Shown: piece by piece, positions 1 to 64,000 of the stretch | Position numbering within the stretch: the first letter of the stretch is position 1 | Layout of the letters: every line of letters starts with the position of its first letter | Source of the DNA: Lutibacter sp. HS1-25 | GTDB lineage: Bacteria; Bacteroidota; Bacteroidia; Flavobacteriales; Flavobacteriaceae | Assembly (NCBI RefSeq): GCF_004121075.1 | Contig: NZ_RHLN01000008.1 | Location: forward strand, 1-64,000 | Length of the DNA: 64,000 bases | Direction of reading: 5' to 3' | Notes under the pieces: model-generated | Databases searched by the model: none | Told to the model about the DNA's origin: nothing | The model's input: only the letters and a program-made list of their open reading frames with translations | Translations under genes and position numbers: made by a program

Positions 1-678
1 TGGGATATCATATCTTTTATTTTGGTTGACGTGGAGGTTGTCTTGAAAATGGTCAAGTGGTAAAGCGTTTGGATCGTTTGTTCTCGACTGCGCACGAACC
101 GACAAATTCATTTCGGGGGCTTTTAGCATCCAACTTTTGGCGGTGGCTTGCCAATCGGTAATTTTTGATTTCCCTCCAACTTTCCATCCGATTCCCTGGT
201 AATGGTTGAAAAATTTTTTGGCTTCCAATTCTGGATATTTTTCTTTTTTAAAAAAATCTAAAATCAATTTTTCTTTTGCGATTGCCTCTAGTTTAATAAA
301 GTTTATATTTTGTTTATTAATGTTTGTATTAGATACCAGCGCTTGTTCTGATATGGGATAGTTTAAATCCATTTCTTGACTATCACTTGTCTTGAATTGA
401 AACAACTTTACTCTGCTACCTTTAAAAGGGTTGTGAGAAGGGCTGTAAAGAATATATTTCCAATGACTTAGGTCTTTTATGCATCTGTGATAGGTAGATT
501 TTGATCCTATTTTAGAAAACTTCATTAATTCTTCACGATTTATATGAAATTCGTTCGGAAATCGATTGTAATTCCACAATTGAAATAAAGCAATATACAG
601 GCTTATATGGGATGGATTTAAGCGATTGTCTTTTGAAAATTGACTATAGACTCCGTTGAGGTGTTTGATGTAATTCAT
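1..678 (-). CDS. Partial replication-type or regulatory protein of the integrative element (C-terminus beyond window)
   Basis: An open frame of 226 codons starts at ATG 678 and runs off the left edge without a stop. The N-terminal 90 residues look like a winged-helix domain of the type found in mobile-element replication or DnaD-like proteins. Near residues 170-195 there is the segment NHYQGIGWKVGGKSKITDWQ, which resembles the Y-x-x-x-GW...WK..W motif of phage replisome-organiser and plasmid proteins. The protein lies 47 bp downstream of the HTH gene on the same strand, so both probably belong to the mobile element. The function is inferred from motif and context only. It could equally be an uncharacterised element regulator. 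Confidence 0.6.
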   Translation of the reverse strand, partial: MNYIKHLNGVYSQFSKDNRLNPSHISLYIALFQLWNYNRFPNEFHINREELMKFSKIGSKSTYHRCIKDLSHWKYILYSPSHNPFKGSRVKLFQFKTSDSQEMDLNYPISEQALVSNTNINKQNINFIKLEAIAKEKLILDFFKKEKYPELEAKKFFNHYQGIGWKVGGKSKITDWQATAKSWMLKAPEMNLSVRAQSRTNDPNALPLDHFQDNLHVNQNKRYDIP

Positions 679-725
679 AGGTTTATAGATTGAGATTCCG
701 CATCAAGTGCGGAATGACTTGAAGT

Positions 726-1004
726 TTAAAGTTTGTTATGAATACTGTTTTCTCTCATCACATTTGAGATTTCATCTGGGTCGTAAAATATGATTCCGCC
801 AATTTTGGTGTAGGGTAAGGTTCCGTTGATTCGCATTGTTTGTAATGTACCGGAACTTACTTTTAGGATCTTCATTAAATCAGCTGACTTAAGATACTTT
901 TTGTTAGTCATTTGCGATTTAATTTTAAGTAAATCTTTGATCTCTTCTAATAATTCGATTTTAAATTCTCTTAGATCATCTGTCGTGATAATTTGTGTAG
1001 GCAT
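726..1004 (-). CDS. Excisionase/MerR-type helix-turn-helix protein
   Basis: A 92-residue protein with a charged N-terminal helix (residues 10-30) followed by an HTH_17-type DNA-binding domain (about residues 38-85). It has the usual pattern of a helix-turn-helix, then TLPYTKIGGIIFYDPDEI, which resembles the wing of excisionase-like proteins that bind att or regulatory DNA. Proteins of this size and type sit next to mobilisation or replication genes in Bacteroidetes conjugative and mobilisable elements. The start ATG at 1004 is the only good one. It is likely to act in excision or in transcription of the downstream partial gene; this is inference from family and place. Confidence 0.75.
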   Translation of the reverse strand: MPTQIITTDDLREFKIELLEEIKDLLKIKSQMTNKKYLKSADLMKILKVSSGTLQTMRINGTLPYTKIGGIIFYDPDEISNVMRENSIHNKL

Positions 1005-1026
1005 TTTTAACTGTTTTTTGAATTAA

Positions 1027-1362
1027 TAAATTTTTATAGCGATTTGACTTTCGTGCTACAAAGCTGAAAAGTTTATTTGAAAAAAAATATTAGTAATTAA
1101 AAACTCATAAAAATTAGCTAACAAGAAAACAATATAACACCTTGATTATATGGATTTTATAAGTGTAAAAAAATTTCAATTTTTTGAAAAAGAGAAAAAG
1201 TATGAGTTTTACAAGGTAAAATCTATTTAAAAAAAGGAGAAAAAGAGGGTAAATAAGGGGTTTTTACTTTAAAAAACCCTTCAAAAAACTCATACTTTAC
1301 TAATATTTACTCATAAAAAACAACCACTTAACAAACTAAATAACAACACTTTATGTAGTTTT
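1027..1362. other. Intergenic control region of the element with repeated ACTCATA motifs
   Basis: This 336-bp AT-rich stretch has no credible gene. ACTCATA occurs at 1103-1109, 1288-1294 and 1309-1315, and in inverted form at 1201-1207. Two of these copies sit inside a perfect 14-bp inverted repeat (1197-1210 and 1285-1298). A smaller GGGTTTTT/AAAAACCC hairpin near 1258-1280 lies between the arms and could end rteC transcription on the minus strand. The arrangement suggests protein-binding sites for the HTH protein, or an origin or transfer site. Confidence 0.4.
1197..1298. repeat. 14-bp perfect inverted repeat with 74-bp spacer
   Basis: AAAGTATGAGTTTT at 1197-1210 is repeated in exact inverse as AAAACTCATACTTT at 1285-1298. 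It lies in the non-coding region between the HTH gene and rteC of the mobile element. Its role is unknown; a regulator-binding pair or a cruciform is possible. Confidence 0.6.
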
Positions 1363-2205
1363 TTAATTTTCGCTCAACCATTTTATTAGTGAAATTTTCA
1401 ATTTTTCGATAAATTTTGTTGAATTTGACTTTCTAGCCTTAATTTGTTCGACTATTTGATAAGTATTTCCAGGATATACGCCATAATTATTGATGCAAAT
1501 TTCTTCTATTTCTTTAATACTTAAATTACCATCAGCAATAGCTCCTTTAGCATTTAAACTTAATAATAATTCAATTAATTCGGTAGGTGTACCTGTCCAA
1601 GGTATTATAGTGCAGCAAGCATTTTGAACTTCTTGAATTGTAGGTTTAGCGTTTTTATTTTTTAATAATTCAAGTGCGCTGGTGTAATATTTTGTTAGTA
1701 GGTCATTTGCCACTATTTCTGAAGCAAGGTGATCCCTGGTAGTACGAAATTCAGGGTCTTCAAAAATTGTTGAATTGTCAATATATAGTTCGAATTGATC
1801 TATACCTCTTAAAAAATAAATTTTATCATTTTTAGTTTCATTAAGTTTATAATAATTTACAAAATTAATATACTTGCAATTTTCAAGTCTAATATAGCTC
1901 AATTGTAAATCTACATATTTGCGTTGCTTTGATCTGCTTCCCGCAGGTTTTTCTAGAAGGTACGCATTTAAAGCAATGTAGAACCTGAGCCTACCTTTAA
2001 TGTATGGCTTTTGCTTTTTAAAAAAGTAAATTTCCTCTTTAAGAGAATAAAAACCATTTAGTTTGACTTCCTGACGAAGTTCATTTAAACAATTTTCAGT
2101 GAGTTTAATTTTTAGATTTAGACTGATTAATTGACTGTGATTTGATTTGTCAATTTCAATAATTGACGCATCGAATTTTGAGATGATCGAGGCAATTTTT
2201 GGCAT
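1363..2205 (-). CDS. rteC: RteC-family regulator
   Basis: A 280-residue protein recognised as RteC-like. The C-terminal third carries the family pattern: an IIPWTGTPTELIELLLSL stretch, then a small-residue turn (KGAIADGNLSIKEI), then NNYGVYPGNTYQIVEQIKARK and a helical tail. In the Bacteroides element CTnDOT, RteC activates expression of excision genes in response to the RteA/RteB two-component system. Here it lies directly downstream of the integrase on the same strand, as expected for an integrative element. No rteA/rteB genes are visible in the window. Whether it is a true functional equivalent is inference; many Bacteroidetes elements carry stand-alone RteC paralogues. Confidence 0.8.
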   Translation of the reverse strand: MPKIASIISKFDASIIEIDKSNHSQLISLNLKIKLTENCLNELRQEVKLNGFYSLKEEIYFFKKQKPYIKGRLRFYIALNAYLLEKPAGSRSKQRKYVDLQLSYIRLENCKYINFVNYYKLNETKNDKIYFLRGIDQFELYIDNSTIFEDPEFRTTRDHLASEIVANDLLTKYYTSALELLKNKNAKPTIQEVQNACCTIIPWTGTPTELIELLLSLNAKGAIADGNLSIKEIEEICINNYGVYPGNTYQIVEQIKARKSNSTKFIEKLKISLIKWLSEN

Positions 2206-2208
2206 TGT

Positions 2209-2256
2209 GGGGTTTTTTAAGTTCTTTTTCGTTTAATAAAAATACTTAAAAACCCC
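2209..2256 (-). promoter_or_regulatory. Hairpin abutting the rteC start codon
   Basis: GGGGTTTTTTAAGT (2209-2222) pairs with ACTTAAAAACCCC (2244-2256) with one extra T bulged. On the rteC mRNA the 3' arm ends four bases before the start codon. It may shield translation initiation or mark the end of the integrase transcript, although no strong T-run follows. Confidence 0.4.
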
Positions 2257-2306
2257 CTAACAAAATATTACTATATTAACCTAAATAACACCAATTTGTA
2301 TTTTAT

Positions 2307-3563
2307 TTATTGTTGTGCTTTTTTATTTTCACTTAATTTATTCTTATTTAATATATCTCTAAGTATATTCATATCATCACTTACTTTTCTCTCAATTACT
2401 TTTGCATAAATTTGTGTTGTGGAGATTTTAGTATGACCTAACATTTTTGAAACTGTTTCAATAGGTACTCCATTAGTAAGGGTTACCGTAGTCGCAAAAG
2501 TGTGACGTGCCATATGGAAGGTTAAGTTTTTTTTGATCCCTGAAAAGTTAGCTACTTCTTTTAAATAAGCATTCAATTTTTCATTGGTTATAACTGGAAA
2601 AAGTGTTCCTGTCACTTGTGTCATAGGGTGAGAACAATATTTATCTATAAGATACTGCGCTTTTTCAAGTATTGGTACCTTTACAGTTATTTTTGTTTTT
2701 TGACGTTTTGTAATAATCCATTTATTTCCATCAATCCCCAAATGGATATTATTGTGTGTCAGCTGCATAATATCAATATAAGCAATACCTGTATAACAAC
2801 TAAAAATAAATAAATCACGAACACGCTCTAAACGTTCAGAAATAAATTCATAGGTTTCAAGGTTTGACAACTCACTGTCTGATAAGAATTCTCGATTGGT
2901 TTTTTCAAAAGTTGGTTTCCATCTAATGAATGGATCCTTATCAATCCATTCCAAATGATAAGAAAGCGTTACCATTTTTCTTAACCTCTGAATATGTTTC
3001 ATCACTGTATTCTGACCCAATGCCTTAGGATGCTCTTTTGGCCATAAACAATGTAAGAAATTTTCAAAATCACAAATAAACTTATAATCTAATTGGTTTA
3101 AATAAATGTCTGTTGTTTTCCTTTTTTGTTGAAGAAATTTAGAAATATAATTTTCTGTAATACCATAATTTCTTATAGTTCCAATAGCAAATGTGCCTTT
3201 GGCTTTTTCCGAATGATATTTTATTAATTCGTTTAGAGATTTATTATTCTCTCCTTCACCTAAAAAAGTAGCTTTAATGAGTTGGGCTGTGATTAATTTT
3301 TCTTGATTGTATAAATCTATATGTACTTTATGTAATTTCGCTTTAATTTGTTCTATAAATTGATTTTGCTTTCGAGCGTTTTCACTATTTCCCTTTAAAC
3401 GAGATTTAGACTTATCCCAATGGTCAATGTTAATTTTACGTTTTAAACTAATATTTGTACGTTTCTGATTAACAGTAACTCTCGCAAATAATTCAGCTTC
3501 ATTGTTTTTTGCACGCGAGGCATTAATCCAAATAAGGATAGAAAAGGTGGAACTTGTTTTCAT
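2307..3563 (-). CDS. Tyrosine site-specific recombinase (integrase) of a tRNA-Arg integrative element
   Basis: A 418-residue integrase. Residues 1-100 form the Bacteroidetes arm-binding domain, about 105-205 the SAM-like core-binding domain, and 225-400 the catalytic domain. The catalytic HxxR is H350-M-A-R353, followed by G376-H377 and the nucleophile Y386 (TTQIYAKV). The position normally holding the first catalytic arginine reads TGIAYID (A261). This substitution is seen in the IntDOT-like group, where another arginine may take over. The gene lies 220 bp from the intact 3' end of tRNA-Arg and points away from it, the usual arrangement for integration at a tRNA 3' end. The element therefore extends left, beyond the window. 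Confidence 0.92.
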   Translation of the reverse strand: MKTSSTFSILIWINASRAKNNEAELFARVTVNQKRTNISLKRKINIDHWDKSKSRLKGNSENARKQNQFIEQIKAKLHKVHIDLYNQEKLITAQLIKATFLGEGENNKSLNELIKYHSEKAKGTFAIGTIRNYGITENYISKFLQQKRKTTDIYLNQLDYKFICDFENFLHCLWPKEHPKALGQNTVMKHIQRLRKMVTLSYHLEWIDKDPFIRWKPTFEKTNREFLSDSELSNLETYEFISERLERVRDLFIFSCYTGIAYIDIMQLTHNNIHLGIDGNKWIITKRQKTKITVKVPILEKAQYLIDKYCSHPMTQVTGTLFPVITNEKLNAYLKEVANFSGIKKNLTFHMARHTFATTVTLTNGVPIETVSKMLGHTKISTTQIYAKVIERKVSDDMNILRDILNKNKLSENKKAQQ

Positions 3564-3569
3564 AGTTGT

Positions 3570-3599
3570 CGTCTTTTAAATTAAACTTTGTTTAAGACG
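3570..3599. repeat. Imperfect inverted repeat upstream of the integrase start
   Basis: CGTCTT at 3570-3575 and AAGACG at 3594-3599, with further A/T matches inside, flank the region just upstream of the integrase start codon (3563). It may be an operator or mRNA leader hairpin; no direct evidence for either. Confidence 0.35.
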
Positions 3600-3631
3600 A
3601 AAGTCAAATCAACCATGGTTTTCAGTCAGCA

Positions 3632-3671
3632 GGTCAACAATGTTGACCGATTAAATTATTGTTGACCGATT
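3632..3671. promoter_or_regulatory. Palindrome plus 12-bp direct repeat between integrase and tRNA-Arg
   Basis: GGTCAACAATGTTGACC at 3632-3648 is a perfect 17-bp palindrome around a central A. Its right half continues into TGTTGACCGATT (3641-3652), which is repeated exactly at 3660-3671, 19 bp further on. Symmetric sites plus a phased direct repeat beside an integrase and its attachment site suggest integrase arm-type sites or an operator. Confidence 0.55.
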
Positions 3672-3724
3672 TGTGAACCAAAGATATTAAATTAAATCAA
3701 TTTATATGATGGTCTGAAAATAAA

Positions 3725-3758
3725 AAATCCTTGCAAAACATAGATTTTACAAGGATTT
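3725..3758 (-). terminator. Intrinsic terminator downstream of tRNA-Arg
   Basis: A perfect 9-bp stem AAATCCTTG/CAAGGATTT (3725-3733, 3750-3758) with a 16-base loop that can pair further. On the minus strand it is followed by TTTTATTTT. It fits termination of the yqeY-tRNA transcript. Confidence 0.7.
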
Positions 3759-3782
3759 GGCTTTTAAAGTATATTACTTTAG

Positions 3783-3856
3783 TGACCCCGACAGGATTCA
3801 AACCTGTAACCGCTGGAGCCGAAATCCAGTGCGCTATTCAGTTGCGCCACGAGGCC
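3783..3856 (-). tRNA. tRNA-Arg (anticodon TCG)
   Basis: The minus strand folds into a 74-nt cloverleaf. The acceptor stem GGCCTCG pairs with CGGGGTC (two G-U pairs), the anticodon stem CTGGA/TCCAG encloses loop TTTCGGC with anticodon TCG reading CGA, and the T arm is ACAGG-TTTGAAT-CCTGT. The discriminator is A and no CCA is encoded. The gene is intact, and the integrase lies 220 bp beyond its 3' end, so this 3' end is the likely attachment site of the element. Confidence 0.95.
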
Positions 3857-3895
3857 TTTTTAGTTTTGTGAATGTACTAAATTTTGATGCTAAAA

Positions 3896-4348
3896 TTATT
3901 TAGCTAAAAGTTCTTTCACTATTGCCGAAATTGCTTTTCCATCAGCTTTACCAGCTAATTTTGAAGAAGCCAATCCCATTACTTGTCCCATATCTTTCAT
4001 TGAAGTAGCTCCAACAGATTCTATAATTTCTGTAACAATCTTTTTCAAATCTTCAGCACTTATTTGTTCTGGTAAAAATTGTGAGATTATTTCAGCTTGT
4101 GCCAATTCGGGTGCTGCTAAATCTTCTCTATTTTGTGAAACAAAAATTGCAGCACTATCTTTACGTTGTTTTACTAATTTTTGAAGTAAAGCAATTTCTT
4201 CAGCATCACTCAAACCTTCTGAAGCACCAGACTTTGTTTGCGCCAATAATAGCTCAGATTTTATAGCTCTTAATGATTCTAAAGCTACTGAATCTTTAGA
4301 TTTCATAGCTTCTTTCATTTTTGTCATTACCTCTGTTTGTAAACTCAT
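3896..4348 (-). CDS. GatB/YqeY domain protein
   Basis: A 150-residue all-helical protein of the YqeY family, related to the tRNA-binding tail domain of the GatB subunit of the amidotransferase. The family pattern is clear: LQTEVMTKMKEAMKSKD at the N-terminus, LLQKLVKQRKDSA in the middle, and the C-terminal MKDMGQVMGLASSKLAGKADG segment. It is a cytoplasmic protein whose exact role is unsettled; tRNA binding is inferred from the GatB resemblance. It lies 122 bp downstream of ftsZ and upstream of tRNA-Arg, all on the minus strand. Confidence 0.92.
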   Translation of the reverse strand: MSLQTEVMTKMKEAMKSKDSVALESLRAIKSELLLAQTKSGASEGLSDAEEIALLQKLVKQRKDSAAIFVSQNREDLAAPELAQAEIISQFLPEQISAEDLKKIVTEIIESVGATSMKDMGQVMGLASSKLAGKADGKAISAIVKELLAK

Positions 4349-4385
4349 AATTTTATTTTTTGTATTGCGAAGATAAAAAAAAAGA

Positions 4386-4423
4386 ACTCGAAAACCTTCA
4401 ATATTACAAGAAGATTTTCGAGT
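4386..4423 (-). terminator. Terminator after ftsZ
   Basis: ACTCGAAAACCTTC (4386-4399) pairs with GAAGATTTTCGAGT (4410-4423), with one wobble pair and a 10-base loop. On the minus strand it is followed by a long T-run (complement of 4370-4383). It ends the 15-kb division cluster transcript just before yqeY. Confidence 0.85.
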
Positions 4424-4470
4424 CTAAACTTAGAAAATTAGTCTAAGGGCCTCGTCTTTGGGCAAAATTT

Positions 4471-6414
4471 TTAATCTACGTTATCGTGTAAAAAAGAATT
4501 GTTAGAACGCAATTGAATTCCTTCATTTTCATCTATTTCAAGTGATGTTCTTGATGAACTAATTTCAGAAGAATAAGTTGATTGATCTAATTGAATTCCT
4601 TTACGCTTATATGCAGGTTCTTTTTCTATTTCATCAATATTATTAGAAACTTTATGATTAAATTTATAGTTAAAAGCCTTCATTTTTTCACGACGGTCAT
4701 CCGTTCTTTTTTGCAATTCAGCAATTGTTAAGTCTAATGGTGAGATTTCTTTGTGATCTATCACTTCTTGCTCGTTAATATCAATCTCGGCAATTGTTGT
4801 AGGACGTACTTTAATGTCCATCTCACGCTCAACTACTTTTGTAGCTGCTACTACTGGCTTTTTTGCTTTTGCAAATTGCTCTTCTATTTCTGTAAAATCT
4901 TCTAAAGTAAAATAAACATCCTCTTCTACCTTTTTAATAGGTTGCGGTTTTACAACTTCAGGCGAAACAACTTCAATTTCATTTATTGATTTTACAACCT
5001 CTTTTTCTTTAACAACTTGTTTTTCTTCTACAACTTCTTTATTTGCTGAAAGTGGTAAATCAAATGATAAGGTAATTTGTTTTTCTGCAACAATTGGTTT
5101 TTCAATTGGCTCTTCAACTACATCTGCAGCCACATCAGTAATTACAAAATCATTTTCAGATACAATTGCAATTTCTTCATAAGTAACATCAATATTTTTT
5201 ATAAATTCAGAAGTAGGTATTATTTTAAAATCATCTTCAATATCTTCACCTAAATTAAACACTACTTTATTCTCTTCAACAGGAGCAACTTCTTTAATTA
5301 ATTCTTCATCAATTGTTTGAAAAGTTGAAGCTTTTGATTTTTTATTATCAGATAAATCATAAGTTGATTTTTGCTCTTCACCTAAAACATGAATTACTTT
5401 TTTAGCTTCTGTATTTGAAATTTCATGTTGTTGGTCATGGTTAAATCCCGTAGCCACAATAGTTACTGCAATTGCATCTCCTAAAGACTCGTCCTCACCA
5501 ACTCCCATAATAATGTTTACATCAGATTTTGCTTCAGCCTGAATATAATCATTGATTTCTCCAATTTCATCAATTGTAATTTCTTCTTTTCCTGAAACAA
5601 TTAGTAACAATACATTTTTAGCTCCAGTAATTTTATTATCGTTTAACAGCGGAGAATCTAATGCTTTTGAAATAGCTACTTCAGACCTGTTTTGACCACT
5701 TGCAGTAGCAGAACCCATAATTGCAGTACCACTATTTGAAAGTACTGTTTTAGCATCTTTTAAATCGATATTTTGTGTATAATGATGTGTAATTACTTCA
5801 GCTATACCACGAGATGCTGTAGACAATACTTCATCAGCTTTAGAAAAACCTGCTTTAAAACCAAGGTTTCCGTAAACTTCACGTAATTTATTGTTATTAA
5901 TTACCACCATTGAATCTACATACTGACGTAATTTTTCAATTCCTTTTTGAGCTTGTTCATTACGCATTTTCCCTTCAAAACCGAATGGAATTGTAACAAT
6001 ACCAATGGTTAACAAATCTAATTCTCTTGCAACCCTAGCAATTACAGGTGCTGCTCCAGTACCTGTTCCACCACCCATACCAACTGTAATAAACACCATT
6101 TTAGAGTTGGTCTCTAACATTGCTTTAATATCTTCAATACTTTCTTCGGCTGCTCTAGCACCAATCTCAGGATTTGCTCCAGCACCCAATCCTTCAGTTA
6201 AAGAAACTCCCAACTGAATTTTTGTAGGTATTGAACTATTGTCTAATGCCTGTTTATCTGTATTACAAATTACAAAATCAACGCCATGGATTCCTTGTGA
6301 ATACATATGGTTTACGGCATTGCTACCGCCGCCACCTACGCCAATGACTTTTATAACGTTGGACTGATTTTTTGGTAAATCGAAGGAAATGTTGCTAAAA
6401 TCTGAACTGCTCAT
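4471..6414 (-). CDS. ftsZ: Cell division GTPase FtsZ
   Basis: Tubulin-like GTPase that polymerises into the Z-ring at midcell. The GTP-binding motif GGGTGTG lies at residues 114-120 from the chosen start MSSSDF (ATG at 6414, 647 residues). A longer frame to 6465 would overlap ftsA by 11 bp and adds a lysine-rich tail not typical of FtsZ. The GTPase core ends near residue 330. A long acidic, valine/glutamate-rich linker follows, then EPAYKRKGIQL at about 599-609, matching the C-terminal conserved peptide that binds FtsA. A further 38 residues end in NSFLHDNVD. The protein is far longer than the usual 380-400 residues, as in other Flavobacteriia. It is the last gene of the dcw cluster, before a strong terminator. 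Confidence 0.97.
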   Translation of the reverse strand: MSSSDFSNISFDLPKNQSNVIKVIGVGGGGSNAVNHMYSQGIHGVDFVICNTDKQALDNSSIPTKIQLGVSLTEGLGAGANPEIGARAAEESIEDIKAMLETNSKMVFITVGMGGGTGTGAAPVIARVARELDLLTIGIVTIPFGFEGKMRNEQAQKGIEKLRQYVDSMVVINNNKLREVYGNLGFKAGFSKADEVLSTASRGIAEVITHHYTQNIDLKDAKTVLSNSGTAIMGSATASGQNRSEVAISKALDSPLLNDNKITGAKNVLLLIVSGKEEITIDEIGEINDYIQAEAKSDVNIIMGVGEDESLGDAIAVTIVATGFNHDQQHEISNTEAKKVIHVLGEEQKSTYDLSDNKKSKASTFQTIDEELIKEVAPVEENKVVFNLGEDIEDDFKIIPTSEFIKNIDVTYEEIAIVSENDFVITDVAADVVEEPIEKPIVAEKQITLSFDLPLSANKEVVEEKQVVKEKEVVKSINEIEVVSPEVVKPQPIKKVEEDVYFTLEDFTEIEEQFAKAKKPVVAATKVVEREMDIKVRPTTIAEIDINEQEVIDHKEISPLDLTIAELQKRTDDRREKMKAFNYKFNHKVSNNIDEIEKEPAYKRKGIQLDQSTYSSEISSSRTSLEIDENEGIQLRSNNSFLHDNVD

Positions 6415-6454
6415 AATGTTTGTTTTGGTGTTAGTATCTTTTTCTTTAATTCTT

Positions 6455-7804
6455 TTACTCTGCATTGTCTAAAAAATCTTTGAATCTTTCTCCCCATTTT
6501 TCAAAGATTGTCTTTTTTGGTGGTTTTGATTCTTCTTGCTCTTCTACCTTTGGCTCTGAATCAGTGTTTTCAATTACTGGATTTATAGTTTCTTCAGGAA
6601 TTTTACTTTTTCTTTCAAATATTTCTTTAGCTTTTTCCTTTTCTAACCTCTTTAATCCGTTCATTAAAAGACCTACGGTTGTTGCATATTGCGGACTAGA
6701 CAAACTCTCATCAGATTCACCTGCTAAATGTTCGTTAGGATAACCTATTCGGGTATCCATACCTGTAATATATTCTACCAATTGTTTTAAATGCTTTAAT
6801 TGTGCACCACCACCTGTAAGCACAATACCTGCAATTAATTTTTTCTTAGGCTCTTCGTAACCGTAATTTTTTATTTCTAAAAATACTTGCTCAATAATTT
6901 CAACAACACGTGCGTTGATTATTTTCGACAAGTTTTTAAGTGTAATTTCTTTAGGATCTCTTCCTCTTAAACCTGGAATAGAAACAATTTCATTGTCTTT
7001 ATTTTCACCTGGCCAGGCAGATCCAAATCTTGTTTTTAATAATTCGGCTTGTTTTTCAATAATTGAACAGCCTTCTTTTATATCTTCGGTAATTACATTT
7101 CCTCCAAACGGTATTACTGCTGTATGACGAATGATACCATTTTTGAAAATAGCCAAGTCTGTTGTACCACCACCAATATCAATCAACGCAACACCAGCTT
7201 CTTTTTCTTCATTGCTTAAAACTGCTTCAGCTGATGCTAAAGGTTCTAAAGTAATTCCTGCTAAATTCAATCCTGCGCTTTTAATACAACGCCCAATATT
7301 TCTAATAGAGGCAACTTGCCCTACAACCACATGAAAATTAGCTTCTAAACGACCACCGTACATACCTACTGGCTCAGTGATTTCAGCTTGACCATCCACT
7401 TTAAACTCTTGTGGTAGCACGTGTATAATTTCTTCACCAGGTAACATAACCAATTTGTAAACCTGTTTTTCTAATTTATCTAAATCTTCATCATCAATAA
7501 CCTCTTCAGCATTTGGACGGGTTATATAATCGCTGTGTTGTAAACTTCTAATATGCTGACCTGCAATACCTACAACTGCATCAGTAATTTGCAATCCAGA
7601 AACAGCAATTGCTTCGTCTACCGCCATTTGAATAGACTGTATAGTTTGGGTAATATTATTAACCACACCTCTATGAACACCCATACTTTTAGCTTTTCCA
7701 ATGCCAAGTATTTCAATTTTTCCATATTCATTTTTACGTCCAATCATAGCGGCAATTTTAGTTGTCCCTATGTCCAATCCTACGGCAATATCCTTGTGTT
7801 CCAT
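6455..7804 (-). CDS. ftsA: Cell division protein FtsA
   Basis: Actin-like ATPase that tethers FtsZ filaments to the membrane and recruits later division proteins. Visible motifs are phosphate-1 (GLDIGTTKIAAMIG, residues 9-22), phosphate-2 (ALIDIGGGTTDLAIF, about 205-219) and the adenosine motif (VLTGGGAQLKHL, about 327). The SHS2-type 1C subdomain lies between the first two. The C-terminus IFEKWGERFKDFLDNAE can form the amphipathic helix that binds the membrane, after a charged linker. The length, 449 residues, is slightly above the usual 420. It lies 3 bp downstream of ftsQ and 40 bp upstream of ftsZ. Confidence 0.96.
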   Translation of the reverse strand: MEHKDIAVGLDIGTTKIAAMIGRKNEYGKIEILGIGKAKSMGVHRGVVNNITQTIQSIQMAVDEAIAVSGLQITDAVVGIAGQHIRSLQHSDYITRPNAEEVIDDEDLDKLEKQVYKLVMLPGEEIIHVLPQEFKVDGQAEITEPVGMYGGRLEANFHVVVGQVASIRNIGRCIKSAGLNLAGITLEPLASAEAVLSNEEKEAGVALIDIGGGTTDLAIFKNGIIRHTAVIPFGGNVITEDIKEGCSIIEKQAELLKTRFGSAWPGENKDNEIVSIPGLRGRDPKEITLKNLSKIINARVVEIIEQVFLEIKNYGYEEPKKKLIAGIVLTGGGAQLKHLKQLVEYITGMDTRIGYPNEHLAGESDESLSSPQYATTVGLLMNGLKRLEKEKAKEIFERKSKIPEETINPVIENTDSEPKVEEQEESKPPKKTIFEKWGERFKDFLDNAE

Positions 7805-7807
7805 ATC

Positions 7808-8530
7808 TTACTTTTTTGTACACACAACCTGATTGTTGTATTCTAAATTTATTGATGCGTAATTATCTATTGTTTGATCACTCATTGTCTTGTTTAAAAA
7901 CGAATTCAAATTTTTAAATTTTGAATCTAAATTTTCAATTTTGCCAATTTCAACCTTTTGATCACCTACTCTCATTATTAAAACAAACTCGTTTTTATTG
8001 ATTTTCTCTACAGCAATTATTTGTTTTTTTAAAAAACCATCGCCCATAATTTTTGAAACCAACAAATGAATTTGTTCATTATCTGTCTCTTTTATATCTC
8101 CTGAAATTAATAAAACTCTTGCCGAATGATTCTCTGACAAAGGCATTGTTTTAGCCTGTGAATCAATGTAATAACTCTTGTTTTGAGTTATCACTCTTGC
8201 AATAGGGGTACGTTGCTTTATTTTAGTTTTTAACAAGCCATCAACCGTTAAAAATACCGAAGCACTCTCTACCATGGGGTGTGATATAACATTAGCTTCA
8301 AGATTATGTAAATCTATAACACTTTTTGGTTGATTTTTAACTGTTTTCCCATTTTGTATTAACAATTTATTAACCATTTGATAATCCATAAAAAGGTTAC
8401 TTCCATCCTCAAATTCGACATCAATTTCACTAATTTTTACTGCCTTGTTTTTCTCGTAGGAAAACCCTACTAAAAACCCAACAGAGCCTAGCAAAACAAT
8501 ACCTTTTATGATGTTCCAATTAACTTTCAA
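7808..8530 (-). CDS. ftsQ: Cell division protein FtsQ
   Basis: A 240-residue bitopic membrane protein: a short cytoplasmic N-terminus, one membrane span (about residues 9-25, GIVLLGSVGFLVGF) and an envelope domain with a POTRA-like region (about 30-100) followed by the FtsQ beta domain. It links early and late divisome proteins together with FtsL. The sequence is poorly conserved, and the call rests on size, topology and position between murC and ftsA. Its start overlaps the end of murC by 11 bp, suggesting translational coupling. Confidence 0.88.
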   Translation of the reverse strand: MKVNWNIIKGIVLLGSVGFLVGFSYEKNKAVKISEIDVEFEDGSNLFMDYQMVNKLLIQNGKTVKNQPKSVIDLHNLEANVISHPMVESASVFLTVDGLLKTKIKQRTPIARVITQNKSYYIDSQAKTMPLSENHSARVLLISGDIKETDNEQIHLLVSKIMGDGFLKKQIIAVEKINKNEFVLIMRVGDQKVEIGKIENLDSKFKNLNSFLNKTMSDQTIDNYASINLEYNNQVVCTKK

Positions 8531-9866
8531 CGGTCAACTTATTTTTAATATTTTCAACCAATTCACCTATATCTCCAGCACCAATAATTACCTTAATTTG
8601 GGTAGGAGATTTCAACATATTTTCAACCAAATTTTCTTTTGTTGAAATCTGTTTATTTTCAATAGAAATTTTACTTAATAACCACTCAGAATTCACCCCT
8701 TCAATAGGCAATTCTCTGGCTGGATAAATGTCTAATAAAATTACTTCATCAAACTGCGATAAACTTGCAGCAAAATCGTCTATAAAATCACGCGTTCTAC
8801 TAAACAAATGCGGTTGAAATACCCCTAAAATTTGTTTTGTAGGATACAATTCTCGAACCGAATTTACCACAGCATTAATTTCGGTAGGATGATGCGCATA
8901 ATCATCAATCAACACCAAATTTTCTGTATTTATTTTATATGAAAAACGTCTTTTAATGCCTTTAAATGAAAGTAAAGCTTTGGCAATAACTTGCAATGGT
9001 ATTCCATAACTATTTGCCATTGCCAAAGCTGCCACCGCATTTAGCACATTATGTCTTCCTGGTAAATATATTTTTACATTTTTTATTTCGTCTGAAGGAG
9101 TTTTTACATCAAAAACATAAGCCCCATCAACAATTCTAATATTTTGAGCATCAAAATCTGCTTGCTCTTCAATACCAAAAGTCAAAGCTTCAATAGGAAG
9201 TCCTTTTTTAACAATCAATGTTTTTGAAACTTTTTTTGCAAATTCTTTAAACGAATCTTCCAATGCCGAATGCTCTCCATAAATATCCAAATGATCGGCA
9301 TCCATAGAAGTAATACCTGCAATTGTTGGCGACAATCTTAAAAACGAACGATCAAACTCATCAGCTTCAACAACAGAAACCTCACTACCTCCTAAAATTA
9401 AATTAGACTGGTAATTTTCAGCAATGCCACCTAAAAATGAAGTTGCATTTGTACCTGCCTCTTTCATAATATGACCCAACATTGTTGATGTTGTGGTTTT
9501 ACCATGCGTTCCTGCAACCGCCAAACAAATTGTGTTTTTAGTAATTTCTCCTAAAATTTCAGAACGTTTTAAAACGGTAAAATTGTGATTCAAAAAATAA
9601 TTAAACTCCGCATGATTTTTTGGAACCGCAGGAGTATAAATCACAATGGTGTTTTGGTTGTTATTAAATTCAGCAGGAATTAATTCAACAGCATCTTCAA
9701 AATGAACTTGAATACCCATTTTTTGAAGCGAACCTGTCAATTCAGTTGGTGTTTTATCAAACCCAGCTACATTTTTACCATTGCAATTAAAATAATTTGC
9801 AAGAGAACTCATACCGATACCACCAATACCAATAAAATAAACGTTATGTACCTTTTTTAAGTCCAC
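8520..9866 (-). CDS. murC: UDP-N-acetylmuramate--L-alanine ligase MurC
   Basis: Cytoplasmic ATP-dependent ligase adding L-alanine to UDP-MurNAc, the first peptide step of peptidoglycan precursor synthesis. The N-terminal Rossmann motif GIGGIGMSSLA (about residues 13-23) binds the UDP-sugar. The ATP loop AGTHGKTTTSTML is at about 118-130, and the Mur-ligase C-terminal domain shows DDYAHHPTEI and FQPHLFSRT. The length, 448 residues, is normal. It is 3 bp from murG upstream and overlaps ftsQ by 11 bp. Confidence 0.97.
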   Translation of the reverse strand: MDLKKVHNVYFIGIGGIGMSSLANYFNCNGKNVAGFDKTPTELTGSLQKMGIQVHFEDAVELIPAEFNNNQNTIVIYTPAVPKNHAEFNYFLNHNFTVLKRSEILGEITKNTICLAVAGTHGKTTTSTMLGHIMKEAGTNATSFLGGIAENYQSNLILGGSEVSVVEADEFDRSFLRLSPTIAGITSMDADHLDIYGEHSALEDSFKEFAKKVSKTLIVKKGLPIEALTFGIEEQADFDAQNIRIVDGAYVFDVKTPSDEIKNVKIYLPGRHNVLNAVAALAMANSYGIPLQVIAKALLSFKGIKRRFSYKINTENLVLIDDYAHHPTEINAVVNSVRELYPTKQILGVFQPHLFSRTRDFIDDFAASLSQFDEVILLDIYPARELPIEGVNSEWLLSKISIENKQISTKENLVENMLKSPTQIKVIIGAGDIGELVENIKNKLTVES

Positions 9867-9869
9867 TTT

Positions 9870-10964
9870 TTAATTTATTATTAATTTTTCAATCACTTTT
9901 ACAATATCTTTTGTTGCGTTTGGCAAAGCCATTTTTTTAATATTTTCACTCAAACGTTGCTGTAAACTTTCATCTGTTATTAAATTTGAAAACATACTTT
10001 GAAAACTATCCAAATCTGTTTCTTTTAACAGCAAAGCTGCATTTTTACTAACCACAGACAATGCATTTTTTGTTTGATGATCTTCAGCCACATTTGGAGA
10101 AGGAATAAAAATTACAGGTTTACCCACAATACATAATTCTGAAATAGAACTTGCACCTGCCCTACTTATCAAAACATCAGCCGCCGCATAAGTTAAATCC
10201 ATTCTATTTAAAAAAGCATGAGTTTGAACTCCTTCCAAATCATCATATTTTTTAAATTCATCATAATACAATTTTCCTGTTTGCCAAATTACTTGAACCT
10301 GTTGCTCAACCAACCAATTTATATGCTTTTCAATTAAATTATTTACAGCCCTTGCCCCCAAACTTCCACCAATAACAACCAATGTTTTTTTTGCTGTATC
10401 TAAGTTAAAAAACGCCATACTTTCGGCTCTTTTTTGATCAATAGTTAACAAATCCTGACGTACAGGATTACCTGTTTTAATTATTTTTGATTGAGGAAAA
10501 AAATGCTCTAAATTATCGTACGCTACACAAATTGCATCAGCCTTTTTACTTAATAACTTATTGGTAATTCCTGGGTACGAATTTTGTTCCTGAATTACCG
10601 TTTTTACACCTTTTAAACTTGCCACATACAGTGTTGGACCACTTGCAAAACCACCAGTTCCAACAACTACATTTGGTTTAAATTTTTTTATAATTTGATG
10701 AGCTTTCCACAAACTACTTATCAATTTAAACGGAAAAGCTAAATTGTCTAATGTTAATCTTCTTTGAAGTCCAGCAACCCATAAACCCTCAATCTTATAT
10801 CCAGCTTGCGGCACTTTTTCCATTTCCATTTTATCTTTAGCACCCACAAATAAAAAGTTGGCCTCAGGATGTTTTTCCTTTAGCTCATTTGCAATAGAAA
10901 CCGCCGGATAAATATGTCCGCCTGTTCCACCACCACTCAATATTATGTTAATCGATTGCTTCAT
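9870..10964 (-). CDS. murG: UDP-GlcNAc:lipid I GlcNAc transferase MurG
   Basis: GT28-family glycosyltransferase on the inner face of the membrane that converts lipid I to lipid II. The glycine-rich loop [16 protein letters not shown] is at residues 9-24, [12 protein letters not shown] at about 100, and the nucleotide-sugar site [18 protein letters not shown] at about 262-280. The length, 364 residues, is normal. Its start overlaps the end of ftsW by 17 bp, indicating coupled translation. Confidence 0.97.
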
Positions 10965-12138
10965 GTAAAATATCTAAAGGATTTTCTTCATTTTCTGTAT
11001 TTTCTAATTTTTCTTTATTTGCTGTAACACTCAAAATAATACCAATAGCAATACATGTCATCCAAATTGAAGTTCCACCACTACTAATTAGAGGCAACGT
11101 TTGACCAGTTACCGGGAATATATGAACCGCCACTGCCATATTTATGATAGCCTGAAAAACAATAGGCAAACCAACACCAATAATGAGCAAGGTTGCAAAA
11201 ATGCTTTCGGCTTTTTTTGCTGCAATTATTATCCTTAGCAATAACAAAAAATAAAGCACAATTACGATTCCGGCTCCAAACAAACCAAATTCTTCAACAA
11301 TAATGGCAAAAATAAAATCGGAAGAAGATTGAGGTAAAAAGTTTTTTTGAACACTTTTTCCTGGACCTCTACCTGTAATTCCACCACTTGCAATGGCTAT
11401 TTTTGCTTTTTCGACCTGGTATCCCTCTTCAACATTATCATCAGAAAAATTTTCAATTCTACTAATCCAAGTATCAACTCTATTAGGAAATACACCCGGA
11501 AAAGCCTTTGCAGACAACACAAACAGCGTTAATACTAGAGCTCCCATTGCCACAACAGACGCTAAATATTTAAATGGATAACCACCTATAAAACACAACA
11601 TTAATATCATTGAAAAAATAAGAGCAGTGGTTGAAAAGTTTGCTGGTAAAATAAACATCAATGTAAAAGCTACAGGCAGCCACAACTGAAAAACACTTTC
11701 TTTAAAAACGATTTCCTTATTTTTATGTTTAGCCAAATAACGAGCTACAAAAATGAACAAAACCAACGAAGCAAAAGTTGATGTTTGAAATCCAACACCA
11801 ATAAAAGGTATCTGAATCCAACGAGCTGCATTTGCACCACCTATAGTCGTACCTTGATTTAAAGTATAAGCTAACAACAGAATCACTAGCGGCATTGCCA
11901 AAATAGACCCACCGCTAAAATATCTATATGGCACTTTATGAACAGCATAAATAATAAAGAAACCACACAACAATAAAAAAGCATGCTTAAATAAATGAGA
12001 AGTAGTTGTACCGTTGTTTGCCACATAAACCAAATTGGTACTTGCACTATAAACAGGCAAGAACGACAATATTGCCAAAACAGCAACTATTGCCCAAATG
12101 GTACGATCTCCTTCAATATTTTTAAAAATACGTTGCAT
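10948..12138 (-). CDS. ftsW: SEDS-family lipid II polymerase FtsW
   Basis: A 396-residue polytopic membrane protein of the SEDS family with about ten hydrophobic segments. FtsW polymerises septal peptidoglycan glycan strands together with its partner FtsI, encoded four genes upstream. The family signature near the C-terminus is visible ([22 protein letters not shown], about residues 343-364), as is the periplasmic-loop region with [14 protein letters not shown]. The position between murD and murG is the classical one for FtsW rather than RodA. Confidence 0.95.
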
Positions 12139-12142
12139 TTAT

Positions 12143-13474
12143 TTACAATTCTCTAACAGCTTGTTTAAATTTTTCACCTCTATCTTCATAGTTTTCAAAT
12201 AAATCAAAACTGGCACATGCAGGAGACAACAAAACTGTATCGCCTTTTTCTGCAATTTTATATGCTACTTTTACAGCTTCTTCAGCTCCAGCAGTTTCAA
12301 CAATTAAATCAATAACATTACAAAAAGTTTGTACTATTTTTTGATTGTCTAATCCCAAACAAACAATAGCTTTTACTTTTTCTCTTACCAACGGCATTAA
12401 ATCCAAATAATCATTTCCTTTATCAACACCACCAACAATCCAAACAGTTGGAGTTTGCATACTATCCAAAGCGTAATAAGTTGCATTTACATTGGTCGCT
12501 TTTGAATCGTTGATATATTCAACACCATTAATTTTTAAAACAGGTTCTAACCTATGAGGCGCCCCTTCAAAATCTTCAAGACTCTCTCTTATAGTGTCTT
12601 TTCTTACTTTTAAAAGAGCTGCAGCCATAGTCGCCGCCATTGCATTTTTAGTATTGTGTTGCCCTTTTATTGCCAAAGTTTTAGTATTCATTATGGTTTC
12701 TTCTGTTTTATATTTTAATATTATATTTTCGTCTTTTATAAATATGCCCTGTTCCAATTCTTTTTCTAATGAAAAAGGTAGTAAAGTAGCTTTTACCTCA
12801 TTATTTTGTAACCAATTTGTAATAATTTCATCATCTGCATCATAAATTAAAAAATCGTTTACTGTTTGATTTTCTGTAATTCTAAACTTTGAATTGATAT
12901 AATTCTCAAATTGATACTCGTATCGATCCAAATGATCAGGTGTTATATTTGTTATTATTGCAATATGCGGCGCAAATGTTTTGATACCATCTAACTGAAA
13001 ACTACTTAACTCCAACACCTGAATATCAAAATTATCTTCAGCTACTTGTTGCGCATAGCTTTTTCCAATATTACCACCCATTCCAACATTCAAACCTGCT
13101 TTTTTCAAAATGTGATTTACCAGCATTGTGGTGGTGGTTTTACCATTAGAACCCGTAATACCAACCAATACACTTTTTGAATATTTGTAAGCAAACTCAA
13201 TTTCAGAAATTACCAGAACACCTTTTTCTTTTAATTGTTTGATTAAAGGAACTTTATCTGGAATTCCCGGACTTTTCATTACCACATCAGCTTCTAAAAT
13301 TTTTTCTTCTGAATGTTGCTTTTCTTCAAATTCAATATTGTTATTTAAAAGAACTTCTTTATATTTTTTTGAAATTTCACTTTTATCTGAAACAAAAACT
13401 TCATATCCCTTTTGCTTTCCTAAAATAGCGGTACCTACACCACTTTCGCCTGCCCCAAGAACTACTAATTTCAT
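12143..13474 (-). CDS. murD: UDP-MurNAc-L-alanine--D-glutamate ligase MurD
   Basis: Cytoplasmic ligase adding D-glutamate to UDP-MurNAc-L-Ala. The N-terminal dinucleotide-like fold begins VVLGAGESGVGTAILG (residues 4-19), the ATP loop is GITGSNGKTTTTMLV (about 107-121) and the C-terminal domain holds NDSKATNVNATYYAL and LLSPACASFDLFENYEDRG, both typical of MurD. The length, 443 residues, is normal. It follows mraY with no gap and precedes ftsW by 4 bp. Confidence 0.97.
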   Translation of the reverse strand: MKLVVLGAGESGVGTAILGKQKGYEVFVSDKSEISKKYKEVLLNNNIEFEEKQHSEEKILEADVVMKSPGIPDKVPLIKQLKEKGVLVISEIEFAYKYSKSVLVGITGSNGKTTTTMLVNHILKKAGLNVGMGGNIGKSYAQQVAEDNFDIQVLELSSFQLDGIKTFAPHIAIITNITPDHLDRYEYQFENYINSKFRITENQTVNDFLIYDADDEIITNWLQNNEVKATLLPFSLEKELEQGIFIKDENIILKYKTEETIMNTKTLAIKGQHNTKNAMAATMAAALLKVRKDTIRESLEDFEGAPHRLEPVLKINGVEYINDSKATNVNATYYALDSMQTPTVWIVGGVDKGNDYLDLMPLVREKVKAIVCLGLDNQKIVQTFCNVIDLIVETAGAEEAVKVAYKIAEKGDTVLLSPACASFDLFENYEDRGEKFKQAVREL

Positions 13475-14701
13475 TTACCTCAACTTTAAGGTTACAATTG
13501 TTAATACAGCCAACATAATACCAACAATCCAAAAACGGGTTACAATTTTACTTTCATGATAACCAGATTTTTGGTAATGATGATGCAAAGGCGACATTTT
13601 AAATATGCGTCGTCCTTCACCAAATTTTTTCTTGGTATACTTAAAATAACTTACCTGCAAAATCACCGATAAATTTTCAACCAAAAAGACACCAGCTAAA
13701 ATTGGTATTAACAATTCTTTTCGAACAGCAATTGCCAAAACTGCAATAATTCCACCAATAGTTAAACTTCCTGTATCACCCATAAAAACCTGAGCTGGAT
13801 AGGTATTATACCACAAGAAACCTATTAAAGCACCTACAAATGCAGAGATATAAATGGTCATTTCACCCGAATTAGGGATATACATAACATCCAAGTAATT
13901 GGCAAAAATAATGTTACCAGACACCCACGCAAAAACACCAAGTGTTAGTACAATAATTGCCGAAGAACCTGCAGCTAAACCATCAATTCCATCGGTTAAA
14001 TTAGCTCCGTTTGAAACTGCTGTGATGATAAAAATTACAATTGGAATAAAAATAAGCCAAGCATAATCCCTTAAACCTTCACCAAATAAATCCATTGCTT
14101 CAGCATAATCCAACTCATTATTTTTAACAAAAGGAATTGTTGTTTTAGTTGATTGCTTTGCATCACCAAACAATATTCGCTCTCCATTTTCAACATTGTA
14201 TTGCTGCTGAACAGGTAACTTTTCTTTTATATTTACACCAGGATGAAAATAAAACATGGCTCCAACAAAAATTCCCAAAGTAATTTGCCCCAATACTTTA
14301 AACTTTCCTTTTAAACCCTCTTTATCCTTTTTAAAAATCTTAATATAATCATCAACAAAACCAATAGCCCCCATCCAAAGTGTGGTTACCAAAAGTATAA
14401 CGATATACACATTGTCTATTTTAGCAAACAACAACACAGGGATAATGGTTGCCAAAATAATAATTATACCACCCATAGTAGGCGTTCCTGCTTTTTCAAC
14501 CTGACCAACCAAGCCCAAATCACGAACCGACTCACCGACTTGTTTGCGTTGCAAATAATTAATTATTCGTTTACCGTAAATTGTTGAAATACCCAAAGAA
14601 AATATAAAAGCCATTGCAGAACGAAAAGATATATACTGAAACAAATTTGCTCCAGGTATTTGGTAATGGCTTTCTAAATAATCAAATAAATAATATAACA
14701 T
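13475..14701 (-). CDS. mraY: Phospho-MurNAc-pentapeptide transferase MraY
   Basis: Integral membrane enzyme that moves phospho-MurNAc-pentapeptide onto undecaprenyl phosphate to give lipid I. Family motifs visible are GTPTMGG near residue 73, the aspartate pair FVDDYIKI near 115, [12 protein letters not shown] near 235 and the loop MSPLHHHYQ near 370. The protein has 408 residues against about 360 in E. coli. The extra length is an insertion at about 150-210, seen in Bacteroidetes homologues. Ten membrane spans are expected. Confidence 0.97.
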
Positions 14702-14715
14702 ACTTGTTTTTGGGG

Positions 14716-16164
14716 TTATAAAAGTTGGGTAATTTTTTCGTAATCATCAAAATGGGTGCGTTGACCATTAATTTCCTGATAAGTCTCATGACCTTTACCA
14801 GCTATTAAAATAATATCACCCGCTTTTGCAAGTTTTGTTGCCGTTTTAATAGCTTGCTCTCTATCTAAAATTGAAATTGTTTTTTTAAAATTTTGAGGTT
14901 CAACACCTGCTTCTATTTCATTTAAAATTGTTTGAGGATCTTCATTCCTCGGATTGTCTGAAGTAAAAATAACTTGCGTACTTAATTGAGATGCTATACG
15001 CCCCATAACAGGGCGTTTAGCTTTATCTCGGTTTCCTCCGCATCCCACAACGGTGATAATTTGCTCGTTTCCGGTTCTAATATTATTGATAGTTTCCAAT
15101 ACATTTTTCAAAGCATCAGGTGTATGTGCATAATCAACAACCGCAGTTATACCCTCTTTTGAAATAAAATGCTGAAATCTTCCATTCACACTTTCCAACT
15201 CACTTAACAAAGTAAGAGATTCTGTATTATCTAAACCTAATAAAATTGCAGCTCCGTAAACGGCCAATAAATTATAAGCATTAAAACTTCCTATTAATTT
15301 TGTCCAAACTTCGTTGCCATTTATATTTAACAATAAGCCCGAAAACTGATTTTCTAATATTTTTGCTTTAAAATCTGCAATTGTTTTTAAAGCGTAGCTA
15401 TATTTTTTTGCCTTACAATTTTGAAGCATTACCATCCCATTTTTATCATCGGCATTTACCAATGCAAAAGCTGATTTTGGCAATTCATCAAAAAATATTT
15501 TTTTTACATCTCTGTATTCCTGAAATGTTTTGTGATAATCTAAATGATCGTGTGTTAAATTGGTAAAAATACCTCCAACAAATTGTAAACCTGCAGTTCG
15601 TTTTTGGTGAATTCCGTGCGAACTCACTTCCATAAAACAATAATCTACACCAGCTTTAACCATTTCATTTAAATAATGATTGATTAAAACCGAATTTGGC
15701 GTTGTATGTGTTGCCTCATACAATTTTGTATCTACTAAAATTTTTACTGTTGAAAGCAAACCAGTTTTATAACCCGCCTTTTGAAATAAAGTATACAATA
15801 ATGAAGCTATTGTGGTTTTTCCATTGGTACCCGTTACTCCAATTAACTTCAATTTTGAAGAAGGATTATCGTAAAAATTTGAAGCAATAATTGCCAAAGC
15901 TAAATTGGCATCTTCTACTTGAATATAGGTAACCGATTCGACTAAATTGGATGGTAAAACTTCACAAACAATTGCCGAAGCACCCAATTTAATAGCTTTA
16001 TCTATAAATTCATGTCCGTCAAAAACCAATCCTTTTTGAGCCACAAACATGGTATTTGGCTGCACTTTTCTTGAATCAAATTCAACAGCAGCAACAAGCA
16101 CACCTGTACCACCTTTAACAGCAGTAACACTTACTTTGTACAATATGTCTTTAACTGACTTCAA
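14716..16164 (-). CDS. murE: UDP-MurNAc-tripeptide synthetase MurE (meso-DAP type)
   Basis: Ligase adding the third residue of the stem peptide. The ATP loop [15 protein letters not shown] lies at about residues 109-123. The substrate-selecting motif reads DNPRNEDP (about 405), the form associated with meso-diaminopimelate rather than lysine, so the cell wall is probably of the usual Gram-negative type. The C-terminal domain contains [15 protein letters not shown] and [11 protein letters not shown]. The length, 482 residues, is normal. It sits directly after ftsI and 14 bp before mraY. Confidence 0.97.
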
Positions 16165-18153
16165 TTAGGTTAATTTTATTATAATTGTTGTTCCTTTTAT
16201 TAATTTTTCTCCAGCATTTAAAGATTGAGCTACCACTTTACCATTTCCCTCACAATTAACCTTCAATCCCATATTTTCTAAAATTGAAATAGCATCCATA
16301 CCAGCCATTCCTGTTACATCAGGAATTGAGGTATATTCTTTATCTGAAATAACATTGTAAGCAGTATAACTATCTTCAACACTTTTATATTGAGGAACCC
16401 TATCTTCAACAACGTTTATCTTATAATTTGATGTATATATTTTTTGAGCAATATCTTTAAAAACAGGTCCCGACACGTCTGCTCCGTAAAATCCTGTTTT
16501 TGCATCTGGTTTGTGAATAACTACAATACAAGAATACTTAGGGTTTTCAGCTGGAAAATACCCTGTAAACGAAGAAATATACTTTTTATCTACAGCCCAA
16601 TCAGCTTTCCAATACTCTGTACGAGCAGTTCCTGTTTTTCCTGCCATAGAAAAATCTTCATCATACAAGCGAGTTCCTGTTCCACGTATTACAACATTTT
16701 TTAAAACCGCTCTAACTTTATTTATAGTAACATCCGAACAAATTTTCGGATTAATTACCTCCGTTTCAAATGATTCAACATGCTTATCCCAAGATCTCAC
16801 TTCTTTTACAAAACTTGGCTTAACCATTACACCATTATTTGCAATGGCATTGTAAAAAGTCAATGTTTGCAATGGCGTTAACGTTAAATTATAACCATAA
16901 GCCATTGAAGGCAGCGCATTTTTACTCCATTTTTTATCACCTGGCCTTGGAATACCTGGCGTTCCTTCACCTTTAATTGTTAAGAACAACTTGTCTGTAA
17001 CATTCATTTTTTGCAAAATATCGACAAACTCATTAGGATTTTTACCGAAATTTTCTTCAATAATTCGTGCAAAACCAATATTTGAAGAAACCTCTAAACT
17101 ACGCGCAACCGAGATTTTCCCATACCCACCTCTATGCGAATCGTTTATATCTCTACCATACAATCTGTATTTTCCATTTCCAGTATCAACAACAGTACTT
17201 GTATCTATTTTTCCAGACTCCAAAGCCGCCACCAATGCCATTACTTTAAAAGCAGATCCCGGCTCGTGCGATTCGTACACAGCATAATTTCTAGTTTCAT
17301 AATAGGTACCGTTAGAAGCTCTACCCAAATTAGAAATTGCTCTAATTTCCCCAGTTTTAGTTTCCATTACCACCACACAACCATGCTCTGCATTGTAATA
17401 TTCCAATTGCCTTAACAAAGAATGATGCGCAATATCCTGTATATTTACATCAATTGTAGTTACAATATCCTGGCCATTAATTGGCTCTTTCTCATTATTA
17501 TCTCCAATAGGCTTCCATTGTCCTTTTGCTATTTTTTGTTTTAAACGCAAACCGTTTACACCATCTAAATATTTACTGTAAGCACCTTCAATTCCAGGCG
17601 CACCTCTATCATCTTTATAACCAATTGTTCTTTCTGCAATTTTCCCAAACGGATGCGCTCTAACAGTTGTTTGTTGCGCAATAAAACCACCTTTATAAAC
17701 TCCCAAATTAAAAATTGGAAAACTTTTTACTTTTACATAATCGTTATATCCCAAACCTTTAGCGATAAACAAATACCTATTTTTAGCATTTCGTCCTTTT
17801 CTAATTTTAGTTTCCCAATACGAAGTTGATTTACCTAACATTTTTGAAAGACTTTCAGAAAGGGCTCTTACATTTTTCTCAAAAACTTCAGCCTTAACCG
17901 TTACAACATCCATCCTAATTTCATATTGCGACATTGAAGTTGCCAGCAAACTACCATCAACTGAAAAAACACTTCCTTTATTAGCAAAAATAGTATCTTG
18001 CTTAATGGTAAGATGCTCAGACATACCTCGATACTTTTCACCATCAACAAATTGAATTGTAGCCAATTGAACCATAATCGCTATCAATAGTCCAACTATC
18101 AATAGCAAAACAAGGTTTAATCTATTCAATATGTTTTTTTTAGTAACAGCCAA
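16165..18153 (-). CDS. ftsI: Septal transpeptidase FtsI (PBP3) with PASTA domain
   Basis: A 662-residue class B penicillin-binding protein that cross-links septal peptidoglycan. It has an N-terminal membrane anchor (about residues 12-32), a dimerisation domain and a transpeptidase domain with SxxK (EPGSAFKVMA, about 296-305), SxN (SSNIGF) and KTG (MAGKTGTART, about 510). Residues from about 605 form one PASTA domain (SIPDVTGMAGMDAISILENM), which is usual in Bacteroidetes FtsI but absent from the E. coli protein. It follows the FtsL-like gene by 2 bp. Confidence 0.96.
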   Translation of the reverse strand: MAVTKKNILNRLNLVLLLIVGLLIAIMVQLATIQFVDGEKYRGMSEHLTIKQDTIFANKGSVFSVDGSLLATSMSQYEIRMDVVTVKAEVFEKNVRALSESLSKMLGKSTSYWETKIRKGRNAKNRYLFIAKGLGYNDYVKVKSFPIFNLGVYKGGFIAQQTTVRAHPFGKIAERTIGYKDDRGAPGIEGAYSKYLDGVNGLRLKQKIAKGQWKPIGDNNEKEPINGQDIVTTIDVNIQDIAHHSLLRQLEYYNAEHGCVVVMETKTGEIRAISNLGRASNGTYYETRNYAVYESHEPGSAFKVMALVAALESGKIDTSTVVDTGNGKYRLYGRDINDSHRGGYGKISVARSLEVSSNIGFARIIEENFGKNPNEFVDILQKMNVTDKLFLTIKGEGTPGIPRPGDKKWSKNALPSMAYGYNLTLTPLQTLTFYNAIANNGVMVKPSFVKEVRSWDKHVESFETEVINPKICSDVTINKVRAVLKNVVIRGTGTRLYDEDFSMAGKTGTARTEYWKADWAVDKKYISSFTGYFPAENPKYSCIVVIHKPDAKTGFYGADVSGPVFKDIAQKIYTSNYKINVVEDRVPQYKSVEDSYTAYNVISDKEYTSIPDVTGMAGMDAISILENMGLKVNCEGNGKVVAQSLNAGEKLIKGTTIIIKLT

Positions 18154-18155
18154 TT

Positions 18156-18488
18156 TTAATTTGCTTTTTTTGAGACTACTTTTATTACTTGAGGCGGATT
18201 TTCACTTGGTTTTAAATCCATACCAGCAACTTTTTTTCTAACTGCTGATTCTAATTTCATTTTCATTGAAATAGAACGCAAATCAAGAAACTGAGATCTA
18301 AACTCTTGCACTTCTTTATTTAACTTTGCTATTTCCATCACTTTTTTATCAGATTTATGTGCACTTGCAATCATAATCAACATTAAGGAAACAACAAATA
18401 AGATAAACCTCCAATTACTTAACGAATCGTCGCTAATTAAAAATTTCCCTTTTATAATATTATATATGTTATCCTTTATTTTAGACAT
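18156..18488 (-). CDS. FtsL-like division protein
   Basis: A 110-residue protein with one membrane span (about residues 27-44, FILFVVSLMLIMIASAH) followed by a heptad-rich helix (about 48-90). This is the topology of FtsL, which forms a coiled coil with FtsB and binds FtsQ and FtsW/FtsI. Primary sequence is weakly conserved. The call rests on size, topology and the position between rsmH and ftsI that FtsL holds in nearly all dcw clusters. Confidence 0.85.
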   Translation of the reverse strand: MSKIKDNIYNIIKGKFLISDDSLSNWRFILFVVSLMLIMIASAHKSDKKVMEIAKLNKEVQEFRSQFLDLRSISMKMKLESAVRKKVAGMDLKPSENPPQVIKVVSKKAN

Positions 18489-19385
18489 TTAAACCAATGT
18501 TGCGATTCTTAGTTTTGCGCTTCTAGCCCTGTTATTTTCTTTAATTTCTGCTGAAGTTGGCACAATAAGCCCTCCTACTTTTTTCATTGGAACTTTTATA
18601 TTTCCAAAAAAATCTTTTTCAGGTTGCCCTTCAAACAAACCATCTCTTATAAAACGCTTCACCAATCTATCTTCCAAAGAATGATATGAAATAACACTCA
18701 ACCTTCCATCTTCATTTAAAATTTCAGGAATTTGAGTCAAAAACTCTTTCAAAACTTCTATCTCCTGATTTACTTCAATTCTAATTCCTTGAAAAATTTG
18801 AGCCAACACTTTATGCTCTTTTGCTTTTGGCACAAACTGACTCAAAGTTTCTTTTAACTGAAAACTTGTTTTTATAGGCTCATCTTGACGTACAGCAACT
18901 ATTTTTTTTGCAATGGCTTTCGCATTTCTCAATTCACCATATTGAAATAACACATTACTTAACTGCTCCTCATCGTAATTATTAACAACTTCAAAAGCAG
19001 ACAATTCACCTGTTTGATTCATTCTCATATCCAATTCAGCATCAAAACGAGTTGAAAACCCTCTATCAGCCTCATCAAACTGATGAGAAGAAACCCCTAA
19101 ATCTGCCAAAACACCATCTACCTTTTTAATACCGTAAAAACGCAAATACCTTTTTATAAATCTAAAATTTTGAGGAATCAACGTAAACCTATCATCAGCT
19201 ATCGCATTTTTTTGCGCATCAACATCCTGATCAAAAGCAAACAATTTCCCACCTTCACCCAAGCGATTTAAAATTTCTTTTGAATGACCACCACCACCAA
19301 AAGTAACATCAACATACACTCCGTTAGGTTTAATATTTAAACCATCAATACTTTCTTTTAACAATACCGGATTATGATATTCCAT
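18489..19385 (-). CDS. rsmH: 16S rRNA (cytosine1402-N4)-methyltransferase RsmH
   Basis: SAM-dependent methyltransferase (formerly MraW) that modifies C1402 in the ribosomal P site. The conserved N-terminus EYHNPVLLKESI is followed by the SAM site YVDVTFGGGGHSKEIL. Further family motifs are GVLADLGVSSHQFD, DAELDMRMNQ and VISYHSLEDRLVKRF. ATG at 19385 is chosen because it begins MEYHNPVL one base after the mraZ stop. ATGs at 19394 and 19397 in the same frame would overlap mraZ by a few bases and cannot be excluded. The length is about 298 residues, as usual. Confidence 0.95.
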   Translation of the reverse strand: MEYHNPVLLKESIDGLNIKPNGVYVDVTFGGGGHSKEILNRLGEGGKLFAFDQDVDAQKNAIADDRFTLIPQNFRFIKRYLRFYGIKKVDGVLADLGVSSHQFDEADRGFSTRFDAELDMRMNQTGELSAFEVVNNYDEEQLSNVLFQYGELRNAKAIAKKIVAVRQDEPIKTSFQLKETLSQFVPKAKEHKVLAQIFQGIRIEVNQEIEVLKEFLTQIPEILNEDGRLSVISYHSLEDRLVKRFIRDGLFEGQPEKDFFGNIKVPMKKVGGLIVPTSAEIKENNRARSAKLRIATLV

Positions 19386-19386
19386 T

Positions 19387-19848
19387 TTATTCATCATTTG
19401 TCATATTACCCATTACTTCTTCAGCCAAATCTGCAAACTCATCTGTAGCATCATCAATAGCCCTTTCATAATTTTCTTTATCCCAGATTTCGATAATATT
19501 AACAGCTGAAGAAAGCACAACGTCTTTTGAAATTCCTGCAAAGGTTTGTAGATCTTTTGGAATTAAAAGTCGCCCAGAAGCGTCTAACTCAACAATTTTT
19601 ACACCTGCAGTAAACCTTCTAATAAAGTCATTATTCTTTTTTACAAATCGATTTAATTTGTTCACTTGCGACATCAACACATTCCACTCTGCCATTGGAT
19701 ACAACTCCAGACATGGCTGAAAAACAGAACGTTTCAAAACAAAACCGTCTTGCAACATAGGTAACAACTGCTTTTTTAACGCACCAGAAAGTAGCAACCT
19801 TCCTTTTGCATCAGCTTTACCTTCGTATGTTCCTATTATGTTAATCAT
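19387..19848 (-). CDS. mraZ: Transcriptional regulator MraZ
   Basis: A 153-residue protein with two SpoVT/AbrB-type DNA-binding halves. The signature GTYEGKADAKGRLLLS (residues 5-20) is repeated in weaker form as VKIVELDASGRLLIPKDL (about 83-100). MraZ forms a ring and represses its own dcw operon by binding TGGGN repeats. ATG 19848 (MINIIGTYEG) is chosen over a longer frame reaching 19899, which would run into the operator repeats. A TATTTTTG -7 box and repeated TGGGA sites lie directly upstream. It is the first gene of the dcw cluster. Confidence 0.96.
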   Translation of the reverse strand: MINIIGTYEGKADAKGRLLLSGALKKQLLPMLQDGFVLKRSVFQPCLELYPMAEWNVLMSQVNKLNRFVKKNNDFIRRFTAGVKIVELDASGRLLIPKDLQTFAGISKDVVLSSAVNIIEIWDKENYERAIDDATDEFADLAEEVMGNMTNDE

Positions 19849-19866
19849 TATACCGTAGAATGAATT

Positions 19867-19874
19867 CAAAAATA
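19867..19874 (-). promoter_or_regulatory. Promoter -7 box of the dcw operon (TATTTTTG)
   Basis: On the minus strand TATTTTTG matches the Bacteroidetes -7 consensus TAnnTTTG exactly. It would start transcription around 19860, some 12 bases before mraZ, with the MraZ boxes covering the -33 region. Confidence 0.6.
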
Positions 19875-19880
19875 TAAATT

Positions 19881-19930
19881 TTTTCCCACATTTTCCCACA
19901 TTTTACCACATTGTTGATAACTTTACCCAC
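19881..19930 (-). promoter_or_regulatory. MraZ operator: phased TGGGA repeats
   Basis: Three direct copies of a 10-bp unit lie end to end at 19881-19890, 19891-19900 and 19901-19910. On the minus strand they read TGTGGGAAAA, TGTGGGAAAA and TGTGGTAAAA. A further TGTGGGTAAA-like copy lies about two units upstream (19924-19930). The core TGGGA spaced by five bases is the known MraZ-binding pattern. The sites cover the promoter of mraZ and lie between mraZ and the divergent hydrolase gene, so they may affect both. Confidence 0.8.
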
Positions 19931-20025
19931 AATACCAGTGTTTTCGGGTTATTTTTTTGACTATCAACATCTTAATACTAACTATTAGGTTCGTTTTTAA
20001 AAATGTGTTTTTTCAAAAAAAAGAC

Positions 20026-20033
20026 TACCTTTG
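20026..20033 (+). promoter_or_regulatory. Promoter -7 box (TACCTTTG) of the hydrolase-engB transcript
   Basis: TACCTTTG fits the Bacteroidetes -7 consensus TAnnTTTG exactly. Transcription would begin near 20040, about 18 bases before ATG 20058. A T-rich stretch about 20 bp upstream could serve as the -33 element. Confidence 0.6.
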
Positions 20034-20057
20034 CAACACGAATAAAACTTGAAATTA

Positions 20058-20822
20058 ATGAGTCATACACTTATAAAAGAAGGTAAATACAGTTATATTG
20101 AAGTAGGAGAAGGTAAGCCTATGATTTTACTTCATGGACTGATGGGAACTTTAAGTAATTTTGAAGGAATTTTAAATCACTTCTCTAAAATTGGGTATAA
20201 AGTTATCATTCCTGAATTACCACTTTATTCACTACCAATATTAAAAACCAACGTAAGAAATTTATCGAAATTTTTAAAGAGTTTCATGATTCATAAAGAA
20301 ATTGAAAGCGCTATTTTAATGGGTAATTCTTTAGGCGGTCATATTGGTTTGTATTTTACAAAATACCATCCCGAAAATGTTGATGCATTAGTACTTGCCG
20401 GTAGTTCTGGTTTGTATGAAAAATCATTGGGTGACAGCTATCCTAAAAGAGGAAATTACGAATATATTAAAACCAAAACTCAAGAAGTATTTTACGACCC
20501 TAATACCGCTTCAAAAGAAGTAATTGACACTATTTACGAGCTTGTAAATGACCGAACTAAGGTTATAAAAACATTGACGCTTGCCAAAAGTGCGATTAGG
20601 CATAATATGGCAAAAGATTTGCCAAAAATGAATATTCCAGCTTGTATAATTTGGGGTAAAAATGATACGGTTACACCGCCAGAAGTAGCAGTAGAATTTA
20701 ATAGATTGTTACCAGATTCAGACCTATATTGGATTGACAAATGTGGTCATGCTCCTATGATGGAACATTCAGAAGAATTCAACAAAATATTAGAAAACTG
20801 GCTGAAAGAAAGAAACCTTTAA
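20058..20822 (+). CDS. Alpha/beta-fold hydrolase
   Basis: A 254-residue alpha/beta hydrolase. The oxyanion-hole region is MILLHGLMGTLSNF (about residues 21-34), the nucleophile elbow is GNSLGGH (serine near 94), the acidic residue lies in WGKNDTVTPP and the histidine in KCGHAPMMEH. The substrate is not predictable from sequence. ATG 20058 (MSHTLIKEG) is preferred to an upstream TTG at 20049. It is divergent from mraZ and 3 bp upstream of engB. Confidence 0.9.
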   Translation: MSHTLIKEGKYSYIEVGEGKPMILLHGLMGTLSNFEGILNHFSKIGYKVIIPELPLYSLPILKTNVRNLSKFLKSFMIHKEIESAILMGNSLGGHIGLYFTKYHPENVDALVLAGSSGLYEKSLGDSYPKRGNYEYIKTKTQEVFYDPNTASKEVIDTIYELVNDRTKVIKTLTLAKSAIRHNMAKDLPKMNIPACIIWGKNDTVTPPEVAVEFNRLLPDSDLYWIDKCGHAPMMEHSEEFNKILENWLKERNL

Positions 20823-20825
20823 GCT

Positions 20826-21434
20826 ATGATAATTAAAACGGCTAATTTTGTAATTAGCAACTCTGATGTTTCAAAATGTCCAAAAGAAAGACTTGCTGAG
20901 TACGCATTTATTGGGCGCTCTAATGTTGGTAAATCTTCATTAATTAACATGTTAACCGGTCAAAACAAGTTAGCAAAAACATCTGGACGACCTGGAAAAA
21001 CACAATTAATAAATCATTTTAAAATTAATAACGAATGGTTTTTAGTTGATTTACCTGGTTACGGATATGCAAAAGTTTCTAAAACCGTTAAAAAAACATT
21101 TCAAAGCTTTATAAAAAACTATTTTTTACAACGCGAACAGCTTATTTGTACGTTTGTTTTGATTGATTCAAGATTAGAACCTCAAAAAATAGATTTGGAG
21201 TTTATGGAATTTTTAGGTGAAAATGGGATTCCGTTTTCAATTATTTTTACCAAAGCCGATAAGTTAAAACTCAACGAATTGAATAGAAATATTGAGTTTT
21301 ACACCAAAAAAATGACAAGCACACTTTGGGAAGAAATGCCTCCTTATTTTGCAACTTCAGCAACCAATTCAACAGGAAAAGAAGAAGTTTTAAATTATAT
21401 TGAAGAGATTAATAATAAGTTAGAGCAATCTTAA
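20826..21434 (+). CDS. engB: Ribosome biogenesis GTPase EngB/YsxC
   Basis: A 202-residue single-domain GTPase of the TrmE-Era-EngA family needed for assembly of the large ribosomal subunit. The G motifs are clear: G1 GRSNVGKSS (about residues 29-37), G2 region [10 protein letters not shown]3 DLPGYG (about 74-79) and G4 TKADK (about 143). The length is typical. It lies 3 bp after the hydrolase and 1 bp before the pseudouridine synthase, so the three form an operon. Confidence 0.96.
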
Positions 21435-21435
21435 A

Positions 21436-22122
21436 ATGGCTTCTACCAAAGATGATTTAAGCGTTGTATTTGAAGACAATCACCTTATTATTGTTAACAA
21501 ACAATCTGGCGATATTGTTCAGGGCGATAAAACCGGAGATACGCCTTTAAGCGAAATTGTTAAAGCTTATATTAAAGATAAATACGACAAACCAGGCAAT
21601 GTGTTTTTAGGTGTTGTGCACCGTTTAGATAGGCCAACTACTGGTATTGTTGTTTTTGCAAAAACATCTAAATCTTTAGAACGTTTCAACAAAATGTTAC
21701 GCGATAAAAAGGTTGACAAAACCTATTGGGCGGTGGTTAAAAACAGACCTCATAAAGACGAAGATACACTTACTGGATTTTTACGAAAGAACCCAAAAAA
21801 CAACAAATCCACCTCACATTCTTCTGAAATAGAAGGAAGTAAAAAAGCTACACTTCATTACAAACTTTTAAAATCGTTAAACAATTACCATTTATTGGAA
21901 ATTGATTTAGAAACTGGGCGTCATCATCAAATTAGATGTCAGTTAGCAGCTATAGGATGCCCAATTAAGGGCGATTTAAAATACGGTTTTGATAGAAGTA
22001 ATAAAGATGCCAGCATTCATTTACACGCTCGTAAAATTGAATTTATTCACCCTGTTACCAAAGAAAATATTACAATTACTGCACCACTTCCAAATGACCC
22101 AATTTGGAATGCTTGTGAATAA
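21436..22122 (+). CDS. RluA-family RNA pseudouridine synthase
   Basis: A 228-residue pseudouridine synthase. The catalytic motif VVHRLDRPTTGIVVFAKT (about residues 60-77) includes the aspartate that attacks uridine. LETGRHHQIRCQLAAIGCPIKGD (about 155-177) is the second RluA signature. There is no N-terminal S4 domain, as in the short single-domain members. The target RNA (23S rRNA or tRNA) cannot be told from sequence. It is co-directional with engB with a 1-bp gap. Confidence 0.93.
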   Translation: MASTKDDLSVVFEDNHLIIVNKQSGDIVQGDKTGDTPLSEIVKAYIKDKYDKPGNVFLGVVHRLDRPTTGIVVFAKTSKSLERFNKMLRDKKVDKTYWAVVKNRPHKDEDTLTGFLRKNPKNNKSTSHSSEIEGSKKATLHYKLLKSLNNYHLLEIDLETGRHHQIRCQLAAIGCPIKGDLKYGFDRSNKDASIHLHARKIEFIHPVTKENITITAPLPNDPIWNACE

Positions 22123-22179
22123 CCAAATACTAAAAAAAATAATTTGTCGTTATAGAATTATTAAACTCTAACTTAAAAA

Positions 22180-22617
22180 ATGAAAAAATTAATAATACTT
22201 AGTAGCGTTTTCCTTTTTATAGCTACATCATTAAATGCTCAAAATTGGAAAACCGATTTAAACGATGCTAAAAAAATAGCTTCAGAAAAAAACAATCCAA
22301 TTATTTTGGTTTTTCAAGGATCTGATTGGTGTGCACCTTGTATAAAATTAGACACACAAATTTTTAGCACACAAGAATTTACAAACTACGCAAAAGATCA
22401 TTATGTTATGCTAAAAGCAGATTTTCCAAAAAAATCTAAAAATAAATTGACTAATGAACAACAAGAAAAAAACGACAAGTTAGCCGAAAAATACAATCCA
22501 AATGGTTATTTTCCATATGTTGTTGTATTAGATAAAACTGGAAAAGTATTGGGAAATACAGGTTATAAAAATATAAGTCCTGCTGAATATATTAAAATAT
22601 TAAACACTTTTAAATAA
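22180..22617 (+). CDS. Exported thioredoxin-fold protein
   Basis: A 145-residue protein with a signal peptide (KKLIILSSVFLFIATSLNAQ, cleavage after about residue 20) and a thioredoxin_7-like domain. The redox motif is GSDWCAPCIKL (cysteines near residues 51 and 54), and the cis-proline region FPYVVVLD is near 110. It should act in the periplasm as a disulfide reductase or isomerase. It starts a close-packed group with apbE, a DUF4266 lipoprotein gene and a DUF3570 gene, spaced 5, -8 and 6 bp. It may deliver electrons to, or fold, those partners; that part is inference. Confidence 0.88.
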   Translation: MKKLIILSSVFLFIATSLNAQNWKTDLNDAKKIASEKNNPIILVFQGSDWCAPCIKLDTQIFSTQEFTNYAKDHYVMLKADFPKKSKNKLTNEQQEKNDKLAEKYNPNGYFPYVVVLDKTGKVLGNTGYKNISPAEYIKILNTFK

Positions 22618-22622
22618 AATTC

Positions 22623-23609
22623 ATGACTAAGAATTTTATGCTATTTGTAACTCTTTTAAGTTCAATAGCAATTTTTTCTCAACAAATTCATCGAAAAACG
22701 TTGAAATTGATGGGAAGCAGATTTGACATTACAGTTGTAACAAATGATACGCTTGAAGGATCAAATTATATTAACTTGGCTATTGCTGAAATTTCAAGAA
22801 TTGAAAAAATAATTTCTTCTTGGGATGAAAACTCTCAGACTTCTGAAATAAACAGAAATGCAGGTATAAAACCTGTAAAAGTTGATAAAGAATTATTTGA
22901 TTTAATTGAACGTGCTATCGCAATATCTAAATTAACCGATGGTGCTTTTGATATTACGTATGCATCAATGGATAAAATCTGGAAATTTGATGGTAGTATG
23001 ACTGAAATGCCTTCAGCAGCAATTATCAAAGCTTCTGTTTCAAAAGTTGGCTATCAAAACATTGTTCTTAACAAAGAAGATGGAACTGTATTTTTAAAAT
23101 TAAAAGGAATGAAAATTGGTTTTGGCGCTATTGGAAAAGGTTATGCTGCTGATAAAGCAAAATCACTTTTAATTTCTAAAGGCGTTATTGCTGGAATAAT
23201 AAATGCATCGGGCGATATGAATACCTGGGGAAAACAACCAAATGGGCAAGATTGGACAATAGCTATTACAAACCCTTTGAACAAAAATAATGCATTTGGA
23301 TTGTTACCAATAACTAATGGTGCTGTGGTAACATCGGGTAATTACGAAAAGTATGTTACTTTTAATAACATACAATACACGCATATTATAGACCCCAGAA
23401 CTGGCTACCCGTCAAGTGGTTTAATTAGTGTTTCTGTTTTTGCTCCCAAAGCCGAATTGGCAGATGCTTTAGCGACTTCAATTTTTGTTATGGGAACTGA
23501 AGTTGGCTTAAATATGATCAATCAATTACCTAATATTGAGTGTATTATTATAGACAACAAAGGCAATATTCATACTTCAAACAAAATTAATATTAAAAAT
23601 TATGATTAA
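22623..23609 (+). CDS. apbE: FAD:protein FMN transferase ApbE
   Basis: A 328-residue ApbE-family enzyme, exported (N-terminal hydrophobic segment MLFVTLLSSIAIFSQ). It transfers FMN from FAD to a threonine or serine of target proteins outside the cytoplasm, with Mg2+. Family motifs visible are GAIGKGYAADKAKSLL (about residues 165-180), NASGDMNTWG (about 193-202), TSGNYEKY and THIIDPRTGYP (about 236-266), and DALATSIFVMG near the C-terminus. No obvious flavinylation target is recognised in the adjacent genes. It overlaps the next gene by 8 bp. Confidence 0.94.
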   Translation: MTKNFMLFVTLLSSIAIFSQQIHRKTLKLMGSRFDITVVTNDTLEGSNYINLAIAEISRIEKIISSWDENSQTSEINRNAGIKPVKVDKELFDLIERAIAISKLTDGAFDITYASMDKIWKFDGSMTEMPSAAIIKASVSKVGYQNIVLNKEDGTVFLKLKGMKIGFGAIGKGYAADKAKSLLISKGVIAGIINASGDMNTWGKQPNGQDWTIAITNPLNKNNAFGLLPITNGAVVTSGNYEKYVTFNNIQYTHIIDPRTGYPSSGLISVSVFAPKAELADALATSIFVMGTEVGLNMINQLPNIECIIIDNKGNIHTSNKINIKNYD

Positions 23610-23811
23610 GAAAGTAAGCATACTTCTTTTTGTTATTTCTTTAACTTCTTGTGCTACGGTTAAAGATTATCAAAAAGTGTATTTAAACGACCCAGACATG
23701 ACTTTGTCTGAACAAAAATCTAATAAGTTTGTTACCAGTTTTCAGGTTTATAGAGAAGGTGCCTCTGGCGCAAATGGTGGAAAATCAGGAGGTGGCTGCG
23801 GCTGTAATTAA
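23602..23811 (+). CDS. DUF4266 small lipoprotein with C-terminal Gly/Cys tail
   Basis: A 69-residue protein with a lipobox (LTSCAT, lipidated cysteine near residue 17), then VKDYQKVYLNDPDMTL and a GASGANGGKSGGGCGCN tail. The pattern is that of DUF4266, whose function is not known to me. The end GGGCGC resembles a metal- or cofactor-attachment tail. It overlaps apbE by 8 bp and precedes the DUF3570 gene by 6 bp, so all are translated together. It is probably anchored in the outer membrane or periplasmic face. Confidence 0.85.
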   Translation: MIKKVSILLFVISLTSCATVKDYQKVYLNDPDMTLSEQKSNKFVTSFQVYREGASGANGGKSGGGCGCN

Positions 23812-23817
23812 AATTAT

Positions 23818-25284
23818 ATGATGAAAAAAACAATCTTTATTATTGCATGTTTTTTAACCTTTACCGGTTACGCACAGTCTAACGAGCCAACTACTTATAA
23901 GAAACGTGTACTGGAAACTCCCGAGGTTTCAATTTTAACAAGTTATTATAGCCAAGATGGTGACAATGCAGCAGTTACCGGAGGTATTGGCACTGAAGAA
24001 CTAAAAGATGTTGCTGGAAACATTGTAATTTCTATACCACTTAATGCCAATGATGTTTTTACAATTGACGGCACAGTATCAGCCTATAGTTCTGCTTCAT
24101 CAAGTAATTTGAATCCTTTTGATTCAGGCGCCTCAAAAGGTGGTGATGATGATGACGACGATGATGAATATGAGCGTAAAAATAAAATTGCTGGTACAAA
24201 TAGCACTACTGGAAGCCCTTGGGTTGAATCCTCAGGCGCTTCACGAAGTGATGTTTGGGCAAGTGGTACCATTGCTTATAATCATTCTTCAGATAGCAGA
24301 AATACCATTGTAGGCGGTAATATTAGTTTTGCAAATGAATATGATTATTCCTCATTTGGGGTTGGTGCAAATTTTGCTCAATTATTTAATGCTAAAAATA
24401 CCGAAGTGGGAATTTCAGTAAATGCTTATTTTGACAAATGGCGACCTGCATATCCTACCGAACTTATTTCATATGAAGAAGAAAATGGCAATCTTAACGC
24501 TGGTTTTTTTGAGGGTATAGATATTTTAGATCAAAATGGCACTGTTATTAATAAAAATGGTGCTGTGGTATGGAATCCAACTAACTATTCATTAATAACC
24601 AATACTTCTCGAAATACGTATGCTGCTTCCATTAGTTTTTCACAAATAATTAGTAAAAAAGCACAATTTTCTGTCTTTTTAGATTTGGTACAACAAAGCG
24701 GCTGGTTGTCTAACCCAATGCAGCGTGTTTACTTTGGCGATAAAGAAAATTATTATATTGGAAATGGGGCAAGCATTCCGTTTTATACTTCAAAACAAAA
24801 TACAGATGTATTTAGATTGGCTGATGATATTGAACGTTTACCTGATACCCGTTTTAAAACCCCTATTGGCGCACGTTTTAATTATTATCTAAATGAAATT
24901 ATTGTAATACGAACCTATTACAGGTATTATGCTGATGATTGGGGAATTTCTTCTAATACAGCAATTGTTGAGTTACCTATAAAAATAAGTGACAAATTTA
25001 CTTTATATCCGTCTTATAGATATTACACACAAACTGCAGCAGATTATTTTGCGCCTTTTGAAGCTCATAATTCAACCGAAGAATTTTATACTTCTGATTA
25101 TGATTTGTCTGAATTTAACGCTAACCAATATGGCTTGGGAGTAACCTATACAGATATTTTTACCAAAGCGCATATTTGGCATTTTGGCATTAAAAGTATA
25201 GATTTAAAATATGATTACTACCAGCGAAATACAGGACTAACAGCAGGAATTGTTACTGCGGGTATCAAATTTGCAATGAAGTAA
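23818..25284 (+). CDS. DUF3570 outer-membrane beta-barrel protein
   Basis: A 488-residue protein with a signal peptide (residues 2-20, ending TGYAQ). Its long alternating aromatic/polar strands end in the sequence TAGIVTAGIKFAMK, typical of an outer-membrane beta-barrel. The family is DUF3570. Residues 110-117 form a run of seven aspartates and a glutamate (GGDDDDDDDE), presumably an exposed acidic loop. It is the last gene of the thioredoxin-ApbE-DUF4266 cassette. A role as a barrel carrying electrons or a metal across the outer membrane is possible but unproven. Confidence 0.88.
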   Translation: MMKKTIFIIACFLTFTGYAQSNEPTTYKKRVLETPEVSILTSYYSQDGDNAAVTGGIGTEELKDVAGNIVISIPLNANDVFTIDGTVSAYSSASSSNLNPFDSGASKGGDDDDDDDEYERKNKIAGTNSTTGSPWVESSGASRSDVWASGTIAYNHSSDSRNTIVGGNISFANEYDYSSFGVGANFAQLFNAKNTEVGISVNAYFDKWRPAYPTELISYEEENGNLNAGFFEGIDILDQNGTVINKNGAVVWNPTNYSLITNTSRNTYAASISFSQIISKKAQFSVFLDLVQQSGWLSNPMQRVYFGDKENYYIGNGASIPFYTSKQNTDVFRLADDIERLPDTRFKTPIGARFNYYLNEIIVIRTYYRYYADDWGISSNTAIVELPIKISDKFTLYPSYRYYTQTAADYFAPFEAHNSTEEFYTSDYDLSEFNANQYGLGVTYTDIFTKAHIWHFGIKSIDLKYDYYQRNTGLTAGIVTAGIKFAMK

Positions 25285-25287
25285 AAA

Positions 25288-25317
25288 ATAAAAGCTAACC
25301 TATTGGTTAGCTTTTAT
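25288..25317. terminator. Bidirectional terminator of the DUF3570 and argH genes
   Basis: A perfect 13-bp stem (25288-25300 with 25305-25317) and a four-base loop, followed by a T-run on the plus strand. The stop codon of argH (25300-25302, minus strand) lies within it, so the last codons of argH are part of the hairpin. Confidence 0.9.
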
Positions 25318-26583
25318 TTTTTTATTTACTATTTCGTCTAAACACAAATTACCCACACTTCCTTTGTGCGTATGTGTTACATTTTTATCTGGATTAAAAG
25401 TACCTTCTTCAATATTTTTTCCTACTATTTTATAGGCATCTCTAAAAGGTGTTCCGTTTTGAACTAATTTATTAACTTCCTCAACACTAAACAAATACAA
25501 GTACTTTTCCTCTTCAACAATATTGGTTCTTACACGAATATTTTTTAATGAATAAGTTAGCATTTCTAAACAAGCTTTTAATGTTGAAAATGAAGGAATT
25601 AAACCTTCTTTTAACAACTGCAAATCACGATGATAACCACTTGGAAGGTTATTTGTAATTAATGTAAACTCGTAAGGTAAAGCTTGTAATTTGTTACATT
25701 TTCCTCTAATCAATTCAAAAACATCTGGATTTTTTTTGTGAGGCATAATGCTTGAGCCTGTAGTTAATTCATCTGGAAAAGAGATAAAATTAAAATTCTG
25801 ACTCATATACAAACAAATATCCATACTCATTTTAGACAAAGTACTTGCCACAGAACTAATCGCAAAAGAAACCGATTTTTCTAATTTTCCACGTCCCATT
25901 TGAGCCGCTACCGAGTTGTATTTTAAGGTTTCAAAATGCAATAATTTGGTGGTTTCATCTCTATCTATTGGGAAAGAACTTCCGTAACCAGCAGCAGACC
26001 CTAAAGGATTTTGATCGGCTACTTTGTAAGCTGCTTTTAAGAAATAAATATCGTCAATCAAAGTTTCAGCATAAGCTGAAAACCACATACCAAATGATGA
26101 TGGCATTGCTACTTGCAAATGTGTATAACCAGGCAACAATACATTTTTATACTGATCGGCCAAAGAAATTAACAAATCAAATAACTCATTTACTTCACCA
26201 TTAATTTCGGTTAAAGCATCTTTTAAATACAAATGCACATCAACCAAAACCTGATCGTTTCTTGAGCGTGCAGTGTGGATTTTTTTACCAGTATCTCCCA
26301 ATTTTTGAGTCAATAAAAACTCTACTTTAGAATGCACATCTTCAAAAGAATCTTCAATGGTAAATTCTCCAGCTTCAATCAATTTTAAAATAGCGTTTAA
26401 TTCTACTTCTAAAACCGAAATTTCTTCCGCAGTTAATAAACCAATTTTGTGTAACATTTTAGCGTGTGCTAAATTACCAATTACATCGTATTTTGCTAAA
26501 ATTAAATCCAATTCCCGGTCGTTACCAACGGTGAATAAATCTATTTTTTTATCTGTTGAAAATCCTTTATCCCAAAGTTTCAT
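25300..26583 (-). CDS. argH: Argininosuccinate lyase
   Basis: Last step of arginine synthesis: argininosuccinate to arginine and fumarate. A 427-residue fumarase/aspartase superfamily protein with the signature TTGSSIMPHKKNPD (catalytic serine loop, about residues 272-285), KIHTARSRNDQVLVD near the N-terminus and GYTHLQVAMPSSFG. Start ATG 26583 (MKLWDKGFSTDKK) is chosen. The open frame extends 20 codons further upstream, but those codons come from a dispersed palindromic repeat, not from protein sequence. It is the last gene of the arginine/proline operon. Confidence 0.96.
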   Translation of the reverse strand: MKLWDKGFSTDKKIDLFTVGNDRELDLILAKYDVIGNLAHAKMLHKIGLLTAEEISVLEVELNAILKLIEAGEFTIEDSFEDVHSKVEFLLTQKLGDTGKKIHTARSRNDQVLVDVHLYLKDALTEINGEVNELFDLLISLADQYKNVLLPGYTHLQVAMPSSFGMWFSAYAETLIDDIYFLKAAYKVADQNPLGSAAGYGSSFPIDRDETTKLLHFETLKYNSVAAQMGRGKLEKSVSFAISSVASTLSKMSMDICLYMSQNFNFISFPDELTTGSSIMPHKKNPDVFELIRGKCNKLQALPYEFTLITNNLPSGYHRDLQLLKEGLIPSFSTLKACLEMLTYSLKNIRVRTNIVEEEKYLYLFSVEEVNKLVQNGTPFRDAYKIVGKNIEEGTFNPDKNVTHTHKGSVGNLCLDEIVNKKIKANQ

Positions 26584-26601
26584 AATTAATGTTTTTTTGA
26601 T

Positions 26602-26663
26602 GGTTGAGCGAAGTCGAAACCACATGCTGTTTTGCACTGTCACTTCGACTTCGCTCAGTGACC
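26602..26663. repeat. Dispersed palindromic repeat between argE and argH
   Basis: TGAGCGAAGTCGAA (26605-26618) and its exact inverse (26644-26657) flank a 25-base centre, and GGT/ACC extends the outer ends. This sequence type recurs between genes in many Flavobacteriaceae. A decayed relative lies at 45385-45437. It may fold in the operon mRNA between argE and argH. Confidence 0.75.
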
Positions 26664-26670
26664 ACTTTAT

Positions 26671-27729
26671 CTATATAATTTCTTCTAATATTTTAATGTA
26701 TAAATCTACCCCTTCTTCAATTTCATTTAAGTAAATAAATTCATCGGCGGTATGAGAACGCAAACTTTCACCTGGTCCTAATTTTAATGATGGACAACTT
26801 AAAACTGCTTGATCTGAAAGCGTTGGTGATCCGTAAGTAGATCTTCCTAATTTAATTCCGGCCTGCACAATGGCATGTTCTTTTGGAATTGAAGACGAGT
26901 TTAATCGCAATGATCTTGGACAAACTTCAGATTTTACATTTGCTGAAATAATCTCAAAAACTTCTTGATTTGAATAAGCATCTGTAACCCTTACATCTAC
27001 AACATATTTGCAATTTGCTGGTATCACGTTATGTTGACTGCCTGCCTCAATTTGAGTTACCGTCATTTTTATTTTCCCCAAAGTGTCAGACACTTTAGGA
27101 AATTCAAAAGTTTGAAACCAGTTAATATCTTCAATGGCGTTGTAAATAGCATTATCAACAATACCGTGCGCAGCGTGACCAGCAGTTCCTTTAGCTTCGC
27201 AGTTCAACACCATTAATCCTTTTTCAGCAATCGCCAAATTCATTAAAGTTGGTTCACCTACAATGGCAAAATCAATTTCAGGAATAATTTTTAACATACT
27301 GTTTAAACCATTTTGCCCTGAATTTTCTTCTTCAGCAGAAGCCACAATCACAAAATTGTACTTTAAATCTTCTCTATTGTAAAAATAAGTGAATGTTGCT
27401 ATTAACGAAACCAAACAGCCTCCAGCATCATTGCTTCCTAAACCGTATAATTTTCCATCTTCAACAGTTGGACTTAGTGGGTTGCGCGTATAACCTTTGT
27501 TAGGTTTTACAGTATCATGATGCGAGTTTAATAAAATTGTTTTTTTTGAAGGATTGAAGTGTTTGTTTTTTGCCCAAACATTGTTTTTATCTCTTTCAAA
27601 CAAAATGTTATGATTCAAAAACCACTGCGAAATTAACAAAGCAGTTTCATTTTCTTCACCAGAAAATGATTGCGTTGAAATTAATTTTTTGAGCAGTTCA
27701 ATAGCTTCATTTGTTAGTTTTTCTATCAT
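26671..27729 (-). CDS. argE: N-acyl-ornithine deacylase (M20 family, ArgE-like)
   Basis: A 352-residue M20 metallopeptidase-family enzyme that removes the acetyl or succinyl group to release ornithine or, in the carbamoyltransferase variant pathway, citrulline. Metal ligands are visible in LNSHHDTVKP (about residues 67-76), GSNDAGG (about 98), SAEEENSG (about 130) and the C-terminal SLRSHTADEF. Because argF encodes an acylornithine carbamoyltransferase, the likely substrate is N-acylcitrulline. It lies 1 bp after argB. Confidence 0.92.
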   Translation of the reverse strand: MIEKLTNEAIELLKKLISTQSFSGEENETALLISQWFLNHNILFERDKNNVWAKNKHFNPSKKTILLNSHHDTVKPNKGYTRNPLSPTVEDGKLYGLGSNDAGGCLVSLIATFTYFYNREDLKYNFVIVASAEEENSGQNGLNSMLKIIPEIDFAIVGEPTLMNLAIAEKGLMVLNCEAKGTAGHAAHGIVDNAIYNAIEDINWFQTFEFPKVSDTLGKIKMTVTQIEAGSQHNVIPANCKYVVDVRVTDAYSNQEVFEIISANVKSEVCPRSLRLNSSSIPKEHAIVQAGIKLGRSTYGSPTLSDQAVLSCPSLKLGPGESLRSHTADEFIYLNEIEEGVDLYIKILEEII

Positions 27730-27730
27730 T

Positions 27731-28513
27731 TTACAAACTTAAAGTTGTATATAATTTATTTGAACTATCTACCAATGAAGCATCTCCAATTTTTACTTTG
27801 CTTACCCCTTTATTAAGGGCATTAAAGCAATTGTGAATTTTTGGAATCATACCATCAGCAATAATACCTTGAGCCACTAATTGCTCGTGTTTTTTGGCAT
27901 TTATATGTGTAATTACCGAATTTTTATCGTCAATATTTTCTAAAACACCTTTTAATTCAAATACAAAATTCAATTCTGTTTGGTACAATTTACTCATTCC
28001 TACAGCAATTTCCGAAGCAATTGTATCGGCATTTGTATTTAATAATTGTCCGTTTTTATCGTGTGTAATTGCACAAAAAACTGGCGTTACATTGTTTTGC
28101 AACAATACATCTATGATAGTATCATTGATAGCATCAACATCACCTGCAAAACCGTAATCAATATCTTTTACAGTGCGTTTATGTGCCAAAATACAATTGG
28201 CATCAGCACCAGACAAGCCCATTGCATTGCAATTGTTTTTTTGCAATTGTGCTACAATTTTTTTATTTAACAAACCAGCATACACCATTGTTACCACCTC
28301 AACAGTAGCTTCATCAGTAACTCTGCGTCCATTGATCATTTGAGGCTGCAAACCCATAGCTGATGACAATTCTGTAGCTTTTTTTCCACCTCCGTGAATT
28401 AAAATTTTAGGACCTTCAATGGCAGAAAAATCTTTTAAAAATGAATTTAAAGCATCGTTATTATTAATAACGTTTCCTCCAATTTTAAAGATTTGCAATA
28501 CTTGATTTTTCAT
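27731..28513 (-). CDS. argB: N-acylglutamate kinase
   Basis: A 260-residue amino-acid kinase that phosphorylates N-acetyl- or N-succinylglutamate. The N-terminal lysine region is QIFKIGGNVI, the substrate loop is ILIHGGGKKATELSSAM (about residues 37-53) and the C-terminal ATP region DGMIPKIHNCFNAL is normal for ArgB. Within the operon the substrate may be the succinylated form (see the carbamoyltransferase). There is a gap of 88 bp to argF upstream that holds a palindromic repeat. Confidence 0.94.
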   Translation of the reverse strand: MKNQVLQIFKIGGNVINNNDALNSFLKDFSAIEGPKILIHGGGKKATELSSAMGLQPQMINGRRVTDEATVEVVTMVYAGLLNKKIVAQLQKNNCNAMGLSGADANCILAHKRTVKDIDYGFAGDVDAINDTIIDVLLQNNVTPVFCAITHDKNGQLLNTNADTIASEIAVGMSKLYQTELNFVFELKGVLENIDDKNSVITHINAKKHEQLVAQGIIADGMIPKIHNCFNALNKGVSKVKIGDASLVDSSNKLYTTLSL

Positions 28514-28575
28514 TGTTTTATTCTTAGTAATAAGAAATGATAATTTTTAAATACAAATTAAAACACAACTCTAAA

Positions 28576-28589
28576 CCCTCTTGAGAGGG
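28576..28589. repeat. 14-bp palindrome CCCTCTTGAGAGGG
   Basis: A perfect palindrome in the argF-argB gap, 12 bases after the argF stop. It resembles short dispersed palindromes common between flavobacterial genes. It could act as an mRNA-processing or stability hairpin inside the operon. Confidence 0.55.
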
Positions 28590-28601
28590 AAATTGTATTT
28601 T

Positions 28602-29552
28602 TTAATTCAGACTTTCAAGAATCTTTTTCAACACAATTTGTGCAGAATAAGTTCTGTTATTTGCTTGTTCAATTACTACCGAATTTTCAGAATCTATTAC
28701 CTCATCAGCAACAATAACATTTCTACGCACAGGTAAACAATGCATAAACTTGGCGTTGTTTGTCAAGTTCATTTTATCAGCAGTTACTGTCCAGTTTTTA
28801 TCTTTATTTACAACTTTACCATAGTCTTTAAAAGAACTCCAGTTTTTAACATACACAAAATCAGCATTTTCAAATGCTTTGTCTTGATTGTATTCAATTG
28901 TAGAATTTTTAGTAATGTCTGTATCTAACTCATAACCTTCAGGATGCGTAATTACAAAATCTGCATCTTGCAACTGCATCATTTCAACAAAAGAATTGGC
29001 TACAGCTTGCGGCAAAGCCTTTGGATGCGGTGCCCAAGACAAAACAACTTTTGGCCTGTGAGCAACTTTGTTTTCTTCCATAGTAATGGCATCTGCCAAG
29101 GCTTGTAACGGATGACCCGTTGCACTTTCCATATTTACAACAGGAATACCAGCATATTTTTTAAAACTATTGATTACAATTTCTGCTTTGTCTTTTTCTT
29201 TATCTGTTAACGAAGCAAAAGCTCTAATGGCAACAATATCACAATATTGTGCAATTACCTTAGCCGCTTCTTTAATATGTTCAGATTTATCTCCGTCCAT
29301 AATAGCACCATCTTCAAATTCTAATTGCCAGCCTTCGCTACCAAAATTCATCACAATGGTATTCAATCCTAAATTTTGAGCTGCTTTTTGAGTACTTAAA
29401 CGGGTACGTAAGCTATTGTTAAAAAACAACAAACAAATTGTTTTTCCTTCACCTAGTGTTTTAAATTGTAACTCGTTATTTTTTAAATCAATGGCTTCTG
29501 CCACTGTTTTTTGCAAACTATCCAAGTCGTTTATATTGGTGTAATGTTGCAT
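28602..29552 (-). CDS. argF': N-acylornithine carbamoyltransferase (probably succinylornithine type)
   Basis: A 316-residue transcarbamylase of the acetyl/succinylornithine group rather than the ornithine group. The carbamoyl-phosphate motif is FFNNSLRTR (residues 43-51), GHPLQALAD follows near 157 and MHCLPVRRN near 278. Acyl choice is set by one position in the loop after DGD. From published work on this family, glutamate 92 in the Xanthomonas enzyme favours acetyl and proline 90 in the Bacteroides fragilis enzyme favours succinyl. Here the residue is serine 90 (MDGDKSEHI), small and uncharged, which argues for succinylornithine. That alignment was made by eye. It lies 1 bp after proB. Confidence 0.9.
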   Translation of the reverse strand: MQHYTNINDLDSLQKTVAEAIDLKNNELQFKTLGEGKTICLLFFNNSLRTRLSTQKAAQNLGLNTIVMNFGSEGWQLEFEDGAIMDGDKSEHIKEAAKVIAQYCDIVAIRAFASLTDKEKDKAEIVINSFKKYAGIPVVNMESATGHPLQALADAITMEENKVAHRPKVVLSWAPHPKALPQAVANSFVEMMQLQDADFVITHPEGYELDTDITKNSTIEYNQDKAFENADFVYVKNWSSFKDYGKVVNKDKNWTVTADKMNLTNNAKFMHCLPVRRNVIVADEVIDSENSVVIEQANNRTYSAQIVLKKILESLN

Positions 29553-29553
29553 G

Positions 29554-30336
29554 TTAATTTAATTTAATTTTTGTAAACTTACTTTTATTATTAATGGCAT
29601 TCACCATAAAATTGTCTTTTAAACCGTTAACCACCCAAGTTTCAATATTTCCTTTTTGGGCAATTTCTGAAGCCTGAATTTTGGTTTTCATACCTCCAGT
29701 TCCATGAGAAGAAAACGAATTTAAAATATGATTTTTAAGCTCTTGAATATCTGATGTTTCTGCTATTGTTACAACCTCATCTGTATCCATAGATTCTTTT
29801 GTGTAAATACCATTGGTATTGGTCGCTATAATCAATAAATCTGCACTTAACAAAACTGCAGTTAAGGCAGATAATTTGTCGTTATCTCCAAATTTAATTT
29901 CATCAGTAGCTACCGTATCATTTTCGTTGATTATTGGAATGTAATCATTCTCAACCAAAATATTGATGGTATTTACAATGTTATTTTTTGATTGTTCTTT
30001 TTCAAAATCGGAATACGATAATAAACACTGAGAGGTTAACAAACCTAAATCTCTAAATGTTTCTTGGTAAATACGCATTAAATGCGGCTGACCAATAGAT
30101 GCCAACGCTTGTTTTACGTTTATTTCTTTACCGTTACTTTCTAATTCCACAAATTGTTTAGCCACTGCAATAGCACCTGAACTAACAATTACAAATTCGT
30201 ATTTATCTTTTAACTCAGCAATTTGACTGGCAATATCTTCTATCTTGCCACGAGAAATATGGTTGGTTTCTTTTGTTAATACGTTTGAACCAATTTTTAA
30301 TAGGATTCTTTTTTTACCTGATTTGGCCATTTCCAT
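29554..30336 (-). CDS. proB: Glutamate 5-kinase, short form without PUA domain
   Basis: First step of proline synthesis. A 260-residue amino-acid kinase with KIGSNVLTKE, VIVSSGAIAVAKQ, the substrate region IINENDTVATDEIKFGDNDKLSA (about residues 133-155) and GTGGMKTKIQASEIA. It ends after the kinase domain, so it lacks the C-terminal PUA domain of the 367-residue E. coli enzyme, which may alter feedback by proline. Two in-frame starts exist (30336 and 30330). The start overlaps proA by about 20 bp. Confidence 0.95.
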   Translation of the reverse strand: MEMAKSGKKRILLKIGSNVLTKETNHISRGKIEDIASQIAELKDKYEFVIVSSGAIAVAKQFVELESNGKEINVKQALASIGQPHLMRIYQETFRDLGLLTSQCLLSYSDFEKEQSKNNIVNTINILVENDYIPIINENDTVATDEIKFGDNDKLSALTAVLLSADLLIIATNTNGIYTKESMDTDEVVTIAETSDIQELKNHILNSFSSHGTGGMKTKIQASEIAQKGNIETWVVNGLKDNFMVNAINNKSKFTKIKLN

Positions 30337-31510
30337 ATATAAACCATTTATTAGTAACTAAATGTTGTAAACCCATTGGACCTCTATGATGCAATTTATC
30401 TGTACTTATAGCCAATTCACCACCCAAACCAAATTGACCGCCATCCGTAAAACGCGTTGAAGCATTTTGATAAACTGCGGCAGAATCAACCGATTCCATA
30501 AACTCGAGTGCCAATTCGTTATTTTTTGTAATAATTACTGCTGAATGCCCACCGCCATAGGTATTTATTTTTGAAATTGCCGCTTCTGTTGAAGGTACAC
30601 TTCCAATCACAATTTTATAATCTAAAAACTCTTCATACCAAATATTTTCATCTGTATACGCTGAAATATTTTCAAAAGAAGCCAATACTGCATCTCCAAG
30701 AACCTCAACTTTTGACTCTAATAGTTTTTCAACCAACGTTTTAATGAAGCTTTCTTTGTTTGGTAAATTTGAATTTATCAAAACTTTATCTACCGCATTA
30801 CAAGCTGAAATTTTTGCAGTTTTACCGTTGATAATAACCTTTAGCGCCAATTCTAAATCGGCCTCCGTATCAACATATACAAAATTATTTCCGCGACCAC
30901 TTACTATCACAGGACATTTGGCATGCTTTTTAGTAAATGCAATTAACTGTTCACCACCACGAGGCACAATTAAATCAACTTTTTGAGTTGGATTTTCTAA
31001 AAAAGCTTGTGTTTGAACACGGTCGTAATTTATATATTCAACCCAGTTTGTTGAAATATGATTTGCTTCCAAAGCTTTGTGCCACAAATCTACAATAGCC
31101 AAATTTGACTTTACAGACTCTTTACCACCTTTTAACAAAATTTTGTTACCCGATTTAAAAGCAATCCCAGCAGCTTCAACAGTTACATCTGGTCTAGATT
31201 CATAAATAATTAAAACCGTTCCAAAAGGAGCAGTTCTATTAATTATTTTCATTCCGTTTTCGTGGTTAAAGTTGTACAATTCTTTTCCTAACGGATCTTC
31301 ATCGGCAATTAATTGCTGTAAAGATAAAATCATACCATCAACCTTAGCGTCGTCTACTTTTAAACGATCGTACATGGCTAAATCGCCCCCTTTATAACTA
31401 TCAACATCTGTTTTATTTACGGCTAAAATCTGTGCTCTTTCCAAAGCAATCAATTCTGCCATTGTATTTAAAACATTGTTTCGTTGTTTAATTGTCAACA
31501 TTTTATTCAT
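30314..31510 (-). CDS. proA: Gamma-glutamyl phosphate reductase
   Basis: Second step of proline synthesis, NADPH-dependent reduction of glutamyl phosphate to the semialdehyde. A 398-residue aldehyde-dehydrogenase-superfamily protein with the active cysteine in GKTAKISACNAVDKVLI (about residues 230-246) and the conserved VIYESRPDVTVEAAGIAFKSGN. It overlaps argD upstream by 4 bp and proB downstream by 23 bp, so proline and arginine genes are translationally linked. Confidence 0.96.
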   Translation of the reverse strand: MNKMLTIKQRNNVLNTMAELIALERAQILAVNKTDVDSYKGGDLAMYDRLKVDDAKVDGMILSLQQLIADEDPLGKELYNFNHENGMKIINRTAPFGTVLIIYESRPDVTVEAAGIAFKSGNKILLKGGKESVKSNLAIVDLWHKALEANHISTNWVEYINYDRVQTQAFLENPTQKVDLIVPRGGEQLIAFTKKHAKCPVIVSGRGNNFVYVDTEADLELALKVIINGKTAKISACNAVDKVLINSNLPNKESFIKTLVEKLLESKVEVLGDAVLASFENISAYTDENIWYEEFLDYKIVIGSVPSTEAAISKINTYGGGHSAVIITKNNELALEFMESVDSAAVYQNASTRFTDGGQFGLGGELAISTDKLHHRGPMGLQHLVTNKWFIYGNGQIR

Positions 31511-32637
31511 GATACCAAAACCTCTTTTAAAGCATTTATAAATTGATCAATCTGGTCTTTGGTTACGGTTAAAGGTGGTAAAATTCTCAACAATTTTTTA
31601 TTGTTTGAACTACCTGTAAAAATGTGTTTATCGAAAATTAATTTTTTTCTTAATTCGGCAATTTCAAAATCAAATTCAACACCCAACATCAACCCTTTTC
31701 CTTTTACTTTTACAACTTCAGGAATGGATTTTATTTGCTCTAAAAAATAAAAATAAACATCGTTTACGTTGTTTAATATACTTTCATTTTCAATAATATC
31801 CAATACAGAAATTGCAGCTGCACAAGCCAAATGACTACCACCAAAAGTAGTACCTAACATTCCGTATTTGGCTTCGTATTTATCGGCAATTAAAACGCCT
31901 CCAATTGGAAAACCGTTAGCCATTCCTTTTGCAGTTGTAATAATATCTGGATTAACACCGTGATATTGAAAAGCAAAAAACTTTCCACTTCTGGCATAAC
32001 CAGACTGAATTTCGTCTAAAATTAAAATAACACCCTTTTTATTACAAAATTTTTCAACTTCTTTAAAAAACTCGGTTGTACCTTCATCTAAACCTCCAAC
32101 ACCTTGAATTCCTTCAATAATTACAGCAGCAACATCACCTTTTCCCAATTCGTGAATTACCAAATCAATATCATTTAAAGGTAAAAAAGTTACTTTTTGC
32201 TGTAAATTGATTGGTGCATTGATACTTTTATTGTCTGTAACTGCAACTGCTGCTGAAGTACGACCGTGAAACGAATTATCAAAAGCGATAACTCTACTTT
32301 TTCCGGTAATAAATGAAGCTAGTTTTAATGCATTCTCATTGGCCTCGGCACCTGAATTACATAAAAACAAGTTGTAATTTTCGCAACCAGAAAGTCTCCC
32401 CAATTTTTCAGCCAATTCTTTTTGAAGTGGATTTTGAATTGAATTTGAGTAAAATGCCAAATTGTTTAATTGATGGGTAATTGCATCTACATAAGCTGGA
32501 TGCGTATGACCAACCGAAATAACACCGTGACCTCCGTATAAATCTAAATATTTTGTATTATTTTTATCCCAAACGTGGGCTCCTATAGCTTTAACAGGAG
32601 TCACATCATACAATGGGTAAACATCAAATAAATTCAT
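31507..32637 (-). CDS. argD: N-acylornithine aminotransferase
   Basis: PLP-dependent class III aminotransferase converting N-acylglutamate semialdehyde to N-acylornithine. The 376-residue chain shows LFLCNSGAEANENALKLA (about residues 90-107), the aspartate-containing LILDEIQSGYARSG (about 202) and the PLP lysine in TTAKGMANGFPIGG (about 225-238). It lies between proC and proA; the same enzyme class also acts on ornithine, so it could link the two pathways. It is 11 bp after proC. Confidence 0.94.
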   Translation of the reverse strand: MNLFDVYPLYDVTPVKAIGAHVWDKNNTKYLDLYGGHGVISVGHTHPAYVDAITHQLNNLAFYSNSIQNPLQKELAEKLGRLSGCENYNLFLCNSGAEANENALKLASFITGKSRVIAFDNSFHGRTSAAVAVTDNKSINAPINLQQKVTFLPLNDIDLVIHELGKGDVAAVIIEGIQGVGGLDEGTTEFFKEVEKFCNKKGVILILDEIQSGYARSGKFFAFQYHGVNPDIITTAKGMANGFPIGGVLIADKYEAKYGMLGTTFGGSHLACAAAISVLDIIENESILNNVNDVYFYFLEQIKSIPEVVKVKGKGLMLGVEFDFEIAELRKKLIFDKHIFTGSSNNKKLLRILPPLTVTKDQIDQFINALKEVLVS

Positions 32638-32648
32638 GTTTTTATGTT

Positions 32649-33443
32649 TTAAATCTGACTAATTTTTTCAAACGATGTTACCAAACCTTTGATTAATGAC
32701 GAACTTAAACCTTGGTGTTCCATCTCATTCAAACCTTCAATTGTACAACCGCTTGGTGTTGTTACTTTATCTATTTCCTGCTCTGGGTGATTGCCCGATT
32801 TTACCAACAAACTTGCTGCACCTAAACAGGTTTGAACTGCTAACTCTTGTGCTTCTGCAGCGTGAAAACCTAATTGTACTGCACCTTGAGCCGTAGCGCG
32901 TATTAAACGCATCCAAAAGGCAATTCCACTGGCACAAATTACAGTTGCAGACTGCATTAATTTTTCTTCAATACACATGGTTTTACCAATAGAATCGAAA
33001 ATAATTTTTGCAAAATCTATATTTTTTGTTCCTAACAAATTAGCACTCAAACAAGTCATTGATTGCCCTACAGAAATAGCTGTATTTGGCATAGCTCTAA
33101 TAACAGCAACATTTGAACCCAATGCATTTTCAATATCACTAATTACCCTACCAGTTACTACAGAAATAATGGTATGTCTTTTAGGATTTACAAGATCTTT
33201 TATTTCTTCTAAAACACCTGGTAATTGATTGGGCTGAACTGCAATAATTACAACATCAGAAAACCGAACTGCTTTTTTATTATCTGTTGAAATTTTTACA
33301 TTGGGTAACTTATTCCAAGAGTCTAATGCTTCGGTATTTCGTTTTGTTAAATATAAGTTTTTCACTTTAAAGTTGTCTTGAGTTAAAAGACCAACTGCTA
33401 TTGAATAACCTAAATTTCCTGTGCCTAAAATTGCAATTTTCAT
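32649..33443 (-). CDS. proC: Pyrroline-5-carboxylate reductase
   Basis: Last step of proline synthesis. A 264-residue protein with the N-terminal nucleotide motif AILGTGNLGYSIAVGLL (residues 3-19) and VIIAVQPNQL. The C-terminal dimerisation region ends in the family signature DKVTTPSGCTIEGLNEMEHQGL (about residues 225-246). It sits in the middle of the arginine genes, between argC and argD. Confidence 0.95.
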   Translation of the reverse strand: MKIAILGTGNLGYSIAVGLLTQDNFKVKNLYLTKRNTEALDSWNKLPNVKISTDNKKAVRFSDVVIIAVQPNQLPGVLEEIKDLVNPKRHTIISVVTGRVISDIENALGSNVAVIRAMPNTAISVGQSMTCLSANLLGTKNIDFAKIIFDSIGKTMCIEEKLMQSATVICASGIAFWMRLIRATAQGAVQLGFHAAEAQELAVQTCLGAASLLVKSGNHPEQEIDKVTTPSGCTIEGLNEMEHQGLSSSLIKGLVTSFEKISQI

Positions 33444-33464
33444 AATTGTTGTTTTATAATAGTG

Positions 33465-34442
33465 TTAAAATGAATTCGCTTTGAGTTTTAATCCTTCTGT
33501 TTGTGGTAAGCCAAATATTAAATTCATATTTTGAATTGCTTGACCTGAAGCACCTTTTAATAAATTATCTATAACTGAAGTAATTAAAAGCTTGTTTTTA
33601 TGTTTTTGCAAGTGTAAAAAGCAATTGTTTGTATTTACTACTTGTTTTAAATGAACTGGTGATTTTGAAACGTGAGTAAATACAGCATCTTTATAAAAAT
33701 TATCAAATAACTCGTACGCATCATCAAGTGTACCTTCAAAATCTAAATACACTGAAGCAAAAATACCACGACTAAAATTCCCTCTGTTAGGGATGAAGAA
33801 TATCTCGTTAGAAAAATCATTTTGCAACGCTGTTAAACTTTCTCCAATTTCACCTAAATGTTGATGTGCAAAAGCTTTATATACTGAAAAGTTATTATCT
33901 CTCCAGCTAAAATGTGTTGTTGCACTTGGTGAAACACCCGCTCCTGTAGATCCTGTTGTTGCATTTACATGCACTTCACTATTAATCAACCCAGCTTTTG
34001 CTAATGGCAACAATGCCAACTGGATAGCTGTAGCAAAACAACCTGGATTTGCAATATTATTGGCCTTCTCAATTTTTTCTTTTTGAGCTTCAGGCAAACC
34101 GTAAACAAATTCTTTTTCCTGAAAAACAGCGTCGGCATTCAACCTAAAATCGTTGCTTAAATCAATTATTTTTGTATTGTTTGAAAACAAGTTGGCTTCT
34201 AAAAACTTTTTAGAGTTACCGTGTCCTAAACATAAAAATAATACATCTACATTTTTATTGATTTCGCTTGAAAATTTTAAATCTAAAGTACCAAACAAAT
34301 CATCATGTACTTGGTAAATAAAATTTCCAGCATTTGATGTGCTATACACAAAATCTAATTCCACATTTGGGTGATTAACAATTAATCTTATTAATTCACC
34401 TGCTGTATATCCTGCTCCACCAACAATTCCTATTTTAATCAT
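33465..34442 (-). CDS. argC: N-acylglutamyl-phosphate reductase
   Basis: NADPH-dependent reductase giving N-acylglutamate semialdehyde. The 325-residue protein starts with GIVGGAGYTAGELIRLIVNHP (residues 5-25), and the catalytic cysteine lies in ANNIANPGCFATAIQLALLPLA (about 125-146). VNATTGSTGAGVSPSATTHFSWR follows. The length fits the family. It is 2 bp after argG and 21 bp before proC. Confidence 0.95.
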   Translation of the reverse strand: MIKIGIVGGAGYTAGELIRLIVNHPNVELDFVYSTSNAGNFIYQVHDDLFGTLDLKFSSEINKNVDVLFLCLGHGNSKKFLEANLFSNNTKIIDLSNDFRLNADAVFQEKEFVYGLPEAQKEKIEKANNIANPGCFATAIQLALLPLAKAGLINSEVHVNATTGSTGAGVSPSATTHFSWRDNNFSVYKAFAHQHLGEIGESLTALQNDFSNEIFFIPNRGNFSRGIFASVYLDFEGTLDDAYELFDNFYKDAVFTHVSKSPVHLKQVVNTNNCFLHLQKHKNKLLITSVIDNLLKGASGQAIQNMNLIFGLPQTEGLKLKANSF

Positions 34443-34444
34443 AA

Positions 34445-35626
34445 TTATGAATTTACGCTGTGATAAATTTTGTTTGAAGTACCTAAAATCTTGATAAATC
34501 CTTTCGCGTCTTCAGCAGTCCAAGCTTTGTTAGTTTCTCCATATTCACCAAACTTCGACTTCATTAAATCGTGTTTAGACTCAATACCATTTAAACTAAA
34601 ATGATATGGTTTTAAGGTTACAAACACCTCACCTGTTACTGTTTTTTGAGAGTCTTCTAAAAAGGCTTCAATATTACGCATTACAGGCTCAAAATATTGA
34701 CCATCGTGAAATAACATTCCGTACCAGCTAGCCAATTGTTCTTTTAAATTTTGTTGCCATTTAGACAATACGTGTTTTTCTAATAAATGATGTGCTTTTA
34801 TAGTTACAACAGCAGCTGCCGCTTCAAAACCAACTCTACCTTTAATACCAACAATAGTATCTCCAACGTGAATATCTCTACCAATAGCATATTTTGAAGC
34901 TAAAGCTTCTAATTTTAAAATGGTATTTACTGAAGAATCCATTTCATCATTTAACCCAACCAATTGCCCTTTTTCAAAATGCAATTTAATATTTGTTGGT
35001 TCTGTTTTTTCAAGCTGACTTGGATATGCTTCTTCTGGTAAAGCTTGGTGCGATGTTAAAGTTTCAACACCACCAACACTTGTACCCCAAATACCTTTAT
35101 TTATTGAATATTTTGCTTTAGACCAAGGATAATCTACCCCGTGTTTTTTTAAATATTCTATTTCTTCTTGACGAGATAATTTTAAATCTCTAATTGGTGT
35201 AATTATTTCAATTTCAGGCGCTAAAGTTTGAAAAATCATATCAAAACGAACTTGATCGTTTCCTGCACCTGTACTACCATGTGCTATGTATTTTGCATTT
35301 ATTTTTTTAGCGTACTCAACAACTTCAATGGCTTGAAAAACTCTTTCAGCACTTACAGATAAAGGATATGTATTATTTTTTAACACATTACCATAAACCA
35401 TAAATCTAATGGCATTTTGATAATATTTTTCTAAAATATTTTTATTAGTATGCGAAGCAACACCCATTTCATAGGCTTTTGCCTCAACAACTTTTAATTC
35501 TTCGGCTGAAAATCCACCAGTATTTACCAATACACTGTGAACTTCTAAATTTAATTCATTTTGTAAATATTTTACACAATATGAAGTATCTAAACCTCCG
35601 CTATATGCTACAACTACTTTATCCAT
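34445..35626 (-). CDS. argG: Argininosuccinate synthase
   Basis: Condenses citrulline and aspartate using ATP. The N-terminal PP-loop VVAYSGGLDTSYCVKYL (residues 4-20) and AHGSTGAGNDQVRFDM (about 113-128) are the family signatures. The length, 393 residues, is normal. It follows the GNAT gene by 4 bp. It is the second gene of the operon although it acts late in the pathway. Confidence 0.95.
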   Translation of the reverse strand: MDKVVVAYSGGLDTSYCVKYLQNELNLEVHSVLVNTGGFSAEELKVVEAKAYEMGVASHTNKNILEKYYQNAIRFMVYGNVLKNNTYPLSVSAERVFQAIEVVEYAKKINAKYIAHGSTGAGNDQVRFDMIFQTLAPEIEIITPIRDLKLSRQEEIEYLKKHGVDYPWSKAKYSINKGIWGTSVGGVETLTSHQALPEEAYPSQLEKTEPTNIKLHFEKGQLVGLNDEMDSSVNTILKLEALASKYAIGRDIHVGDTIVGIKGRVGFEAAAAVVTIKAHHLLEKHVLSKWQQNLKEQLASWYGMLFHDGQYFEPVMRNIEAFLEDSQKTVTGEVFVTLKPYHFSLNGIESKHDLMKSKFGEYGETNKAWTAEDAKGFIKILGTSNKIYHSVNS

Positions 35627-35630
35627 AATT

Positions 35631-36248
35631 TTATTTTTTATTTTTCTTTAGAAATATGGCTTGTTTTATTTCCTTTAATCTACTCAATACTTTGGAATTG
35701 TATTTATGTTCTTTTATATTTTTACTGTGTGCAGGATCGTATAACATACCTGTACACAAACACATTTTTTTATCCGTTCTTGTTAAAACGTCGAAGTTTT
35801 TACAAGTTTTACAACCATTCCAAAAGGCTTCATCATTTGTTAATTCTGAAAAAGTTACTGGTTGATAACCCAATTCATAGTTAATTTTCATAACGGCCAA
35901 ACCAGTTGTAATTCCAAATATTTTTGCATCTGGATATTTTTCTAATGAATAATCAAATATTCTCTTTTTAATTTGCTTGGCCAATCCAACATTTCTATAA
36001 TCTGGATGAACAATTAAACCTGAATGCGCCACATATTTACCGTGACTCCAGCATTCTATATAACAAAATCCGGCAAATTTATCTCCATCTAAAGCTATTA
36101 CCGCATTTTGATTTTCTAATTTGGTCATAATATACTCAGGAGTACGTTTAGCAATACCTGTACCTCTTTGCATAGCTGAAGTTTCTATGGTATCACAAAT
36201 TATTTGGGCATATTTGTTATGTGAACTATTTGCAATTACTATTTTCAA
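35631..36248 (-). CDS. GNAT acyltransferase, candidate first enzyme of arginine synthesis
   Basis: A 205-residue protein with a GNAT fold: substrate part RGTGIAKRTPEYI (residues 28-40), beta strand HSGLIVHP and the acyl-CoA loop YRNVGLAKQIKKR (about 84-96). A C-terminal extension has cysteines at 146, 149, 163 and 165 (CKTC and CLC), suggesting a zinc site. The start codon is TTG at 36248; no suitable ATG lies nearby. As first gene of an operon that otherwise lacks argA or argJ, it is a good candidate for N-acetyl- or N-succinylglutamate synthase. This is inference from context. Confidence 0.85.
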   Translation of the reverse strand: MKIVIANSSHNKYAQIICDTIETSAMQRGTGIAKRTPEYIMTKLENQNAVIALDGDKFAGFCYIECWSHGKYVAHSGLIVHPDYRNVGLAKQIKKRIFDYSLEKYPDAKIFGITTGLAVMKINYELGYQPVTFSELTNDEAFWNGCKTCKNFDVLTRTDKKMCLCTGMLYDPAHSKNIKEHKYNSKVLSRLKEIKQAIFLKKNKK

Positions 36249-36293
36249 TTGAATTGATATTTTTTAAATTAATTTAAATTTTAGTTTAAAAAC

Positions 36294-36315
36294 GGAAATG
36301 GACACACCTATTTCC
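36294..36315 (-). terminator. Attenuator terminator in the arg/pro operon leader
   Basis: On the minus strand GGAAATAGG pairs with CCATTTCC around a UGUGU loop, with one bulged A, followed by GTTTTTA. It lies 46 bases before the first structural gene and 161 bases after the leader reading frame, as expected for an attenuator. Confidence 0.65.
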
Positions 36316-36338
36316 CTAAATACAAACCCCCACTAGGG
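36314..36338 (-). promoter_or_regulatory. Candidate antiterminator pairing in the arg/pro leader
   Basis: Transcript segment CCCTA (complement of 36334-36338) can pair either with TTTAGGG inside leader codons 18-20 (complement of 36496-36502) or with an identical TTTAGGG at 36314-36320. The latter overlaps the outer GG of the terminator stem. The two pairings exclude each other, as in classical attenuation. Each helix is short (five pairs plus a wobble). Confidence 0.45.
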
Positions 36339-36475
36339 CCTATAGTGAAAAATAAAAAGCATATCCCTAATTAAAAATTTAATTAAAGTGTTATAAAATA
36401 ATGATTGTATTTGTTGATTTTGATGCAATTTGAACTTGAAAAATAAAAATAAAACTGTTTTTTGGTACTCTAAAA

Positions 36476-36553
36476 TTAACGTACGATGCGGCGCACCCTA
36501 AACGTAGTAGGCGGGGGCGTAAAAACAGGTGTATTTAAAATTTCATTTTTCAT
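36476..36553 (-). CDS. Arginine/proline-rich leader peptide of the arg/pro operon
   Basis: A 25-codon frame from ATG 36553 to TAA 36476. Residues 8-15 read TPVFTPPP and residues 18-25 read FRVRRIVR, so it holds four prolines (9, 13, 14, 15) and four arginines (19, 21, 22, 25). It explains a GC-rich patch (36481-36527) in an otherwise AT-rich gap, since CCN and CGN codons are GC-rich. An operon with both arginine and proline genes follows on the same strand, with a terminator hairpin in between. Ribosome stalling on Pro or Arg codons would therefore sense both end products. Translation has not been shown; the inference rests on codon content and layout. No clear promoter was recognised upstream. 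Confidence 0.75.
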   Translation of the reverse strand: MKNEILNTPVFTPPPTTFRVRRIVR

Positions 36554-36680
36554 TAGTACAATATTACGTAAAAAAGTTATACAATTTATTATTTGTTTAT
36601 TATTTAACAATATTTAAACTTAACCTATTAAATATAACAACCTAAGATTAATTATTTGAAAACTAATTTATTATAATTAA
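36554..36680. other. AT-rich gap upstream of the arg/pro leader, promoter expected
   Basis: About 130 bp without open frames or repeats. The arg/pro promoter must lie here, but only an imperfect -7 match (TAATATTG, complement of 36559-36566) is visible, and it would place the transcript start at the leader ATG itself. Confidence 0.3.
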
Positions 36681-36718
36681 AAAACTAAAGGAGTTGCTTA
36701 CGCAACTCCTTTAGTTTT
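36681..36718 (-). terminator. Strong terminator after ilvC
   Basis: A perfect 17-bp stem (36681-36697 with 36702-36718) and a TTAC loop, flanked by A and T runs. It lies 65 bp after the ilvC stop on the minus strand and insulates the ilv operon from the arg/pro operon. Confidence 0.9.
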
Positions 36719-36782
36719 AAATAGGAATTTAACTTACTTTTAATGAAATGCTATTCTGTATAATTGCAATCATAACCAATAG

Positions 36783-38255
36783 TTAAACAATTTTAGTCAT
36801 TGCTGTCATTGAAGCTCTTAAGAACTCTCCTATTTCTTCAACAGGATGATTTCTTATTGCATCATTTACATCAATTAATTCTTTATTATCTACACCATTT
36901 GAACCCGTGTTAAATGGACGACCAACTAAATTACTTGGTGCATTTTTAACATAATCAGCAATTAATGGTTTACAAGCATGGTCAAATAAATAACAACCAT
37001 ATTCTGCTGTATCTGAAATTACGCGGTTCATTTCAAATAATTTTTTACGCGCAATTGTATTGGCAATTAATGGTGTTTCGTGTAACGATTCGTAATAAGC
37101 AGACTCATCAATAATTCCAGATTCTGTCATAGCTTCAAAAGCCAATTCAACCCCAGCTTTTACCATTGCTACCATTAAAACGCCATTGTCAAAATATTCT
37201 TGTTCAGAAATTTTCACATCACCAGCAGGTGTTTTTTCAAAAGCAGTTTCGCCAGTTGCAGCTCTCCAAGTTAACAAGTTGATATCGTCATTTGCCCAAT
37301 CTTCCATCATTGTTTTTGAGAAATGACCACTCATAATATCGTCCATATGTTTTTGGAACAACGGACGCATAATGTCTTTCAATTCTTCTGAAACTTTGAA
37401 AGCTTCAATTTTTGCTGGATTTGATAAACGATCCATCATATTTGTAATACCTCCATGCTTTAAAGCTTCGGTGATGGTTTCCCAACCGTATTGAATTAAT
37501 TTTGAAGCATATCCTGCATCAACACCTTCAGCAACCATTTTATCAAAACATAAAATAGATCCAGTTTGTAACAATCCACAAAGTATAGTTTGCTCACCCA
37601 TTAAATCTGATTTTACTTCAGCAACAAATGAAGATTCTAATACACCTGCAGTATGGCCACCTGTAGCAACTGCATATGCTTTTGCATAGTCCCATCCTTT
37701 TCCTTCTGGATCATTTTCTGGGTGTACAGCAATTAATGTTGGCACACCAAATCCTCTTTTATATTCTTCACGAACTTCAGAACCTGGAGATTTTGGAGCT
37801 ACCATAATTACGGTAATATCTTTACGAACTTGCATTCCTTCTTCAACAATATTAAAACCGTGAGAATAAGATAAAGTTGCTCCTTTTTTCATTAAAGGCA
37901 TTACAGCGCTAACTACAGCTGTATGTTGTTTATCTGGTGTTAAATTGATTAACAAATCTGCAGTAGGAATCATTTCTTCGTAAGTTCCTACTTTAAAATT
38001 GTTTTCAGAAGCATTTAAAAAAGATTGTCTTTTTTCGGCAATTGCAGCTGCTCTTAATGTATAAGATACATCTAAACCTGAATCTCTCATGTTTAAACCT
38101 TGATTTAAACCTTGTGCACCACAACCTACAATTACAATTTTTTTACCTTTTAATGCTTCTACACCATCATTAAATTCAGAAGAATCCATAAATCTACATC
38201 TTCCTAATTGATCTAATTTATCTCTTAACGAAAGTGTGTTAAAATAATTTGCCAT
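36783..38255 (-). CDS. ilvC: Ketol-acid reductoisomerase (long class II form)
   Basis: Second common step in valine and isoleucine synthesis. At 490 residues it is the long form, as in E. coli, with a duplicated C-terminal helical domain. The NADPH motif is [19 protein letters not shown] (about residues 42-60), followed by [35 protein letters not shown]. Metal-binding acidic residues lie in [12 protein letters not shown]. It is the last gene of the ilv operon, 88 bp after ilvN, with a large hairpin in the gap. Confidence 0.96.
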
Positions 38256-38278
38256 TTTTTAAATTTATTTAATTGTTG

Positions 38279-38343
38279 AACAGTTTATTTTTACTGCTAT
38301 TTTATTTTTACTTTTATTTTTACAGTTTTTTTAATAAACTGTT
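38279..38343 (-). promoter_or_regulatory. Inverted repeat in the ilvN-ilvC gap
   Basis: An 11-bp perfect inverted repeat, AACAGTTTATT (38279-38289) and AATAAACTGTT (38333-38343), closes a T-rich 43-base loop and occupies most of the gap. It may be an mRNA-processing or stability element. Confidence 0.4.
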
Positions 38344-38865
38344 TTAATGAATTTCTGCCAATAAATCTGATATTGCCATTTTAGGTTTTGTAATAGCAAT
38401 ACGCCCTGAACGTACAAACTGCAACAATCCATAAGGCTTTAATTTATCGTACATATTGTCAATATCTTCTTTTAAACCTGAAGCTTCAATTACAAAATAA
38501 CGTTCGTAAATAGCAATAATATGTGCTCTTCTAAACTTCATTCTTTCCTGAATTTCTTCGTTGTACAAGTGCTCTGTAGAAATTTTGAATAAAGCCGTTT
38601 CATTGTAAATAATTTCGTCTTCAGTATGAAAAAACGCACCAATAACTTCAATTTGCTTTTCTAACTGACCAACTACTTTCCGAGCTTGACTTTCAGAAAT
38701 ATCAACCACAAAAGTAAACCTGTGTACATTGTCTATTTCCGATTTTGAAACCGTCATACTTTCTATATTGATATGACGTTTTAAAAATATTGCTGAAAGG
38801 CGATTTAGTATCCCTACGTTGTTTTCAGTATATACTGAAAATGTAAAATTTTTAATTTCTTCCAT
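38344..38865 (-). CDS. ilvN: Acetolactate synthase small (regulatory) subunit
   Basis: A 173-residue regulatory subunit. An N-terminal ACT domain (FTFSVYTENNVGILNRLSAIFLKRHINIESM, residues 6-36) binds valine for feedback control, and a C-terminal ACT-like half follows (IIAIYERYFVIEASGLKEDI). It pairs with IlvB, encoded 1 bp upstream. Confidence 0.95.
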   Translation of the reverse strand: MEEIKNFTFSVYTENNVGILNRLSAIFLKRHINIESMTVSKSEIDNVHRFTFVVDISESQARKVVGQLEKQIEVIGAFFHTEDEIIYNETALFKISTEHLYNEEIQERMKFRRAHIIAIYERYFVIEASGLKEDIDNMYDKLKPYGLLQFVRSGRIAITKPKMAISDLLAEIH

Positions 38866-38866
38866 C

Positions 38867-40600
38867 TTAACTTAATCTTATATCTGAAACACTTGCTCCT
38901 GTTGGTATCATTGGAAACACATTGTCTTCTTGTTCAATAACTACTTCTAAGAAATAAGCTTCTTTTGAAGCCATCATAGTTTTAATTGCAGCATCTAAAT
39001 CTTCACGTTTTGAAACTCTTTGTGCTTCAATATCATAAGCTCCAGCTAACTTTACAAAATCAGGACTAATCATTTCTGTTGAAGCGTAACGTTTGTCGAA
39101 AAACAATTCTTGCCATTGACGCACCATACCTAAATAACTATTGTTTAATACCACTATTTTTACGGCTGCTTTTGTTTGAAGAATGGTACCCAACTCATTA
39201 CAAGTCATTTGATAACCACCATCTCCAATAATAGCAACAACTTCGCGATTTGGCACTCCCATTTTAGCTCCAATAGCTGCTGGCAATGCAAATCCCATAG
39301 TACCTAAACCACCTGAAGTTACACTACTTCTTGATTTTATAAAATCTGCGTAACGACAAGCAAACATTTGGTGTTGACCAACATCAGAAACAATAACGGC
39401 ATCACCATTGGTTACTTTATTAATTCCACCAAGAACTTCACCCATAGTTAAACCAGGTTTAGTTGGATTTAATTGATCGTTAATTACTTTATCTTTTTCA
39501 ATTTGATATAATTTATCAAATTCTTTCATCCATTCTTTATGAGATGCTTTATCCAGATACTGCATAATTTCGGCTAAAGTTTGCTTCACTGTACCTAAAA
39601 CTGCAACATCTGCCTTAACATTTTTGTTAATTTCAGATGGATCAATTTCAAAATGAATCACTTTTGCCTGTTTAGCATAAGTTGCCAAATTACCTGTTAC
39701 ACGATCGTCAAAACGCATACCAATAGCAATAAGTACATCACAAGAATTGGTTAAAACATTTGGTGCATAATTACCGTGCATTCCAACCATACCAACGTTT
39801 AATGGGTGGCTAGTTGACAAGGCAGACAAACCTAAAACTGTTGATGCACAAGGGATATCTGTTTTTTCAATAAAATCTTGAAACTCTTGTTCTGCACCCC
39901 CAATAATTACACCTTGCCCCCAAACAATAAATGGTTTTTTAGCTGCATTTATAATTGTAGCTGCTTCTTTTATTTTTTCAACATCAATTTTTGGATTGGC
40001 TCTGTAGCTTCTAATTTTCTCACATTTTTTATATGAAAAATCCAATTCACCAAATTGTGCATCTTTAGTAATATCGATTAAAACGGGACCCGGACGACCT
40101 GATTTTGCGATAAAAAAAGCTCTTGCAATAATTTCAGGAATTTCTGAAGCTTTTGTAATTTGATAATTCCATTTTGTTACTGGTGTTGAAATCCCAATAA
40201 TATCTGTTTCCTGAAAAGCATCAGAACCCAACAAATGCGACGCTACCTGACCTGTAATACAAACCAATGGTGTAGAATCTATTTGAGCATCGGCAATACC
40301 TGTTACCAAGTTTGTTGCCCCTGGGCCAGAAGTTGCAAATACAATTCCTGGTTTACCTGTTACACGTGAAAAACCTTGAGCAGCATGTATTGCTCCTTGC
40401 TCATGACGTGTTAAAACATGGTGGAATTTATCTTGGTATTTATAAATTTCATCATAAACAGGCATAATAGCACCACCTGGGTAACCATAAGCCAAATCTG
40501 CATCTTCTGCTAACAAGCAATTAATTACAGCTTCAGCACCTGTCATTTTTATTGTTTTTGAAGTTTCAACTTCATTAATACTTTGTTTCAAAGTGTCCAT
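38867..40600 (-). CDS. ilvB: Acetolactate synthase large (catalytic) subunit
   Basis: Thiamine-diphosphate enzyme that joins two pyruvates, or pyruvate and 2-oxobutyrate. The catalytic glutamate lies in LTRHEQGAIHAAQGFSR, the central FAD/nucleotide domain contains GVIIGGAEQEF, and the ThDP-Mg site is GDGGYQMTCNELGTILQT followed by LNNSYLGMVRQWQELFF. ATG 40600 (MDTLKQSINEV, 577 residues) is chosen; a longer frame to 40624 would overlap the ilvD remnant. It lies 4 bp after that remnant. Confidence 0.96.
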   Translation of the reverse strand: MDTLKQSINEVETSKTIKMTGAEAVINCLLAEDADLAYGYPGGAIMPVYDEIYKYQDKFHHVLTRHEQGAIHAAQGFSRVTGKPGIVFATSGPGATNLVTGIADAQIDSTPLVCITGQVASHLLGSDAFQETDIIGISTPVTKWNYQITKASEIPEIIARAFFIAKSGRPGPVLIDITKDAQFGELDFSYKKCEKIRSYRANPKIDVEKIKEAATIINAAKKPFIVWGQGVIIGGAEQEFQDFIEKTDIPCASTVLGLSALSTSHPLNVGMVGMHGNYAPNVLTNSCDVLIAIGMRFDDRVTGNLATYAKQAKVIHFEIDPSEINKNVKADVAVLGTVKQTLAEIMQYLDKASHKEWMKEFDKLYQIEKDKVINDQLNPTKPGLTMGEVLGGINKVTNGDAVIVSDVGQHQMFACRYADFIKSRSSVTSGGLGTMGFALPAAIGAKMGVPNREVVAIIGDGGYQMTCNELGTILQTKAAVKIVVLNNSYLGMVRQWQELFFDKRYASTEMISPDFVKLAGAYDIEAQRVSKREDLDAAIKTMMASKEAYFLEVVIEQEDNVFPMIPTGASVSDIRLS

Positions 40601-40604
40601 AGGC

Positions 40605-40820
40605 TTAATATTTATCCATAACACAACTTGCTGAAGCAGAAATGTATCCTACAAAAAAACCATGCTTATTGCAAGAGTTATAATTGTAACCCTTACTTGC
40701 AATAGCAACTTGCGGCATTTTCAAATCTTCTTCAGTAAAATCAACAGCATATAACATAACCTGCGCGGCAGGTTGCGTGGTATCTTGCGTTACTCTTTTA
40801 CTGTGTTTATTTAGTTGCAT
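40605..40820 (-). pseudogene. ilvD: Internally deleted dihydroxy-acid dehydratase remnant
   Basis: A 71-codon frame whose first 50 residues match the start of IlvD: LNKHSKRVTQDTTQPAAQVM, then EEDLKMPQVAIASKGYN and NSCNKH, the conserved Fe-S-cysteine region. It then jumps to GYISASASCVMDKY, which resembles the extreme C-terminus of IlvD (usually ...VSSASEGCVTD). About 490 codons of the body are missing without loss of frame. Several otherwise invariant residues have changed, pointing to decay. It sits exactly where ilvD belongs, as first gene of the operon, 4 bp before ilvB. It cannot be catalytic. It may persist because it keeps ribosomes on the mRNA into ilvB. Confidence 0.82.
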
Positions 40821-41035
40821 TATTTTGAATCCTTTTTTAATTATCTTAAATTATTATTAAAACAACCTAAATTTTGTTACTAATTTTATAATTAAGGCGT
40901 AAATTTAATTTAGGCATTTGTTTTTAAGTTTTTTCATTTACTTTTTTTACAATAGCCATTAGACTATAATTTTACATACATAACTGTTTTTCATATAGTT
41001 AACTCTCTTTTTTTTACAATGATTATACAATAAAA

Positions 41036-41064
41036 AAACCTGCATCATTTTCTAACACAGGTTT
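41036..41064 (-). terminator. Attenuator terminator of the ilv operon
   Basis: The minus strand forms a 12-pair stem, AAACCTGTGTTA with TGATGCAGGTTT (G-U pairs included), around a GAAAA loop. It is followed by TTTTATTG. It lies 27 bases after the leader peptide stop and 215 bases before the ilvD remnant. Confidence 0.75.
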
Positions 41065-41091
41065 CTAACTTATTTTTATTACAAACATGCA

Positions 41092-41151
41092 TTAGCTTAG
41101 ATCTAATTTGACCTGAATTAAAATGACACTATTTAACCTGTTTATTTTCAT
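41092..41151 (-). CDS. Branched-chain leader peptide of the ilv operon
   Basis: The 19-codon frame MKINRLNSVILIQVKLDLS has nine branched-chain residues (three Ile, four Leu, two Val), including the run VILI at 9-12. It is followed by an intrinsic terminator and then the ilv genes, the classical layout of attenuation by ribosome stalling. Codons 13-14 (CAGGTC) and 4-6 (ACAGGTT) are complementary to ACCTG(T) in the 5' arm of the terminator. Either could act as antiterminator. Translation is not demonstrated. Confidence 0.78.
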   Translation of the reverse strand: MKINRLNSVILIQVKLDLS

Positions 41152-41166
41152 AATTTACTTTGCATA

Positions 41167-41202
41167 AAAAAACCTTCCTAAAATATTTTAGGAAGGTTTT
41201 TT
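41167..41202 (-). terminator. Terminator between the 514-residue protein gene and the ilv leader
   Basis: A fully palindromic 36-bp sequence (AAAAAACCTTCCTAAAAT and its inverse) with T-runs on both strands. It lies 128 bp after the end of the upstream minus-strand gene and 15 bp before the leader ATG. The ilv promoter therefore has very little room, and I could not recognise one. Confidence 0.85.
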
Positions 41203-41329
41203 ATTTTATATAAATAATACAATGCGCTTCCTAATCTTATGGTGAGACAACCACAGAGACACTAATAGAAACGATATTGTTTATTGATTTTTTCATATAT
41301 TGATTACAAATATGTGAATTATTTTTTAA

Positions 41330-42874
41330 TTATTTGACATTTACTTTCGATTTTTCCTGAATAATTTTTTCAACGGTAGCATCTTGAATTTTACTTTCTA
41401 ACCAACTTAAAATATCTAAATACAAAAAAGCTCTTTTTTCATAAGGATGATCTTTGTAAACAATTAATTCGTTGTATAATTTCACAAATTCTTTGCGTAA
41501 ATCTTGTGGATAAATATTACTTAGGTTTTTTAAGAATGCTATCATTTTGCGTTGCACCTCGTGTAAATCATTCATTTTAATCAAAAACTTATAAGTCGAA
41601 ACGATCAACTTTTCAATATTGTAATCTATACCAGCATCATAATGCGCAACCAAATTTAACACCCTCGAAAAACACAATAAATCTTCTCGCATAGACAAAT
41701 CTTTGTTATTTATTATTTTTTCCAAATAAAAAATACACTCTTCATTTTTACCAGCACCAAAATACATACAGGCAATTTTATAATAAAAAACCATAATATG
41801 ATGTGCGTCAATTTTGGTTTTATATTCTTCAATTTGAAGTAATAATTGAGATACAAATTTCAATCCCTCAGTAAATTTACCATCAATAAAATGAAGATTT
41901 AACTTATTTTGACTGTAATAAATAAAAGCGAGGGTTTTTGTGTTTTCATTTAAAGAAATTTGTTCTAAATCAATATCTAATTTTAAAGTTTTTAACACTT
42001 TACTAAACTTTGATTTGTGCCAAGTTAAAAACAAAGACTCTAACAAATAGTTAACACCTTTTAAATAAAATACAGGATTTTGCTTTTTCATTTCAGGATT
42101 ATCTTCAAACAAATCGACCCATTTTTGAGCATATTTATAACTCGAAACAAAATCCTGTAAAATTAAACTATGCCACAAATAAGCTTTGTATAAAAATAGT
42201 TTTTCTTTAAAACCTAGTTCAGACAAATTGTATTTTGGCAATCGTTTTTCAAAATATTTATTTACAGCTTCAGAATCTGTATTGTCTTTAACATAACCTT
42301 CTTTTAACAACAAACTATACAATTGCAACGATAAATTTGAAAGTTTACTAATACGCACATTTCTTAAACTCAACTCTTTAGCCTGCTCTGTTAATTCATC
42401 GGCGCGATTGCTTAAACTTCTTGTAATGTATTGAGATTCAATTACTTTTTCAAACTCTACAATTTCATAAGCTAAATTATTTTCATCGTTTTGAATTGCT
42501 AATTCCTTCGCTTTTTCAAGTATTTTCAAACTTTGCTTGTACAACCCTTTGTTATACAAAATAGAAGCAAAATCAAATTGCTCTCTAATTTGTGCGCGTA
42601 CATTTTGATGCACAGGATTAAAACGCAAACTCACCAAAATTTGCTTGTATAAATGCGCTTTGGTATTTGATATTTGTTGTTTTTTTATATTGGTTTTTGA
42701 CAAAATCAATTCGTCGTTATAACTTGAAACTTTATCTAACAAATTAAATAACGACATGAAATTTGCATCCACATTTCCACCCAATCTGCCCACATATAGT
42801 TTAAATTGTCTCTTTTCAGATTTTGAAAGAGACTTTACCAAAGTGAAAAGAGCATCTTTTTGTTCAATAGCCAT
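41330..42874 (-). CDS. Conserved Bacteroidetes protein with TPR-like helices, function unknown
   Basis: A 514-residue cytoplasmic protein made almost entirely of alpha helices. Segments such as ILYNKGLYKQSLKILEKAKELA (about residues 106-127) and YYKIACMYFGAGKNEECIFYLEKII (about 365-390) look like tetratricopeptide units. No signal peptide, catalytic motif or DNA-binding domain was recognised. It stands between the ilv operon and leuA-leuB, but nothing in it points to a role in amino-acid synthesis. The start MAIEQKDALF at 42874 is well placed. Confidence 0.8.
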   Translation of the reverse strand: MAIEQKDALFTLVKSLSKSEKRQFKLYVGRLGGNVDANFMSLFNLLDKVSSYNDELILSKTNIKKQQISNTKAHLYKQILVSLRFNPVHQNVRAQIREQFDFASILYNKGLYKQSLKILEKAKELAIQNDENNLAYEIVEFEKVIESQYITRSLSNRADELTEQAKELSLRNVRISKLSNLSLQLYSLLLKEGYVKDNTDSEAVNKYFEKRLPKYNLSELGFKEKLFLYKAYLWHSLILQDFVSSYKYAQKWVDLFEDNPEMKKQNPVFYLKGVNYLLESLFLTWHKSKFSKVLKTLKLDIDLEQISLNENTKTLAFIYYSQNKLNLHFIDGKFTEGLKFVSQLLLQIEEYKTKIDAHHIMVFYYKIACMYFGAGKNEECIFYLEKIINNKDLSMREDLLCFSRVLNLVAHYDAGIDYNIEKLIVSTYKFLIKMNDLHEVQRKMIAFLKNLSNIYPQDLRKEFVKLYNELIVYKDHPYEKRAFLYLDILSWLESKIQDATVEKIIQEKSKVNVK

Positions 42875-42985
42875 TGTAATAAAAATATTTTTATATTGTT
42901 GTTTATCAAGTAGTTAAATCAAGTGTCGACAATTTGAATATAGTAATCTAATCATTTCTGCCGAAATTCAACTAAGCTATACATC

Positions 42986-42993
42986 TATTTTTG
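42986..42993 (+). promoter_or_regulatory. Promoter -7 box (TATTTTTG) of leuA
   Basis: An exact match to TAnnTTTG, 32 bp before ATG 43025. Transcription would start near 43000. No leader peptide or terminator hairpin is visible between it and leuA. Confidence 0.55.
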
Positions 42994-43024
42994 ACGTATC
43001 AAATGTGATAAAAAAAAATCAAAA

Positions 43025-44200
43025 ATGAGTAAAAATAGAGTTCAAATTTTTGATACAACCTTAAGAGATGGCGAACAAGTTCCTGGTTGTAAGTTGAATA
43101 CTGAACAAAAATTAGTAATTGCTGAGCGTCTTGATTTGTTAGGTGTTGATGTTATTGAAGCTGGATTCCCAATTTCAAGCCCAGGTGATTTTAGTTCGGT
43201 TGAAGCAATTTCAAAATTAGTAAAAAACGCAACAGTTTGTGGTTTAACACGCGCAAACCAAAAAGATATAGAAGTAGCAGCCGATGCATTAAAATATGCA
43301 AAACGCCCAAGAATTCATACAGGAATTGGTACTTCTGAATCACATATTCTTCATAAATTTAAATCTACTCAAGAAAAAATTATTGTTCGTGCTTACGATG
43401 CAGTTGCTTATGCGAAGAAATTTGTTGAAGATGTAGAATTTTATGCTGAAGATGCTGGTAGAACAGACAATGAATATTTAGCCCGTGTTTTAGAGCAAGT
43501 TATAAAAGCTGGAGCTACAGTTTTAAATATTCCTGACACTACAGGCTACTGTTTACCAGACGAATACGGTGCTAAAATAAAGTATTTAAAAGAAAACGTA
43601 AAAGGTATTGATAATGTTATTTTATCATGCCACTGTCATAACGATTTAGGTTTGGCAACTGCCAATGCCATTGCAGGTGTTCAAAACGGAGCGCGCCAGA
43701 TAGAATGTACTATTAACGGAATTGGTGAACGTGCAGGAAATACTGCTTTGGAAGAAGTTGTAATGATTTTAAAACAACATCCGTATTTAAATTTAGACAC
43801 AGGTATAAACACCAAATTATTATACGATACTAGTTTGTTGGTACAACGAAGTATGGGTATGATGGTACAACCTAACAAAGCTGTTGTAGGTGAAAATGCA
43901 TTTGCACATAGTTCTGGAATTCATCAAGATGGAGTTATTAAAAATCGTGAAACATACGAAATTATTGACCCTGCTGATGTTGGTGTAACAGAATCTTCAA
44001 TTGTTTTAACTGCAAGAAGTGGTAGAGCTGCTTTGGCATATAGAGCTAAAAATATTGGATATAATTTAACAAAAATTCAATTAGACGATATTTACCCTCA
44101 ATTTTTACAGTTTGCCGATCATCACAAAGAAATTAATGATGAAGATTTACATCATTTAATGGAATTAAATCAAATAACTAAAACTACTATTGCTATTTAA
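43025..44200 (+). CDS. leuA: 2-isopropylmalate synthase, short form
   Basis: First step of leucine synthesis. It has 391 residues of a DRE-TIM barrel: [17 protein letters not shown] (residues 6-22), [16 protein letters not shown] with the metal histidines (about 199-214) and [31 protein letters not shown] begins the subdomain region. The C-terminal leucine-binding regulatory domain of the 520-residue enzymes is missing, which is common in this group. Homocitrate or citramalate synthase activity cannot be excluded by eye, but pairing with leuB supports LeuA. Confidence 0.9.
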
Positions 44201-44227
44201 TTATATTTGTGAAATAGAACAAATATC

Positions 44228-45343
44228 ATGAATTTAAAAATAGCTTTACTTCCGGGCGATGGTATTGGCCCAGAAGTAATACAACAAGCAGTTAAAGTTT
44301 TAGATGCAATTGCTGAAAAGTATACTCATAAATTTGAGTATACTAAAGCAGCAATAGGCGCAGTTGCAATAGAAAAAACAGGCAATCCATTACCTAATGA
44401 AACATTGCAAATTTGCACAAATAGTGATGCTATTTTATTAGGTACTATTGCCGATTTAAAATACAACAAAAATTCAAAAGCAACAATTCTTGCAGAACAA
44501 GGTTTATTGGATCTTAGAAAAAGCTTAGGCCTTTTTGCCAATATTCGTCCGCTAACTACTTATAATTCCTTAATTCACAATTCTAATTTAAAAGAAAAAG
44601 TTATTAAGGGTACCGACTTTATTATTTATAGAGAGTTAACAGGCGGCATTTATTTTAGCGATAAAACCTTGAGCGAAGACGGCAAAACAGCTTCTGATAT
44701 TTGCAAATACAACATTAATGAAATTGATAGAATAGCTCATTTAGCTTTTAATGCTGCCCGAATTAGAAGAAAAAAATTGACTTTGGTAGACAAAGCCAGT
44801 GTTTTGGAAACTTCTCGTTTATGGAGAAAGCGTATTTCAGAAATTTCAAAAAGCTATCCAAATGTAAAATTGAATTTTATGTTTGCCGATGATGCTGCCA
44901 AACAGCTGATTTTAAACCCAAAACAATTTGATATTATTTTAACCGAAAATCTATTTGGCGATATTTTATCAGACGAAGCAAGTGTAATTTCAGGATCTAT
45001 TGGCTTGTTAGCATCGGCTTCAATTGGAGAAAAATCGGCTTTATTTGAGCCTATTCAAAATTATTCACCACTAGATAAAGGAAAAAATATTGCCAATCCA
45101 TTGGCATCCATTTTGGCTGCGGCTATGTTGCTCGATCATTTTAAATTGTATGAAGAAGCTGAAGATATTAGAACCGCCGTTGAAAAATCATTAGAATTGA
45201 GTATTTCAACACCCGATTTAAACGAAACAAATCATTTTTCAACAACAAGCGTTGGAAATTTTTTATGTGATTTTATTTTAGATGATGAAAACACGTTTTA
45301 CAATAAAAATAATATTGATTTAGGGCAATCAACTATTATATAA
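44228..45343 (+). CDS. leuB: 3-isopropylmalate dehydrogenase
   Basis: NAD-dependent oxidative decarboxylase of leucine synthesis. A 371-residue protein with the N-terminal LLPGDGIGPEVIQQAVKVL, the substrate arginines in LRKSLGLFANIRP, LVDKASVLETSRLWRK, and the metal-binding signature ENLFGDILSDEASVISGSIGLLASASIG (about residues 238-265). It follows leuA by 27 bp. leuC and leuD, which normally accompany these genes, are absent here. Confidence 0.94.
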   Translation: MNLKIALLPGDGIGPEVIQQAVKVLDAIAEKYTHKFEYTKAAIGAVAIEKTGNPLPNETLQICTNSDAILLGTIADLKYNKNSKATILAEQGLLDLRKSLGLFANIRPLTTYNSLIHNSNLKEKVIKGTDFIIYRELTGGIYFSDKTLSEDGKTASDICKYNINEIDRIAHLAFNAARIRRKKLTLVDKASVLETSRLWRKRISEISKSYPNVKLNFMFADDAAKQLILNPKQFDIILTENLFGDILSDEASVISGSIGLLASASIGEKSALFEPIQNYSPLDKGKNIANPLASILAAAMLLDHFKLYEEAEDIRTAVEKSLELSISTPDLNETNHFSTTSVGNFLCDFILDDENTFYNKNNIDLGQSTII

Positions 45344-45359
45344 GTTAAATTGACAATGT

Positions 45360-45380
45360 ACAATTCGCAATTCTCAATTT
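45360..45380. repeat. Short run of heptamer repeats after leuB
   Basis: Three units (ACAATTC, GCAATTC, TCAATTT) of the same seven-base family as the larger array at 56053-56121. It lies directly after leuB and next to a degenerate palindromic repeat. Confidence 0.5.
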
Positions 45381-45384
45381 GTAC

Positions 45385-45437
45385 GGTCACTTAGCGCATC
45401 CGAAGTCAAAATTAGGCTTTGACAACGCTCAGCCACC
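45385..45437. repeat. Degenerate copy of the dispersed palindromic repeat
   Basis: GGTCACTTAGCGCATCCGAA and the following TTTGACAACGCTCAGCCACC recall the GGTCACTGAGCGAAGTCGAA-type arms at 26602-26663, with several changes in each arm. It is probably a decayed member of the same dispersed family. Confidence 0.45.
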
Positions 45438-45503
45438 AATAAATTATTAACATGCTATTTTTGAAATTTTAAACTAAAAATTGGTTTGAGTAAAATCAAA
45501 ACT

Positions 45504-46238
45504 ATGGAAATAAATACAAGTCTTATTGATGCTATAAACTACCGCCGTTCCGTTAGAATTTACGACGAAACAAAAGAAATTGATGCTGAAATTGTAAAAA
45601 AATGCATTGATCAGGCAACTTTGTCACCCAGCAGTAGCAATATGCAATTGTGGGAATTTCATCATATTGTTTCTTCAAAAATTTTAAACCAATTAAGCAT
45701 TGCTTGCTTAGATCAAAGTGCCGCCAAAACAGCCAAGCAATTGGTTGTAATTGTAGTAAGAAAAGATTTATGGAAACAACGTACCAAAGCAAATGCAGCC
45801 TACTTAAAAAATTCTTTTGGCAATAAACCCGAAAGCGAATATTCGTCTAGAGAGCAATTTGCTTTAAATTATTATCAAAAATTACTGCCTTTTATCTATG
45901 CCGATTTTTTAGGAATATTTGGCGCTATTAAATATATTATTGGATGGGTTATAGGACTTTTTAAACCAAGTTATCGTCAACTTAGCAATGCAGATATGCG
46001 CATTGTAGCACATAAATCTGCAGGTTTAGCCGCCCAAACTTTTATGTTAAGTATGGCTGCAAAAAATTACGATACTTGCCCAATGGAAGGAATAGATACG
46101 CTTCGAATTAAAAAAATATTAAATTTACCAACTTCAAGCGAAATAAATATGGTGATTTCCTGCGGAATTAGAAAACCCGAAGGCGTTTATGGAGATCGCT
46201 TCAGAATTCCATTCGAATCGGTTTACAAACAATGGTAA
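45504..46238 (+). CDS. Nitroreductase-family protein
   Basis: A 244-residue FMN-dependent nitroreductase-fold protein. INYRRSVRIYDETKEID (about residues 10-26) and ATLSPSSSNMQLWEFHHI (about 38-55) form the FMN-binding part. AGLAAQTFMLSMAAKNYDTCPMEGID near 180 is the usual second signature. An insertion with a hydrophobic segment (LLPFIYADFLGIFGAIKYIIGWVIGLF, about 123-150) is unusual and could touch the membrane. ATG 45504 is preferred to an upstream TTG at 45486. The substrate is unknown. It lies 43 bp before cysE. Confidence 0.88.
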   Translation: MEINTSLIDAINYRRSVRIYDETKEIDAEIVKKCIDQATLSPSSSNMQLWEFHHIVSSKILNQLSIACLDQSAAKTAKQLVVIVVRKDLWKQRTKANAAYLKNSFGNKPESEYSSREQFALNYYQKLLPFIYADFLGIFGAIKYIIGWVIGLFKPSYRQLSNADMRIVAHKSAGLAAQTFMLSMAAKNYDTCPMEGIDTLRIKKILNLPTSSEINMVISCGIRKPEGVYGDRFRIPFESVYKQW

Positions 46239-46281
46239 TAAATTCAACAAAAAGAACAAACGTTAATTAATCAACAAGATT

Positions 46282-47070
46282 ATGACAGCAAAACATAGTA
46301 TTATAGATCAAATTATTTCAAATAAAAAAAATCAAAACCTCGATTTTAGTTTAAAAACCAAAACCGAAAATTTTACAAATAACTTATTTCACATGTTATT
46401 CGACTCTAAAGTTTCTGTTGAAACTGCAGTTGACCAACTTGAACGTGATTTTTCGGAAATATTTGAATTGGCTTGTTTCGACAAATCAAGACCTTGTAAC
46501 AATGTTTGGAATTCTTTTCTTGAAAAATTGCCAGTGCTGTTAAAAAAACTGAATTTAGATGCAAATGCCTGCTTAAACTTTGATCCTGCATCCAACAGTA
46601 TTGAAGAAGTGTATATTGCTTATCCAGGTTTTTTTGCCATTGCAATTCACCGTTTTAGTCACGAATTATACAACTTAAAACTACCCTTAATTCCACGTTT
46701 AATGAGTGAATATGCACACCGATTAACTGGTGTTGACATACATCCTGGAGCAACTATTGGCGATTCATTTTTTATTGACCACGCCACAGGAATTGTTATT
46801 GGAGAAACTTGTATTATTAAAGAAAATGTAAAAATTTATCAGGGTGTAACTTTGGGAGCCTTACAGGTTTCTAAAGAATTAAAAGACAAAAAGCGTCATC
46901 CAACAGTTGAAAATAATGTAATTATTTATGCAAATGCAACAATTTTAGGTGGCGAAACTGTTATTGGTGCCAATAGCATTATTGGTGGTAACGTTTGGTT
47001 AACAGAATCTGTACCCGTAAATACTTTTGTTTATCACAAACCTGAAACCAAATTAAAACCAAAAAAATAA
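46282..47070 (+). CDS. cysE: Serine O-acetyltransferase
   Basis: Acetylates serine for cysteine synthesis. A 262-residue protein with an N-terminal helical domain and a left-handed beta-helix. HRFSHELYNLKLPLIPRLMSEYAHRLTGVDIHPGATIGDSF holds the catalytic aspartate/histidine region, followed by IDHATGIVIGETCIIKENVKIYQGVTLGA with hexapeptide repeats. It is 3 bp before cysM, forming a two-gene cysteine operon, perhaps with the nitroreductase gene. Confidence 0.93.
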   Translation: MTAKHSIIDQIISNKKNQNLDFSLKTKTENFTNNLFHMLFDSKVSVETAVDQLERDFSEIFELACFDKSRPCNNVWNSFLEKLPVLLKKLNLDANACLNFDPASNSIEEVYIAYPGFFAIAIHRFSHELYNLKLPLIPRLMSEYAHRLTGVDIHPGATIGDSFFIDHATGIVIGETCIIKENVKIYQGVTLGALQVSKELKDKKRHPTVENNVIIYANATILGGETVIGANSIIGGNVWLTESVPVNTFVYHKPETKLKPKK

Positions 47071-47073
47071 GCA

Positions 47074-47961
47074 ATGGAAAGTAAAAATTTATTCGATTTT
47101 ATTGGAAATACTCCTTTGGTAAAATCTCAAAATATTTTAAAAAAAGAAGGTGTTTCCTTATACTTAAAATTAGAAGGAAACAACCCAGGAGGAAGTGTAA
47201 AAGACCGTGCAGCATACAACATGATTTCATCGGCTATAGAACGAAAAGCAATTAAAAAAGGAGATTATTTAATTGAAGCTACAAGTGGAAATACGGGTAT
47301 TGCATTGGCATTAATTGCTCAAATATTTGGCATAAACTTAGAGTTGGTAATGCCCGAAAACTCGACCAAAGAACGTGTTCAAACTATGCAGGTATATGGT
47401 GCAAAGGTTACTTTAACACCTGCTTCAGTTGGCATTGAAGGATCGCGCGAATATGCCGAAAAAATGATGAAGGAAAAAGGCTATATTATGCTAGACCAGT
47501 TTGCAAATCCAGATAACTGGAAAGCACATTACAAAACAACAGGTCCTGAAATTTGGAGAGATACCAATGGTGAAATCACACATTTTGTTTCGGCAATGGG
47601 TACAACAGGAACCATTATGGGAACTTCAACATATTTAAAAGAAAAAAATAACAACGTTCAAATTATAGGCGCTCAACCTACCGATAATTCTAAAATTCCT
47701 GGCATTAGAAAATGGTCTCCAGCATTTTTACCTAAAATATTTGATGCAAAAAAAGTCGATCAAGTTATTGAAGTTAGCGAACAAGAAGCACGTGAAATGA
47801 CAAAACGATTGGCAAAAGAAGAAGGTATTTTTGCTGGAATGAGCAGCGGTGGTGCTGTAACCGCAGCATTAAAACTATCAGAAACTATAAAAAGCGGTGT
47901 AATAGTTGCCATTATTTGTGACCGTGGAGACCGTTATTTATCATCTGATTTGTTCGATTAA
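47074..47961 (+). CDS. cysM: Cysteine synthase B
   Basis: PLP enzyme making cysteine from O-acetylserine and sulfide or thiosulfate. The PLP lysine lies in EGNNPGGSVKDRAAYNMI (about residues 33-50), the phosphate loop is TSGNTGIALA (about 71-80) and a second glycine loop is GTTGTIMG (about 175). The length (295) and the missing C-terminal extension fit the CysM group rather than CysK. Confidence 0.93.
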   Translation: MESKNLFDFIGNTPLVKSQNILKKEGVSLYLKLEGNNPGGSVKDRAAYNMISSAIERKAIKKGDYLIEATSGNTGIALALIAQIFGINLELVMPENSTKERVQTMQVYGAKVTLTPASVGIEGSREYAEKMMKEKGYIMLDQFANPDNWKAHYKTTGPEIWRDTNGEITHFVSAMGTTGTIMGTSTYLKEKNNNVQIIGAQPTDNSKIPGIRKWSPAFLPKIFDAKKVDQVIEVSEQEAREMTKRLAKEEGIFAGMSSGGAVTAALKLSETIKSGVIVAIICDRGDRYLSSDLFD

Positions 47962-48013
47962 AACGTTGTAGTATATATCGCTATTTATGATTGGATTCCA
48001 ATCACTTTTATTG

Positions 48014-48021
48014 TATTTTTG
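48014..48021 (+). promoter_or_regulatory. Promoter -7 box (TATTTTTG) of the aminotransferase-galE transcript
   Basis: An exact TAnnTTTG match, 30 bp before ATG 48051. It supports that start over an upstream in-frame ATG at 47991, which would lie before the promoter. Confidence 0.6.
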
Positions 48022-48050
48022 TTAGTCCTAATTCATATATATCTTATTTT

Positions 48051-49178
48051 ATGAGAAAAATACAAATGGTTGACTTACAAGGTCAATATCAGAAAATAAA
48101 AGACAAAGTAGATACCCAATTACAAGAAGTTTTAAACTCATCAGCTTATATTAATGGTCCTGAAGTTCATGCTTTTCAAAAAGATTTAGAAAATTATTTA
48201 GACGTAAAACACGTTATTCCGTGTGCAAACGGTACCGATGCCTTGCAAATTGCAATGATGGGATTGGGTTTAAAACCTGGCGACGAAGTTATTACAGTAG
48301 ATTTTACCTTTGCAGCTACTGTTGAAGTAATAGCCTTATTACAATTAACACCTGTTTTGGTTGATGTTGAAAAAGACACTTTTAATATTGATATCGAAGC
48401 ATTAAAAAAAGCAATTACACCTAAAACAAAAGCAATTGTTCCTGTGCATTTATTTGGGCAATGTGCCAATATGGAAGCTGTTTTAGACATTGCTTGTGAA
48501 CACAATTTATTTGTAATTGAAGATACTGCACAAGCTATTGGAGCTAATTACACCTTTAAAAATGGAGTAACTAAAAAAGCAGGTACTATGGGAATGGTTG
48601 GAACAACATCATTTTTCCCTTCAAAAAACTTAGGATGTTATGGTGATGGTGGTGCAATTTTTACCAATAATGACGAGCTTGCTCATACCATAAGAGGTAT
48701 TGTAAACCACGGTATGTACAAACGTTACTACCACGATGTTGTAGGTGTAAATTCTCGTTTAGATAGTTTACAGGCTGCAATTTTAGGTATTAAATTACCT
48801 TTGTTAGACGGATATTGTGAGGCTCGTAAAAAAGCTGCCGATTACTATTCAAAAGCTTTTGCTTCAAACAAAAACATTGTAACACCTGTTATTCGTGATT
48901 TTTCTACACACGTTTTTCATCAATATACCTTACAAATTACCAATGGTCAAAGAAATGAATTACATCAACATTTGTTAGACAACCAAATTCCGAATGCAAT
49001 TTATTATCCAGTGCCTTTACACAGCCAAAAAGCTTATGCTGATGAAAGATATAATGAGGCTGATTTTAAAGTTACAAATGAATTAATTGATACGGTTATT
49101 TCATTACCAATGCACACCGAATTAGATGAAGAACAATTGAAATTTATAACAACAACCATTCTAAATTTTATAAAATAA
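48051..49178 (+). CDS. DegT/DnrJ/EryC1-family sugar aminotransferase
   Basis: A 375-residue PLP-dependent aminotransferase that puts an amino group on a nucleotide-linked keto sugar. Motifs are CANGTDALQIAMMGLGLKPGDEVI (about residues 57-80), VIEDTAQAIGA with the PLP aspartate (about 158) and TSFFPSKNLGCYGDGG with the Schiff-base lysine (about 185-200). The closest kind is the WbpE/PglE-like group used for O-antigen or capsule sugars. The gene is 4 bp before galE, so both probably supply surface-polysaccharide precursors. Confidence 0.9.
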   Translation: MRKIQMVDLQGQYQKIKDKVDTQLQEVLNSSAYINGPEVHAFQKDLENYLDVKHVIPCANGTDALQIAMMGLGLKPGDEVITVDFTFAATVEVIALLQLTPVLVDVEKDTFNIDIEALKKAITPKTKAIVPVHLFGQCANMEAVLDIACEHNLFVIEDTAQAIGANYTFKNGVTKKAGTMGMVGTTSFFPSKNLGCYGDGGAIFTNNDELAHTIRGIVNHGMYKRYYHDVVGVNSRLDSLQAAILGIKLPLLDGYCEARKKAADYYSKAFASNKNIVTPVIRDFSTHVFHQYTLQITNGQRNELHQHLLDNQIPNAIYYPVPLHSQKAYADERYNEADFKVTNELIDTVISLPMHTELDEEQLKFITTTILNFIK

Positions 49179-49182
49179 GCTT

Positions 49183-50190
49183 ATGAAAAAAGTATTAGTA
49201 ACCGGAGGATTGGGATTTATAGGATCTCACACAGTAGTTGAATTACAAAACGAAGGTTTTGAAGTTGTAATTATTGATAATTTATCAAATTCTAAAATCG
49301 AAGTTTTAGACAAAATCACATCAATCACAGGAGTTAAACCTTCATATTTCAACATTGATTTAAGAGATAAAGCTGCAGTAAAAGATTTTTTTGCAAATAA
49401 TAAAGTTGATGGAACCATCCATTTTGCGGCATATAAAGCTGTTGGCGAAAGTGTTCAAAAACCTTTAGATTATTACGAAAACAATATTGGTAGTTTGGTT
49501 TACATTTTACAAGAATTGAAAGCTAATAGTTTAAACAACTTTATTTTTAGTTCCTCTTGTACCGTTTACGGTCAAGCCGATGAATTGCCAATTACTGAAA
49601 ATGCACCTATTAAACCTGCAGAATCACCTTACGGAAACACAAAACAAATTGGCGAAGAAATTATCAAAGACGCTACAAAAATATCAGATTTAAAAGCCAT
49701 TGCATTGCGTTACTTCAACCCTATTGGAGCACATGAATCTGCTAAAATTGGAGAGTTACCAATTGGTGTACCACAAAATTTAATTCCATATGTAGTTCAA
49801 ACTGCAGCAGGAATTCGTGAAGAATTATCAGTTTTTGGAAGTGACTACAACACGCCTGACGGAACAGCAGTACGCGATTATATTCACGTAGTAGATATTG
49901 CAAAAGCACACATTGTTGCCTTAAAAAGATTGATTGAAAATAAAAATAAATCAAATTTTGAAATATTTAACTTAGGAACTGGTCAAGGAAATTCAGTCTT
50001 AGAAGTTATTAAATCTTTTGAAAAAGTAACAGGTCAAAAAGTAAACTACAAATTGGTAGACCGCAGAGAAGGTGATGTTACAGCTGCTTATGCTGACACC
50101 AATTATGCAAACAATGAATTGGGTTGGAAAACCAAATTATCACTTGATGAAGCTTTACTTTCTGCTTGGAAATGGCAAAAAACCTTATAA
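49183..50190 (+). CDS. galE: UDP-glucose 4-epimerase
   Basis: A 335-residue extended short-chain dehydrogenase. The NAD motif is VTGGLGFIGSHTVVEL (residues 5-20), catalytic S-x-x with YGNTK (SPYGNTKQIGEEI, about 147-160) and the UDP-sugar part GTAVRDYIHVVDIAKAH. The length and the ALRYFNPIGAHESAKIGE segment are typical of GalE. It follows the aminotransferase gene and ends in a strong terminator. Confidence 0.95.
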   Translation: MKKVLVTGGLGFIGSHTVVELQNEGFEVVIIDNLSNSKIEVLDKITSITGVKPSYFNIDLRDKAAVKDFFANNKVDGTIHFAAYKAVGESVQKPLDYYENNIGSLVYILQELKANSLNNFIFSSSCTVYGQADELPITENAPIKPAESPYGNTKQIGEEIIKDATKISDLKAIALRYFNPIGAHESAKIGELPIGVPQNLIPYVVQTAAGIREELSVFGSDYNTPDGTAVRDYIHVVDIAKAHIVALKRLIENKNKSNFEIFNLGTGQGNSVLEVIKSFEKVTGQKVNYKLVDRREGDVTAAYADTNYANNELGWKTKLSLDEALLSAWKWQKTL

Positions 50191-50213
50191 GCTATTAGCT
50201 TTAGCTATTGACA

Positions 50214-50253
50214 AAAAAAGCGCTGAAAATCACCATATTTTCAGCGCTTTTTT
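50214..50253 (+). terminator. Terminator after galE
   Basis: A 17-bp perfect stem (50214-50230 with 50237-50253), loop of six, with a T-run in the 3' arm. It lies 24 bp after the galE stop. Confidence 0.9.
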
Positions 50254-50303
50254 ATTTAAAAATAAAAAAATGTTAAAAAATATTTTCGTGCTACTTATTT
50301 TTC

Positions 50304-50311
50304 TAACTTTG
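50304..50311 (+). promoter_or_regulatory. Promoter -7 box (TAACTTTG) of metK
   Basis: An exact TAnnTTTG match. It places the start of the transcript near 50318, just before the SAM-II-type aptamer, leaving an untranslated leader of about 135 bases. Confidence 0.65.
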
Positions 50312-50325
50312 CCCTATTAAAATTT

Positions 50326-50380
50326 ACGAGGAAAAATTTGAACTGATTGCAACCTCATTAAAAAATGCTAAAGCAGTAAA
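50326..50380 (+). promoter_or_regulatory. SAM-II-type riboswitch upstream of metK
   Basis: The leader fits the SAM-II (metA/SAM_alpha) pseudoknot. P1 is GAGG (50328-50331) with CCTC (50353-50356). The loop ends in the conserved ATTGCAA. The pseudoknot pairs ACTG (50342-50345) with CAGT (50374-50377), and the conserved ATGCTAAAG lies just before CAGT. SAM binding should switch metK off. Downstream GTTGCAAT (50401-50408) is exactly complementary to ATTGCAAC of the aptamer (50346-50353), offering an alternative fold. No terminator is visible. Confidence 0.8.
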
Positions 50381-50452
50381 TATTACTTCTTTAAGCGACC
50401 GTTGCAATTTCCTTCATTTTTACTCTTAAGTATAACTTAAAAATTTAAACCT

Positions 50453-51709
50453 ATGCCATATTTATTTACATCTGAGTCCGTTTCTGAAGGACACCCAGAC
50501 AAAGTTGCTGATCAAATTTCAGATGCTTTGGTTGATAATTTTTTAGCTTTTGATAAAAATTCAAAAGTAGCTTGTGAAACACTAGTAACAACCGGACAAG
50601 TTGTTTTAGCTGGAGAAGTAAAATCTAAAACCTATTTAGATGTTCAAAAAATAGCGAGAGACGTTATAAACAAAATTGGATATACTAAAAGTGAATATAT
50701 GTTTGACGGAAATTCATGTGGTGTATTTTCTGCTATTCACGAACAATCTCAAGACATTAACCAAGGTGTTGACCGTGCTTCTAAAGAAGAGCAAGGTGCT
50801 GGTGACCAAGGTATGATGTTTGGTTATGCAACCAACGAAACTGAAAATTACATGCCTTTAGCATTAGATTTAAGTCATCGTATTTTACAAGAATTGGCTG
50901 CGCTAAGAAGAGAAAACAATGAAATTACATATTTAAGACCAGACTCTAAAAGTCAGGTAACTATTGAATATACAGACGACAATGTGCCTTTTAGAATTAA
51001 AGATATTGTAGTTTCTACACAACATGATGATTTTGATGCTAACGACGAAGTTATGTTGGCTAAAATTAAAAGTGATGTTATTAATATTTTAATTCCTAGA
51101 GTAGTTGCAGATTTACCTGCAGAAACCAAGGCTTTATTTAACAATAGCATTGTTTACCACGTTAATCCAACAGGTAAATTTGTTATTGGTGGCCCTCACG
51201 GAGACACTGGCTTAACAGGAAGAAAAATTATTGTAGATACATATGGCGGTAAAGGTGCTCACGGTGGTGGTGCTTTTTCAGGAAAAGACCCTAGTAAAGT
51301 AGACCGAAGTGCTGCATATGCAACGCGTCATATTGCAAAAAATTTAGTAGCTGCTGGTGTTGCTAACGAAGTTTTAATTCAGGTTTCATATGCTATTGGT
51401 GAAGCAAAACCAATGGGTATTTATGTAAATACTTACGGAAGTTCAAATGTAAACAAAGCTGATGGTGAAATTGCTGAAATTATTGAACAAATTTTTGATA
51501 TGCGTCCTGCTTTTATCGAAGAACGTTTAAAATTACGCCAACCAATGTATTCTGAAACTGCTGCTTACGGACATATGGGACGTAAAAATGATGTTACAAC
51601 TAAAACATTTAGCAATGTTGATGGCACTGAAATCTCTGTAGATGTTGAATTATTTACTTGGGAAAAATTAGATTACGTTGACAAAATAAAAGACGCTTTT
51701 GGTTTGTAA
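50453..51709 (+). CDS. metK: S-adenosylmethionine synthetase
   Basis: Makes SAM from methionine and ATP. The 418-residue protein starts [26 protein letters not shown] (residues 3-28, with the catalytic histidine and aspartate) and has [12 protein letters not shown] (about 117-128) and [19 protein letters not shown] (about 270-288). It is somewhat longer than the usual 385 residues, as in other Bacteroidetes. It is a single-gene unit between a SAM-II-type leader and a terminator, consistent with feedback by its product. Confidence 0.97.
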
Positions 51710-51730
51710 ACCAAAACATTTAAATACCTT

Positions 51731-51765
51731 AAAAACCTTCATAGCAAACTGTTATGAAGGTTTTT
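51731..51765 (+). terminator. Terminator after metK
   Basis: AAAAACCTTCATA (51731-51743) pairs with TATGAAGGTTTTT (51753-51765), followed by more T. It lies 22 bp after the metK stop. Confidence 0.9.
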
Positions 51766-52016
51766 TTTTACTAACAACTAAAAAACTTTCAAAAAAATTA
51801 CTTAGATTGGGAAATAAATTTGAAATATTATCACAATTAAAATCATTTGTTGTGAAAAAAAACTATGAATTTATTGAAAATAAACAACTTTTAATTCAAA
51901 AAACTTTTGAAAAAATTCATTTCAATCTAAACTGAATTGTACATTAATTAAACGCTATAAAATTAGAATATCACACTACTATTGAAATTATAAAAATCCC
52001 TTATAAACGATAACAA
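51766..52016. other. Gene-free AT-rich gap before the M28 peptidase
   Basis: Apart from the metK terminator at its left end I see no gene, repeat or clear promoter here. One frame stays open for some 50 codons but lacks a credible start. Confidence 0.4.
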
Positions 52017-53183
52017 ATGCATAAATATTCAATTTTACTACTATTTACCCTAATTCATTTTAATTTTTCATATGGGCAAGTTTACAACTCAAGCTATGCA
52101 GAAATTGTAAATAAATGCGCTTACGATTCAATTTATAAAAATTTACAGCAATTTGAAAGCTATGGGGTAAAAGAAATAGGCACATCCTCATTAAATAATA
52201 CAAAAAATTGGATTATCAACAAATACAATCATTATGGATATACCAATATTGTTGAACAACCTTTTAGTTATTTTGGATATAATACTGAAAATATCATTAT
52301 TACAAAAACTGGTTCTGTATATCCAAATAAATATATCATTATTGATGCCCATTATGATACAAGAAAAGGCACTGGCACTAACGATAATGGTAGTGGTACC
52401 GTTATTCTTTTTGAAATAGCCAGACTCTTAAAAGATATAAATACAGAATACTCTATAAAATTTATACATTTTAGTGGAGAAGAAGATGGCTACATTGGAA
52501 GTCAATATTTTATAAATAATACTGTAATTCCTCAAAACTTAGACATTGTTTTAGTGTTTAATATTGACGAAGTGGGTGGTGTTTACGGAATGACCAACAA
52601 TACTATTGTATGTGAAAGAGATGAAATAAACCCAACAGCTAACAATGCAGCATCTGCAATTGTCACAAATGAATTGGCTAATTGCGTAGGCTTGTATTCC
52701 AACCTAACAGCTGAAATTTCCTTTGCATATCTATCAGATTACATCCCTTTTGAAGCCAACGGAGAAATAATCACAGGTTTTTTTGAAAAAAACAAATCTA
52801 CACATCCACACACCATTAGCGATGTATTTACCAATTTAGATGTTAATTATGTTTATGAGGTTTCAAAAGCTGCTATTGGAGCTTCGCTTCACTTTTCCAA
52901 AGCGCTTAAAAATGTATTAAACATTGATAAAAATTATTCTTTTAATAATATTATTGCCTATCCAAACCCAACCAATAATGAAGTTTCGATTTTATTAGGG
53001 GAAACAAAAACTGATGTAAAAATTTACTTAAGAAACACAATAGGTCAAACAATTTTAACTAAAAGTTATGAAGCTGTAGATCATATCAAAATTAATATTG
53101 AAAACCAACAACCAGGTCTCTATTTTTTAATATTAGAAACTAAGTTAGGAAAATCAAAAAATATTAAGATTATTAAGAAATAA
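52017..53183 (+). CDS. Secreted M28-family zinc aminopeptidase with type IX secretion domain
   Basis: A 388-residue protein with a signal peptide (residues 1-21, ending FSYGQ) and an M28 peptidase domain. Zinc ligands are visible in IIDAHYDTRKGTGTNDNGSG (about residues 103-122), HFSGEEDGYIGS (catalytic glutamate pair, about 155), NIDEVGG and THPHTISDVF (about 265-274). The last 75 residues start AYPNPTNNEVSIL and end in KSNILIK-like strands, the type A C-terminal domain that directs proteins to the type IX secretion system. It is therefore probably an exported, cell-surface or released aminopeptidase. Confidence 0.93.
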   Translation: MHKYSILLLFTLIHFNFSYGQVYNSSYAEIVNKCAYDSIYKNLQQFESYGVKEIGTSSLNNTKNWIINKYNHYGYTNIVEQPFSYFGYNTENIIITKTGSVYPNKYIIIDAHYDTRKGTGTNDNGSGTVILFEIARLLKDINTEYSIKFIHFSGEEDGYIGSQYFINNTVIPQNLDIVLVFNIDEVGGVYGMTNNTIVCERDEINPTANNAASAIVTNELANCVGLYSNLTAEISFAYLSDYIPFEANGEIITGFFEKNKSTHPHTISDVFTNLDVNYVYEVSKAAIGASLHFSKALKNVLNIDKNYSFNNIIAYPNPTNNEVSILLGETKTDVKIYLRNTIGQTILTKSYEAVDHIKINIENQQPGLYFLILETKLGKSKNIKIIKK

Positions 53184-53205
53184 CAATTTATTTAAGAAAA
53201 CCAAA

Positions 53206-53249
53206 TATGGCTATAAATTAAGAACTTAAATTATTAACTTATAACCATA
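53206..53249. terminator. Weak hairpin between convergent genes
   Basis: TATGGCTATAA (53206-53216) pairs with TTATAACCATA (53239-53249) with one mismatch and a 22-base loop. It lies between the M28 gene and the convergent TonB-type gene and may help to end either transcript. Confidence 0.35.
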
Positions 53250-53274
53250 CAACAAAATTGATTTTCAAAAAAAA

Positions 53275-55947
53275 TTACAAATTATACTTTACAGAAAACA
53301 ACCACAATCTTGGCTGAATAAAATACAATGCAGATGTGTTACTATCATTAACTTCATTATAACTATCGGTATTTATTGAAGCATTATTGGTGATGTTATT
53401 TGCTGTAATTTTAAATTCCCATTTGCTTTTTTGCTTTTGATAATACAAATTGGCATTTAAAAAAGAATATTCATTTTTATAAGTTTTGTCTTTATCTTGG
53501 TAATTGTAATAACTGTAATCGGCTGTTAAAATAAAGTTTTTCAAAAACACAATTTCCATATTTGCAAAAGGACGATTGGTTGTACTACCATTTGATAAAT
53601 ATTTTCTGAATGACAATTGATATCCTACTTCAAAATTTGGAGCATTTTTAAATTTGGTAGCCACGCTTGCCTGATAATTATGAGAAAATTCTTTAGATTT
53701 AATTTCTTCATTATTTACAATATTATTAAAAATTGAATTGTTAAAACTCGCACTAAAATTGGTTTTTAACTTGCTATACGTTTTACCGTATCTAAAATTA
53801 CCTGAGAAAGTTTCATCGGCAAATTCTGAATTTACTGGAGAAGAAACCCTGTCTACACCAACCAACAAAGTTCTGTTTTTAATAACATTTACTTTTTTAG
53901 TGTAATTTAAAGCAGCGTTGATATTGGTAAAATTAAACATACTAAAGCTAAAATAACTTAAAGAATAACGATGATTTAAAGAATTTTCTAAATCGCGATT
54001 ACCTTTATACATAGCTCTATAATTACTATAAATAAATCCTTCCGCAGCATCATTTATATCTGTAAACTGTGATGAAATTGAATAATTAAACCTTAAACTT
54101 TCTGATGTTTTAAACTGCAAACGAGCATAAACATCTGGTAGTATTTTAGTTAAATTTTCAGTATCAACGGTTGCTAATTGTTCATCTTTTATTTGATAAT
54201 TATGAATGGTTACCCCTGGATTAAATGTAAAAATTCCTTCAACAATTTTATAATACACACCTACAAATAGATCGGTAAAGTTAAATTTAACATCGTTATT
54301 CAATGTTTGTTCTGCAAAATTTATCTCGGTTCCATTGTCTAAAAACTGTGATATTGAAGTCTCATAATTTTGAGAACTTAAAGTACTTCCAAAGCTTAAA
54401 TTGATATTGCTTTTTTGGTTTAACAAATAGTAATAATCTATTTTTCCGTCGAATTTACTAGTGTTAAATTTTTTGTACTGAGTCATATCGTACAATTCTT
54501 GATCAATTGATGGAATAAAAGAAAAAGGTTGCGTACTGGTAATTGCGTTTAAAAGCGGTTTGTCTTTTTCAAAAATATATTGCAATTCTACCGCCAATAT
54601 ATTATTTTTATTCACATTGTAATATGCATTAAAATTTTGATTGATAGAAACTGGCTCTTCTTTTTTGTATGTATCTGCACTTCGTTGAGTTGAATTTACT
54701 TCAACCAATTCATTTTGGTTAGAAAGTTTTCCAAAAATATCGTAATCTAAATGTAAATCGTCGTTTGGTTTGTAAGTAACCCCAAACTTAAGCAACCCCA
54801 ATTTACTTTCTTGGGTTGAAGTTGTTTCGCTAACATCAATTAACCCTGTTTTATTATAAACAATTTGAGATTCAGTAAGCATCTCAGTCTGTGAGTTGTT
54901 TACAATTCCAAATCCGGTAATAGTCAATTCTTTTTTAGGTGTCAAACCAAAATTTAACGCCCCAAAATTTGAAACAATTTCTAAAGCCCTATTATTTTGA
55001 GTGGTTAAAAATCCCAAGCCACTTGAGGTAACATTAAAATTAGTTCCGTTATTACTCATTCCTCCACGCAAGCCACCCGTAAATCTAAAATAATCCTGAC
55101 GTGTAAAAGGCGTTTCACCAATATTATTAAAATCGGCTAAAATATTTACACTTCGTGTTGGGCTATAGTAAAACAATTTTGGCTTCGCAATATATTTTGC
55201 ATTGCCTTCACTTACACCACCACCAGCATTAACTTCTCCAAACCAAAATTTATCTTTGCCTTTTTTCAACTTAATGTTTAGTGCAATATTGTCTTCATTA
55301 TTGGTTACACCACGCATACCAGCCACTTCATTATAATTTTTAAGCACCTGAACTTTATCTATGGCATTGGCAGGAATATTTTGAGTAGCTAATTTTGAAT
55401 CACCATCAAAAAACTCCTTTCCTTCAACCAAAACTTTATTTACTTTTTTACCTTCAACTTCAACCTCACCATTATCGTCTATATCAATTCCAGGTAATTT
55501 TGCAAGCACATCTTCTAGCTTTTTTTCAGTTCCATTTGTAAAAGAATCGGTATTGTATGAAATGGTATCCCCTGAAATTTTAATAGGAATTTCGTATGAA
55601 ATTTCAACCTCGTTTAAAGTTTCACTGGCCTCGTTTAAAACAATATCTTGTTTAAGATCTGCGGAAGCAATTGCAACAGTAATATCAATAATTTTAGGTT
55701 CATAACCCAAATAATTTACTTTAATTGTATATGCCAAACTTTCTTCCAAATGCAATTTGTAATGCCCTTTAGTATCTGTTATTGAGTACGATTCTAAAAA
55801 ATTGGTACCTTTTTTAAAAGCAATTACATTTGCCATTTCCAACGGTTTTCCGGCTGCATCTTTTACAATTCCCTCAACAGTAACCTTTTGACCGTAAACC
55901 CAAAACGGAATTGCAAATAATAAGAATATTAAAGTATATTTTTTCAT
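53275..55947 (-). CDS. TonB-dependent-receptor-like outer-membrane protein
   Basis: An 890-residue outer-membrane protein with a signal peptide (residues 1-19, ending WVYGQ). It has a carboxypeptidase-regulatory-like beta-sandwich (about 22-110, VTVEGIVKDAAGKPLEMANV), a plug domain (about 115-235, including LEDVLAKLPGIDIDDNGEVEV) and a barrel of aromatic-rich strands ending LWLFSVKYNL. No clear TonB box was recognised, and the sequence resembles the outer_membrane_beta-barrel group usually paired with GLPGLI proteins. The GLPGLI gene lies just upstream on the same strand. The substrate is unknown. Confidence 0.88.
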   Translation of the reverse strand: MKKYTLIFLLFAIPFWVYGQKVTVEGIVKDAAGKPLEMANVIAFKKGTNFLESYSITDTKGHYKLHLEESLAYTIKVNYLGYEPKIIDITVAIASADLKQDIVLNEASETLNEVEISYEIPIKISGDTISYNTDSFTNGTEKKLEDVLAKLPGIDIDDNGEVEVEGKKVNKVLVEGKEFFDGDSKLATQNIPANAIDKVQVLKNYNEVAGMRGVTNNEDNIALNIKLKKGKDKFWFGEVNAGGGVSEGNAKYIAKPKLFYYSPTRSVNILADFNNIGETPFTRQDYFRFTGGLRGGMSNNGTNFNVTSSGLGFLTTQNNRALEIVSNFGALNFGLTPKKELTITGFGIVNNSQTEMLTESQIVYNKTGLIDVSETTSTQESKLGLLKFGVTYKPNDDLHLDYDIFGKLSNQNELVEVNSTQRSADTYKKEEPVSINQNFNAYYNVNKNNILAVELQYIFEKDKPLLNAITSTQPFSFIPSIDQELYDMTQYKKFNTSKFDGKIDYYYLLNQKSNINLSFGSTLSSQNYETSISQFLDNGTEINFAEQTLNNDVKFNFTDLFVGVYYKIVEGIFTFNPGVTIHNYQIKDEQLATVDTENLTKILPDVYARLQFKTSESLRFNYSISSQFTDINDAAEGFIYSNYRAMYKGNRDLENSLNHRYSLSYFSFSMFNFTNINAALNYTKKVNVIKNRTLLVGVDRVSSPVNSEFADETFSGNFRYGKTYSKLKTNFSASFNNSIFNNIVNNEEIKSKEFSHNYQASVATKFKNAPNFEVGYQLSFRKYLSNGSTTNRPFANMEIVFLKNFILTADYSYYNYQDKDKTYKNEYSFLNANLYYQKQKSKWEFKITANNITNNASINTDSYNEVNDSNTSALYFIQPRLWLFSVKYNL

Positions 55948-56052
55948 TGTTTTATTTTGTTGAATTTTTTATATCACAAATCCATTATAAGCCATTAGGC
56001 CAATCTATTTATATCCATAAAACTGAAATAATAAACAGATTGAAGGTAATTT

Positions 56053-56121
56053 GTAATTCACAATTTGCAATTCGTAATTCACAATTTGCAATTCGTAATT
56101 CATAATTCGTAATTCGTAATT
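56053..56121. repeat. Heptanucleotide repeat array
   Basis: Ten consecutive seven-base units of the form NNAATTY: GTAATTC, ACAATTT, GCAATTC, then the same triplet again, then GTAATTC, ATAATTC, GTAATTC and a partial unit. The first six make two identical 21-bp blocks (56053-56073, 56074-56094). The array fills most of the gap between the GLPGLI stop and the TonB-type gene. Confidence 0.85.
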
Positions 56122-56123
56122 AA

Positions 56124-57008
56124 TTAAGGTCTCATTCTACCAGCACCACCACCATCAGATTTTTGACGTTCGTTTTGCATACGTTCTCGCATTTCTTTGG
56201 TTTTTTCAACCACCATTTCATCATAAGCTTTTTGGCTCACTACTTTTCCTTTTGAAGGCTCCGTAATTTCAACTTTATCTTTTGGATTTATCACAATTTT
56301 AGTACACAAAATTTGCATATTATCATCTGAAATTTCAAGAATCAAACCAGGCAAACCCCAATATTCACCAGGGCCATTACTTACCGGAATATCTAGAGTA
56401 TACCAAGCGGTTACAGTAATTAATTCCTTCATATTTTTTTGTGCTTCCTCCTTTTTATCAGCTTCTTTTCTGTCTGAGTCACTTTGCGAACCTCTTCCAA
56501 ATTGAAATTCTCTTTTTACAGGACGTTCAACAATTGTTGTAGCTTTAAAACACAAATAGTTACCAATCATTTTGGTTTCTTGTTCCATTTTCCAATTGTA
56601 AGTAGTTAAGCTATCTTTTACCAAAAAAAACTTACCACTAAATTCATTTTCTTGTGCTGTAACTTTTGTTTGAATATTTTTATAATATTTTCCTGAAGCA
56701 CCACCACCAAACATCATCATACGCATACCTCCTCCTCCACCTCCGTTTGGAGATTGATCTATTTTTTCTTCTTGTTTGTATATTGAAGCTGTTTTATCAA
56801 ATGTAAATTCGTATGTTTTTTCAAGATTATTTTTCATTCTTTCTTTGATCATTTGAATTCTGTCTGCCGGAATTCCTGTTTTAGAAAAATCAATATCCAT
56901 TGTAGTTTTAGAAAAATAAGTTGCTTTACCTTGAAAGTCTTGCGCCTTCAACAAAAAAGAAAATAACAATAAAACAATGGTGCTAATTTTAAATAGAAAT
57001 TTTTTCAT
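56124..57008 (-). CDS. GLPGLI-family exported protein
   Basis: A 294-residue protein with a signal peptide (MKKFLFKISTIVLLLFSFLLKAQ) and the family-defining segment GPGEYWGLPGLILEISDD (about residues 209-226). A glycine/methionine-rich patch (GGGGGMRMMMFGGGASG, about 92-108) is unusual and could bind metal or be flexible. The C-terminus is basic and glycine-rich. ATG 57008 is chosen because the longer frame to 57062 adds no sensible sequence before the signal peptide. GLPGLI proteins are restricted to Bacteroidetes and often pair with outer-membrane barrels, as here; the function is unknown. Confidence 0.9.
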   Translation of the reverse strand: MKKFLFKISTIVLLLFSFLLKAQDFQGKATYFSKTTMDIDFSKTGIPADRIQMIKERMKNNLEKTYEFTFDKTASIYKQEEKIDQSPNGGGGGGMRMMMFGGGASGKYYKNIQTKVTAQENEFSGKFFLVKDSLTTYNWKMEQETKMIGNYLCFKATTIVERPVKREFQFGRGSQSDSDRKEADKKEEAQKNMKELITVTAWYTLDIPVSNGPGEYWGLPGLILEISDDNMQILCTKIVINPKDKVEITEPSKGKVVSQKAYDEMVVEKTKEMRERMQNERQKSDGGGAGRMRP

Positions 57009-57123
57009 TGATTGAGTTTTTAAAATTTTAAATGTTATAACAAATATAATAGCTATCTCCACTTATTTCAGTTAATATGTGTTAACGTATGTTAAGCGAT
57101 TCGGATTATAAATTTTATGTACT

Positions 57124-57131
57124 TAACTTTG
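57124..57131 (+). promoter_or_regulatory. Promoter -7 box (TAACTTTG) at the kinase gene
   Basis: An exact TAnnTTTG match only 4 bp before ATG 57136. If used, the transcript would begin at or just beyond the start codon, so a leaderless mRNA is possible. No good -33 element is visible. Confidence 0.4.
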
Positions 57132-57135
57132 ATTT

Positions 57136-58608
57136 ATGGATAAACAAAATTACAAATGGGTAGTGTATTTTATTGGGCTTACCATAGTTATTACTATTGC
57201 AGCTCAGGTTTATTGGAATATTAAAGAATATGAAACTAATAAACAACAACTTATCTCAAAAGTACAGCGCAGTTTAGACAATGCCGTTGAAACATATTTT
57301 GCCAATTTAACTAAGTCGGGAATTATTACTTACCCATCTTTAAATCCTAAAAATTCAAACGATAAAACCGATACTATTGTTGTTCGTACAAATTCCAGAG
57401 AAAATTTTAGAAAAAAAATGGATAGTACTTTACAAAATTTGACCAATAAAGACAGTTCTAAATCTATTATTATAAACAATGAAGGGCGTGGCTCATTTGC
57501 ATTTTTTAATTCAGAAAGAAATGTGTCAAAAAATATCGACAGCCTAATTTCAAAAGTAATTATTTCAATTTCAAGAGACACTTTAGATTTAAATAAATTG
57601 GATTCTTATTTAATTGATGAATTTGAAAGAAACAATATTGAGGTTACTTATGGTTTAAAATATGATTATAGTTACAAAGTAAACCACGATAGTATTGTTA
57701 AAAAAAACAAAGATTTGAATTTAGATAAAATTCCAAAAAAACATTTAACTGCCATTTCAAATTCAACCTTTTTACCACATCGAAGTCATTTAGAATTGTA
57801 TTTTACCAATGAAACTGCTACGCTTCTAAAAAACACATTAATAAGTATTTTGCTTTCATTTTTACTTTCAATAAGCATTATTGCCAGTTTGGTTTATTTG
57901 TTAAAAACCATTTACAAACAAAAACAATTGGCCGAAGTAAAAAACGATTTGATAAACAATATTACCCACGAATTTAAAACACCCATTGCAACTATTTCAA
58001 CAGTTTTAGAAGCTATGAAAAACTTTAATGTTTTAGACGATAAAGAAAAATCTACCAAATACATAGATATTGCCAATTTACAAGTCGAAAAACTGCATCA
58101 AATGGTTGAAAAAATTCTGGAAACCGCGACTTTAAACAACAACAATTTAGAACTTCATAAAAAACCTGAAAATGTACCTGAACTTATCCAAAGAGTTGTT
58201 GAAAAATACAAATTAATTGCCAACGAAAAAGCAATTATATTTAACAACCTTAGTCAAAATATAATTGTAAATTTAGATGTTTTTCATTTTGAAAACGCCC
58301 TTGGAAATATTATAGACAACGCTATTAAATATGGCGGCGATATTATAAATATTGAATTAATTTCAACAAAAAATAAGGTTGAAATTTTAATAAAAGACAA
58401 CGGAAATGGCATTTCAAAATCACAAAAGGAAAAAGTTTTTGAGCAATTTTATCGTATCCCAACAGGCAATACGCACAATGTAAAAGGCTTTGGAATTGGC
58501 CTATTTTACTCTAAAAGCATTGTTGAAAAACACCAAGGAAACATTGAAATAATTTACGATAAAAACAACAATACCATTTTTAAAATTGAATTGTTAAATG
58601 AGCAATAA
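57136..58608 (+). CDS. Sensor histidine kinase
   Basis: A 490-residue membrane kinase. Spans at about residues 9-26 and 232-256 enclose a periplasmic domain of some 200 residues with no recognised ligand motif. The HisKA box is NNITHEFKTPIATIS (phospho-histidine near 275). The ATPase domain shows the N box ENALGNIIDNAIKYGG, G1 IKDNGNGIS and G2 GFGIGLFYS. The layout resembles the RprX-type kinases of Bacteroidetes. It overlaps its response-regulator gene by 11 bp. Confidence 0.93.
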   Translation: MDKQNYKWVVYFIGLTIVITIAAQVYWNIKEYETNKQQLISKVQRSLDNAVETYFANLTKSGIITYPSLNPKNSNDKTDTIVVRTNSRENFRKKMDSTLQNLTNKDSSKSIIINNEGRGSFAFFNSERNVSKNIDSLISKVIISISRDTLDLNKLDSYLIDEFERNNIEVTYGLKYDYSYKVNHDSIVKKNKDLNLDKIPKKHLTAISNSTFLPHRSHLELYFTNETATLLKNTLISILLSFLLSISIIASLVYLLKTIYKQKQLAEVKNDLINNITHEFKTPIATISTVLEAMKNFNVLDDKEKSTKYIDIANLQVEKLHQMVEKILETATLNNNNLELHKKPENVPELIQRVVEKYKLIANEKAIIFNNLSQNIIVNLDVFHFENALGNIIDNAIKYGGDIINIELISTKNKVEILIKDNGNGISKSQKEKVFEQFYRIPTGNTHNVKGFGIGLFYSKSIVEKHQGNIEIIYDKNNNTIFKIELLNEQ

Positions 58609-59275
58609 AATAAAAATACTATTGGCTGAAGACGAACCTTCTTTAGGTCAAATTATTAAAGAAAGTTTAGAAACTCGCAATTTTGAAGTATTGCTTTGCC
58701 CCAACGGAAAAATCGCTTACGAAACCTACAAATTAGAGCAACCCTTGTTGTTAGTTTTAGATGTTATGATGCCACAAAAAGATGGTTTTACACTGGCAAA
58801 AGAAATTAGATTGGAAGACCCTACCATTCCCATTATTTTTTTAACTGCAAAATCTCAAACCGAAGATGTAGTTTACGGTTTTAATATAGGTGGTAACGAC
58901 TATTTAAAAAAACCATTTAGCATGGAAGAATTAATTGTTAGAATTAATGCCCTGTTAAAAAGAACAACTGATGCTTTTGCCGAAGAAATTAGCTTAGGAA
59001 AGTATACTTTTAACTTAAAAAAACAAACACTTCATTTCAATAATGTTTCAGAAAAATTAACCCATCGCGAAGCCAATTTATTGTATTATTTAATAAAAAA
59101 TAAAAATCAGGTATTAGACCGCTCTTTTATTTTGAATAAATTATGGGGTGATGATGATTTTTTTAACGCCCGAAGTATGGATGTATTTATTACAAAACTT
59201 CGCAAAAAATTAAAAGACGATACTTCCATTCAAATTATAAATGTTCGTGGTTTTGGTTATAAATTGGTTTTTTAA
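58598..59275 (+). CDS. OmpR-family response regulator
   Basis: A 225-residue two-domain regulator. The receiver domain has the acidic pair AEDEPS, the phospho-acceptor aspartate in LLVLDVMMPQKDG (about residue 53), threonine in IFLTAKS and lysine in DYLKKPF. A winged-helix DNA-binding domain follows (about 130-225, ending VRGFGYKLVF). It resembles RprY. It is the partner of the overlapping kinase gene. The divergent GLPGLI gene, 127 bp upstream of the kinase gene, is a possible target, by position only. Confidence 0.94.
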   Translation: MSNKIKILLAEDEPSLGQIIKESLETRNFEVLLCPNGKIAYETYKLEQPLLLVLDVMMPQKDGFTLAKEIRLEDPTIPIIFLTAKSQTEDVVYGFNIGGNDYLKKPFSMEELIVRINALLKRTTDAFAEEISLGKYTFNLKKQTLHFNNVSEKLTHREANLLYYLIKNKNQVLDRSFILNKLWGDDDFFNARSMDVFITKLRKKLKDDTSIQIINVRGFGYKLVF

Positions 59276-59351
59276 TACGTTAATATTGTATTGTTAATTC
59301 ATAAAAAAATTAATTACTTTAGCAATTCTAACTTCTACATAAATAAAAATT

Positions 59352-59966
59352 ATGCACGTAGCAATTGCCGGTAATATTGGAGCAGGTAAAACCACCCTAA
59401 CCAAACTCTTAGCCAAACATTATAGATGGGAACCACATTATGAGTCTGTTGAAGGCAATCCATATTTAGACGATTTTTATAGCGAAATGGAACGTTGGTC
59501 GTTTAATTTACAAGTGTATTTTTTAAACAGCAGATTTCGTCAAATATTAGAAATTAGAGAAAGTGGTAAAAATATTATTCAGGACAGAACTATTTATGAA
59601 GATGCCCGAATTTTTGCACCAAACTTACATGCAATGGGATTGATGCCCAATAGAGATTATAGCAATTACGAATCGCTATTTGAATTGATGGAACGTTTGG
59701 TTTCTCCACCAGATTTATTAATTTATTTAAGAGCTTCAATACCTACTTTGGTAGGTCAAATTCATAAAAGAGGTCGTGAATACGAAAACTCTATAAGTAT
59801 CGATTATTTAAGTCGATTAAACGAACGCTACGAAGCATGGATTTCAAAATACGAAAAAGGAAATTTATTGATTATTGATGTAGACAACTTAAATTTTGTT
59901 GACAATCAAGAAGATTTGGGTTTTATTATTGATAAAATTGACGCCCAAATAAACGGCCTTTTTTAA
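59352..59966 (+). CDS. Deoxynucleoside kinase
   Basis: A 204-residue P-loop kinase of the deoxyadenosine/deoxyguanosine kinase group: P-loop AGNIGAGKTTLTKLL (residues 6-20), substrate glutamate region YESVEGNPYLDDFY (about 30-43), QDRTIYEDARIFA (DRS-like motif, about 78-90) and a lid with IHKRGREYENSI. It salvages deoxynucleosides to monophosphates in the cytoplasm. A near-consensus promoter (TTG at 59291-59293, TACTTTAG at 59315-59322) precedes it. Confidence 0.93.
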   Translation: MHVAIAGNIGAGKTTLTKLLAKHYRWEPHYESVEGNPYLDDFYSEMERWSFNLQVYFLNSRFRQILEIRESGKNIIQDRTIYEDARIFAPNLHAMGLMPNRDYSNYESLFELMERLVSPPDLLIYLRASIPTLVGQIHKRGREYENSISIDYLSRLNERYEAWISKYEKGNLLIIDVDNLNFVDNQEDLGFIIDKIDAQINGLF

Positions 59967-59975
59967 AAACTGTAA

Positions 59976-60557
59976 ATGAAATATTTCAAATCTTTTATCG
60001 TATTCTTCCTAATTTCAACTTATGCAATGGCACAAAATACTGTTGAATTGAATGAAGGAGCCGTAGTCCCCAATTTTTCGGCACAAAATACTGATGGCGT
60101 GATTTGGAAATCAGCTGAAGTTACTACCGATTTTTTAGTTGTATATTTTTATCCTGCTGCTATGACAGGTGGTTGCACCAAACAAGCCTGCGCGTATAGA
60201 GACAACAAAGCTACTTTTGATAAAATGGGTGTTACTGTTGTTGGTGTAAGCGGAGATGAAGTAAAAAACTTACAATATTTTAGAGACGCGTATCAATTAA
60301 ATTTTCCTTTATTATCTGATGCAAACGGCGATATTTCAAAAATATTTGGAATTCCAACAACCAAAGGCGGTGAAATTTCACGAGAAATTGGTGGCGAAAA
60401 TTTATTGCTAATTAGAGCAATCACCACACCAAGATGGACATTTGTTTTAGATAAAACCCGTACCATTATCTACAAAAACGCTGCAGTTAATGCTGCTGAA
60501 GACAGTAAAAAAGTAAAAGAAGCAATTGAAAATTATCAATTGACAAATAAAAATTAA
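59976..60557 (+). CDS. Exported peroxiredoxin (BCP/PrxQ-like)
   Basis: A 193-residue thiol peroxidase with a signal peptide (residues 1-19, FIVFFLISTYAMAQ). The active site is YFYPAAMTGGCTKQACAYRDN: peroxidatic cysteine in P-x-x-x-T-x-x-C and a second cysteine five residues later, as in PrxQ. It should reduce peroxides in the periplasm. It lies 9 bp after the nucleoside kinase gene, so the two share a transcript although no functional link is evident. Confidence 0.92.
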   Translation: MKYFKSFIVFFLISTYAMAQNTVELNEGAVVPNFSAQNTDGVIWKSAEVTTDFLVVYFYPAAMTGGCTKQACAYRDNKATFDKMGVTVVGVSGDEVKNLQYFRDAYQLNFPLLSDANGDISKIFGIPTTKGGEISREIGGENLLLIRAITTPRWTFVLDKTRTIIYKNAAVNAAEDSKKVKEAIENYQLTNKN

Positions 60558-60648
60558 CAGCTAGTATTCAGTTTTAAGTTAACAGTTTTCATCCATCAGT
60601 TAGCACATTACAAAACTGATACTTCGAACTAAATTAACAATCCAAAAA

Positions 60649-61461
60649 ATGATTATAGACGTACATACACATATCAATAATTACCACGAAGAAAAAGTTG
60701 CTTCACTTGAAGATTGCCTAAACAATCTTGAAGATAATATGGCAAAAAACAATGTTGACTACTCATTGGTATTGACATCTTATAAAGTTAACGAGCATCG
60801 CCCAAGTACTAAACGAGTTGTAGAAGCAATTAGTAATCGAAAAAATTTAGGTGTAATTGCAGGTATTAGTTGGCTAAATTACAACTATAATGATGTTATA
60901 GAAATTGCAGAATACTTAAAAAAAGGACTTATAAAAGGCTTAAAATTTTACCCTGGCTACGAACCTTTTTACCCAAACGACAGCCGACTTAGGTTGTGGT
61001 ATGAAATGGCTTTGGAATATGATGTACCTGTTATGTTTCACTCTGGAGACACCTACGCTCCTACTGGAAAAGTAAAATATTCACATCCATTACATATTGA
61101 TGATTTGGCTGTTGATTACCCTAATTTAAAAATAGTAATTTGCCATGTTGGTAATCCCTGGATTAGAGATTGTATGGAAATGGTGTATAAAAATACCAAT
61201 GTTTATGCAGACATTTCTGGATTGGTACTTGGAAATTTTTCAGAGAAATTTGAAAAATATATGAAAAAAGAAATCGAAGAAATGATTACTTATTCAGGTG
61301 ATCCAAATTATTTATTGTACGGAACAGATTGGCCAATATCCAATATGAATTCTTACTTGAAATTTATAGATCAAATAGAATTATCAGACGAAAAAAAGGA
61401 ATTGATTTTATGGAAAAATGCAGCTCAACTATTTAAAATTGATGTTGAAAATCTAAAATAA
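60649..61461 (+). CDS. Amidohydrolase-family (amidohydrolase_2) metal-dependent hydrolase
   Basis: A 270-residue TIM-barrel hydrolase. Metal ligands are visible as IIDVHTHI (H6, H8), LKFYPGYEP (lysine region near 99), VMFHSGD (about 131), IVICHVGNPW (about 163) and LLYGTDWPIS (aspartate near 228). The amidohydrolase_2 group contains decarboxylases and lactonases; the substrate cannot be told. It has no signal peptide, so it is cytoplasmic. It ends at a strong terminator. Confidence 0.88.
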   Translation: MIIDVHTHINNYHEEKVASLEDCLNNLEDNMAKNNVDYSLVLTSYKVNEHRPSTKRVVEAISNRKNLGVIAGISWLNYNYNDVIEIAEYLKKGLIKGLKFYPGYEPFYPNDSRLRLWYEMALEYDVPVMFHSGDTYAPTGKVKYSHPLHIDDLAVDYPNLKIVICHVGNPWIRDCMEMVYKNTNVYADISGLVLGNFSEKFEKYMKKEIEEMITYSGDPNYLLYGTDWPISNMNSYLKFIDQIELSDEKKELILWKNAAQLFKIDVENLK

Positions 61462-61500
61462 AAAAAAGGTCGAATGATAAAATTATCATTCGACCTTTTT
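61461..61500. terminator. Bidirectional terminator between the amidohydrolase and MFS genes
   Basis: A 19-bp perfect stem, AAAAAAGGTCGAATGATAA (61461-61479) and its inverse (61482-61500), with T-runs on both strands. It serves the convergent amidohydrolase and MFS genes. Confidence 0.92.
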
Positions 61501-61533
61501 TTTAAACTAAGCGTGACATTAAAAATAGTAGTA

Positions 61534-62742
61534 TTAAATTAAACTCTTTTTTAACCAAATCATTAATCCAAAAGCTACTATTCCCAAACTACCCATAAAA
61601 AACCAGTTAACTGCAAAACCAAACTGATCAATCATTTCCATCCCTACTTTTGCACTAAAAATATGTGCAAATGAAAATGCCATAGAATACAACGCCAAAT
61701 AACGTCCTTCTTTACCCGTAGGCGCCCTGTCCATTGCAAAATTATTTGTAAAAGGAAATCCTAACATTTCACCAAAGGTTATAAACAACATACCTGAAAT
61801 CAATATCAAAATTGACAAACTTGTATTTAATATAAAAAAGCTTACTGCAAAAAGCAACAAACTCCAAGCGATGATTTTTAATTTATTCAACGATTTTTGC
61901 TCAATATAATGTATCAAAGGCATTTCAAATAAAAATATAACAAAACCATTTAGAGACATTAACAAACCAATTTGAACTTCAGATAAATCATGAATTTCAC
62001 GATAATACAATGGCATTGTGGTAAATAATTGTAAAAACATAAAACCCATTAAAAAAACAACTACTAAAAAAATCCAGAATGGCTTGTCTTTGTAAACTGA
62101 AGTAACTTTTGCTGTAGCTATTTCTTCAATAGGGTTAGCAATTGGTTGAATTTGTTTTTCTTTCAAAACCAATTTCATAATTAATATTGCCAAAATACAA
62201 GTTATACCATCAACCCAAAACAACCCAGAATACCCTATAAAAGCAATTATCAACCCACCTAAAAATGGCCCAAATGAAAAACCAAGATTAATAGCCAAAC
62301 GAATTAATGTAAGCGACCTTGTTCTATTTTCAGGCTTGCTATATGCTTTTAACGAAACAAACATTGCAGGTCTAAACATATCAGCCACGGTCATTGTTAA
62401 AAAAATTCCGATTAAAAAACCTTCAAAAGAATGTATAAATTGTAACGAGATAAATAAAATACCCGTTGTAAATAAACTTCTAACCATTACTTTGTAAAAA
62501 CCAATGGTATCTGATAATTTTCCGCCAATCCAAGAGCCCAATAAAGATCCCAAACCAAAACTTGTCATAACCCAACCAACCTGACTTAATGTTAAGTGTA
62601 AATCTTTGGTTAAATACAACGACATAAAAGGCAACACCATAGTGCCAGCCCTGTTTACAAAAGTGATCAGTGCCAACCACCAAACCTGAGGAGACAGCCC
62701 TTTGAATGAATTGTGATATGTATTTATTGTACTTCTTACCAT
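61534..62742 (-). CDS. MFS transporter, probable drug or metabolite exporter
   Basis: A 402-residue major facilitator protein with about twelve membrane spans. The loop 2-3 signature is GSWIGGKLSDTIGFYKVMV (about residues 70-88), and the central cytoplasmic loop lies at about 195-220. It resembles multidrug-type (MDR/YtbD-like) exporters; the substrate is not predictable. The region before its start carries a terminator-like hairpin and a 24-codon upstream frame, suggesting control by attenuation. It converges with the amidohydrolase gene. Confidence 0.9.
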   Translation of the reverse strand: MVRSTINTYHNSFKGLSPQVWWLALITFVNRAGTMVLPFMSLYLTKDLHLTLSQVGWVMTSFGLGSLLGSWIGGKLSDTIGFYKVMVRSLFTTGILFISLQFIHSFEGFLIGIFLTMTVADMFRPAMFVSLKAYSKPENRTRSLTLIRLAINLGFSFGPFLGGLIIAFIGYSGLFWVDGITCILAILIMKLVLKEKQIQPIANPIEEIATAKVTSVYKDKPFWIFLVVVFLMGFMFLQLFTTMPLYYREIHDLSEVQIGLLMSLNGFVIFLFEMPLIHYIEQKSLNKLKIIAWSLLLFAVSFFILNTSLSILILISGMLFITFGEMLGFPFTNNFAMDRAPTGKEGRYLALYSMAFSFAHIFSAKVGMEMIDQFGFAVNWFFMGSLGIVAFGLMIWLKKSLI

Positions 62743-62756
62743 TGTATAAAATTAAA

Positions 62757-62779
62757 AAACCCAGCTTTAAACTGGGTTT
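62757..62779 (-). terminator. Terminator-like hairpin in the leader of the MFS gene
   Basis: AAACCCAG/CTGGGTTT (62757-62764, 62772-62779), loop of seven, followed on the minus strand by TTTAATTTTA. It lies only 15 bases before the MFS start codon, and no minus-strand gene ends upstream of it, so it would cut off the MFS transcript itself. Confidence 0.6.
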
Positions 62780-62811
62780 GTAATGAATTGATATTATTTA
62801 TTTCTGAATAA

Positions 62812-62886
62812 TTAAAACACATATACACCCTTGCAATTACCTGTAAGGCAATCAACTACTGTCTGATATTTTGAATAATTATTCAT
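62812..62886 (-). CDS. Possible 24-residue leader peptide upstream of the MFS gene
   Basis: ATG 62886 to TAA 62812, in the direction of the MFS gene and 32 bases before the terminator-like hairpin. Residues 10-24 read VVDCLTGNCKGVYVF. The middle of the frame can form its own hairpin (ATTGCCT-TAC-AGGTAAT, codons 12-17). The layout recalls translation-sensing attenuators of antibiotic exporters. It is weaker than the amino-acid leaders because no codon bias points to a signal. Confidence 0.4.
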   Translation of the reverse strand: MNNYSKYQTVVDCLTGNCKGVYVF

Positions 62887-62979
62887 TTAACTGTGCTATA
62901 TTTTTACCAAAACTACAAAAATTATTCAATTAAAACACTGTTGAAATATTTTGTACTTTAGATTTTTAAAAATTAAAAT

Positions 62980-63600
62980 ATGAAAACCCTTTTAATAAAC
63001 ACACTAATTTTAGTTTCATTTATTGGTTGCACAAATTCTTCAAAAAAAAATTATGAAGATGAAATTAAATTATTTCAATATAAATTGAATACAGAATTTG
63101 CAGATGCAACAACTTCACCTTTAACAGCAGAAGATATAAAAACATTTAAGGCACTAGATTTTTTTGATATTGATGAAGACTACAAAGTTACCGCCGAATT
63201 AATTTTAACGCCAGAAGCACCTATTTTTGAAATGCAAACTACTACAGAACGCAAACCTTTATATAAAAAATATGGTATTGCAAAATTTACCGTTAATGGT
63301 ATAAATTGCGAATTAAGTTTGTATCAAAATCAGGATTTTATAAATTCGTCAACCTACGGAAATTTACTTTTTATGCCTTTCAACGATTTAACCAACGGTA
63401 AAACAAGTTATGGCGGCGGAAGATTTATTGATGTTGAAATTCCCACAAAAGGAAACAATACTATTGAAATAGATTTTAACAAAGCGTACAACCCTTATTG
63501 TGCTTACAATCATTCTTATTCGTGTCCAATACCACCGGCTGAAAACAATTTAAATGTTAGTATAAATGCTGGCGAAAAAGCATACCATAAACTTCCATAA
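62980..63600 (+). CDS. DUF1684 lipoprotein
   Basis: A 206-residue protein with a lipobox (FIGCTNS, cysteine near residue 17). A DUF1684 domain follows, with its signature near the C-terminus: DFNKAYNPYCAYNHSYSCPIPPAENNL and INAGEK (about residues 165-200). The two cysteines there may form a disulfide. It should sit in the periplasm attached to a membrane. The function of the family is unknown to me. Confidence 0.9.
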   Translation: MKTLLINTLILVSFIGCTNSSKKNYEDEIKLFQYKLNTEFADATTSPLTAEDIKTFKALDFFDIDEDYKVTAELILTPEAPIFEMQTTTERKPLYKKYGIAKFTVNGINCELSLYQNQDFINSSTYGNLLFMPFNDLTNGKTSYGGGRFIDVEIPTKGNNTIEIDFNKAYNPYCAYNHSYSCPIPPAENNLNVSINAGEKAYHKLP

Positions 63601-63602
63601 AA

Positions 63603-63634
63603 AAAGCCCACACTAAATAAATAGTGTGAGCTTT
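63603..63634. terminator. Terminator between the DUF1684 and amt genes
   Basis: AAAGCCCACACTA (63603-63615) pairs with TAGTGTGAGCTTT (63622-63634) with one mismatch and a six-base loop. It lies 2 bp after the DUF1684 stop and 22 bp before the end of the convergent transporter gene. Confidence 0.75.
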
Positions 63635-63656
63635 AACTTTCCTTTTCAATAATATT

Positions 63657-64000
63657 TTAATGTTGATTTAAACGGAAATCTGGATAAGCATCCATACCAT
63701 GCTCATGTATATCCAAACCTTCTTGTTCTTCATCTGAAGTAACTCTGATTCCAACAGTACTTTTCAAAGTTTTTATAATAATGTAAGCAAATAGCAAACA
63801 AAATACACCTACCGAAACCACACCAATTAATTGGTATCCAAACTGTTTCCAACCTGCCAATTCTCCAAAAATTCCAACAGCTAAAGTACCCCAAACACCA
63901 CACACCAAATGCACAGCAATTGCACCTACAGGATCATCTAATTGTATTTTATCTACCAAAGCAACAGCTAAAACAATTAAACCACCAGCAATAAATCCAA
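63657..64000 (-). CDS. amt: Ammonium transporter, C-terminal part (gene continues beyond window)
   Basis: The frame is open to the right edge, giving 114 residues. GGLIVLAVALVDKIQLDDPVGAIAVHLVCGVWGTLAVGIF includes the conserved histidine of the Amt pore and the DDPVGA(I/V)xVH signature. A last membrane span and a cytoplasmic tail ending GLDIHEHGMDAYPDFRLNQH follow; the GLDxxxHGE/MxAY tail is typical of Amt proteins. Ammonium uptake would be controlled by a P-II protein, which is not in the window. Confidence 0.95.
   Translation of the reverse strand, partial: GFIAGGLIVLAVALVDKIQLDDPVGAIAVHLVCGVWGTLAVGIFGELAGWKQFGYQLIGVVSVGVFCLLFAYIIIKTLKSTVGIRVTSDEEQEGLDIHEHGMDAYPDFRLNQH

Follow-up and report, generated by a model that had tools for sequence, protein, structure and literature searches.

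The eleven-gene arginine and proline operon of the window (the whole 64,000-nt stretch analysed, part of a host genome of 4.18 Mb) is preceded by what is probably a leader-peptide regulator that reads arginine and also proline. From the comparison of sequences, we give a probability of about 0.6 to the reading that this leader couples expression of the operon to the charging of tRNA-Arg and tRNA-Pro. The 25-codon frame described in the first-pass annotation is real and not a product of chance, and it forms one half of a tandem leader. The other half, a second and more proximal frame, had been overlooked together with two hairpins, designated P0 and P1.

The eleven arg and pro genes that the annotation had placed downstream of the leader are all present, and Pfam is consistent with each at the family level. 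GNAT starts at 36248 and argH ends at 25300 on the minus strand, and the genes shared among relatives' operons stand in the same order. Upstream of the operon lies ilvC, then a terminator at 36718-36681 (terminator scan), and the gap before GNAT measures 432 nt. The features of the leader and operon are collected in Table 1. ArgR, whose presence in a genome marks the ArgR-controlled class, gave 0 matches in the window's genome in a profile search with PF01316. The same search of 149 genomes of the family (Flavobacteriaceae) gave one weak match of 26.9 bits, to a 312-aa frame, and it does detect ArgR in Bacteroides. Elsewhere in the window, an apparent gene remnant, a frame of 71 aa without a Pfam match, lies on the minus strand at 40605-40820 just before ilvB; we take it to read like the start of a dihydroxy-acid dehydratase (ilvD).

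Table 1. Positions in the window of the leader features and the operon.
Feature	Position	Strand	Basis
TAATATTG box, 5 nt before the distal start codon	36559..36566	minus	read in sequence
Distal leader frame, 25 codons, MKNEILNTPVFTPPPTTFRVRRIVR*	36476..36553	minus	read in sequence; shuffle test
Hairpin P0, CTTTAATTA / TAATTAGGG, just 5' of the proximal start codon	36365..36388	minus	by eye
Proximal leader frame, MLFIFHYRP*, a weak form of the ...RRP* frame found across the family	36333..36362	minus	read in sequence
Hairpin P1, where the proximal frame ends	36321..36344	minus	fold and covariance-model alignment
Hairpin P2, 6-bp stem, bulged A, GG-UGUGU-CC apex (terminator of the first-pass annotation)	36294..36315	minus	covariation and model match
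T run after P2	36288..36292	minus	read in sequence
Operon GNAT-argG-argC-proC-argD-proA-proB-argF'-argB-argE-argH	25300..36248	minus	annotation and Pfam

Two short frames before the operon

The distal frame carries prolines at codons 9, 13, 14 and 15 and arginines at codons 19, 21, 22 and 25, exactly as first described. A frame of 15-60 codons holding four or more Arg and four or more Pro appeared in none of 2000 dinucleotide-preserving shuffles of the 432-nt gap, and among relatives the rule for a distal frame was satisfied at 74 of 152 loci as against 50 of 3040 shuffles. Arginine is moreover kept at the amino-acid level through synonymous codons; for example, the Arg codons of L265/L266 read CGT, AGG, CGA, CGA and AGG. 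These results all speak against the idea that the distal frame is untranslated, being a chance or decaying frame, which we regard as scarcely credible.

For comparison, 20 distinct frames of the MK type were assembled, the window's included, each of 24 or 25 aa and with at least two Arg in the last eight residues. Proline is found at position 13 in all 20, arginine at position -4 in all 20 and arginine at position -1 in 18, and the PPP triplet is found in three, one of which is the window's. The distal frame is in this respect a conserved Arg-rich leader, as had been supposed. When leaders were called by a rule blind to proline, an Arg-rich leader was found at 152 of 159 loci. The frame had also been credited with the only GC-rich patch of the gap, which does not hold, as a second patch at about 36344-36321 is part of the second frame. 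The box before the distal start codon resembles what we recall as the -7 element of Bacteroidetes promoters, TAnnTTTG; the terminator and promoter scan that was used covers sigma-70 only. In several tandem leaders, L122, L130 and L169 among them, a conserved motif rich in T, CGTAATTTTAATTTTT, lies 30-50 nt past the distal stop codon.

The proximal frame is in relatives short and Arg-rich, often with an RRRP* or PRRP* end, and it is the most widely common feature of these leaders. With a rule of at least two Arg in the last nine residues, a proximal Arg-rich frame that ends before hairpin P2 was found at 82 of 93 family loci, and 73 of these frames have a terminal Pro. The 93 loci derive from the 104 family genomes with a good GNAT match (105 less G242, E 7e-4), minus 11 (G000, G017, G120, G138, G139, G147, G159, G188, G191, G224 and G241). 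Both frames occur in tandem in many genera, including Lutibacter, and the near frame occurs alone in others, for example Maribacter. P0 is also visible by eye in relatives with tandem leaders. Of the window's two frames, the distal one with PPP is probably the main sensor, because the proximal one has a single Arg codon.

The ends of the proximal frames bear on a different mode of action, in which free arginine or ornithine would act on the growing ...RRP peptide at the stop codon, in the way that small molecules act on the arrest peptides TnaC and SpeFL. The C-terminal RRP* of most proximal frames and the position of the stop codon in the loop of P1 would suit such an arrest peptide. However, the Arg pair lies at varying distances from the stop codon (RRP*, RRPLRA*, RRTFVRA*), and arrest would leave the tracking of pro genes by leader proline, described below, unexplained. 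We consider an arrest peptide very unlikely and prefer the reading of a leader that senses the charging of two tRNAs.

Leader proline and the proline genes

The operons of the family differ in the pro genes that they hold, so that a codon-swap experiment has been run many times by nature. Loci (152 in the family) were classed by which pro genes lie within about 12.5 kb. When the last three residues were excluded, 11 of 20 leaders of operons without pro genes lacked proline, as against three of 128 leaders with them (148 family loci). Among distal frames, which were called without regard to proline, seven of 14 distinct cases without pro genes lacked proline. The figure was one of 32 where proC was the sole pro gene and 0 of 27 where proA or proB was present. 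The one case with proC, L136, whose Pro-free frame opposed the link between leader proline and pro genes, was removed from the distal set as spurious and re-called as a single-leader locus. At single-leader loci the mean number of prolines was 0.67 without pro genes (6 loci), 3.48 with proC only (33) and 3.06 with proA or proB (36). Over the leaders, the mean was 2.51 with proC alone and 2.57 with all three genes; one proC seems to matter as much as the full set, which tells against the dual reading. A sister contrast illustrates the pattern, as L247 (no pro gene) reads VISTTQIIKSSLRLRQSRR and L255 (proC) reads VISTIKIILPILRFRPRFSR. At tandem loci, the last run of Arg in the proximal frame had a Pro among the four residues preceding it in three of 12 cases without pro genes and in 38 of the 52 cases that have pro genes (Fisher p 0.005, with no correction for ancestry). 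Thus leaders tend to hold codons for the amino acids whose genes the operon holds, as in leaders that read several amino acids, in a statistical sense and with exceptions.

Shared ancestry was allowed for with trees built from the operon's own proteins; one record in duplicate, L230 and L254, was kept twice in the sets for PGLS, Pagel and simulation. In PGLS, the Pro count depended on the presence of any pro gene in the distal frames (p 0.011, 73 taxa), in 152 leaders including four from outside the family (p 0.0079) and in 148 family leaders once layout and GC had been added as covariates (p 0.0071). Proline gave the smallest PGLS p of the 20 residues in both scans (73 taxa and 152 leaders), followed by Lys at 0.017 in the first and by Val, Cys, Lys and Asp at about 0.03 in the second. 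The Arg count had no trend with pro genes (p 0.92 and 0.98, respectively), and Arg presence, which is nearly always 1, gave p 0.03 in the covariate PGLS of 148 leaders. In the Pagel test of correlated change, proline was the best of 14 residues (p 3.2e-5); of the 13 others, Ala gave LR 15.6 and p 0.0036 and the rest p of at least 0.069. The likelihood ratio for proline was 26.0 in the longer fit and 16.3 (p 0.0026) in a shorter one. In simulations of independent evolution, none of 6660 runs reached the observed overlap, and for the distal frames every Pro-free tip fell in the class without pro genes in 15 of 12483. The earlier suggestion that one leader senses both Arg and Pro finds support in this comparative link (Pagel LR 26.0), but not in the switch through which it was said to act.

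These data are also where a leader sensing arginine only has to be weighed. In such a leader the Arg codons would sense arginine, and the prolines would have a role in RNA structure, in codon context or in slowing translation and would track pro genes by ancestry. Arginine is indeed the constant feature of the leaders, nine of the 20 family leaders without pro genes retain Pro, and parsimony places only about 11 independent changes of each state under the link test. The terminal Pro codon of the proximal frame, in addition, forms part of P1 and does not track pro genes; it was rejected as a proline sensor, being present in 36 of 38 loci with proA or proB, 35 of 40 with proC only and two of four with none. 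Yet the Pagel, PGLS and simulation results allow for ancestry and favour the link, also without the last three residues, and it persists with GC and layout as covariates. The variety of the Pro codons (CCC 87, CCT 16, CCG 11, CCA 7) also speaks against a leader for arginine only. Sensing of arginine only is judged unlikely, and a sensor of both amino acids is preferred.

Outside the family, all four called leaders (L204, L205, L209 and L210) have one to four Pro and no pro genes, contrary to the link. Leaders with proline were also looked for before separate pro genes, and none was clear in 20 regions, which is a soft negative. The filter gave 10 frames in eight of the 20 regions, most with TTG starts and unconvincing by eye; the frames of L287 and L288 are similar to each other. 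In L290-L292, L295-L301, L303 and L304 a distant second proC-like gene (24-27% identity) lies directly 5' of a distant proB-like gene, outside the arg operon.

Hairpins P1 and P2 and the proposed relay of the signal

Hairpin P2 (36315-36294, GGAAAT-A-GG-TGTGT-CC-ATTTCC) has in relatives an apex of UGAGU, UGUGU or UGCGU, and P1 reads GCCC-GUAA-GGGU in most relatives, with the stop codon within the loop. The distance from the proximal stop codon to the P2 apex is 15-29 nt in relatives. An alignment of 100 distinct P1-P2 regions from 120 loci, the window's genome excluded, showed changes on both sides in seven of eight pairs of P2, with 96.3% of cells paired, and in one of five pairs of P1, with 92.5% of cells paired. 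The covariation score of P1 and P2 together was reached by 0 of 500 shuffles, a result that relatedness alone could give; slid controls scored far lower. In L033 and L038 (L. maritimus and L. flavus) the proximal frame and P2 have decayed and a long T run follows P1, which looks as if it had turned into a terminator in this PPP/PSP clade. The leaders of L170, L184 and L194 have a P2-like hairpin about 130-250 nt farther than usual from the GNAT gene.

The covariance model R1, made from this alignment, matched the window at 36360-36291 with 33 bits (E 8e-9 over 12 kb, 2.8e-6 over the genome). Among 19 genomes of the same genus, the window's own included, 17 had a strong match (E at most 5.8e-5) just before GNAT, and the two others, G015 and G016, also lacked a GNAT match. 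Use of P2 elsewhere in the genome was rejected, as those 17 genomes held no second R1 match below E 0.05. In the window, Rfam (4227 families, release 15) matched only a SAM-II riboswitch at 50322-50381 on the plus strand (RF01726, 64.2 bits) and a tRNA, both outside the leader, which had no match at the gathering score. On the loci of 11 relatives it returned, at E of at most 10, just two sub-threshold matches, both in L104.

One may ask whether the real regulator is P2, as an RNA that binds a protein or small molecule, with the frames secondary. In favour of this, the letters of P2 are the most conserved of the element, and R1 matches once per genome within the genus, at the arg operon. Against this, P2 has decayed in L004, L007 and L008 though the distal frame persists, and leaders without the UGNGU apex occur outside the family. 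P2 as the primary regulator is in our estimation quite improbable; the leader frames are taken as the sensor in what follows.

The first-pass annotation had read P2 as a terminator hairpin and had proposed a switch in which CCCTA pairs with either of two TTTAGGG copies. The hairpin, the T run, CCCTA (36338-36334) and both TTTAGGG copies are present in the window. The hairpin is absent from the terminator-scan list, however, and the trio occurs together in one of 20 comparable leaders, the window alone. Relatives in the genus (L002-L030) have no T run like the window's, and P2 as a conserved intrinsic terminator was ruled out, with TTTT after P2 in 10 of 82 relatives. P1 was rejected as a conserved intrinsic terminator as well, the U-rich spacer after it having been seen by eye alone. 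Conserved antiterminator pairing to P2 was not found, with a mean z of 0.36 in the leader, 0.18 upstream and 0.71 downstream. In the window, the free minimum fold (-25.9) breaks P2, pairing its apex with the proximal start region; with P2 enforced the fold gives -19.0, and the CCCTA/TAGGG pairing, at -15.2, is the weakest of the three. Of 82 regions, 55 have the P2 stem in their minimum fold. Pairing of the P2 apex with the spacer or with rRNA, and a resemblance to boxB or TAR, were considered as ideas only and have no support. Of the features whose conservation was expected under the switch, the Arg codons and Pro 13 are kept in relatives, but PPP, the paired segments and the terminator are not (3/20, 1/20 and 10/82). 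By sequence comparison, then, the relay is not a conserved terminator/antiterminator swap.

We propose that transcription would start just before the distal frame and that ribosomes would translate one or two short frames, with Arg codons in the last third and Pro codons beside them. When Arg or Pro is short, a ribosome would stall on the leader and the operon would be on; when both are plentiful, the ribosome would reach the stop codon and depart, with lower expression. We infer this direction by analogy with amino-acid leaders in general. The signal would be relayed at P1, underneath the stalled ribosome, and at P2, some 25 nt on. P2 would make RNA polymerase pause or terminate, perhaps with the help of Rho, unless a nearby ribosome overrides it. 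A ribosome stalled over P1 would sit close behind a polymerase at P2, and pausing, with or without Rho, is the link that we prefer. Between P2 and GNAT the sequence is poor in G (C 16.2%, G 6.7%, 82 loci), as against C 12.8% and G 11.8% before 20 window genes, which are from a different species than the 82 loci; as a hint of Rho this is suggestive only.

Relation to known leaders and meaning for the family

In enteric bacteria, the threonine (thr) and ilvGMEDA leaders respond to two or three amino acids. The arg leader is like them in that one leader would read more than one amino acid, all products of the operon, and unlike them in that it pairs Arg with Pro, often split over two tandem frames. 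Within the family, a His-rich leader was found in nine of 13 his loci examined, including that of the window's genome (L239, hisG locus), where MNFIQLHHHHFYTGNQAS is followed by a hairpin. Eight of the nine his leaders have a hairpin with at least five T downstream, and that of the window's genome has TTTGTTATTT. The his leaders indicate that the family uses leader peptides. Like the his leaders and classical attenuators, the arg leader places a short frame with codons for the operon's products before the operon. Unlike in the his leaders, its P2 is mostly without a T run and no conserved competing pairing was found; as both a T-run terminator and a mutually exclusive antiterminator are lacking, it is not filed under classical attenuators, even though it would operate as a sensor of the leader-peptide kind.

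Several described leaders resemble parts of this arrangement. In Salmonella, two consecutive Arg codons of speF orf34 sense arginine, with a hairpin past the stop codon and involvement of Rho (PMC6386406); in the part of that article available, the leader controls ornithine decarboxylase via Rho, RNase G and a sequestered ribosome binding site, and Pro sensing does not appear. The leader peptide rbfL of S. aureus senses Arg shortage at Arg codons, but, in the available text, it represses a regulator gene by blocking a ribosome binding site and does not serve a biosynthetic operon (PMC13009471). Leader Pro codons control Rho-dependent termination in mgtL, where the response is to Mg2+ and the accessible part of the paper gives Arg codons no role (PMC11282234). 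For Flavobacterium psychrophilum, of the same family, strong clues for leader-peptide attenuation before amino-acid operons have been reported, and the accessible sections name neither an arg operon leader nor Arg/Pro sensing (PMC9723704). Arginine operons of Actinobacteria are described, in the part available, as having no conserved upstream RNA structure (PMC1262725).

A dual Arg/Pro leader was not found in the literature searched, chiefly openly accessible articles without their supplements. Leaders that read several amino acids are already known, and it is the Arg/Pro pair that was not found there. The output module of P1 and P2 was found neither in Rfam nor in the same literature, and P2 is a compact conserved RNA without a known role. 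A broader reading is offered tentatively, as one that we think possible rather than probable: a family-wide sensor of Arg and Pro in one or two tandem peptides, with Pro codons tracking pro genes, acting via P1, its loop holding the stop codon, and P2, its UGNGU apex fixed, as a recognised polymerase pause/release signal that is neither terminator nor antiterminator. The link between Pro codons and gene content is directly testable. If true, the leader would explain how arginine synthesis is controlled in bacteria in which ArgR is not detected.
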